Positions 1 through 40,524 of a stretch of DNA of 40,524 nt are shown piece by piece (within the stretch, counting starts at the first letter, position 1; every line of letters begins with the position of its first letter). The stretch is from a virus, in IMG/VR virus record IMGVR_UViG_3300022602_000204, positions 1 to 40,524 of that record, one strand, 5' to 3'. The notes under the pieces were generated by a model. That model worked only from the letters and a program-made list of their open reading frames with translations. It was not told where the DNA came from and did not search any database. Position numbers and translations under genes: made by a program.

Positions 1-266
1 TCAAAGAAATCTCTGCGATGTATTCGCTAGCAGTATCTATGTGTTACGAGCTCCAAACTGCTCATCAAAAGAAAGTTAAAGATTGGGACGGCATGGCTGA
101 TAACTTCTTTGGCTTTATGATGGACAATTTCCCAACTGAACTAGTTGTAATGGGTGCCAAAGTAGCGTTGACAAACTATCAATTGCCGTTTGATGCTAGC
201 AAATTGAAAAACTTTGATCGATTCCATGATCAGTATGGTAAGTACATTATCCAAGCTATGGAGTAA
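1..266 (+). CDS. 3' end of a probable AAA (MoxR-like) ATPase, partial
   Basis: The reading frame is open from base 3 and ends with TAA at 264-266, so only about 87 C-terminal residues are present. An internal Met codon at 18 is probably not the start because the frame stays open upstream. The visible part is helical, with the stretch FPTELVVMGAKVAL followed by LKNFDRFHDQYGKYI. No Walker motifs are in this fragment. The call rests on context: MoxR-type ATPases commonly sit just before a VWA/metallopeptidase gene, and such a gene follows at 484. The tail also looks like the helical lid of phage AAA ATPases, from memory only. A hypothetical protein of another family is possible. A strong terminator follows directly. 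Confidence 0.45.
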   Translation, partial: KEISAMYSLAVSMCYELQTAHQKKVKDWDGMADNFFGFMMDNFPTELVVMGAKVALTNYQLPFDASKLKNFDRFHDQYGKYIIQAME

Positions 267-269
267 TAC

Positions 270-292
270 AAAAAGCCCTTCGGGGCTTTTTT
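270..292 (+). terminator. Rho-independent terminator
   Basis: A GCCC/GGGC stem closes a TTCG tetraloop (stem 275-278 and 283-286, loop 279-282). It is extended by A-T pairs on both sides and followed by a run of T to 292. It lies four bases after the stop of the upstream gene and should end that transcript. Being A-flanked it could also work weakly in the opposite direction, but no minus-strand gene ends here. Confidence 0.9.
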
Positions 293-300
293 AAATTAAT

Positions 301-417
301 ATGAAAAATTTCTTTATTGGAGTTGCCGTTACTACAGTGTTGTTCCTTTGGTTACTAGGATCAATTACAATTCCAGAATATGTTGTAATACAACAACATG
401 ATTGTATGAGAACCTAA
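301..417 (+). CDS. Small 38-residue membrane peptide, unknown function
   Basis: ATG at 301 and TAA at 415-417 give a 38-residue peptide. Residues 4-24 are hydrophobic (FFIGVAVTTVLFLWLLGSIT), forming a transmembrane segment or uncleaved signal anchor after MKN. A short polar tail ends in HDCMRT. There is no good Shine-Dalgarno sequence, and the gene sits directly behind a terminator, so expression depends on read-through or an unseen promoter. It ends just before the promoter of the next gene. Small single-span proteins of this kind are common in T4-like phages and I do not recognise the family. It may be non-coding, although the hydrophobic profile argues for a real peptide. Confidence 0.45.
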   Translation: MKNFFIGVAVTTVLFLWLLGSITIPEYVVIQQHDCMRT

Positions 418-423
418 ATATAC

Positions 424-452
424 AAGACAACCTTTATAATATCGTGTATAAT
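424..452 (+). promoter_or_regulatory. Sigma70-like promoter upstream of the metallopeptidase/VWA gene
   Basis: The -35 element AAGACA (424-429) is 17 bases from a perfect -10 TATAAT (447-452). A second TATAAT occurs at 435-440. The start of transcription would be near 459, followed by AGGAG at 474-478 and the ATG at 484. It lies behind a terminator and ahead of a plus-strand gene set, which suits an early or middle promoter read by host RNA polymerase. Confidence 0.6.
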
Positions 453-483
453 ATATACATATTGTTAAACAGCAGGAGTAAAA

Positions 484-1734
484 ATGACATCAGTTACCAC
501 AGCAAATAAAAAAGTTAAAGTACAAGAAAAGAAAGACTTTACTCAAGCAGAAAAAAATAAAATTATTGATAAATTGGTTACAGCTCGTGTTGGGTTGCTG
601 TTACGTCATCCGTTTTTTGGTAATTTGGCCACTCGTCTTAAACTTATCGATGCCACTGACTGGTGCGGTACATTGGCCACAGATGGTCGTAACTTTTACT
701 ACAATAACGATTTTGTCAATAAGTTAACTCCGAAACAAGCAGAGTTCGGATTTGCCCATGAAGTATTACACAATGTATTTGATCACATGGGACGCCGTGA
801 ACATAGAGATCCTCAATTATCAAACATTGCCGCTGACTATGCCGCTAATCAAATTTTGAAAGATGAGAGAATTGGCGAAGTACCAGACTGGATTAAGATT
901 TTCCAAGACAACAAATATCGCGGTTGGTCCTACGAACAAATCTACGAAGATGTTGAAAAGAAAGCTATCAAAATCAACATGAGCGATTTAGGTGAATTGC
1001 TTGACGAACACTTAGATGGCGAAGGGGACGGAGAAGGAGAAGGCGAAGGAGACAAAGAAGGTAAAGGTCGCCCACGTTTAACTGCCGAAGAAAAGAAAGC
1101 TATCCGAGACGAAATTAAAGAAGCTATGGTAGCGGCGGCTCAATCAGCGGGTGCCGGTAGAGTGCCAGCAGGTGTTCAACGTATGATTAAAGATCTTACT
1201 GAACCTAAAATGGATTGGCGCCAACTGTTGCGCATAAGTATCCAAAGTATTATTAAAAGTAACTTTAGTTTTACTCGTCCTAATCGCAAGTCACAACATT
1301 GTGGCGCTATTTTGCCAGGTATGATGAATGAGGAGACTATTGATGTATCGGTTGCTATTGATATGTCAGGATCAATTTCGGACAAACAAGCTAATGACTT
1401 TATTAGTGAAGTCAAGGGTATCATGGACGAGTACGTTGATTTTAAATTAGATATTTGGTGTTTCGACACTAATGTATATAACTACGAAAAGTTTTCAGGT
1501 GATAACTCAGATGAAATTACTAGCTATCAAGTTAAAGGCGGCGGGGGTACTGACTTTGATGTTAATTGGAAATTCATGAAAGATAATGATATTGTACCTA
1601 AAAAGTTTATCATGTTTACAGACGGATATCCATGTGGAAGTTGGGGTGACGAAGATTACTGCGATACATTGTTTATTGTACACGGAGATGAATCCATAAT
1701 TGCGCCATTCGGTCAGACAGCACATTATAAATAA
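484..1734 (+). CDS. Metallopeptidase-like protein with C-terminal VWA domain (DUF2201/COG3864 type)
   Basis: The 416-residue protein has an N-terminal zinc-peptidase-like region with HEVLH at residues 92-96, an HExxH motif followed by conserved Asp/Asn helices. A Gly/Glu/Asp-rich linker spans about 178-195. The C-terminal von Willebrand A domain has the MIDAS signature DMSGS (293-297), a GGGGTDF loop (Thr356, Asp357) and FTDG (Asp380). All metal-coordinating positions look intact. The family pairs with MoxR-type AAA ATPases in bacteria and phages and is thought to act in metal-dependent protein remodelling or processing, but its phage substrate is unknown. The start is supported by AGGAG six bases upstream. 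The upstream partial gene may be its ATPase partner. Confidence 0.8.
   Translation: MTSVTTANKKVKVQEKKDFTQAEKNKIIDKLVTARVGLLLRHPFFGNLATRLKLIDATDWCGTLATDGRNFYYNNDFVNKLTPKQAEFGFAHEVLHNVFDHMGRREHRDPQLSNIAADYAANQILKDERIGEVPDWIKIFQDNKYRGWSYEQIYEDVEKKAIKINMSDLGELLDEHLDGEGDGEGEGEGDKEGKGRPRLTAEEKKAIRDEIKEAMVAAAQSAGAGRVPAGVQRMIKDLTEPKMDWRQLLRISIQSIIKSNFSFTRPNRKSQHCGAILPGMMNEETIDVSVAIDMSGSISDKQANDFISEVKGIMDEYVDFKLDIWCFDTNVYNYEKFSGDNSDEITSYQVKGGGGTDFDVNWKFMKDNDIVPKKFIMFTDGYPCGSWGDEDYCDTLFIVHGDESIIAPFGQTAHYK
1726..1733 (+). promoter_or_regulatory. T4-type late promoter motif TATAAATA
   Basis: TATAAATA matches the T4 late promoter -10 element exactly. It overlaps the last codons of the VWA gene and is 17 bases from the ATG at 1751. 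It may allow late expression of the next three small genes by gp55-programmed polymerase. Because it falls on a Tyr-Lys-stop codon string, chance is possible. Confidence 0.45.
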
Positions 1735-1750
1735 GTAGGTAGTTAATTTA

Positions 1751-2032
1751 ATGTCACTAAATAGAGGCGAAGTAAATCCGTTGAGTGTTTTAGGAATGAG
1801 GAAGTTAAACTTTATTCCTGAACACTTTGCTAGAATTACTGTTAATAACAGCATCGATTCCAAACTTTTAGATCACTGGATTAACTATAATTTAAATAGT
1901 AGGTATTCAATAAAAAATACACTATATGTAGGATCAGATAATAAAATGATCGACGGTATAGAAATTGGCATAGAAGATCCTAAAGAATTAACTATGCTAA
2001 CTATTGGATGCCCTCATTTACATAACAATTAA
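1751..2032 (+). CDS. Hypothetical protein, 93 residues
   Basis: I do not recognise this protein. It is a short, mixed alpha/beta-looking chain without transmembrane segments or cysteine motifs (one Cys, in GCPHLHNN at the C-terminus). The ATG is preceded by AGGTAG as a weak ribosome site. It sits 16 bases after the VWA gene and 15 bases before the next gene, so it is part of the same plus-strand run. The TATAAATA motif just upstream suggests possible late expression. The coding call rests on tight packing with its neighbours and an intact frame. Confidence 0.6.
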   Translation: MSLNRGEVNPLSVLGMRKLNFIPEHFARITVNNSIDSKLLDHWINYNLNSRYSIKNTLYVGSDNKMIDGIEIGIEDPKELTMLTIGCPHLHNN

Positions 2033-2047
2033 AAGGAAAAATATTAA

Positions 2048-2296
2048 ATGGACAATCAAGCACAAACAGTTACAGAACAAGGAGTACAAACTCCTGCTCA
2101 AGCACCTGCTCAACCAGAATTGGGTGTAGCTGATCTTCAAAATCTTCGTGTAATCGTAGACACGGCTGTTAAGCGTGGGGCATTCAGTGCCGCAGAAGCA
2201 TCAGCAGTTGGCGCAACGTTTGACAAACTAAATGCATTTTTAAATGCTGTTGCTCCCCAACAACCAGCAGTTGCTCCCCAAGCACCAACAGCTTAA
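2048..2296 (+). CDS. Small acidic protein with Ala/Pro/Gln-rich ends, conserved-type hypothetical
   Basis: This 82-residue protein has a helical core at about residues 26-68 (LGVADLQNLRVIVDTAVKRG, then a helix ending in FDKLNAFLNAV). Disordered tails rich in Ala, Pro and Gln flank it on both sides (PAQAPAQP; PQQPAVAPQAPTA). From memory, a protein with this core architecture recurs in marine T4-like phages, but its role is unknown. AAGGAA lies upstream of the ATG. The two disordered arms around a compact helical hairpin suggest an adaptor or oligomerising protein; that is inference only. Confidence 0.7.
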   Translation: MDNQAQTVTEQGVQTPAQAPAQPELGVADLQNLRVIVDTAVKRGAFSAAEASAVGATFDKLNAFLNAVAPQQPAVAPQAPTA

Positions 2297-2309
2297 TTAG
2301 GAGAACTAC

Positions 2310-2927
2310 ATGAAACATGTGGGAAAAATGAAAAACAATAGTGCGAGAGTCGTTGTCGCTTTTCGCACTTTACCAGGTGACGCTAAGAGTGCGTTAGTAA
2401 TCGGAACAGCTGGTCTTATGGATAGCTATCACGATTCTCTCATGGATGTTGTACAAGATGTATCAGGACAACAGGCTAACGAACTAGCAGACATTTTAGC
2501 AAGCCGTAGATTTCCAGATGGAAATATTATGTTAGAATGGTTACATGTTAATGGTCATCTGAAAAAGGTTCCCACTAATTTAGTTCTAATGACACCAAAT
2601 ACGCAAACACAACTTCCATTAAACGAGTTGAATGAAATGATTGCGAAACAAAAAGGTGTTGACGTCGAAGACCTAGCTGTATCAGAAGAAGGAAAAAGTT
2701 CCAAATCTAAAACAACTAAGAAAGACGATCCTGTTAAGACAACAAGTCAAAGTGTTTCTGGAGAACCAGAAATTGAAGTTCCTGAAGAACCTAAAGAATT
2801 ATCGCCTAGTGAATTAAGAAGCAAGGCAGATAAATTGTTTAAGGAAGCCCAGTTACTTCGTAAACAAGCAGATTCAATTGATCCCCCTAAAAAGAAATCT
2901 AAACAGGTTTCGGTTGAAATTGAGTAA
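2310..2927 (+). CDS. Conserved-type hypothetical protein with charged C-terminal tail
   Basis: The 205-residue protein has an ordered N-terminal part (about 10-120, with ARVVVAFRTLPGD, a segment around DSYHDSLMDVV and LEWLHVNGHLKKVP). From about residue 135 the tail is low-complexity and rich in Lys, Ser, Glu and Pro, with a short helical repeat SKADKLFKEAQLLRKQAD, and it ends in a basic PPKKKSKQ. From memory, similar N-terminal regions occur in hypothetical proteins of cyanophages and related myoviruses; no function is known to me. AGGAG seven bases before ATG 2310 favours that start over Met7 at 2328. It is the third gene of a tightly spaced trio and ends 65 bases before thyA. Confidence 0.7.
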   Translation: MKHVGKMKNNSARVVVAFRTLPGDAKSALVIGTAGLMDSYHDSLMDVVQDVSGQQANELADILASRRFPDGNIMLEWLHVNGHLKKVPTNLVLMTPNTQTQLPLNELNEMIAKQKGVDVEDLAVSEEGKSSKSKTTKKDDPVKTTSQSVSGEPEIEVPEEPKELSPSELRSKADKLFKEAQLLRKQADSIDPPKKKSKQVSVEIE

Positions 2928-2951
2928 ACTAGAATTTAATATTGATCTAAC

Positions 2952-2974
2952 AGTCGGGGCTTAACGCCCTGACT
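2952..2974 (+). promoter_or_regulatory. RNA hairpin in the leader of thyA
   Basis: A 9-bp stem (2952-2960 with 2966-2974, one G-U pair) closes a 5-base loop TTAAC. It ends 18 bases before the thyA start. There is no T run after it, so it is a poor intrinsic terminator. thyA lacks a clear Shine-Dalgarno sequence, so the hairpin may protect the transcript end or influence translation. Confidence 0.5.
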
Positions 2975-2992
2975 TCACCTAAACTATCCAAA

Positions 2993-3880
2993 ATGAAAAA
3001 CTTATCAGAACAAACATACTTAGACGCATTAAAGAATATTCTAGAAAATGGCGAAGAGCGCCCTGATAGAACAGGAGTAGGCACCATTGGGCTTTTTGGT
3101 ATTCAAATGAGATTTGATTTAAGCAAAGGCTTTCCTGCCATTACTACAAAAAAGCTAGCGTGGAAATCTTGTGTAAGTGAACTGTTATGGTTTATCGAAG
3201 GCAGTGGTGACGAAAATCGTTTGAAAGAAATTCTACACGGTGATCGATATAGTGAAAAGAAAACTATTTGGTCTGATAATGCGAGTGCGGATTATTGGGT
3301 AAAAAAACGCTTACAAAGACACCCAGGAGATCTAGGTCGAGTCTATGGTGTACAGTGGCGTAGATGGCGTAAACCGTTAGTCCGTATCAACAAGGTTGTA
3401 TTACAAAATCACGATCAACTATTAGAATTAATCGCAGGCATTAAGTCAGATCCTTACAGCCGTCGACATATTATTAGTGCGTGGAATCCCGGAGAAATAG
3501 ATCTAATGGCATTACCTCCCTGTCATATGATGGCACAATTTCATGTTAGTAACGGAAAATTGAGTTGCCATATGTACCAGCGCAGTGCCGATATGTTTTT
3601 AGGTGTACCATTTAACATTGCGTCTTATGCGTTGTTTACTCATATGATTGCTCAAGTATGTAATTTAGATGTAGGCGATTTGATTATTAGTTTCGGCGAT
3701 GCTCATATCTATAAAAATCATATCGATCAAGTTAAAGAGCAATTAAGCCGTAAACCTTTTGCTATGCCAAATTTACAACTTAATCCTGCTATCGATGTTA
3801 TTACTAATTTTAGTATGGAAGATATCGAATTAAAAGGGTATGAAAGTTACGAAGCTATTAAAGCGCCAATGGCCGTTTAA
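2993..3880 (+). CDS. thyA: Thymidylate synthase (ThyA family)
   Basis: The enzyme makes dTMP from dUMP with methylenetetrahydrofolate, supplying thymidine for phage DNA synthesis in the cytoplasm. The 295-residue length is close to T4 td (286) and a little longer than E. coli ThyA (264). Conserved residues are visible: Arg26 in the phosphate loop, SELLWFIEGS (62-71), Trp93, the RR pair at 157-158 that reaches across the dimer, catalytic Cys177 in LPPCHMM, QRSADMFLGVPFN (196-208), DAHIYKNH (236-243) and the C-terminal KAPMAV. All appear intact, so it should be active. No strong ribosome site precedes the ATG; a hairpin lies at 2952-2974. Its stop codon overlaps the stop of the convergent tail gene. 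Confidence 0.97.
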   Translation: MKNLSEQTYLDALKNILENGEERPDRTGVGTIGLFGIQMRFDLSKGFPAITTKKLAWKSCVSELLWFIEGSGDENRLKEILHGDRYSEKKTIWSDNASADYWVKKRLQRHPGDLGRVYGVQWRRWRKPLVRINKVVLQNHDQLLELIAGIKSDPYSRRHIISAWNPGEIDLMALPPCHMMAQFHVSNGKLSCHMYQRSADMFLGVPFNIASYALFTHMIAQVCNLDVGDLIISFGDAHIYKNHIDQVKEQLSRKPFAMPNLQLNPAIDVITNFSMEDIELKGYESYEAIKAPMAV

Positions 3881-5085
3881 ATTACAAGAACTTCAATCAT
3901 ACTAGAATAACCAATGTGATTTTCTAATGCTTTGGCAACAACAGCATTAGGATCATCACCGGGTTTAAATGCTTCAGCATGTTCAGGGAATGTGCTACTT
4001 ACAAGCAAGTCGCCCTTATTAATTAGACCAGTAACTTTACATAATACTCGACCACGCAATGCTACATACGGATGTGTACGGTCATCACCGGCATCTGAGT
4101 TCATTCTAAACGCAGGATTCTGAGATATTATACCAATTACTCTAGTATCTGCGTGTTGGTTTGTAGATGTTATTTCAGCATCACCTCCAATAACAACTAC
4201 AGATCCAATACTATAGAATTTATCAGTAGCATATCTTTCAGCTAAATCGGCGTACGATGCTTGAGACGCCGTAACGTTTAACACATTAGTCGAAGCATTA
4301 TAACTCAATGAATGATTACCTGATAATTGAGTACTGTTACTAGATGTACTAGCAAGAGGCAAGTAATACGTTCCGGATACTGTATTTGTAATTTTAACGT
4401 TGGTAGCAGTTGTAGCAGTAACAGCAACTAAAGATTCTGCCGCTGTTCCCCAGAAATAATAACCGTTAGCCCTAGTAGATCCGTTAACATCAGCACCAGC
4501 TAATGTTATTCCTTGTTGTACACCATTAGAAAAATTACCATTTAATAGTGAAGTAGTCTTCGGTGTAAACTCGCTGTTATCTGAAATAGTTGCCACAGGA
4601 GTAGAACCTATATTTGCTGTTAATACAGGTATTATTACACTATTATCAGAAGTTGGAGATTCGTTTGACGATGTCCAAGCACCAGATGCTGTACTAGATA
4701 CACTAGGTCCGATTAATATGTAATTAGTTCCATTAAATCCGTACAATTGTTGACTTTGAGAATTCCACCAAAAGTCTCCAGAAATAGAAGATTGAGGAGT
4801 AGTTGACTGTACATATAGATTTGCTAAACTTTTAAAATTGCTACCATCATAACATACATTTAATGTTTTACTTGCGCTATTAAACCATAACTCTCCTTGT
4901 ATAGGATTACTAGGTGGAGTAGTGTTAGAAAAATTTTCTAACAGCTTAATAAAATTTTCATTAACAGGATCTCCATATCCTGAATAATTTCTACCTACTA
5001 AAAATAAATCAGTAGTTGTGTCCAACGAAGCATCGTTAACTGTAGTTAAAGTTGTTCCATTAGTTTTTGTTAAAATATAAGGCAT
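3877..5085 (-). CDS. Tail fibre/baseplate-associated structural protein, paralogue A
   Basis: This 402-residue protein is the last gene of the late operon and one of four tandem paralogues. The N-terminal module (about 1-130) contains LFLVGRNYSGYG, NENFIKLLENF, PIQGELWFN, GDFWWN and ILIGPS. The middle is Ser/Thr/Asn-rich beta-structure typical of phage fibre shafts. The C-terminal domain (about the last 125 residues) starts at YADLAERY and contains IGIISQNPAFRMNS and VALRGRVLCKV; it matches the C-terminus of paralogue B. From memory, similar C-terminal domains occur in fibre proteins of marine phages. It is likely a trimeric virion fibre or host-contact component. A GGA-type ribosome site lies upstream of ATG 5085. 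Its stop overlaps that of thyA. Confidence 0.75.
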   Translation of the reverse strand: MPYILTKTNGTTLTTVNDASLDTTTDLFLVGRNYSGYGDPVNENFIKLLENFSNTTPPSNPIQGELWFNSASKTLNVCYDGSNFKSLANLYVQSTTPQSSISGDFWWNSQSQQLYGFNGTNYILIGPSVSSTASGAWTSSNESPTSDNSVIIPVLTANIGSTPVATISDNSEFTPKTTSLLNGNFSNGVQQGITLAGADVNGSTRANGYYFWGTAAESLVAVTATTATNVKITNTVSGTYYLPLASTSSNSTQLSGNHSLSYNASTNVLNVTASQASYADLAERYATDKFYSIGSVVVIGGDAEITSTNQHADTRVIGIISQNPAFRMNSDAGDDRTHPYVALRGRVLCKVTGLINKGDLLVSSTFPEHAEAFKPGDDPNAVVAKALENHIGYSSMIEVLVI

Positions 5086-5100
5086 AATTTATCCAGTTAA

Positions 5101-6126
5101 TTACAATATCAATGCTTCAATAACACCTTCAGTGTCATTAAAGTCTTCAAGAGCAACAGCAAACACTTTAGTAGGATCACCATCTACATTGATAGATATA
5201 GCATGTCCAAAATTATGAGCTACTAAATCGTCGCCCTTACTTATTGGTCCGTACACTTTAACTGGTACTCTACCTTTCAAGGCAATGTATGTTCCACCTT
5301 GTAATTCACTATTCATCATATAAGCAGGATTTGTAGAAACAACACCAATTGCTCTAGCGGCAAATCCAGATTGTGTTACTTCTGCTGATCCACCTATCAT
5401 CATTACTGTTCCAGGATCGTATTCTTGATCAGCAAGATATTTTTCTGCCAAGTCTGCGTATTGAGCAGTTGTAGATTGTCCATGCCCAACGCTATACCAT
5501 ATATCGCCAACACTATCTCTAGCTACAATTTTTCCAGCGTCAGCATTGCTAACAGATCCAACATCCACTGACCAGGTAGTATTATTACTTCCATCAAAAT
5601 TGTCGCCTGTTAAATATGGTCCCCTTGCCAATGCTTCTGTAGTACTAGCTGTGATAGTAATATTTTGTGATCCGTCAAACGATACGCCGTTAATATTTAC
5701 AGACTGGTGTAATTTAGAAGCCGAGGCAGCGTTATTTGCTGGACCAATTACTTGATATCCATTATCAGTTAAAATAGATAATTGGTTATGTATGTTATCA
5801 TACCAAAAATCCCCAGATGTTTGATTTGTAGCAGTATTGCTATATTGTATGGTAGGAGCAGTTTTCCATATTGTGCCATCGTAAACATTTAATTTTAATT
5901 TGTTAACAGTTTTGTCAAACCACACTTGACCTTGTATAGGATTGTTAGGCGGAGCATAATTAGCAAAGTTTTCTAATAACCAAAGAAAATTATCATTTTG
6001 CGCAATACCAAAATTAGTAGCATTACGACCGATTAAATTTAATGATGTCGAATTATCAATGATTCCATCTGCTAGTCCATATGATAGCAAAGGAGTACCA
6101 TCACTTTTTAAAATATTATAACTCAT
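5101..6126 (-). CDS. Tail fibre/baseplate-associated structural protein, paralogue B
   Basis: This 341-residue protein starts with the shared module (SLNLIGRNATNFG, NFLWLLENFANYAPP, PIQGQVWFD, GDFWYD, VIGPAN). It continues with a fibre-like segment containing LTGDNFDGSNNTTW and KIVARDSVGD, and ends with the YADLAEKY domain (VSTNPAYMMNS, IALKGRVPVKV, EALIL). This last domain is nearly co-linear with that of paralogue A. The order of module, short shaft and C-terminal domain fits a short tail fibre. AAGGAA precedes ATG 6126. It lies 15 bases upstream of paralogue A in the same operon. Whether the C-terminal domain acts as a trimerisation chaperone like other phage fibre ends cannot be seen from the sequence. 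Confidence 0.75.
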   Translation of the reverse strand: MSYNILKSDGTPLLSYGLADGIIDNSTSLNLIGRNATNFGIAQNDNFLWLLENFANYAPPNNPIQGQVWFDKTVNKLKLNVYDGTIWKTAPTIQYSNTATNQTSGDFWYDNIHNQLSILTDNGYQVIGPANNAASASKLHQSVNINGVSFDGSQNITITASTTEALARGPYLTGDNFDGSNNTTWSVDVGSVSNADAGKIVARDSVGDIWYSVGHGQSTTAQYADLAEKYLADQEYDPGTVMMIGGSAEVTQSGFAARAIGVVSTNPAYMMNSELQGGTYIALKGRVPVKVYGPISKGDDLVAHNFGHAISINVDGDPTKVFAVALEDFNDTEGVIEALIL

Positions 6127-6135
6127 TCGATTTCC

Positions 6136-7122
6136 TTAAACTACTAAATTAGGAACATTACCTGCAGCACCTGTAGGATACGGTTTCCATAAACCGGACG
6201 CAGGCTCTATCCAAAATCTACGAATTTGATATCCATACGCAGATATACCGCCTAATTCAGTGTATCCGACAGCTACCCTAGCTTCTGTTCCGATAGATAC
6301 ACCTGCTTCGTGATATAAACTTACACTTGATGCCGGGGGGAACATTTTTGTTAATAATGTTACTATTAAATTATTTTGTGTCGACACAAATACGCCAGTA
6401 GCATCTATAGATCCTACACCATAAACAGCTACTGGAGTTAATGTCCCTAACTCAACTGTTAATGATAGATACTTATTAGTCAAATGTCCTGTATAATTAA
6501 TATCTCCAAATACTGTTAATCCAGATACTACTGTGCTAGTAGTAGCAGTTGTTAGTGTTGTAGTACTGTTAAGGTAAGTAGTATAGTCAATAGGGCTCAT
6601 TGTAAACGCTTGACTAGACATTAATCCTAAAGTAATTCCATAAGACTGTAATAACGATACTTGCTGGACATTGTTTAAGTTGTCTTTAATAGGTGTTGAA
6701 GGAGCATACCATCCAATATTACCTAATTTTGAACTGTTTGCTGGGCCTATTAAACTTACACCTGCAGATGTAAAAACTTTTAATTGACCGTTTGATGTAT
6801 CAAACCATAAGTCTCCATTAACACCGTTAGGAGCAGATGACGATACTGTGGCGCCAGTTATAGGAGTAAATCCATTATCATATACTTTTAATCTTTTATT
6901 TGTAGTATCATACCATAGTTGACCTGTTAATGGACTTCTTGGCGGATTGCTAACAGTGTTAGCTGAATTTGCCAATACTGTTATAAAATTATTATTAAGT
7001 TCAGCTCCATAGGCATTTGTATTCTTTCCTATTAACGTTAGGCTAGTGGTATATTGATCAACTTGCCCATCAGGAAGAATTGTTAAAGTGGTACCGTCAG
7101 TGTTTAAAATAGTGTATGACAT
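6136..7122 (-). CDS. Tail fibre/baseplate-associated structural protein, paralogue C
   Basis: This 328-residue member of the tandem family has the N-terminal module (SLTLIGKNTNAYG, NNNFITVLANSANT, PLTGQLWYD, GDLWFD, LIGPAN). It lacks the YADLAE domain of A and B. Its own C-terminal half is beta-rich (TYLNSTTTLTTATTS, then VEVGT-like strands) and ends in FWIEPASGLWKPYPTG. It begins one base after the stop of paralogue D, so the two are translationally coupled. The different C-terminus on a common head fits modular fibre evolution, where the conserved part attaches to the virion and the variable part binds a partner or receptor. Receptor binding is inference. Confidence 0.7.
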   Translation of the reverse strand: MSYTILNTDGTTLTILPDGQVDQYTTSLTLIGKNTNAYGAELNNNFITVLANSANTVSNPPRSPLTGQLWYDTTNKRLKVYDNGFTPITGATVSSSAPNGVNGDLWFDTSNGQLKVFTSAGVSLIGPANSSKLGNIGWYAPSTPIKDNLNNVQQVSLLQSYGITLGLMSSQAFTMSPIDYTTYLNSTTTLTTATTSTVVSGLTVFGDINYTGHLTNKYLSLTVELGTLTPVAVYGVGSIDATGVFVSTQNNLIVTLLTKMFPPASSVSLYHEAGVSIGTEARVAVGYTELGGISAYGYQIRRFWIEPASGLWKPYPTGAAGNVPNLVV

Positions 7123-7123
7123 G

Positions 7124-8662
7124 TTATGTTTTTATAATGTAAGATATGAAACTAGTACTTGATGTAGCAGTTGTAGAATGTCTCATGTCTGGCAATTTAC
7201 TACCATACGTTGTTTTAATAACATTATAAAGAGCACTGTAAGTACTAGTACTGTAAGCACTGCCATCACAAAGTAACCAGCCAGTTGGTGCCGACGTGCC
7301 TGCGTAAGGAGTAACCATGCCTGAGGGGGAAATACTGTTTGTTATTAAAGAATTTAATTGAGCAACAGTTACCGCATTAACTCCATTAGAAATTACAGAA
7401 GCATATATATTTCTAAAAGGATATGTAGATGATCCTATATCATAGGTTCCAACTGCCGCAGGCTGAATAATTGTTCCAGATCCTACACTAGCACCAATTG
7501 TTAATAATCCAGTACTTGTTGTTGTTCCAGAAACATTTAAGTTACCGTCAAGGTCTAATTCTCCTCCTACACTAATGCCACCTGCAACATCGATAGCGTT
7601 ACTTGCGGTTGATGTTACTGTAAAAATTCCTCTAATAATAGAAGATCCGTTTACATCTAATGTGGCATAGTTTGTATTTGTATTAATACCAACCGATGTA
7701 GCATTAGCTGTAATTATAGTAGTTGTAGGACCAGAGCTAGGTGTTGCTTGTAATAAAATATTGCCACCGGGCACCGTATTAACAATCAACGCATCATTAA
7801 TTAATTTTAAAACTTGAACATAATTACTAGAATCAGAAGAAGTTGTTAAAACTACTCCATCTCTACCAGGCCAGCCATTTTGACTATTTGTACTATCAGC
7901 TTGCCATCTAACTCTACCTGTAATAATTTGTCCTGTTATAGAAGAATCAGTTTTTCTTAAAAAAGAACTGCTAGCATAGTTTTGTCCACTTACTAACAAA
8001 TTTTGAGAAGAATAAGCTGTACCATTTAATATCGATCCAACTCCAGAAGAATTAGATAAATTTATTCCCGGAACTAAAGTAGGAAAACCAGGGATAACAC
8101 TTCTTGGAGTAAAAGATTCAGATGCTATAATAGAAACAATCTGACCATTTACATAATCTTGAATAGTGTAGTGAAGCTGATCTGAAGTATCATATACTTC
8201 TAAAGGTATAGATCCATTTCCATTAGAAAAAGCAGGCCCTACTAAATTCCAATTACCGTTACTATATATATTAAGTTGTGTATTACCTGTGTCAACCCAC
8301 ACATCTCCGTTCTTTAATCCAGCAGTAGGACTATTTTTTGGATCTGTAGATTGTTGATATATACCGCTAACACTAGGCCATCGAACAGCAGTAGCTGTTC
8401 CATCCATAACTCTTAAAACTTTATTTTGAGGATCGCTAGTATCATACCATAGTTGTCCTTCAATTGGATTAGCAGGGGGTATAGAATTAGCAAAGTTTTC
8501 TAATAACTGTAAAAAATTTTCAGCTGTCTTTTGACCGTAATTAGGATATCCTTTTCCAATTAAACTTAAACTGGTATCAACAGTATTAATGCCAGGCGGC
8601 ATATCTGGTACAGTTATTGTCTGAGACTTTGACGGATCTGAAAAATTAAGTGTATATGGCAT
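7124..8662 (-). CDS. Tail fibre protein with C-terminal phage tail-collar domain, paralogue D
   Basis: At 512 residues this is the largest and first-transcribed of the four paralogues. The N-terminal module is clear (SLSLIGKGYPNYG, ENFLQLLENFANSIPP, PIEGQLWYD, GDVWVD, LVGPAF). The middle is a long beta-repeat region with small chaperone-like repeats (ASNAIDVAGGISVGGELDLD and similar). The C-terminus has a phage tail-collar domain: SGMVTPYAG, APTGWLLCDGSAYS and TTYGSKLPDMR, the signature also seen in T4 gp12-type short fibres and Mtd-like proteins. It is likely a short tail fibre or collar protein. The gene starts one base after the upstream structural gene. Confidence 0.8.
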   Translation of the reverse strand: MPYTLNFSDPSKSQTITVPDMPPGINTVDTSLSLIGKGYPNYGQKTAENFLQLLENFANSIPPANPIEGQLWYDTSDPQNKVLRVMDGTATAVRWPSVSGIYQQSTDPKNSPTAGLKNGDVWVDTGNTQLNIYSNGNWNLVGPAFSNGNGSIPLEVYDTSDQLHYTIQDYVNGQIVSIIASESFTPRSVIPGFPTLVPGINLSNSSGVGSILNGTAYSSQNLLVSGQNYASSSFLRKTDSSITGQIITGRVRWQADSTNSQNGWPGRDGVVLTTSSDSSNYVQVLKLINDALIVNTVPGGNILLQATPSSGPTTTIITANATSVGINTNTNYATLDVNGSSIIRGIFTVTSTASNAIDVAGGISVGGELDLDGNLNVSGTTTSTGLLTIGASVGSGTIIQPAAVGTYDIGSSTYPFRNIYASVISNGVNAVTVAQLNSLITNSISPSGMVTPYAGTSAPTGWLLCDGSAYSTSTYSALYNVIKTTYGSKLPDMRHSTTATSSTSFISYIIKT

Positions 8663-8663
8663 G

Positions 8664-9326
8664 TTACATTCCGTTAGTTAGACTTTGAATTCTAACTGTA
8701 TATTCAATTTGTATCATCCTGTTTAATGACTTTTGAACAGGATGGAAAATAACGTGAGTTAATAAGTTACCAGTACCAATTCCATTAGGGCTGTATGCTT
8801 TTAGACCAAGCTCGTCGAACACAAAAGATCCATCGCTATTTGTAGCATTATCAAATGCTGCCTGGCCTGCGGGTTCTCCAAAATCTAATAAGCAATTAAC
8901 TAAAACATCTGCGTATGGTGTCCCAGCAACATGTCGAACTTCCATGTAGTTTCTAGCAGGATCTAAATCGTAACTTTGTTGAGCATCAACTGTTTTAACA
9001 TAAGTTTGGTTATATAAATCCGCACCTGAACCAATTGTGTTTGGTGTTAGATAAGTTATAATTCCAGTTTGATCAACTCTAGTTCCTCCATTACCAAATG
9101 CCATTTCAACAATAAAGCCGTAGCCTTGATTGCTAACACCTTGTGCTAACGCAATGGCCATATTTTCGTAATGTATAGCATTACGTTTATTGATGAATAC
9201 TTCTTTGGTTTCGGGATCAAAGATTTTTATATGTCCTTGTACACTGAAAAATCCTTGTTCGTTGGGTTTATTTTGCTGATTCATAACTGGTTCTTTTGAT
9301 AGGTTAACTAGATCTTTATTGTCCAT
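8664..9326 (-). CDS. Conserved virion structural protein, 220 residues
   Basis: I place the start at ATG 9326 (MDNKDL), not at an upstream in-frame ATG at 9431, because the longer form would overlap the end of the protease gene by more than 80 bases. AAGGA precedes 9326. The protein has GFFSVQGHIKIFDPETKEVF, MAFGNGGT, PARNYMEVRH, FDELGLKAY and LTHVIFHPVQKSLNRMIQIE. From memory this is a conserved structural protein in marine T4-like phages, found among baseplate/fibre genes; its exact position in the virion is unknown. No membrane segments or enzyme motifs are visible. Confidence 0.7.
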   Translation of the reverse strand: MDNKDLVNLSKEPVMNQQNKPNEQGFFSVQGHIKIFDPETKEVFINKRNAIHYENMAIALAQGVSNQGYGFIVEMAFGNGGTRVDQTGIITYLTPNTIGSGADLYNQTYVKTVDAQQSYDLDPARNYMEVRHVAGTPYADVLVNCLLDFGEPAGQAAFDNATNSDGSFVFDELGLKAYSPNGIGTGNLLTHVIFHPVQKSLNRMIQIEYTVRIQSLTNGM

Positions 9327-9331
9327 TATGG

Positions 9332-9339
9332 TATTTATC
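9332..9339 (-). promoter_or_regulatory. Late-promoter-like motif GATAAATA
   Basis: Read on the minus strand this is GATAAATA, matching the NATAAATA late motif described for marine T4-like phages. It lies in the 19-base gap after the protease gene and is only 5 bases from ATG 9326. If used, it would start transcription at or next to the ATG. Confidence 0.35.
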
Positions 9340-9345
9340 CTTATG

Positions 9346-11004
9346 TTAAGACCCGTATCTAAAAATCCTAGGACGAGGCCAAACTGCTCCGCTAGCTGGT
9401 CTGTTATGCATATTAGATTTCGGATATACATTGCCCGAATTAAGTCTTTCCTGAACGTAATAAAGATATCTATTAGGAGCGCCTTGTAACCAATAAAGAT
9501 CAGGAAATGGCGTTCCAGAATCAGTTAATTGGTTAGTAGTTGATACACTTTTAATGTAGGATAAAATTGTAGTAGCAGTTAATCCGGGATAAGTTTCCAA
9601 TGCGCAAGCGAGAACTCCTGTTACTTGAGGACTTGCCATGCTGGTTCCAGAATCTATTTGAATATTGTAGGAACTGTTTCTTGGATCAATTACAGGACTT
9701 TGCCCTCCTCCATTTGTATATGTATTATTCCATGCGCTTGTAATATAATCACCGGGTGCCCAAATATTAATTCTAGTACCGCAACAACTGTAGTCTGCTT
9801 TTTTTTCTATAACAAGGGATCCTGCTGATCCAACACAAATAACATTATCTGCCGCACCGGGTGTGTCTCCTTGATTATACAAATAATTTGATCCATTTGA
9901 GGTTAGGTAATTATTGTAATCTTGTTGTGTTGATAAAAAAATACCTTCATACGAATTACCGGCAGCGGATACAATAATTATACCGTCATCTATAGCACTT
10001 TGAATATCAACTTCTGTAGGAGAAAATCTCGCAGGAGCAGTTACATTTAAATTATCATCACTAAAAAGACCGTAAGAGTTTATTGTAGATCCAGTAAACG
10101 GTCCGTTAATTGTTGTTCCTCGATATGTTATTGAAGAAATACTGTTAATAGGAATAGTACTGCCTATTCCCCAACTACAGTTAACAATTGTAGGATTTTG
10201 ACGACCTGTTTTAGGATTTATAGGTTTAGTTTGATGCCATGCCCTAATGTAATCAAACACATAAGTAGCGGCATTAGGATTTGGATTTGTATCGTATGGG
10301 CTTATATTATATATAGTAGCATTTCTAGCCCATCCTTGTGAATTACCGCATGCAATTCCTGCTACATGACATCCATGATTGTTATCATCGATAGCATTTT
10401 GATTATTAGGATCAGTGTAAGGAGTATAGACATAATTGCCCACTGCTCCACCGGTTACAGTAGGATTTTGTAAAAACCAATTATATTCATTTTTTCTACT
10501 ACCTCCTGTACCGTCTGCGTTAACAGCAAACTCAGGATGATCAGGAATAAAATGTCCGTCACAAATTACAACATCAACATACAGCCCTCCAGAATTAAGG
10601 GAAACATTTCCAGAAGCTTCTGTAGTACCGTTTGTCCCCCAACCCGATATAGTTTGACCATTTGTTACCCTTAATAATCCCCAATTTTTTGACTGGCTAG
10701 TAATATTAAAATTTTTTGTCCAATTATTAGAATGCTCTAAAGATTTTCTTACTACCGTAAGCCCCGAGTCTACCATGTTAAGTGTAACCGCATACACCCG
10801 AGGATCATTCCTTACTATTGATGCTTCATCATCAGTAAGCATGTAATGAGTATTTTTACTTATCGGTCTTCTTGCACAACATTCTACTGCTCTACTAGGA
10901 AGAGCAGAGAATATACCTGTACCAATATTTTCTATATCGTTGTATAGACTATCTAAATCATTAAAATCTTTAACTGATACAATATATTCTCTTACATTAC
11001 TCAT
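9346..11004 (-). CDS. Subtilisin-like serine protease (S8 family)
   Basis: This 552-residue protein carries a complete subtilase triad: Asp149 in VVICDGHF, His210 in NNHGCHVAGIA, and Ser455 in SGTSMASPQVTG, with the oxyanion Asn350 in SAAGNS. Residues 1-80 (EYIVSVKDF, then HYMLTDDEASIVRNDPRVYA) resemble an I9-type propeptide. The C-terminus (RPASGAVWPRPRIFRYGS) is extra to the catalytic domain. There is no signal peptide, so it probably acts in the virion or infected cell. It lies between the collagen-like fibre and a conserved structural gene in the late operon, which suggests a virion-associated protease for host surface proteins or a processing enzyme for tail proteins. The substrate is unknown. 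A TTGGAA ribosome site precedes ATG 11004. Confidence 0.93.
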   Translation of the reverse strand: MSNVREYIVSVKDFNDLDSLYNDIENIGTGIFSALPSRAVECCARRPISKNTHYMLTDDEASIVRNDPRVYAVTLNMVDSGLTVVRKSLEHSNNWTKNFNITSQSKNWGLLRVTNGQTISGWGTNGTTEASGNVSLNSGGLYVDVVICDGHFIPDHPEFAVNADGTGGSRKNEYNWFLQNPTVTGGAVGNYVYTPYTDPNNQNAIDDNNHGCHVAGIACGNSQGWARNATIYNISPYDTNPNPNAATYVFDYIRAWHQTKPINPKTGRQNPTIVNCSWGIGSTIPINSISSITYRGTTINGPFTGSTINSYGLFSDDNLNVTAPARFSPTEVDIQSAIDDGIIIVSAAGNSYEGIFLSTQQDYNNYLTSNGSNYLYNQGDTPGAADNVICVGSAGSLVIEKKADYSCCGTRINIWAPGDYITSAWNNTYTNGGGQSPVIDPRNSSYNIQIDSGTSMASPQVTGVLACALETYPGLTATTILSYIKSVSTTNQLTDSGTPFPDLYWLQGAPNRYLYYVQERLNSGNVYPKSNMHNRPASGAVWPRPRIFRYGS

Positions 11005-11008
11005 AATA

Positions 11009-12229
11009 TTATTCCAATGGTAAAACTTTGAGCGATACTAAGACAGATGCTGTAGACAATCCTAGATTAGTTACTGCGGCATATATATTAGTTGATGTTG
11101 TTGCATCATTATTAAATCCAATTACACCAGGGCTAATTAGTTGAGAATAAGAACTTGTAGTAATAATTTCCGCCAATACGCCACTACCCGGAGTAGGATC
11201 ATTTCCTTGTCCACGAGATGCGTCATTTGTCCTAGAAACAGTATCAGTATACAATCTTACCCACGAAGCAGTTGATACACTAATATTATAAAGAGCGTAT
11301 GATTTAAATCCCGCAATTGTAATATTAGCAGTTACGTTATTTGGAATCGACGGAGTAGTACCGGAAATAATAACTCTCGATGAAGTAACACCGGCTCCAG
11401 AAGGACCAGAAGGACCAGTTGGTCCAGCAATACCCGAAGGACCGGTAGGGCCTTGTGGACCACCGGATGGACCAATGGGACCAGTAGGACCAGTTGGTCC
11501 TATAACAGTTACACCACTAGGACCACTTGGTCCACTAGGACCTCGTTGTCCGGCAGGGCCTTGCGGACCTTCAGGACCAGTAGGACCGCTGGGTCCGTCA
11601 GATCCGGGATTACCTGTATTTCCTTGAACACCTTGTGGTCCTTGCGGACCTTGTGGACCTCCTGCTGGACCAGGATCTCCAGTTATTCCAACAGGACCGC
11701 TTGGACCAGTAGGACCGCTCGGACCAGTAGGACCAGCAACATTGCTTACACCGCTTGGACCTTGTGGACCACTAGGACCAGTAGGACCAATTTGTCCAGG
11801 ATTGCCTATTGCTCCGCTAGGGCCTTGTGGTCCGGGCACATTACTAACTCCGCTAGGGCCACTGGGACCTTGTGGACCTTGTGGTCCAGGAACATTACTT
11901 ACACCACTAGGACCAGGAACACCTACACCCGTCGGTCCGGAAGGACCTTGTGGTCCAGTAAATCCTTGATAACCTTGTGCTCCAATTGGTCCAGTTGGAC
12001 CTTGTGGTCCAGGAACTGTACTGCTAGAGCCCGGAGTACCGTTTATTCCGGCAGGTCCAGTAGGACCAATTGGACCTTGTGGGCCGCTTGGACCCACGGA
12101 GATGATTTCAGAAATTTGAGATTGTAACTCGCTGAAATTTAATCTCCGTGTTAATAAATTATCAACAACTATAAAATACGTACCATTTGTAGCTGTGTTA
12201 ATTACTGGTAATTGTGTTACTTGTGTCAT
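11009..12229 (-). CDS. Collagen-like fibre protein
   Basis: The 406-residue protein has three parts. An N-terminal head (1-45, [20 protein letters not shown] and [12 protein letters not shown]) resembles attachment domains of other phage collagen-like proteins. A Gly-X-Y rod spans about 46-280, rich in GPQ, GPS and GPT triplets. A globular C-terminal domain of about 126 residues contains [23 protein letters not shown] and ending LKVLPLE, a composition typical of trimeric fibre tips. It should form a triple-helical fibre without hydroxyproline. The rod has regularly placed interruptions (finding below). Ribosome site AGAAGGA precedes ATG 12229. The gene starts one base after the giant protein gene ends. 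Confidence 0.9.
11390..12094 (-). repeat. Gly-X-Y collagen-like repeat region
   Basis: About 235 codons of nine-base triplet repeats encode the collagen-like rod. On the plus strand it shows as repeated GGACCA/GGTCCA units. Longer units are repeated too: GPSGVSNV occurs three times. Such DNA is prone to length change by slippage. The antisense open frames across it are a by-product of the repeat. Confidence 0.9.
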
Positions 12230-12230
12230 T

Positions 12231-15200
12231 TTATATTCCTTCTAACGGATTTCCTTGGTTGTCTGTTAATACTAGACCACTATCTGTAGTTAACATTGGA
12301 TCTCCGCCGTAATAATATACATCAGGTAATTCAGCGGGTCTTGCTTGTAAAAATAATGCAGGTGGCTTCGAACTATTCATTAAAGATATAGTAGTGTTAC
12401 TATTTACTTCATCATTCCAAACTGTGTCTCTAGCAAATTCTTTCTTGACTACTGTTAATTTTATACCGCTTTGAACACCGTCTAACAAATTCAAAGTCAA
12501 CGCTTGTGTAGCAGTAGTAATGGTATATTCTGGAGGAATATACTGTAATCCTTTATATACAAATCCGTTAATAGATCCAACATCAACTGCATTTGTTTGT
12601 ACCCATACTTTATTAGTATCGGCAGTGATATATGCTGTACCTAATGGAGAATCAGAAGGTAATAACGCAGAAGTTGAAGTAGTTAATAAAGTATCAAACT
12701 CTTGACTATCATAAGACAAAGTAATATCTTGTTGTAACATTCCTGCTTTTCTCAATCTTCTACCGCCATAATAAACTTCAACTTGATCAACTGCGTTAAC
12801 AGCAGGCATAGGATCATTATACGGTGTACCAACTGGATTAGATTGTAAGATAATCCCATGACTTATATTATAACTCGATGTGTTAATAGAGTATGATGTA
12901 GTAGCAGTGCTAATAATGTAAGTGTTAACTCCTGCTGTAGTTAATTGGCTTTGGCTATATACATTTTCCGAGAACGGTACTGTTTGTTCAGGACTTTGGT
13001 CAATAACTTTAGTATTAATTTCTAGATAGTAGGAAGGACTTGTACCTAATGTAGCTCTACGCAATTGACTTAATACATTTCCATTTAGTTTGTAAAACTC
13101 AATACGTTCGCCTTCAATAATTACAACACCTGGAAGTTTTTTACTCACTAGCGGAGGTGTTAATACTGAAGAATCTGCTACATATATTTCAGTATCTGTA
13201 AATTTTAACGGTTGTGTTAAGTATGTTGTATTTTGTTTACTTAAACGTTTAAATGATGTTCTGTTAAAAATATCATTAAAAATTCTATATCCAAGAATAG
13301 TAGTTGCTAAAACAGTATCACTTATACTCATTATTTCAACAATATCAGTAGATTGAATAATAACGTTATCAGCAATTTGTACTGTAACACCGTCATCTAA
13401 CATGACATATTGAATATCTCGTATTAAAGGAATACCGTTTACACGAACCCATACATAATTGTCATTTAGTGTAGGTCTGCTAATCTTAAATCTTCCATTA
13501 GAATTTCCAGGGAATCTTTCAGTTCTAATTAACATACTATCTTGATCAGTATACGTAATTACTTTAATTAACGACTGGGTTGTTTGCTGTTGTGCTAAAA
13601 TTAGTGTTGATCCAACAATATTATAATCCCAACCACCGTCAGGTAATGATAATACAGCAATAACATCACCATTGGTAATTAATCCAGTTGTAAGAGTAAT
13701 GTTAGCGTTAATAGAGTCGACTGTAAAATCAAATCCAGGATTTAAAGCAGTACCATTAATATATACACTTACATTAGATACATTAAATGCTCCAAATGGC
13801 CATGCGGTTTTATTATCAATAGCATACGTTAATGTAGATGGGTTAGTAACTGTGTAATAACTCACTGGAGGAGAATTTAAAATCTTCCATCCTAATCCAT
13901 TATCATTAAGTTCAACAATTGCCTGTGCGGCAGCAGGTTCAATATTTCCCGGAGGATTTGATAAAGTAAATGTATACTGAGGGCTTCCACCGACTATAAA
14001 ATCTTGTTCTCGTATTTCATTAAAATATTGATATTCGGTTCCGAAGAACCAAGCCAGCACATAATTTGATCCAGCTGGCATATTATAAACAACAACAGCG
14101 GCCTCACTTTCTGTAGATGAAACTGGACCTAATTCATACCAACACGTTGTATCCGCTAATCCAATCGTTGTTAAATTGTAACCTAAAGTTTGTCTAGGAA
14201 CCCAAACACCGTTAACATAAACACTAGCAGTATTAACGTTGCCAATAGAAGAACCGCTTCGTACTTCCCCAACAGTTTCGCCGCTAGTAAACGATACACC
14301 AGAACTATCTATTACTCCAGCTTCGGCACCAAATTGTGATCCACCTACACTAACAATAGTATAACCAACAAGAGGGTTATTATTAGCGTTTGATTGTGGG
14401 CTAACAAGAATGTTATTATTTCCCCAATCAATTGTGAAATACTGAGAGTCAACAGATGATAAGAACGATGTTGAAGAAGAATACTGGAAAATTATCCCGT
14501 TATAAACTACCATAATACTAGGAATGCTAGTAGGAGCAATAGCCAATGTACTAGTTGTTATAGTATTTGTTGATACGGCAAATGATCCAGAGAATACTAA
14601 AGGTGCGCCTGATACATTCTTTGTATAAACATTAATAGCAAGAGAATCAGCAGTCTGTCCAGGAATTAATTCTTCAGGAGCAAATCCTTGATCACTAGAT
14701 AAAAATGCGCCTCCATCAAAGTTAATATCTTCCGGATTTACACCTAACGCATTTACTAATGTTACACCAGTATCCGAACTTCCCCATGTGCCGCCGTCTA
14801 TAACACTATCGAGTGAACTTGTATTAGAGTCAATTGACCAAAATTCAAATTTTTCTCCAACAACAATTGCTTGACTAAATGTACTATTAAATGTTACTTG
14901 AGATAAAGTACTATTAATACCAATAACTGAAATATCTTGTGTTATAGTCGAAACACTAAACTTGTCTGTTGTAGTACTAATAATATTAACTAACTGTCCT
15001 ACTGATATACCAGTAGTTGTACTTAATGTAATTGTATTTGTTCCTATAGACGCTGTTGATGTTGCTGTTATTAGGGTATAATAATTCACATCAGTATCCC
15101 ATTGAGAAATACCGTATGTTCCAGTATTGACTCCCCAAACAGTTGTATAATCAAAAGGTAATGATTCGATAATTGTTCCAGGATAATCAATTCCTGTCAT

Positions 15201-18200
15201 TAATTGCCCAATATCTATTCCAGGCATACCAGAAGTAGGATTATAATAATTTAATATCCTGTCAACTGCATTAAACAACTCAATATTTTTATTATAAGTT
15301 ATTGTTAATAGTTTATATTGCGTAGGAACATAATTTAAAAATATTAATTTACAAAATTTCTTATTATATCCATTATATTCTTCTGTATAATACTGTATTG
15401 TATAATCAGATGTTAATACATAAGTTCCATCAAGAGTAACAGTTATTGTGCTCTTATCAGGAGTTGCTAACCAAGATAAAACAAATTCAGTTTCTGATCC
15501 ATTACATACAAATTCGTCAACATATTGTGTTGAATTAATTTGAGATACAGAACTTGTTCTATCAAATTTAATACCAATTTGATTTGAACGAACTTTGTTG
15601 TTTGTTAATTGAGCATACGCAGTTGCCTGTACCAGACTACTGTTTCCAGCCGAATGTAAAATAACAGACGGAGGTTGCGTATATCCACTACCAGGATTAG
15701 TAACTATAACTTGACTAACTTTTCCAGAAGTAATATATGCCTGAGCAGTAGCGCCTGAACCGTTGTCGCTAGGTGCTGACACTATTTCTACAATAGGAGG
15801 AATAACATAATTTGCTCCGGGATTTCCAACAGATATACTACCAATTTCAAAAGTATAATTATCGGCCCAAGATTTCCAAGGATAAGAATTTAATAACGAA
15901 CTATTAATATCAATAGTTTGATACATACCAGTTTGCGTATTATAAATCGAAGGTAAATCAAAATCAGTTATATAAGATTGTGTCGGATCTACTACTGTTC
16001 TATTTGTAGTAAAACTTCTAATTTGTGTATGATAAGGTTTAACTTCTGACAAATAATCTTCGTAATAAGAAGTATCTTGTAATTTATAAACAGGCGGTTG
16101 TGTTAATTCTCCTGAATAATTTACTACATTAATGAACGAAGTTTTAAATGCCCAATCTAATAATTTTTGTTCTGATAAAGCATACTTAACTGCCTTGAAG
16201 AAGAACAAATTCCAATTAATTTTTAAATCAAGAACAAACAAGTCATTTCTTAGTGCTGAAAGAATATACCCTAATTCAATATCAGGTGTCTGATCGTATA
16301 GTGTTTGATCATAAGAATTTCCACTATCAAAATTTAAAGTTCCACTTATAGAATTCCAAATATTATCTAATAATTGAATTGTTCCATTTTGTTTGTATAC
16401 CAAATTAAAATTAGTGTCAAACGTTCCAACGGCACCTGCGCTTGTATCGATTTGTTCTAATATAATATAGTTTCCGTCACCGCCATTTTTAACTTTTACA
16501 TATTCTCCTATTTGTAAATTAGGTAATGTGAATAAATCATAGACAGCATCAACAGTATATGTATAATCTATATAAGGATTGTAATCTGTACTTTCCCAAT
16601 CAATATATTTCCAATAAAGGGTTGTATTATATTTTTGTGTATGAGCTCTATCCCATCTTGATAAATTAGAATTCCAAACAAATTCTGCCCATTTATTATT
16701 ATAGGTACTGTCAACTAAAACAATAACAGTATATGGTCTAACTGTTAAAGAAGGAGCAGTGTCATAACCAGCTCCTGGATTTTCAATTGTAACATTAACT
16801 AATTGACCTAATGAATTTATTTCTGTAGAAATAACAGCAGGCACATCAGACGTTCCACTTACTATTACGTTAGGAGATATTAAATATCCATAACCTGGAT
16901 TTTCAATTGCAACACTTCTTACCTTGCCGTTATACATTGTACATTGTATAGTTGCCTGAACAAACTGTAATGTATTGATTAAACTTAACTGTTCATTATC
17001 TTCGACTATTTGATCATATTCGTGTAAAGAAACATCTGGAGGTAATTCTTGTTGATTTAAATTTGTAAATGAATAATTTCCAGTAATTTGATTTTCAGCC
17101 AATACTAAATTAGAAAATTCAATTAAATTTCTCAATGCTTCTTTTCTATTAACAAACATAGACTGTCTAGGTCTAATCTCAATACCGTAAGCCATTCTGC
17201 TTGATAAAGCTGGATCAGGTACAGGATTTCCTAAGCTGTCATGGCCTAATAAACTATCAAACAATTTTTTCTCTAATAGTGTATTAGGTACACTAGTAGC
17301 TGACCCTTCTTGTAATAATAACCATTCTGTATGTTTTTCTATAGGATTATTAATTATATCAGTAGCAACATTTAAATTAATTCTATTACCTACTAATAAA
17401 TTTCCTACATTTGCTAAGGATACAGCATTTTTAGATAACACAGATGCGTATAAGTATCCATAACTTGTAGGATCAGCAATTAAACTAGATACTTGATAAG
17501 CACTAATTCTTCTATTCTTAACGTTAGGTATTGTAACTTTATTTTTAACCCAATAGTAATAATAATTGCTGAAAGAATTTGTTACAGGACTGTATATTTG
17601 TTTAACGCTAATAACACTATTATCAGCATACTTAGGTTGTCCACTTATACCTTCAGTGAGACCCGCTGAAGTATCTGCCTGAGAACTCCATTCGCTAGGC
17701 AAGTATTCAGAGCCTACCCATTCGTAAACATCAATAGTAGCTCCTGGGAATATTTGTCCCCAATTACTTCTACGATACTCTAATTCTCCTTGTTCGTACC
17801 AGAAATATTTTACTGTACTTAGATCCCACCATAGTTCACCAACATGGTCATCTAACCAATTAGTGTTGGTATCAACTACAGTACCAGATACGCCTATAGA
17901 ATATACAGCAGGATCTGAAGCTGATTTATATCTTATTTCTTCTTGAGCAAGCCCCGGTAATTTACCTTTAACTGGATCTATTACATCAAGATACTCAACA
18001 ATTTGTTCATTAAATGTATCTACTAATTTTACTGACTGGAATTGAGTTATATCAACTAAATCATCTTGGCTTCTCAAAGTTTCCCAGCTGTCAGCATTTA
18101 CATTAATCTTAGAAAATTGATAAAAAGATGAAATAGTATCCCCATCAATAGCAGGTGCTCCAACATATATATTTTGATCAATAGTAACGCTTGTACCATA

Positions 18201-21200
18201 ATAAGATCCAGAAGATTGTAAATCTGGGGACAAAGAATCCGCTAAATGGAAATTGCCGTTTGTAGATTTCTTTACATATATGTACGCAGTACCTGCGTTT
18301 TCAACAGAATCAGTGAATACTGTAGAGCTAGAATCTTCAGTAGTTCTATCTTTATCAAAAATAGTTTTAACAGAATAATCATACCCTACTGAACCAATTA
18401 CTAACGTATTACTTAATGTATTAATATCAATAGATCGGCCAAATTTCATACCAGCACCAGGCAATGGATTTGATATAATCTGAGTCAATGTAAACGATCC
18501 GTCTGAAGAAGTTGTGTAAATTGCTACTTTGCCAAACGATTGGTCTTCATTACGAAGTTCTGGTGCTGTAATGACCAAATAATCTCCTTTTGGTGAGATC
18601 GCCATAGCTTCACCAAATCTTGCGTTAGGCAACCCAAAAGGTGATTCAATAATTTGAGAAATTAAAGATAAATTTGAACCTGTATATATTGATACAAATC
18701 CTACTCCGTTATTCCAATTAGGCGCACTAACAGCAATTTTCTCTGCGTTGTTAGATCCTTCTATACTATAACCCCATTGGTCTCCTGCTTGAGTTCTAGG
18801 ATTCAAAATTTCTATACCAGTTGTACCAGTATGAACATTTATAATAGACGAAGTAGCATCTACAATATATGAATAAACATTGCCACCAAATGTTGATGTA
18901 GTCAAGGAAGGAGCCCCTACTAATAATATTTTAGTAGAAGTACTTTGTTGAGCATATATTGAAGAACCAAATCGTTGATTATCAAACGGATCAGGACTTA
19001 ATAGTACATACGTGCTTGTTCCTTCTTCGAATAAAATAGGATCAACGCTACTAATTTTTACAAGTCCCTCTTGTGCATAAGACGATGCTATTCCTGTACC
19101 GGTTGAGTGTCTTACTCCACCGAGCGGAGCAGTCGACGACGTAGAAATTACATTACTTGTACCCGGAGCTCCTGCGAATATTAATCCATAGCCAGTTTGA
19201 TTAAAATTAAAATTATCGTAAGCAATGGCAGAACCAAATTCAGTAGAATTACCTACAGTATAATACTTTAAACTCGTATCTTTATTGCTATTAATAGTAT
19301 AACTAAATTGGAATTGAATTCCATTTGTTGATTCGTTATAAACAAATACTCGACCTAAGTCTTGATTTTTTTCGTAACTAGTAGCACCAACAATTAAAGT
19401 ACTATCACCTTTTTGTTTATATACAGTTTTACCTAAACTTTGATTACTTATTTGTGAAGAAGCAACAATAGAACTAGAAGAATAATTATTAATCTTTTGA
19501 TAAACTGCCCAACGGCCAGTTCCATCGTTGTCTACCCACAATTTAGAACCATAAGGTAACGACAACAATTTAGTGTCAGACGGAATAGCTTCAAATGTCG
19601 GAAATCTATAACTCTTAAATTCAAACATTAATCCCGGTCCTGGGGTGGCTGTAGCAATAGATCCCAAATTCGTAGATACAGTGAAGCTAGTTAATGAAGG
19701 AATAGATGTAATCTTATAAACACCATTAACCTGATCATCAAATTGTGTTATTGAAACAATCGATCCTACAGATAAATTATGAAAGTGATCAGTAGTGAAT
19801 GTTAATTGAGATAACGGTATACTTACATACACACCAATTACATTAGAGCCGTTCTTTTCGTAGCGAACAACATCCCATTCACCGTTTGATTTAAATCCTA
19901 TCCAAATAGTATTTCCAACAGAAATATTACTATTATTAGCAATATCTAAAATACTATTTTCATTATATGCCGTTGAATCAACATCATCAATTCTAACATA
20001 CCCAGCAGTGTTTAATTGTAAATCATTATCATAATACGTACCAGAGTTGGTAGAAAATATAATATCAGGATTAAAGTTTGTAGGAGTTATTACTACGTCA
20101 GACGGTAATATATAATTAACTAAATCATTAGAATTAGAAGGCTTTGAAGAAACAACACTAAGAATTTGAGGATTCTCAATAAATGTACCTTCTGCTAAAG
20201 GAAATTCTATTTCTTGATATGTTTGATAAGATCCGTAGTTACCAACACGGAACGCCCATTCTTCAGTATAATCAATTTGTCCTTGTAAATTGTTAATAGT
20301 CGCTTTAGCTAATTTACTAATAGAATTTTTTGTGCCTTTTTCTTTAATATAACCTTGATAAAATTTATATTGAGCAATAGGATCAGTAAAGATGTTATTT
20401 AGGTAAACACGAGGAGTATACCCAATTAAATGCTGTGCCATTTTTTGTTGTCCAGCATCAAAATTATCAATGTCTAAACTATAGAAATCTTCAAATTGAT
20501 TAATTTTGTAATCAAAATTTGGAATTAAATCTGCTACAGGTTTAGATCCTAACAAAATCCATCCATCAGATGTATTAAAACTTTCTGATCCTGATATGTT
20601 GTTAGCGGCAGAATAATAATTACTGTTAAATTTTACAACTGATCCATAATTATAATCAATATATTGTTGCCAATTACTAATTATTGCTTCGTCGTAGACA
20701 AACCCTGGACTGAATAAATCGCCTTCCCAATTAGACGTTCTAAATCCAACTAATTTCATTCTTAGCTGTCTGTATCCTGTCTCAATATCAAAAATTGTAT
20801 CATTGAAAATAGTAGAATTATTAAACACCATTGCGTGTTCTTTTTGTACAGAATTTAATTGAGCAAAATAAATTCCTTCTGTTGTACCAATAGTATTAAT
20901 AGTACAAACTCCAGTTTGTCTATTAACATTTAAATTGTGTTGCGGGAACGGTTTTCCATTAGCAGTTAAAATACTATATTCATAAAAACTGTTGAATATA
21001 TTATCAACTACAGAATTAGGTAAACTAAATTTAATTTGATCAGCAAAAGGACTTAATGTAATAATACTATTATCTGCCCAATTTTGTGTTGTCCAATATA
21101 AAAATTCTTTAGCACTAAAATTCCAATCTATTAAAGAATTTAAATCAGGATTAAACTCATCAAATATAAATCCTTGATTAATTAACCACTGGCCATATCC

Positions 21201-24200
21201 AATAATAAAATCATAAACTTCTTGTAAAGTCGAAAATGCCGTACCGTATGATACTTGAGTAACTTCTTTGCTAAATTGACCAACTGTCTGAACTGTTACT
21301 CCTCCTATAATAGGAAGAGAAGGTAGTATAGCAAATAGAGTAGGATCAAAGTTTGTGCCTGATCTATGACTAACTTTAACTCTATAATATCTATTTCCAT
21401 AAAGAACAATTTGACCTGCTTGGTAAAATACTCCAGTCGTAGACGAAACTGCTGTTGTAGTATCAACTTCAGATAGTCCGGTGTTGCCAGATGACGAACT
21501 AGCAGTCCATACTATATAAGGTTCTGATACTCCACCTACAGTAATTGCCGGCGTTGTTGAATTTCTACTAGGTTGATAAACATTAAAATACGGATTGTAT
21601 TTGTCGTAACCTTTAACAATAAATTCTCCGTTAGATTTTTGTATAATAATTCCGCTTATACCAACTGAACTAACAGGATTACTTACATTTAAAAATAGCT
21701 GGTAATCTTCTTGTGGCAATAATGCCCCAGGACTTGTAGAAGTAGGATCATACGCATCAATAATAATTTGTATTTTATTCTTGCTAACAAATCCGCCAAC
21801 TTTGTGGAATAATCTTAAATCAAGATAAGATAAATCATTTTGAAGAGTTGTTAGATACCCACTACTTCTTTGCTGGCCAATTTCAGAAATATAAACACTG
21901 TATCCGCTAGTAAGCGTATTTTTGTCTGAGAATACTATTAAATTTTTAGGATTTAAAAATTCATAATCACTACCGTACGTCCATTGTCCGCTAATGTTTA
22001 AATTCATTCTTGATGTATCATACATCAAAGCAGTATATGAAGCAGGCTTAACTAACGCTAAAAGTCTTTGAAGAGCAAAAGGATAATAACTACTTCTTCT
22101 CCAAGCAGTTTCAACTGGCCCTTGGTCTCCAAACACAAATGAGTTTCGTCGACTAAAAAGTGTTATATTTTCTACTAAGAAAGTATCTGGATTTTTTAAA
22201 TTACCGTTTTGATCAACTGGTAAAATTTTACTTAGACCAGGACGAGCATAGAAAGGATTTACTCCAGCAGTTGGGCCATCAGCAATCATACCCGCTTCTA
22301 TATCTCCCCATAGGATATCATTCCCTGACGTATAAGGAGCAGGACCATATTGAGCGGTCCACCATTCTGGTTGTTCAGTAAATCCTAACATTTCCCATGG
22401 TGTAAGATGAGGAGTGTCTGTATCATAGAAATATCTATAAACATTTCTCCAATATCCATTTACACTTACACCTAATGTATTATTATACCCGCCTGTGTAG
22501 TTCCATGTAAATGAATTAGTATCGTCCACTGAATCGTTTTTAGAATAATCGATTCCAAACAACCCTGCCCATTTTATAAAATCTCTTTCTAAAACTTCAT
22601 TGATTTCAGTATATGTATAATCACTATTCCTAAATGCGCCAGGTAGGATAGAATGAATATCAAATAGTTCAGGTCTATATAAAACTTTGATATTATTATA
22701 AATTCTTGTTTCGAGTTCTAAAATTATTTGATCTCTATAATCATTATAAGCAATGGTGATACTACCGTCATGTCCTCGTATTACAGACTGTGGTCCTGAA
22801 ATATAAGTATCATCGACATAAATTTCTGGAACATATTTAGGATATAATCCTAATTTTGTAGGAGTAGGCGGAACATAGCATCCTTCTGTGCTATAATAAT
22901 CTTTAACTTCAATAGCATCTCCAACATTTAGTGTAACTAAAAATTCAATTGAAGAATCATTCGAAATAAAAATATAATCTCTACCATTTATTAATTGATT
23001 ACCATTTAGATAAACTAGCACAGATCGTAAACTTAATGATGTAAGATTAAAATCTGAACTAATAGGGTATACTGTGTTTCGTGTACTTGTTACTGTCCAT
23101 GTTCTAGTTGTCGTATCTTGTCCATAAGCAACCATGTCAGATAAAGAATATGAAGAAGTACCTTGTTTATTTTTATTCAATTCTGTTAATACAGTATCAA
23201 CCGCGCTTACATAATCTGTTTGATTTGATAATAATGACAGTTGTTTTAAAAACTGCATTTTAAATTCGTTGTATTGATCGCCTGCTTTTTGTATAGCATC
23301 AACAACATTATGTTCTTTGTTTCCAATAAAGAAACTAGGAAATACCATAGAATTAGCATTTGAAATTAATCGTGTTCCATATTTTGAAGGATTTGGAATA
23401 TCTCTCAAATTATTAATGCCTTGCGAATTTCCTGTAAAATCACTATCTCGGTTAATCATGGTATTAACATGATCAGTTATTTCCGACAATGTGAATGTAG
23501 GGATAGGACCATTCAGTGGGTTATTTGTAAGCCCTAACGGAACATCATATACTCCATTAGGAGTTGGAATCTGATAAGGTTCTGCTTGTTGCCATACATT
23601 AAAGTATTCATTTCCTATTTTTAAATAAGTTATACCTGTGGAAATGTTAATCAAAGTTTGATCTGACTGAGATATAGAAATAGTATCTGTAGTAAAATAA
23701 TTTTTAAAAAGATAACTACCTACGCCTACACTATTTTGATATTGTAAAGGAAATCCTAATATAGGATCATTTGTGCCAGTTGGAGCAATATCATAACCAA
23801 AGATTTTATTTCCTAAGAAACTGGAAGAATAAACAGTAGTATCGCTGTAACTTTGTCCTTGGTTATCAAATAAATCGAACAACGGAGATTGATTTAAAGT
23901 AGTATGTTGTTGAGAGTATACCCAAGAAACTCCGTTGTACCACCAAGATGTTCCTGAATTTACAGTCCCTTTATCAATTATAATAGATGATTTATATAAA
24001 GGAATACTGTCAACTGTTGGATTTAATTTAAGAACAGATTTACCATTTACTGTTACAAATGTAACTTCATAGACTCTGCCTTTTATTAATTCATCAACGT
24101 CAGCATTAAAAATAACCCTATGACCTTGTTCTAATAGTACACCGTCTATATGGTATCCAAATGAGCCTTCAACTGTCTTAAATGCGTCAAGTGTAGTTGT

Positions 24201-25490
24201 ATCAATTAAATCTACTGTCGGAGCCGATGTTGTACCAAAATTATACAGTTGTATATCAGCTTTAAATTCAATAATTGGTCGTTGAGCTCTCTTATCAGAA
24301 GGATACACTGGTTGAGTGCCATTTAATTCCGCGCTCAAAGTGATTACATCGTGATGTACCCATCTATTATATCGAGACCAAGGATTTAAATCTTGACTGC
24401 CTCGATTAATTGTAATATATTCTGGTGTGATAGGTAATTGTTTAAATGTATCAAAAGGATAATCATCAAACAATGTAGCATCAAAATTATCATCAAATTG
24501 ATTTGACATAACTTGTGTAGCAGATAGTGATTCATAATCAACTAACCGAATTGCTGTTCCAACTCCTTCGACAAAAAAATCTTTATTTTGATAGTAAGCA
24601 GGCCTAACATCCCCGTCAAATCTAATTTTCATCCCATTTGATAATGTAACACCATTTCCTGATGTATATGTTTTCTTACCAACAATAGATAAATCTACAT
24701 CTATATAAGAATTCTCGTCAACAAATCTAATTAAAATCTCTCCATGATTTACTGATAGGTCATCAGTCGCATAGTATAACGTAGAAGGAGTACTAGCATC
24801 AACAGTAAATGTAATTACTCCAGTTGATGTTCCATTATTAATAACACCGTTATATAAATCTCCATTTCCTAAACTAGGAGAAGTTTTGATATAAAAATTG
24901 TTAGAAGAATTAACTTCAAAATAATATGTATTCCCTCTATATAATTTTATAAGAGGATTAGGTGTTAATCCATCAGGAGTTAAAATAAAAGCAGAATTTA
25001 AACCGTTATCGGATACAATATATGTACTAGTTGTATCTTGTTCTTGTCCTGTTATAACTATAGTTTCTGGGCCTGTTGTTAACCAATAGTATTCTTGATA
25101 GTTAACAAACTTATCCCAATCAATATGAGGATCATAAGAATAAAAATTTGATCTATATAAACGATCAAAATTATTATCTATTCCTCCCTGAACTATTATT
25201 TCATTTGACAAGTCATCAATACCGATAGCTTTTTTGATGTTACCTGTATTGTCATTAATAATTAATGCTGGCTCTAGTTCATAATTTCTTCGTATATCAG
25301 AGCCTTGAGATATGTATACATCAGAAGTTGAATACGTAACAGTAGCAGTAGTGCCGATATATCCGTCGATTCTTTCTAACTGAGGAGGTTGTATAAGTTG
25401 ATCAAGTGTACTAGATAAAAATTTTGAGTTTTTATCAGTTCTGAAAAACTCGGGCAATAGGTTTACTGATTTAATACTGTTGTTTGCCAT
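12231..25490 (-). CDS. Giant tail/baseplate structural protein, 4419 residues
   Basis: This single intact frame takes one third of the window. It follows gp6, where T4 has gp7, so it may be a baseplate wedge or peripheral baseplate protein; that is inference. Visible parts: a conserved-looking N-terminus ([17 protein letters not shown] at about 121-137), a cupredoxin-like beta-domain (183-255), an alpha/beta stretch with [18 protein letters not shown], a seven-blade FG-GAP beta-propeller (about 2029-2459), two pairs of GYG/GSGY-xPP repeats (about 2867-2925 and 3225-3270), [10 protein letters not shown] near 3152, several repeated NG..L..G.DY modules in the last 1500 residues, and a C-terminal [15 protein letters not shown]. 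Tyr, Asn, Ser and Thr are abundant and Cys is rare. The start is two bases after the gp6 stop, with GGAAG upstream. Confidence 0.9.
18112..19405 (-). repeat. Seven-fold FG-GAP (integrin-alpha-type) repeat region within the giant protein
   Basis: Seven units fit the pattern FG.S(I/V)....., a hydrophobic strand, (V/A)GAP or equivalent, then G.V.(I/V)Y. Examples are [56 protein letters not shown] and [10 protein letters not shown]. Seven blades is the number in integrin alpha propellers. Units are spaced about 55-75 residues, as expected. Confidence 0.75.
24726..24944 (-). other. Cupredoxin-like domain (metal ligands apparently lost) in the giant protein
   Basis: Residues about 183-255 read [19 protein letters not shown], then [18 protein letters not shown], then TLYYATDD and NHGEILI. 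The order of strands matches the cupredoxin-like domain found in structural proteins of marine phages. In those, His and Cys ligands occur after the V..S and YY strands; here those positions are Asn and Ala, so copper binding is unlikely. Confidence 0.5.
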
Positions 25491-25492
25491 TA

Positions 25493-28400
25493 TTAGCTTC
25501 CGCTGTTAGTAATTATAAATTGTGTGTTTAATTGAGATGCTGTAATTGCGTCTATAATTTCAATGTTATCAACTGTAGCACCGCTTATAAAAATTTCGTT
25601 ACTTAAACAAGTAACTTCATATAAACTTCCAAAATTGTTAACTTGAGGAACAATTACAAAATTTGTAATATTAGGAGTTAGTGTATTCATTACATACGTT
25701 GACAATTCACTAAAATTAAATGTTTGTCCGAAGTCCCAATTTTCTAAAGCAAAGAAATTATTAATAGCATTTAAAATTTGTGTTTTTAAATCGTTATCAC
25801 TAGTAGGTATAGAAGAATTTCTCACCGCTTTAAAAGTTGCTTGTAAGTTAATAGGTGCTTGACTTCCAAATAATACTTTATATTTTACAGGTTGAAATAT
25901 AATTTCATCACTTATAGTTTTAATTGGTTCTAGTTTCGATGAATAACTAGATTCAAGACTTTGACTTGTAGGAGATTGTGGTTCTGTTCCAGATCCTGTA
26001 GATAACCAATTCCTATAAGCAGTGTCATAAGACGATGTTAATAAGTAAACATCCATAATGTTACTCTTACTAGGGTCTATTCGACGATCTTCTCCACTAT
26101 TATGAATATAGTGAAATTTTAAATCTGATCTACCAGGATAAGCAAAATAGCTTGATTGATAAACCCAAGGTGTTCCGTTGTAGTATCCAGATAATGAAAA
26201 ACTCTTAACAACATTTTCAGAAGGATCATAAAAATAATATAATGACCCATCATCCGGTAACGATAAAGGATTTAGTGTAACATTAGATTCTGTAGGATAA
26301 GCAGTGAATAATGAACCATCAACTAACTGATATCGTAACCCGTCGGACATTTTTTGAAAATAAACAAATTTATCTTCATATCCTGTTGACGAATTTGTTG
26401 AAGTAGGAGAAACAATGTTATCAAAAGTGTCAGGATCAGAAATTTGTCCCGCATTGTTATAATCATATAAACTTACTTTAACTTTAGCAGGATTAATATA
26501 ACCGTCTGGCTCGATGACAGGATTATCAATTTGCCATAAGTAGTCTTTTCCTAAACTTAAAGAGCTTGTTGTATTAAGTGTATTATAAGATAAAACAGTG
26601 ACCTGATCTTTAATAACTGAATCAGTTGTATAATCATAATTAATGCTGTTTGGATCTATATAAAAAGCAGTTTCTGCCACGCTTTCAAAAATATAATCAG
26701 TTATTCTGTATCGAACATTATAACCAATACCAGTCCATGTAAAAGAAATCATCCAACTTGCATCTCTATTTGAATTTGTTATATCATTTTGATAAACTAA
26801 ACTAAACGGATTGTTAAGATCAATGTTAGAATCTGTTATAATATTCCATACTCGATTGGTAGAATCAAAACTTAAACCAAAGTTTTTTTGACTTAACGCT
26901 AAATTTACTAAATCAGTTTCAAACGCATAAGACAATACGTTAGCAAACTTAGGAATAATTTCTGTAGGAATAGGTAATATTTGATTTCCACTATTATCAG
27001 TAGTACCAGATACAATGTTGCTTAATATAACAGGACCAGTTCCATCCGATAAAGCACCTAATCCTGAATTATTACCGTCGCCGATAACCTGAAGAATAGT
27101 AGACCAAATGTAACTTGAAGTATTTTTCCCAGGAGTATTAACTAACGTGCCTGTACTTGAAAAATAATATCCTGTTGGGGCAACAAATTTTACTAATGCT
27201 CCTGTTGAAACATAAGATAAATTGCTAGAAGAAAATAGTCCCACACTTTGCGATTGTATATTACTAGTAGTAGGATCTATAACTTGAAAGTATCCCCTTG
27301 ACTGACCAGAGACTTTATTAACTTGAACCCATGTTAAATTTAAAGAAGATAAATCAGGTCTACCATATTGATCAAAATAGAAAGACCTTAAACTAGGAGA
27401 AGAAATAACAGGTTCTACTTGTTTTTTAATAATAGACCAAATATCATTCTTATTTGTAAATGTAAATTCAAAATTTTCTTCACCAATATTTTTATAGATA
27501 ATTCCGTCAGACGCAAAAATATTTGTTTTACTATATTTTCCACTAACATCACTTAAATCAAAATACTTACTTAAACCGCTAGAAATTCTATTAATAGATT
27601 TTGATTTTAATATATCACTGCCTAATGTTAAAGGAGCAATATTATAATCCTCAGCAGTTACCATACGATTTTGTGTATAATATGCTTGTGGTGCTTTAGT
27701 TTGTATGCTAGTGTTTGTTTCTGCGCCAGCACTATTACTCACTGTATATTGTAAGCCCATGGTCACTGTTAAAGTTTGACCTTGACCGATTTTATTTGTA
27801 TAAGGAATTTCAATAACAATTCCACTCATTTGATCAGGCTTAATTGTATAAGTTAATCCATTACTTTGTCTATACAATAATACAAATTGTCCTTTTGGTA
27901 AATTTCCAAAACTACCGTCGGCAAAATTTAAATCAATCTGATCTTGATCTCTTGATGTAATACTATAAATGTTTCTCTGATTAGAATTTAAACTATTATA
28001 GATAATGTTATTGCCAGTAGTGCTTTGTACTTTATCCCATAATATAGAATAATTTCCGCTAGCATCTAATTGCCACAACCATACATCAGTATCATTAATA
28101 TTAGGAGTATTAACTCCTATAATTTCATTAGGTACTGGATTAGTAATATTAAAATTAGCCAATCCTAGTGTACCTTGTCGGAATTGTATAAAAAATCCTG
28201 TATTACTACTACCAGACCCTTGATTGTCATTTTGATATACAAATCCAAATGTATTAGCTGGCTTAGGAGCTTCTTCGTATACAGAAGATGCTCCACTAAA
28301 AGAAGAACTAACAATTTCAAAGTTCATGTTAATTCCGTTAACCGGTTTTAAAAAACTATATACCGGCACATCTGTATTAGAGCTGTTAATTCTATATTGT

Positions 28401-28951
28401 TCTGTTAAAATTCCATTAATGGTTGATCGATCATACGGTTTGCCAAAAGCAAACGATCCTGCCATTGAAGAATTTAATATTGTAATAAACTGTTGATACC
28501 AATTTGTATTTGTAGGGTCATTCCAGCTAATAGTACTATTGGCCAAATTTATACCATTGGCATCAATAATATTATCAGTAGTAGAAATCGCTGTAACTTT
28601 TAAAAACCCATTAGCAGGAACATTTCGAGTAGGAGCGTAACTAATTAACTGGGCAAGCCTTAAAATACTATCTCGTCGAGTTGCTGTTTCTAAAAAGTTT
28701 TCACGAGCATTTAAATCTATACGAAAACTTAAATTTTGCCCCATATAGGCAATAAGATCGATTAGAGCAATATATTCGCTACTGTCAATAAAATCATTAA
28801 AATCTTCAGGGTAATTTTGCTGAAGATAAGTGATCATTGTACGACGCAATGTTTCAAAATCATAGCTTTGAAAATCTGCGTTACGGTAGCTTTGATAGAT
28901 TTTTTTCCAATCTTCAGCTACTAATAATTTGTTGTTTGTTGAAGGAATCAT
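25493..28951 (-). CDS. 6: Baseplate wedge subunit (gp6-like)
   Basis: gp6 joins neighbouring wedges into the hexameric baseplate ring. The N-terminal part matches the T4-type family well: DWKKIYQSYRNADFQSYDF, NYPEDFNDFIDSSEYIALID and AYMGQNLSFRIDLNARENFL (about 15-90). A second landmark, RMVTAEDYNIAPL, lies near residue 430. The protein is 1152 residues, much longer than T4 gp6 (660), with added beta-rich segments in the second half. It follows gp25, as in the order of cyanophages, and overlaps the giant gene region by a two-base gap. No strong ribosome site precedes ATG 28951; an AATAAATA motif lies 17 bases upstream. Confidence 0.87.
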   Translation of the reverse strand: MIPSTNNKLLVAEDWKKIYQSYRNADFQSYDFETLRRTMITYLQQNYPEDFNDFIDSSEYIALIDLIAYMGQNLSFRIDLNARENFLETATRRDSILRLAQLISYAPTRNVPANGFLKVTAISTTDNIIDANGINLANSTISWNDPTNTNWYQQFITILNSSMAGSFAFGKPYDRSTINGILTEQYRINSSNTDVPVYSFLKPVNGINMNFEIVSSSFSGASSVYEEAPKPANTFGFVYQNDNQGSGSSNTGFFIQFRQGTLGLANFNITNPVPNEIIGVNTPNINDTDVWLWQLDASGNYSILWDKVQSTTGNNIIYNSLNSNQRNIYSITSRDQDQIDLNFADGSFGNLPKGQFVLLYRQSNGLTYTIKPDQMSGIVIEIPYTNKIGQGQTLTVTMGLQYTVSNSAGAETNTSIQTKAPQAYYTQNRMVTAEDYNIAPLTLGSDILKSKSINRISSGLSKYFDLSDVSGKYSKTNIFASDGIIYKNIGEENFEFTFTNKNDIWSIIKKQVEPVISSPSLRSFYFDQYGRPDLSSLNLTWVQVNKVSGQSRGYFQVIDPTTSNIQSQSVGLFSSSNLSYVSTGALVKFVAPTGYYFSSTGTLVNTPGKNTSSYIWSTILQVIGDGNNSGLGALSDGTGPVILSNIVSGTTDNSGNQILPIPTEIIPKFANVLSYAFETDLVNLALSQKNFGLSFDSTNRVWNIITDSNIDLNNPFSLVYQNDITNSNRDASWMISFTWTGIGYNVRYRITDYIFESVAETAFYIDPNSINYDYTTDSVIKDQVTVLSYNTLNTTSSLSLGKDYLWQIDNPVIEPDGYINPAKVKVSLYDYNNAGQISDPDTFDNIVSPTSTNSSTGYEDKFVYFQKMSDGLRYQLVDGSLFTAYPTESNVTLNPLSLPDDGSLYYFYDPSENVVKSFSLSGYYNGTPWVYQSSYFAYPGRSDLKFHYIHNSGEDRRIDPSKSNIMDVYLLTSSYDTAYRNWLSTGSGTEPQSPTSQSLESSYSSKLEPIKTISDEIIFQPVKYKVLFGSQAPINLQATFKAVRNSSIPTSDNDLKTQILNAINNFFALENWDFGQTFNFSELSTYVMNTLTPNITNFVIVPQVNNFGSLYEVTCLSNEIFISGATVDNIEIIDAITASQLNTQFIITNSGS

Positions 28952-28958
28952 AATGTTC

Positions 28959-28999
28959 TAATATACCATATTTATTGTAAAAATTATCCTGGTATATTA
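28959..28999 (-). promoter_or_regulatory. Inverted repeat with late-promoter-like motif between genes 25 and 6
   Basis: TAATATACC (28959-28967) and its perfect reverse complement GGTATATTA (28991-28999) flank a 23-base loop. The right arm includes the gp25 stop codon. The minus-strand motif AATAAATA (28969-28976) is inside the loop, 17 bases from the gp6 start. It could be a late promoter, an RNA processing stem, or chance in AT-rich DNA. Confidence 0.4.
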
Positions 29000-29437
29000 T
29001 TGCACTGTTAGGCCAATTTCTTGATCAAACTGTAGTCTTAAACTAGCACTTTGATCAGTTCCTTTTAATAACAGAGTTAATTCTAAAATATACCCTTGCT
29101 CGTATTCGACTAAATTTATTTGCAATGGTGTAACACGAGGATCGAAATTACAAATAGCAGTTACATCATCTTGTAATGCTGTACGCACATCATCAGTTAA
29201 CGGTTCCATTAATAAATCCCAAATGATTGTCCCAAATGTTGGATTCATTAAACGTTCGCCCTTCCTAGTATTGAAATTGTTAATGATGTCTTGTTGTATT
29301 AACGCAAAATCATACAATCTACTACCAAAGTTAGTGTTGTCCTGAGAACTAAATCCTTTATAGAACTGGCTTTGCTGTGTAGCCGCTTGAGCTAACGCAG
29401 TATTTGAGTTTCCGATTTCAATGTTTTTATATGGCAT
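28997..29437 (-). CDS. 25: Baseplate wedge subunit (gp25-like, GPW/gp25 family)
   Basis: gp25 is a small wedge protein that helps fasten gp6 and the sheath-initiating surface of the baseplate. The 146-residue protein has the family core: DFALIQQDIINNFNTRKGER, LMNPTFGTIIWDLLMEPL, and the C-terminal NLVEYEQGYILELTLLLKGT strand region. The KGERLMNP(x)FG(x)xxW motif is the usual signature. Despite the old database label, it is not a lysozyme. No Shine-Dalgarno sequence is visible; AATAAATA ends 5 bases before the ATG. It lies directly after the gp5-like gene. Confidence 0.92.
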   Translation of the reverse strand: MPYKNIEIGNSNTALAQAATQQSQFYKGFSSQDNTNFGSRLYDFALIQQDIINNFNTRKGERLMNPTFGTIIWDLLMEPLTDDVRTALQDDVTAICNFDPRVTPLQINLVEYEQGYILELTLLLKGTDQSASLRLQFDQEIGLTVQ

Positions 29438-29442
29438 AGTGA

Positions 29443-29450
29443 TATTTATT
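29443..29450 (-). promoter_or_regulatory. Late-promoter-like motif AATAAATA before gene 25
   Basis: The minus-strand AATAAATA is in the 17-base gap between the gp5-like and gp25 genes, five bases from the ATG. This is the same distance as the GATAAATA before 9326. Transcription from it would begin on the start codon, giving a leaderless message. Confidence 0.35.
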
Positions 29451-29454
29451 CATA

Positions 29455-31647
29455 TTATTTTGCCCCAGTTTGTACTGGATTACCGGAACTATCTGTAAGA
29501 ACAAGACCTGCTCCTGTACCTACTGTACCACTAGGAACTACACCATTAGTTTGAAATTTTTCTTTGTAGTAAGCGTAAGCCGCTTGTCGTTGCGCTAGAC
29601 CATTTGTTCCGCCATTAACTACTTTAGTAACTGCTACACAATCATCCCAGTTATATGAAGGGTCTTTAAATCTATAACCTTTATAAACATTAAAGAAATA
29701 CAAAACAGATTTAGCGGCCCATTCTAGTTCCTCAACAAGCTCAGGTTGTGCTTCAAAATCAATGCCAGCATTAAAATATTTTGTCATCTTACGATAAACA
29801 TCTCTACCAGTGAGTTGAATAAATCCTCTACCCTTATATCGTACGCCGTCACCCGGTTGATTATTACCTAAATCAGTTCTGCCTTCATATTCTGCTCCGC
29901 TAGCGTATTCTTTAAGTGCCTTAAATCCGGCACTTTCAACTTTACATTGTGCCATCCATGCGGCAAGTTTAATAGGATCAGTTACTCCGCCGTTAACTAA
30001 TACTGCTTGTAGGTATTGTTCGTTAGAAGCGGCATTCTTACTTAATGGAACTGCTACTGGATTATTATTAACATTAGGTGCTACACTTCCGTCTGTAGGA
30101 GCAGGTGGAGCAGTCGGGCTAGTTTTGCCGTCTGCAGGAGCTGACACTCTAATGTCTGTTCCGTTTGATGTATATAATTGAGGATTAACACTTTCATGCT
30201 GATCCCAAGGTTCATGTGTAGGAACACGCTGAAGAATTGTAGTAATATTTCCTGCTTTAAAGAAATTACCATTTGCCCAACCTGAACTAGCAGATCTGTT
30301 AGGAAGATTAAAAACTTCAAAAGGATCAGGCTGTTCTGCTTTAGCTCCTGTTTGAGCAGTTGCGGCGGCAGTTGGACCATTCATATCAATTCTACCAGCA
30401 GTCTCAATATGATGCGAACTACCAATATTAGATGTGCCAGATGCGCTAACTTTCCAATCTGACCCAGATGATTGATTTAATGTAGCGGCAGAATTGAGAT
30501 ACATGTCGCTACCGCTTAAGAAGTTAGATGTACCACCTGACGTTAATCTCATATCTCCACCAGAAGTAATATTAGCGTTGCCATTTAGAGTTATCTTTCC
30601 ATCATTGTTACAAAGTAAGTAAAAACGATCAATAGCGTTAATCGACATTCCGCCAAAGGCGTTCATATTAATATCTCGTCCTGCTTCAATGTTTACATCT
30701 CTATCAGCACGGAAATTAAAATCTGCTTCCGTATGAATACTAACACTATCAGCGGCATAAATGTCTAATTTACCTGCGCTGGTCATTTCAATCCAAGCAG
30801 TTCCTTTACTATTAGCAATATAAATTAAATCCTGACTATTATGTAAAAGTATTTGATGTCCTGTTCTTGTGCGAATACGAACTAATTCATTTTGCCCATT
30901 AACATCACCGTCATCCATAACAAATGTACTACCGCCTAATCGGCTTACTGGAGCTTGCCTATTACCTTCATATCCTATCTTACCTCTTTTTGCCCCAGGA
31001 CTAGTATCTAAAGGACCAGGAGTTGATATACCAAATACACTACTAGGAACTTCTCTACGAGCACTACTCGAAGTCACGCCTCTAGTTGTGTCTAATAATA
31101 ACCCCTGAGCCAATAATCTATCAGCAAAAGGATGAACAGGTTTAGCAATATTGTTTACATTAGGATCACTTAATTTTTGAGTTTTAGTTAAAAACTCTGC
31201 CACTGGCAAATAATCAGTTCCGTACTTCTGTCTTTGTTCAGGAGTAACTGCTACTTGTTTGCTTGCAGCAATGCCGGGAACCATATGATTTTGAAAATCA
31301 TCAGCGACGCAACCCATCCAGTAACCTTGATTAGGATCTCCATCAATGAATATAACCATAACTGTAGTGCCAACATCAGGAGGTACCATCCACATACCGT
31401 ATGACTTTTGTACATCATTAAAGTCACTACTGTTATTGCCTTCATACCTAGCAGATGTTACTCCATAAAAAGGACTCAAATAACTAACAATATATGTTTC
31501 ACCTTGATCTTTTACAGAATTGGGTATACCTTTCAATAAGGCAACTTCCATACGTCCCATGTAAGTAGGGTCAAGCAGATTGGTTACCTCTGCTAAGAAA
31601 GGTCCCGGAGTTCCTAATTTTCCTCTACTGCGTTTTTCAAATGCCAT
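29455..31647 (-). CDS. 5: Baseplate hub / tail lysin (gp5-like) with C-terminal GH19-like domain
   Basis: The 730-residue protein is the cell-puncturing hub and lytic enzyme. Residues about 15-120 form an OB-fold (GPFLAEVTN, DPTYMGRMEV, GMWMVPPDVGTTVMVIF, DPNQGYWMG). Residues about 240-425 are a VgrG/gp5-type beta-helix with short repeated strands (KLDIYAADSVSIHTEADF; RDVNIEAGRDINMNA). Residues 544-701 look like a GH19 chitinase-like lysozyme: QCKVESAGF with Glu571, YEGRTDLGN, YKGRGFIQLTGRDVY and NWDDCVAVTKVVNGG. In T4 gp5 the lysozyme (a different family) lies between the OB and helix; here it is at the C-terminus. The end, GLVLTDSSGNP, matches the end of the giant protein. AGGTT precedes the ATG. 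Confidence 0.88.
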   Translation of the reverse strand: MAFEKRSRGKLGTPGPFLAEVTNLLDPTYMGRMEVALLKGIPNSVKDQGETYIVSYLSPFYGVTSARYEGNNSSDFNDVQKSYGMWMVPPDVGTTVMVIFIDGDPNQGYWMGCVADDFQNHMVPGIAASKQVAVTPEQRQKYGTDYLPVAEFLTKTQKLSDPNVNNIAKPVHPFADRLLAQGLLLDTTRGVTSSSARREVPSSVFGISTPGPLDTSPGAKRGKIGYEGNRQAPVSRLGGSTFVMDDGDVNGQNELVRIRTRTGHQILLHNSQDLIYIANSKGTAWIEMTSAGKLDIYAADSVSIHTEADFNFRADRDVNIEAGRDINMNAFGGMSINAIDRFYLLCNNDGKITLNGNANITSGGDMRLTSGGTSNFLSGSDMYLNSAATLNQSSGSDWKVSASGTSNIGSSHHIETAGRIDMNGPTAAATAQTGAKAEQPDPFEVFNLPNRSASSGWANGNFFKAGNITTILQRVPTHEPWDQHESVNPQLYTSNGTDIRVSAPADGKTSPTAPPAPTDGSVAPNVNNNPVAVPLSKNAASNEQYLQAVLVNGGVTDPIKLAAWMAQCKVESAGFKALKEYASGAEYEGRTDLGNNQPGDGVRYKGRGFIQLTGRDVYRKMTKYFNAGIDFEAQPELVEELEWAAKSVLYFFNVYKGYRFKDPSYNWDDCVAVTKVVNGGTNGLAQRQAAYAYYKEKFQTNGVVPSGTVGTGAGLVLTDSSGNPVQTGAK

Positions 31648-31650
31648 TTA

Positions 31651-34600
31651 TTAACCTAACATAAGTTTATCTAAGGGACTAGTGCCTTGACTTTTACTAC
31701 CAAATTGACTTGTAATAGAATTCGTTAAATTGGCAGTTGATCCTACTGCGTTTTGTGCTGTTGCTAATCCAGATTCTACTGATCCCGAAACACCGGTTAT
31801 ATTCGAAAGTTGTGAATTAGCTGATGCTAATTTTCCGGTCATTGAAGCTACATCTACTGAATTAAGTTGTGTGCCTAGTCCTGCTAACGGATTATTTAAT
31901 TTACTGTTAACTGAATTTAAAATACTCTTGGTTTCATCCGGGGGCAACAAATCACTTGAAATTTTAGATACATCACTTACACCATACGCATTTGCTAACG
32001 CTTTAACTCCTCCTTGCGCTACAAGGCCAGAAAGAAAAGATTGATCAACTTCTGGTCCAGGTGCTGTAGCAAAAGGTGTTGTAGCAGGCAAATTAGCTAA
32101 TTTACCCGCAGGTATATAATCTAATACTAAACCTTGCGCTGATGCGGCAGACAAATCTGTGTTACTAGGAACTTCACTTGCTAGGTTCCCTGCTTGCGTT
32201 AATATCTTAGACTGTAAGTCAGGAGATAATCCTGCTAGTTGACCGGGATTAATTCCAAATTGCGCCGCTAATACAGTGGGATTCACAACATTAGTTTGTA
32301 ATCCTGCCACCTGATTGCCTACATTACTTACTAAAGATACAGCAGATGCTCCTATACCATTAACTTGCGTTAAATTGTTTGTAACAACTGAGGTAGCCGC
32401 AGATAAAGCATTAGAAGGAGAAATTTGTGTTAAATTAGATCCCATAATCGAAGCCTGAGTTATATTACTAGGCATAGATATTGTTGCTCCAACTCCTATT
32501 CCAGATCCTTGTACAGGTACCAAACTATTAACAGCAATAGCATTAGCGCCAATATTTGATACCAATCCAGCGGCAGCCGATGATCCGTCTACTGAAAAAC
32601 TTCCTCCTAACGTATTTCCTACTTGTGCTATAGATGCGACAGATCCTAATGTTGATTGGTTTAGTAGTCCTGCGGCACTTAATCGTATTCCAGATGCCAA
32701 TTGATCAACTCCGCCAGGAGTGCTTCCGCCAAACACACTAGCTGCCGCGGTTAATTTTCCAATACCGCTAGTAACTGCTCCGCTAACTTGATTCAACAAG
32801 TTGTTTACAGATCCTCCTAATCCTCCCAGGGCTGCAGTAAAATTACTTAATACACCAGGTAATCCAGGACTAGGCAACCCTCTGCCTAGTTGTAATAATA
32901 AGTTTGCTGTAGTCGGTCTAGCACTAGGATTAGAAGCAATTGTAGCATCTGGTATAACTTGATCCAATGGATCTGGTTTAGTAACTAATCTATTGGCAGG
33001 ATCGCTTATAGGTCCAGCAACATTAGTTTGACCAGGTACACGAATAATATCTAATTTTTGCTTAAATTGCCCTTCATGAAATGTGCTTACTACTTTGTTA
33101 ACTCTATATACTCCACTGAAAGGAACTTTTTCTGAATCAAAATACATCAAGCCGCCATCGTCGGCGAAATTTCCAATATCTATAGGATTATTAAAAACAA
33201 TAGTTACTAAAACTTCACCGAACTGATGATCTGCTTCACCGTCTCCTGCTACTCCTCTGCTTACAGGTTTTGGATTATAATTTCCTATACCTCCTGTAAC
33301 TAGAAAAAACGGATCTCCTAAAATTTCAAGTTCGCCTGTGAGCATACTTGCCTTACTGTTTACAACAGCCTGGTGCATGTTTTTAGCTAATATAGAATAC
33401 GGATCTGTTTGAACAGGTCCAGCATTGCCACCTAGTTGTTGTACTTGATTAGGTCGTTGATCAACTTGTTCTCTTGCCTGTCCGTTAGCATCAGGCGTAC
33501 TTGTCTCTGCTGAAGAACCACTTTGTTTAGGAACTACACTATTGCTAGGAGCGGCTCCGGTTTTTGAGGATATTTGATCATTATTACCTAGTGCACTAGG
33601 TATTGCTTCAAAGAATAATGTATTAAAATTTAATTTAAAATTAAGTACATCGACATTTTGTCCAGTATATATGTAATTGTAAGTACGTAAACTTAATAAT
33701 GCTAATTTTGATTCATCAATTTTTAAAGAACCATATCCAGGTATTCTTGTGTAATGTATTTTATAAGGAGTTACAACATAAGTAAATTCTTGAAAAGGTT
33801 TTTTACTAATATCATCTATAACGTCTAGATTCTTAACTTCCATCTTAACAAGGAAGTAGTCCATAAATCCAAATTCATCTAAAGTTTGTCCAGTTCCTAT
33901 AGTTTTTAATTTGTTTCTAATATATTCGCTATCTCGAATTACAGAAGCAATCAATTCATTAATTACAGCACCGTCAGCAAATTGTACTTGCGGTTTCTTA
34001 GGATTATATGTATAAGCAACACTTTGCGGATCTTTGGCTTTTTGTTCTGCGCTAGGTTGTTTTTGTCCGTCTGCCTTTGTAGCATTAGCCTGAGTAGTTG
34101 TACCCGGATCAGGAAATTTATATAGCTGATTATCTTTTAACAATTCTGCTACTTTACTTTTTCCTATATCGTTAATAGCAGAGTAATTCCAGCCGCCTTC
34201 TTGAGATAAATCTCTTGTAGGAAATACAATTTTATAAGTGTCATGTTTATTAGCAGTCTTACTTTGATCTTTTGAATTTTTATCAGACGAAGCAACTTGT
34301 TTATTAATGTTGTTCATAAGATCAGACAAAATTTCTTGAACAGTATTTCCCGACATTGGAGTAGGCTTTTTTAATACACTAGGTTGACCAAACCCTTTTT
34401 GTTCAAAGGGTACAGCCGCACACCTATACTTTGTGCCACGTTCTGTTACTTCGACATCTATACCAGTAAATCCAAATACAAAATAACGAGTAGAATTAGG
34501 AATTAATTCTGGTTCAGGCAAGGATTCATTATCTGGATATCCAATGAATTCCATTTTTAATACAAAACTAGCTTGGCTATAAGTAGGATACCCTGCTGAT

Positions 34601-35157
34601 ACTGCTGCAACATGTATTGCTTCAATAAATCCATTAATACTGTATGGTTCAATAATTTCAAATTTCATTGAAGTAGGGAGACTTGTACTGCTGTCTTCAG
34701 AAAATCCCATTAGATTTTCAATTTCGACTTGCTCAATATACATGTCAAATCTGCCAGGGCTCTTAGAATTAAATCCATTGATTAATTCTTGTCCATAGTT
34801 GTTTAAGGGAACTGATTTTTCTTCAGGTGTTAAATCTACTCTGCGAGGATCTTTTTTAGCAAAATCAGTTCTTGCTGTCGAAGCCACAGTAGTGTTTAAA
34901 AAATCACTTGTAAGTTGTATCCCTTCTGTTCCCTTACCGCCTGATTTAGCAATGACTAATTCTAGTGCGCTATCTCTATATGCTTTAGGATCATTGACAA
35001 CAGATTTTTTAAGAGCCGCTAATGTAAAGTTATAAGTGTAGGATCTATAACCATTTAATACATTTTTTTGTCCGCTAGCAACAACCATAGGGTCGGCTTT
35101 AGGAGTAGTCTCTTTTGTATCTTTAGTTTTGTTTTCAATATTGCTGGAATCAGCCAT
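31651..35157 (-). CDS. Probable baseplate hub protein (gp27-like) with long C-terminal extension
   Basis: The 1168-residue protein is encoded just before the gp5-like gene. The N-terminal half contains SYTYNFTLAALKK, GRFDMYIEQVEIENLMGF and FVFGFTGIDVEVTERGTKYR. Residues about 586-712 (GELEILGDPFFLV, GEVLVTIVFNNPIDIG, SGVYRVNKVVSTFHEGQFKQ) resemble the hub fold of gp27/gpD proteins, where a strand hairpin is followed by G.Y.V..V...F..G.F. Residues from about 740 on are Ala, Ser, Gly, Leu and Asn-rich with no Trp or Cys, and read like a long helical or fibrous region. Two related units there (QFGINPGQLAGLSPDLQSKI and AYGVSDVSKISSDLLPP) suggest internal repeats. AGGAA precedes ATG 35157. The gp27 assignment is an inference from fold-like pattern and neighbour. 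Confidence 0.6.
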   Translation of the reverse strand: MADSSNIENKTKDTKETTPKADPMVVASGQKNVLNGYRSYTYNFTLAALKKSVVNDPKAYRDSALELVIAKSGGKGTEGIQLTSDFLNTTVASTARTDFAKKDPRRVDLTPEEKSVPLNNYGQELINGFNSKSPGRFDMYIEQVEIENLMGFSEDSSTSLPTSMKFEIIEPYSINGFIEAIHVAAVSAGYPTYSQASFVLKMEFIGYPDNESLPEPELIPNSTRYFVFGFTGIDVEVTERGTKYRCAAVPFEQKGFGQPSVLKKPTPMSGNTVQEILSDLMNNINKQVASSDKNSKDQSKTANKHDTYKIVFPTRDLSQEGGWNYSAINDIGKSKVAELLKDNQLYKFPDPGTTTQANATKADGQKQPSAEQKAKDPQSVAYTYNPKKPQVQFADGAVINELIASVIRDSEYIRNKLKTIGTGQTLDEFGFMDYFLVKMEVKNLDVIDDISKKPFQEFTYVVTPYKIHYTRIPGYGSLKIDESKLALLSLRTYNYIYTGQNVDVLNFKLNFNTLFFEAIPSALGNNDQISSKTGAAPSNSVVPKQSGSSAETSTPDANGQAREQVDQRPNQVQQLGGNAGPVQTDPYSILAKNMHQAVVNSKASMLTGELEILGDPFFLVTGGIGNYNPKPVSRGVAGDGEADHQFGEVLVTIVFNNPIDIGNFADDGGLMYFDSEKVPFSGVYRVNKVVSTFHEGQFKQKLDIIRVPGQTNVAGPISDPANRLVTKPDPLDQVIPDATIASNPSARPTTANLLLQLGRGLPSPGLPGVLSNFTAALGGLGGSVNNLLNQVSGAVTSGIGKLTAAASVFGGSTPGGVDQLASGIRLSAAGLLNQSTLGSVASIAQVGNTLGGSFSVDGSSAAAGLVSNIGANAIAVNSLVPVQGSGIGVGATISMPSNITQASIMGSNLTQISPSNALSAATSVVTNNLTQVNGIGASAVSLVSNVGNQVAGLQTNVVNPTVLAAQFGINPGQLAGLSPDLQSKILTQAGNLASEVPSNTDLSAASAQGLVLDYIPAGKLANLPATTPFATAPGPEVDQSFLSGLVAQGGVKALANAYGVSDVSKISSDLLPPDETKSILNSVNSKLNNPLAGLGTQLNSVDVASMTGKLASANSQLSNITGVSGSVESGLATAQNAVGSTANLTNSITSQFGSKSQGTSPLDKLMLG

Positions 35158-35159
35158 AA

Positions 35160-35459
35160 TTAAATTCCTAAAGATGCTTTAAGCGTTGTAATCTTAGGTA
35201 GATATATTTTTGTACCGGCTATCATTCCATATACAGGATCTTTAATAACTGAAGGATTTCTTACAGAGAATACCCACCATAAATTACTATCATTGTATAA
35301 ATCATAAGCTAATAGATCAGGACGATATTCATAATTTTTAGGAACTTCAAATAATATATCATCAGCTTGCGCTGGTATATCTCTAAAATCAATAATATCA
35401 AGATATCCATTAGTTGCGGTAGTTGAATAGTAGGGACTAGTTTTACTGTATGTGGCCAT
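35160..35459 (-). CDS. 53: Baseplate wedge protein, gp53-like
   Basis: The 99-residue protein contains YEYRPDLLAYDLYNDSNLWW, VFSVRNPSVIKDPVYGMIAG and KIYLPKI. The pattern RPD.LA...Y...LWW.....N....P.....G..I.LP is typical of gp53-type wedge proteins and of LysM-like phage tail domains. T4 gp53 is about 196 residues, so this is a short version. gp53 joins the wedge to the hub ring in T4. Its start codon overlaps the stop of the preceding gene by one base (TAATG), indicating coupled translation. An alternative reading is a tail LysM-like protein of unspecified position. Confidence 0.7.
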   Translation of the reverse strand: MATYSKTSPYYSTTATNGYLDIIDFRDIPAQADDILFEVPKNYEYRPDLLAYDLYNDSNLWWVFSVRNPSVIKDPVYGMIAGTKIYLPKITTLKASLGI

Positions 35460-36340
35460 TATAGATATCCTGATTTTCTACTGTTAGGATTGTTAAGCCA
35501 TCCTGTAACTGAAAAATCTTGCATTTCTTGTCTGCTATATACAGGTATACATGTAATAGCAATTGTAGAAATTGTAGGAACGCTTGCTTGATCATATACC
35601 GTATTTGCTGCCTGTCCCGAAATTTTTCCTAACCTATAGTAATCAACTCCGTCTGGCAATTCTACGCGAAAGCTATTAATGACTACCGGAGTATTATCCA
35701 TCATAAATTGACCATAAGCGTCTAATCTACATACAGGCGGCGGAGCACCGCTGTCTACGTCACCATTTGATCCACCTGATCTCATTTTAGTTAACGAGCG
35801 CAGTAAATGTAATGTTGCTAGATACATACCAGCGTCAGTTTCATTTTGAACAGTAAATTTACCAGTTATTGTAATAGGACTTATAGAACTATTTTTATAA
35901 AAATAAATGGCAAAATTGCTATGAGTAGGGTTACTGTTTGAATAATCTGCTTTATGTTCGTAGGATATAGCAGGTGTATATGGAAATATAACTGCTCCTA
36001 AATTTTGTAATTGCCCGTAAGGTCCAGCTGTAAATGATGTAAAATATTTTGACGGTACACGGATTTGAACACGCAAATCTTTATTAACAACTGTACCATT
36101 CTTACCTGTAACAGTTGTTTGGACTAGGTGGGGCGGTTGTGGAAGTGCTCCTTGGGGTACTCCTGGGACAGCTCTTTTTCCAAATCCCAATAAGTTAGTA
36201 GCCGCACTTGTGAGATATGATCCGACAGATTTCCCAGTATTAGATAACAACGACCCAATCGAAGTATCACCTACAATAGAGGAATTCTGATATTTAGACG
36301 CTGTGGCTTCATCTGAACTGCTAGGGTTTGTTATGGCCAT
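35459..36340 (-). CDS. Tail tube/baseplate structural protein, possibly gp48/gp54-like
   Basis: This is the first gene of the 32-kb late operon. The 293-residue protein has a variable Ser/Asn-rich N-terminus to about 60, then VQIRVPSKYF, VIFPYTPAISYEHKADYS, ISPITITGKFTVQNETDAG, GAPPPVCRLDAYGQFMMD and VVINSFRVELPDGVDYYRL, ending with IPVYSRQEMQDFSVTGWL. The core reads as a beta-barrel tail-tube-like protein. Its place ahead of the gp53/gp27/gp5 genes suggests a baseplate-tube connector such as gp48 or gp54; I cannot tell which, and it may be another structural protein. AAGGAA before ATG 36340 fixes the start. A GGTAAATA motif is 18 bases upstream. Confidence 0.6.
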   Translation of the reverse strand: MAITNPSSSDEATASKYQNSSIVGDTSIGSLLSNTGKSVGSYLTSAATNLLGFGKRAVPGVPQGALPQPPHLVQTTVTGKNGTVVNKDLRVQIRVPSKYFTSFTAGPYGQLQNLGAVIFPYTPAISYEHKADYSNSNPTHSNFAIYFYKNSSISPITITGKFTVQNETDAGMYLATLHLLRSLTKMRSGGSNGDVDSGAPPPVCRLDAYGQFMMDNTPVVINSFRVELPDGVDYYRLGKISGQAANTVYDQASVPTISTIAITCIPVYSRQEMQDFSVTGWLNNPNSRKSGYL

Positions 36341-36358
36341 AATTATTCCTTGTTAGCA

Positions 36359-36366
36359 TATTTACC
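36359..36366 (-). promoter_or_regulatory. Late-promoter-like motif GGTAAATA for the minus-strand operon
   Basis: On the minus strand GGTAAATA matches the late motif at six of eight positions to TATAAATA. It is 18 bases from ATG 36340, leaving room for the AAGGAA ribosome site. It is the only candidate before the long late operon, though its match is imperfect. Confidence 0.45.
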
Positions 36367-36389
36367 AATAAATAAACTACTAATATAAT
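36361..36389 (+). promoter_or_regulatory. Sigma70-like promoter facing the gp55-gp47-gp46 cluster
   Basis: TTTACC (36361-36366) is 17 bases from a perfect TATAAT (36384-36389). Transcription would start near 36396 and run into ATG 36437, with AAGGAA before it. A plus-strand AATAAATA (36367-36374) sits in its spacer and could serve as a late promoter for the same genes. Confidence 0.6.
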
Positions 36390-36436
36390 TAATCTAAACA
36401 AGTTAGAGTATTGTATTACATTACAAGGAACCTATT

Positions 36437-36631
36437 ATGATTGGTTTAATAGAAGACATTGACTCTAATTTGAATGATTTACAAGCAAAATATAATGTGC
36501 CTCCTAGTGTCCTAATTGATATCGTTATGACTAGATTAACTAGTTTGTCAAAGAACACAAACACTAAATTAGAATATTTAAAAACATTAGAAAGAACTAT
36601 AGAAGTAGTGTCTGTTTCTATTAACAAGTAA
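36437..36631 (+). CDS. Small hypothetical protein, 64 residues
   Basis: I do not recognise this protein. It is acidic-to-neutral and predicted mostly helical (DSNLNDLQAKYNVPPSVLID; LEYLKTLERTIEVV), with heptad-like leucines that could form a coiled coil. No membrane segment or cysteine is present. AAGGAA lies ahead of the ATG. It is the first plus-strand gene after the divergent control region and is followed after ten bases by the next gene. An antisense frame of similar size over the same bases has no ribosome site and is rejected. Confidence 0.65.
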   Translation: MIGLIEDIDSNLNDLQAKYNVPPSVLIDIVMTRLTSLSKNTNTKLEYLKTLERTIEVVSVSINK

Positions 36632-36641
36632 AAGAGATTGT

Positions 36642-37391
36642 ATGTTATTCTTTTTTAAAGAAAAAAAATTAGTAATTGATGCATTTTGTAGTGTTGAACA
36701 CGAACATGCGTATACGTATAATAAAATAGATTATGCTCACAAATTTTATCCGCAGTGGTGGAAAAATTTGCCGTCGGCAACTTTTAATTTTAATCAAATG
36801 ACTGCTGATCTTAATATGAAATCGTGTAGGGGTCTAGTAGATCATTACCAAAAAGGGTTAATATTACCTTTATGGTCAGATTTAGCCGTATCATTAGACG
36901 GTAAAGGAATAAGATCTACATTTAGTGATAATGTAACTCAAACTTCATTTCATTCACCTGAAATGAGAGGGGGGATTTATCCAAACGATATTAATTTTAA
37001 ACTAATGTCTCCTTGGGTTCTTAAAAGTGAAAAAAACGTATATTTTAATTTTTTACCAGCATTTTGGAGTAAGGAAGATAGAGACCCATGGGAGCTTACG
37101 CCAGGAACTCTTGAATTTTATTATCAACATGGTGTTAATCTTAATCTATTTTTAGATAATAAACCTAAAAATTTTATTATTAAACAAGGTACACCTATAG
37201 GACACATTATTCCTTTAACGGAAAGAAAAATAGAATTAAAACATCATTTAGTTGATCAACAAGAATGGGATAGAATATACAAAAGAATGAGTATGGGCAT
37301 ATCATTTTTTAAAAAATATCAAAATCATAAAAAAATTATTGATAAACAAGAAGACAACACAGGTAAATGTCCTTTTGGATTTGGAAAATAA
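36642..37391 (+). CDS. Conserved-type phage protein of unknown function, 249 residues
   Basis: The protein contains DYAHKFYPQWWKNLP, MKSCRGLVDHYQKGLILPLW, a segment with NFLPAFWSKEDRDPWELTPG and IIKQGTPIGHIIPL. The C-terminus is charged and ends in CPFGFGK. From memory, proteins with WWKxLP near the N-terminus, a CxGxxDxxxxGxxxPLW segment and a G.P..H.IPL end are widespread in marine myoviruses and lack a known function. No catalytic motif is evident. AAGAGA precedes the ATG. It is ten bases after the 64-residue gene and in the same run as gp55. I do not assign a role. Confidence 0.7.
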   Translation: MLFFFKEKKLVIDAFCSVEHEHAYTYNKIDYAHKFYPQWWKNLPSATFNFNQMTADLNMKSCRGLVDHYQKGLILPLWSDLAVSLDGKGIRSTFSDNVTQTSFHSPEMRGGIYPNDINFKLMSPWVLKSEKNVYFNFLPAFWSKEDRDPWELTPGTLEFYYQHGVNLNLFLDNKPKNFIIKQGTPIGHIIPLTERKIELKHHLVDQQEWDRIYKRMSMGISFFKKYQNHKKIIDKQEDNTGKCPFGFGK

Positions 37392-37410
37392 ATAAAATTT
37401 CTAGGTTTGG

Positions 37411-37438
37411 TTGACATCGAAAAGATGTATGTTATACT
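37411..37438 (+). promoter_or_regulatory. Sigma70-like promoter of gp55
   Basis: A perfect -35 TTGACA (37411-37416) is 16 bases from TATACT (37433-37438, five of six). Transcription would begin near 37445, just upstream of the TAAGGAAAA ribosome site (37448-37456) and ATG 37467. It also shows that an upstream in-frame TTG at 37407 cannot be the start. This is the best host-type promoter in the window. Confidence 0.8.
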
Positions 37439-37466
37439 GTATTGGTATAAGGAAAATAATAATAAT

Positions 37467-38387
37467 ATGAATATGCAAGTAACCCTTCCAAGAAAGGTAA
37501 AATATCTTAATAATAGAGACTTATTACTAGAAATACATCGTAGCAAATGCTCATACTCAAGTTTTACAAAACCTGAATATAGTCAGTATGATATAATTTT
37601 GCCGTCGTTAGACAAGGTTAACATTAGAACTATCGCAGAAGCCAAACGAGCTAGAGCAAAAAGATTAGGACTTTATGCTTTTGCCAAAGCAAGAGAAGAC
37701 GGAGATAAAAAAGTTAAACTCCTTGAACTTACTCCTGACTATAAAACTATTCCTAAAACAGATATTGTCATTAGAATAATGACATTTGAACACATTCCAT
37801 TAGCACCCGGTCGTAAGAAAACTGTTAAAAGTACAGCAGATGGCCATGATAAAATTAATTTCCCGCCATTTCAACATTGGAAATTTGACGATAATGATCC
37901 AGAGAAGTTAATACTTGTCGGCAAAAGTCATTGGAAAGGAAATCTTAGCACCGGTATGTTTAGTAAAGATCACGGACGCATTACAGAAAACCTCGGTAAG
38001 ATGTTTATCAAGTTAAGCGAACGTTATGCTCAACGTTCAAACTGGCGTGGGTATACTTACATCGACGAAATGAAAGGACAGGCTATTTTACAGTTATCGC
38101 AAATTGGTTTACAGTTTGACGAGAGTAAATCTGAAAATCCATTTGCCTATTACACTGCGGCTGTTACAAACTCCTTTACTCGTATTTTAAATATTGAAAA
38201 GAAGAGTCAAAATATTCGAGATGATTTACTAGAAGAGAATGGATTAACTCCTAGTATGACTAGACAAAATTCTCAACTGTATGCCGAAGAAATTGCTCGT
38301 CAAGCTGAACTATATAAAAACTACAGAGCTCCAAAAAGCGAAGAAGATCCAATCGACGATGTCGAAGACGAAGATTTAAAGGCTTGA
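37467..38387 (+). CDS. 55: Late transcription sigma factor (gp55-like)
   Basis: gp55 directs host RNA polymerase to late promoters. The chosen start, ATG 37467, follows TAAGGAAAA and a promoter, giving 306 residues. KYLNNRDLLLEIHRSK (about 11-26) matches the T4 KYNYVNNKELLQAI start. The sigma-like core lies near 178-256: LSERYAQRSNWRGYTYIDEM, then FDESKSENPFAYYTAAV, FTRILNIEKKSQN and RDDLLEENGLTPSMTRQ. T4 gp55 is 185 residues; the excess is about 120 residues between the two parts (YDIILPSLDKVNIRTIAEAK, GRKKTVKSTADGHDKINFPP). The C-terminus is acidic (DPIDDVEDEDLKA) and lacks the T4 LDFLYE clamp-binding end. Adjacent gp47/gp46 support the call. Confidence 0.83.
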   Translation: MNMQVTLPRKVKYLNNRDLLLEIHRSKCSYSSFTKPEYSQYDIILPSLDKVNIRTIAEAKRARAKRLGLYAFAKAREDGDKKVKLLELTPDYKTIPKTDIVIRIMTFEHIPLAPGRKKTVKSTADGHDKINFPPFQHWKFDDNDPEKLILVGKSHWKGNLSTGMFSKDHGRITENLGKMFIKLSERYAQRSNWRGYTYIDEMKGQAILQLSQIGLQFDESKSENPFAYYTAAVTNSFTRILNIEKKSQNIRDDLLEENGLTPSMTRQNSQLYAEEIARQAELYKNYRAPKSEEDPIDDVEDEDLKA

Positions 38388-38412
38388 CTTTATATTTTTA
38401 TTTTGCTAAACT
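38384..38412 (+). promoter_or_regulatory. Sigma70-like promoter of gp47-gp46
   Basis: TTGACT (38384-38389) overlaps the gp55 stop and is 17 bases from TAAACT (38407-38412, four of six). Transcription would start near 38419, immediately before the AGGAG ribosome site at 38420-38424. Like the gp55 promoter, it gives a very short leader. Confidence 0.6.
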
Positions 38413-38433
38413 GTTTGTTAGGAGAATATTAAT

Positions 38434-39447
38434 ATGGCCTTATTTAAAAAGGTAGCTTGTTTTACTGACATTCATTTTGGTCTTAAGTCCAATTCAACTA
38501 CTCATTTAAAAGACTGTGAAGAATTTGTAGACTGGTTTATTTCAAACGCCAAGGAGCAAGGGTGTGAAACTTGTATTTTCCTTGGCGATTGGAGTCACAA
38601 TCGAAACAGCCTTAACTTGTTTACATTAAACAGCAGTTTAAGATGCTTAGAAAAATTAGGAGCTGCATTTGAACAGTTCTTTTGGTTTCCCGGCAACCAC
38701 GATTTGTTTTATAAAGACAAGCGTGACATTCATTCCAGCGCCTTTGGTCGCCATATTCCAGGAGTTACCGTCGTAGAGGGTATAACAACTCTTGATGATG
38801 TCACCTTAGTTCCGTGGCTTGTTGGGGAAGAGTGGCGTTCGATGAAAAATGTAAACAGCCGGTATGTGTTCGGACACTTTGAACTTCCTAAGTTTTATAT
38901 GAACGCCATGGTACAGATGCCAGATCACGGCGAGCTTAAAGCAGAAGACTTTAACGGCCCCGAATATATCTTTAGTGGTCACTTTCACAAAAGACAGAAG
39001 TCAGGAAATATTCATTATATCGGAAACGCATTTCCGCATAACTTTGCCGACACATGGGACGATGAACGCGGTATGATGGTGTTAGAGTGGGGCGGTGAGC
39101 CACAGTTTATTAACTGGGATAATTGCCCTAAGTATCGTAATATTAAACTTTCAGATCTTATTGATAAGAAAGAATCTATTATGAAATCAAAAATGCATTT
39201 AAAAGTTAACCTTGATATCGATATTAGTTACGAAGAAGCTAACTTTATCAAAGAAACATTTGTTAATGAATATGATATTAGAGAAATCAGTTTAGTACAA
39301 GATAAAACTAATCTAGATGGCACAATTGATGATAATCCAGATCAGAAATTTGAAAGTATCGACCACATTGTTACAGAACAATTAGTAAACATTGAGTCTG
39401 ATGCGTTTAACAAAAATACCTTACTAGAAATTTATAACAATCTATAA
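38434..39447 (+). CDS. 47: Recombination nuclease subunit gp47 (Mre11/SbcD-like)
   Basis: gp47 pairs with gp46 as the phage Mre11-Rad50 complex, which resects DNA ends for recombination-dependent replication and host DNA breakdown. The 337-residue length is close to T4 gp47 (339). All metallophosphoesterase motifs are present: Asp12 and His14 in FTDIHFG, GDWSHNR (Asp52), GNHD (Asn88, His89, Asp90), FGHFE (His147) and SGHFHKR (His182, His184). The enzyme should be active with Mn ions. AGGAG is ten bases from ATG 38434. Its stop overlaps the gp46 start by one base (TAATG), so the two subunits are translationally coupled. Confidence 0.95.
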   Translation: MALFKKVACFTDIHFGLKSNSTTHLKDCEEFVDWFISNAKEQGCETCIFLGDWSHNRNSLNLFTLNSSLRCLEKLGAAFEQFFWFPGNHDLFYKDKRDIHSSAFGRHIPGVTVVEGITTLDDVTLVPWLVGEEWRSMKNVNSRYVFGHFELPKFYMNAMVQMPDHGELKAEDFNGPEYIFSGHFHKRQKSGNIHYIGNAFPHNFADTWDDERGMMVLEWGGEPQFINWDNCPKYRNIKLSDLIDKKESIMKSKMHLKVNLDIDISYEEANFIKETFVNEYDIREISLVQDKTNLDGTIDDNPDQKFESIDHIVTEQLVNIESDAFNKNTLLEIYNNL

Positions 39448-40524
39448 TGTTTAAAATTAATAATATCACCGTTCGTAATTTTATGAGTGTGGGCAACCAA
39501 ACTCAAGCAGTTGACTTTGACAAAGAACATCTTACACTTGTACTAGGTGAGAACATCGATTTAGGTGGAGATGATACAGGCTCGCGTAATGGTACAGGTA
39601 AAACTACTATCATTAATGCGTTGAGCTATGCGTTATACGGGCAAGCGTTAACTAATATCCGTAAAGAAAATTTAATTAACAAGACCAATACCAAAGGTAT
39701 GTTGGTTACTGTTGAGTTTGAAAAAGATGGTAACACATATCGCATCGAGCGAGGTCGTAAACCAAACATTCTTAAGTTGTTTGTTAATAACAGCGAATTA
39801 AAAACTGAAGAAGTCGAAGACGATGCTCAAGGCGACAGTCGAGAGACACAAAAAGCCATTGAACAAATGCTAGAAATGTCTCATACTATGTTTAAACATC
39901 TGGTAGCATTGAACACTTATACTGAACCGTTCTTATCAATGAAAGCGGCTGATCAACGAGAAGTTATTGAGCAGTTATTAGGTATCACATTATTAAGTGA
40001 AAAAGCAGAACTTCTAAAAGCAGATATTAAAACTACTAAAGATTCTATTGTACAAGAAACTGCTACTATCGAAGCTATTAAACGTGCTAATGAAAATGTA
40101 CAAAAAAGCATTGACAGCCTCAATGTTAAAAGCTCTGCTTGGGAAAATAAAAAGTTACAAGATATAGAGAGTCTAGGTAAAGCTATTATGAAACTAGATT
40201 CTGTAGATATTGAAAAAGAACTACAGTTACACCAAGAACTTAAAACTTGGGAAGATAATAACAATGCGTTAAAAAGTCTTAATAAAGAAAAAGCAACATT
40301 AGAATCTGCTGCCATTCAAGGTGAAAAGACATTAAACAAATATTTGAATGAGCTGAATAAATTAAGCAGTAAACAATGTCCAGCTTGTGAACAAGACCTT
40401 CATGATCATAAACATGAAGAGATGACTTTGTCTGCTAAAAATAATCTAGCAGATGCTACAGCGTATTTAGAAAAAGTTAAAGGCGACTACGATAAGATCG
40501 TCGCTGAATTAAACTCTATTAGTG
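39447..40524 (+). CDS. 46: Recombination nuclease subunit gp46 (Rad50/SbcC-like), partial
   Basis: The ATPase subunit of the gp46-gp47 complex. The frame starts with ATG 39447, overlapping the gp47 stop, and runs off the window after 359 codons. T4 gp46 is 560 residues, so roughly a third is missing. Visible parts: an N-terminal ATPase lobe with FKINNITVRNFMSVG, the Walker A GSRNGTGKTT (45-54), a Q-loop-like segment with LNTYTEPFLSMKAADQRE, a coiled coil from about 185, and the zinc-hook CPAC (311-314) in KQCPACEQDLHDH. The second coiled coil, signature and Walker B lie beyond the end. Confidence 0.95.
   Translation, partial: MFKINNITVRNFMSVGNQTQAVDFDKEHLTLVLGENIDLGGDDTGSRNGTGKTTIINALSYALYGQALTNIRKENLINKTNTKGMLVTVEFEKDGNTYRIERGRKPNILKLFVNNSELKTEEVEDDAQGDSRETQKAIEQMLEMSHTMFKHLVALNTYTEPFLSMKAADQREVIEQLLGITLLSEKAELLKADIKTTKDSIVQETATIEAIKRANENVQKSIDSLNVKSSAWENKKLQDIESLGKAIMKLDSVDIEKELQLHQELKTWEDNNNALKSLNKEKATLESAAIQGEKTLNKYLNELNKLSSKQCPACEQDLHDHKHEEMTLSAKNNLADATAYLEKVKGDYDKIVAELNSIS

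Follow-up and report, generated by a model that had tools for sequence, protein, structure and literature searches.

In this study, an integrin-type seven-bladed beta-propeller was recognized within a giant baseplate-associated protein encoded by a viral DNA of 40,524 nucleotides, the whole of which is referred to here as the window. Profile searches, fold prediction and fold search agree on this assignment. Comparison with homologous proteins from cultured jumbo phages suggests that the propeller sits in the turn of a beta-hairpin, and that it was either gained here or lost in the other lines.

Repeats and predicted fold of the propeller

The giant virion protein of 4419 aa (12231..25490, minus strand) contains the seven-bladed FG-GAP propeller at residues ~2017-2479 (18054..19442, minus strand), an assignment that draws on PF14312, AlphaFold2, Foldseek against the PDB and a profile match to integrin alpha-4. 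The seven units follow one another on the minus strand: unit 1 (residues 2018-2082; 19245..19439; LGKTV...VGAT...GRVFVY, with its strands in the AlphaFold2 model), unit 2 with a long loop (2083-2171; 18978..19244; FGSAI...AGAP...GLVKIS), unit 3 (2172-2236; 18783..18977; FGSSI...VGAP...GNVYSY), unit 4 (2237-2289; 18624..18782; WGYSI...VSAP...GFVSIY), unit 5 (2290-2347; 18450..18623; FGEAM...ITAP...GKVAIY), unit 6, again with a long loop (2348-2428; 18207..18449; FGRSI...IGSV...GTAYIY), and unit 7 (2429-2479; 18054..18206; YGTSV...VGAP...SSFYQF). The motif taken to mark a unit start, F/W/Y/L-G-x-[STA]-[IVLMA], begins at residues 2019, 2085, 2174, 2239, 2292, 2350 and 2431, and occurs only once more in the rest of the protein, at residue 1006. 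When the 468-aa stretch was shuffled 10,000 times, the mean was 0.58 motifs and the maximum 5, and seven were never reached. The excised domain matched PF14312 (FG-GAP_2) with an E value of 1.1e-7 and 32.4 bits against a curated cut-off of 23, and FG-GAP_2 was also found in 18 of the 22 homologous domains (E < 0.01). The units are degenerate, ranging from 51 to 89 residues, and single repeats are weak; the Pfam scan of the full-length giant missed the propeller, and excision of the domain was needed for the match.

The seven FG-GAP units claimed in the preliminary description were thus borne out by the motif count, FG-GAP_2, AlphaFold2 and Foldseek, and the FG-GAP profile search proposed there as a check returned PF14312 above the cut-off. 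The limits that it gave, residues 2029-2459, fall slightly short, so that blade 1 loses its first strand and blade 7 its last. The described GAP turn is exact in units 2, 3 and 7, but reads GAT, SAP, TAP and GSV in units 1, 4, 5 and 6, respectively, and the G.V.(I/V)Y strand, attributed to every unit, is degenerate in units 2, 6 and 7.

Of structure prediction and fold search, also proposed as a check, the former gave seven groups of four strands. The AlphaFold2 model, built from 22 sequences, reached a mean pLDDT of 79.9 and a pTM of 0.84, with pLDDT mostly 75-95 in the strands, and a 941-aa context model confirmed the propeller strands while its flanks had pLDDT < 50. In the Foldseek search against the PDB, the best 50 matches were all integrin alpha chains (E down to 1.4e-14, probability 1.00). 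The alignment to integrin heads was full-length, with TM about 0.50 by the query, which carries about 100 flanking residues, and up to 0.65 by the target; from this full-length match to closed integrin rings we infer that the predicted phage domain also forms a closed ring. Similarly, the profile of the relatives searched against PDB sequences retrieved integrin alpha-4 (E 2.9e-10) and no other family significantly, and a single-sequence phmmer search against the PDB gave nothing real. The DxDGD calcium loops of integrins are absent from the domain of the window, and a DxDGD-type motif occurs in one of the 22 homologues; therefore, a metal-dependent, integrin-like mode of ligand binding is not supported.

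The giant protein, its relatives and the insertion site

The giant lies directly downstream of the genes for a gp25-like baseplate wedge protein (28997..29437, minus strand; PF04965, E 3e-11) and a gp6-like baseplate wedge subunit of 1152 aa (25493..28951, minus strand; phrog_10646 baseplate wedge, E 1.2e-279; phrog_219, E 9e-22), and it matches phrog_10938 itself (E~0). The baseplate genes of the window are ordered gp53-like, gp5-like (Phage_base_V), gp25, gp6 and giant, followed by a collagen-like fibre, a subtilase and a tail-collar protein. The giant thus fills the slot held by gp7 in T4, where the order is gp53-5-6-7-8. No homology to T4 gp7 was detected by hhalign with giant residues 1-640 and 640-1830, nor was any sequence homology of the backbone to T4 gp10, so that "gp7-like" refers to gene order only. 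The same gene order was observed in PA5oct, Atu_ph07, Phosso, RaK2, 121Q, GAP32, XaC1 and Vibrio 2.275.O. In the isolate regions read, the giant is preceded by a gp6-like gene, or by a large gene in its place, before which stands a gp25-like gene or a small neighbour. The database record of the PA5oct homologue, gp355, carries an ESI-MS/MS note, which together with the gene order backs the baseplate location proposed earlier for the giant. In Atu_ph07, ESI-MS/MS is reported to have confirmed most of the predicted structural proteins as a set (PMC6102473).

Two IMG/VR scans yielded 46 related loci (numbered with L), and no relatives were found in bacterial genome contigs. Since the close relative L010 lies on a 322-kb contig, the uncultured source phage is probably a jumbo myovirus. 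Among the relatives that read through as open frames, most giants have 4244-5756 aa, and the propeller begins near residue 1885-2115 where the giant has about 4200-4800 aa. In the distant members L048, L050, L052 and L054, blades are still recognisable, with longer inserts between them. A tblastn search with the backbone (about residues 1000-1830) matched 57 isolate records, including Pseudomonas PA5oct-like, Klebsiella RaK2-like, E. coli 121Q-like, Erwinia and Salmonella phages, as well as Agrobacterium Atu_ph07, Sinorhizobium Phosso, Salicola SCTP-2 and others. By its homologous backbone and gene order, the giant belongs to the RaK2/PA5oct/Atu_ph07 family of giant virion proteins.

At the site in question, the window reads GRWAVYQK, then about 470 residues, then SWETLRSQ. 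The N-terminal arm, the RWAVYQK strand (residues 1993-1999; 19494..19514, minus strand), is nearly invariant in 22 relatives, and the C-terminal arm, the SWETLR strand (residues 2468-2473; 18072..18089, minus strand), adjoins it in four relatives that have no propeller. A search with the core profile found no propeller in nine isolate homologues of the giant. In PA5oct, Atu_ph07, Phosso and SCTP-2, a W(A/K/R)V strand directly adjoins a W..(L/I)R or equivalent strand, and the adjoining strands read NRWAVYYFNSGKWNLDYK in SCTP-2, AKWKVKEFTKVINGDDWNTIREE in Atu_ph07, GWRVLERMDSIDGAIWQEIRQE in Phosso and DWAVAVVSGSTITNIRSRQ in PA5oct; BLAST matches the second arm firmly, and the short first arm was matched by eye except in SCTP-2, where BLAST aligned it too. 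Because the arms adjoin in these four phages, the propeller looks inserted into the turn of a hairpin, a geometry that we infer for the site. Homology to the propeller-less relatives resumes at residue 2451 for PA5oct, 2458 for Atu_ph07, 2465 for SCTP-2, 2469 for Phosso and ~2500 for the RaK2-like phages, in which only about 100 residues separate the anchors found at 1918 and 2500, 580 residues apart, in the giant of the window. Upstream of the hairpin, PA5oct has about 270 residues, and Atu_ph07 and Phosso have about 1500 that include other baseplate-type domains. A propeller match to Phosso in a first GenBank search belonged to a separate FG-GAP giant, and the true homologue, 294, has no propeller. 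In SCTP-2, a stretch upstream of the hairpin resembles LamG by eye, with no Pfam match; Pfam and PDB sequence searches did not confirm this reading, which is kept as a lead.

Divergence, proposed role and competing explanations

The propeller is among the fastest-diverging parts of the giant. Across 12 relatives, mean identity to the window was 0.34 in the propeller, compared with 0.55 at residues 646-1814, 0.61 at 2475-2800 and 0.36 in the C-terminal part (3500-4419), and inside the propeller the loops (0.28) are less conserved than the strands (0.41). The loops also accept large inserts, of about 280 residues in blade 5 of L038, about 100 in L023 and about 80 in L035, with two in L032 and others in L013. 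A PA14-like reading of the L038 insert was made by eye; it was not confirmed by Pfam and PDB sequence searches and is likewise a lead. The preliminary description had suggested looking for positive selection on the propeller, and none was found: dN/dS in seven close pairs was 0.04-0.20, never near 1, so that diversifying selection was rejected and nothing points to an arms race. In several pairs, dN/dS was higher in the propeller than in the backbone (0.081 vs 0.027; 0.140 vs 0.057). Faster divergence can also reflect weaker constraint. A low-divergence tract at 2249-2447 in the pair L031/L051 suggests recombination inside the propeller.

We consider it rather probable that the giant is a large virion protein associated with the baseplate wedge, made by a jumbo myovirus whose baseplate genes are T4-like, and that its propeller serves as a lineage-specific baseplate module that putatively binds a ligand. 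About 470 residues, forming a complete propeller of seven blades, would then occupy the turn of the conserved beta-hairpin of the giant. A closed propeller has its N and C termini near each other, so that it could be plugged into the hairpin as into a socket and leave the backbone undisturbed. It would stand out from the baseplate, exposed on the surface of this virion, and its loops, with the extra domains that they occasionally carry, would presumably contact a ligand during adsorption, most likely a host cell-surface glycan or protein. As the site is empty or otherwise filled in related phages, the propeller is probably an exchangeable surface-binding part, with putative binding. Indirect support for a binding role was counted from its being dispensable for assembly in related phages, its faster divergence and its insert-accepting loops. 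The neighbouring collagen-like and collar-domain fibre genes could encode the real receptor-binding proteins.

The main competing explanation is that the propeller is architectural, touching neighbouring wedge proteins or holding a fibre rather than contacting the host. Its place in the middle of the protein rather than at a terminus, the purifying selection throughout, and its retention across the sampled clade, even in the divergent L048, L050, L052 and L054, all speak for such a role. However, the nine isolate homologues build virions without a propeller, and rapid divergence together with loops that take large insertions is unlike a buried interface; we therefore regard an architectural role as possible but unlikely. 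Less probable still is that the propeller acts as a general adhesive, giving loose anchoring to extracellular polymers or matrix, and not as a specific receptor-binding part. Loose anchoring of this kind has been proposed for the Ig-like domains of phages, and a CBM5/12-like motif elsewhere in the giant and in homologues, as well as the LamG-like stretch seen by eye near the same position in SCTP-2, would fit it, but in none of the three proteins does the CBM match reach the Pfam cut-off, and the SCTP-2 insert has no Pfam match.

It is very improbable that the repeats arose by chance or from low complexity, or that the propeller belongs to a different type. The degeneracy and uneven length of the units and the negative full-length Pfam scan could speak for this, but none of the shuffled stretches reached seven motifs and FG-GAP_2 recurs in most of the homologues, while the PDB profile search was significant for integrins only and integrins fill the top fold matches, evidence by which both versions were refuted.

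A wider reading of the binding module can be offered tentatively, as somewhat doubtful: the hairpin turn and its surroundings may be a general socket in the giants of RaK2-, PA5oct- and Atu_ph07-related jumbo phages, into which different lineages have plugged different binding modules. Its fillings would be an FG-GAP propeller here, a LamG-like module in SCTP-2, long multi-domain stretches in Atu_ph07 and Phosso, and little or nothing in RaK2-like phages. If true, the tropism of jumbo phages would evolve partly by module swaps in a core baseplate protein and not only in tail fibres. The receptor-binding parts of phages are usually sought in separate fibre or spike genes at tail ends. A propeller embedded in the baseplate giant, at a position left empty in cultured relatives, suggests that host contact could be encoded in a second location. 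The propeller also gives a precise target for expression and deletion.

Comparison with known propellers and related phages

Viruses with FG-GAP repeats, jumbo phages with FG-GAP proteins and phage adsorption proteins with propellers are already known or annotated. From the viral library, numerous FG-GAP proteins were retrieved, encoded by giant viruses and by phages, among them the "hemagglutinin" of Atu_ph07 and a virion protein of cyanophage S-TIM5. In the open-access papers searched, we found no account of an integrin-type ring in a baseplate giant, at a hairpin turn that continues unbroken in cultured relatives. With this ring, the FG-GAP fold, best known from cell adhesion by integrins, is now placed within the infection machinery of bacterial viruses.

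Other beta-propellers also stand at or near the host-contact apparatus of phages. The receptor-binding protein Gp45 of phi11 has a five-bladed propeller with a cavity that could hold GlcNAc, P2 of PRD1 has a five-bladed propeller as well, and gp131C of phiKZ (4GBF) has seven blades and lies at the baseplate edge, its function unconfirmed (PMC4901313). Although gp131C shares the number of blades, it is not described as FG-GAP in that paper, and none of the three was retrieved by sequence with the profile of the relatives.

The alpha propeller of integrins (PDB 6om1, 4um9, 3v4p and others) likewise consists of seven FG-GAP blades of four strands. In contrast to it, the phage propeller has no conserved DxDGD calcium loops, shares about 12-18% identity with it, and has neither thigh and calf domains nor a beta partner, its flanks being conserved virion backbone. 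RaK2 gp465, PA5oct gp355, Atu_ph07 AUZ94962, Phosso 294 and SCTP-2 gp140 have a homologous backbone (~23-38% identity) and occupy the slot after gp25/gp6 where annotated, but these five giants have about 100-1500 other residues between the anchors in place of a propeller. Atu_ph07 and Phosso are jumbo phages that also possess FG-GAP domains, in the 393-aa "hemagglutinin" AUZ95081 of the former (hhalign probability 95.7%, E 1e-8) and in two giants and two ORFs of ~400 aa of the latter; in both, these domains are encoded by genes separate from that of the giant baseplate protein and do not form an insertion. The family matched is that of the Pfam FG-GAP_2 (PF14312) repeat proteins, whereas here the ring sits inside a giant virion protein.

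Variation within the propellers of relatives

When the loci of two relatives (L031 and L051) were compared, it was observed that third-position divergence falls to 0.01-0.15 across window-numbered residues 2249-2447 of the giant protein, within the FG-GAP propeller, against about 0.32 elsewhere, and this tract of low divergence suggests recombination there. In a third relative (L038), blade 5 of the propeller holds an insert of about 280 residues (residues ~2275-2555 of the L038 giant). Towards its C-terminal end this insert gives a match to phrog_773 (E 4.9e-10) and a weak one to a lectin (E 0.13).

Small domains and motifs of the giant protein

A CBM5/12-like motif, of chitin-binding type, was detected under the Pfam cut-off at giant residues 1353-1380 (window 21351-21434, minus strand; E 0.044), and the giant homologues of phages Atu_ph07 and PA5oct likewise harbor sub-threshold matches to this motif (E 1.5e-4 and 1.1e-3, respectively); another stretch, at ~1618-1650, resembles this motif by eye. 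Repeated small domains of the PGxGY type at residues ~2851-2925 and ~3212-3302 match phrog_460, whose name, 'head closure Hc2', is probably a misleading label for them. Domains of the same kind are present at the variable site in PA5oct, Atu_ph07 and Phosso.

Neighbouring genes and the FG-GAP proteins of Phosso

Immediately after the giant gene lies a collagen-repeat tail fibre gene (window 11009-12229, minus), whose product may be the fibre that really binds the receptor, and a subtilase (Peptidase_S8; window 9346-11004, minus; E 1.8e-25) is encoded among the tail-fibre genes. An S8 peptidase is also encoded in Sinorhizobium phage Phosso (PV764938), near two giant proteins of 3692 aa (57900-68978) and 3162 aa (48338-57826), both annotated only as hypothetical, which contain dozens of FG-GAP_2 units; two further FG-GAP ORFs of about 400 aa each are found near 92-94 kb.
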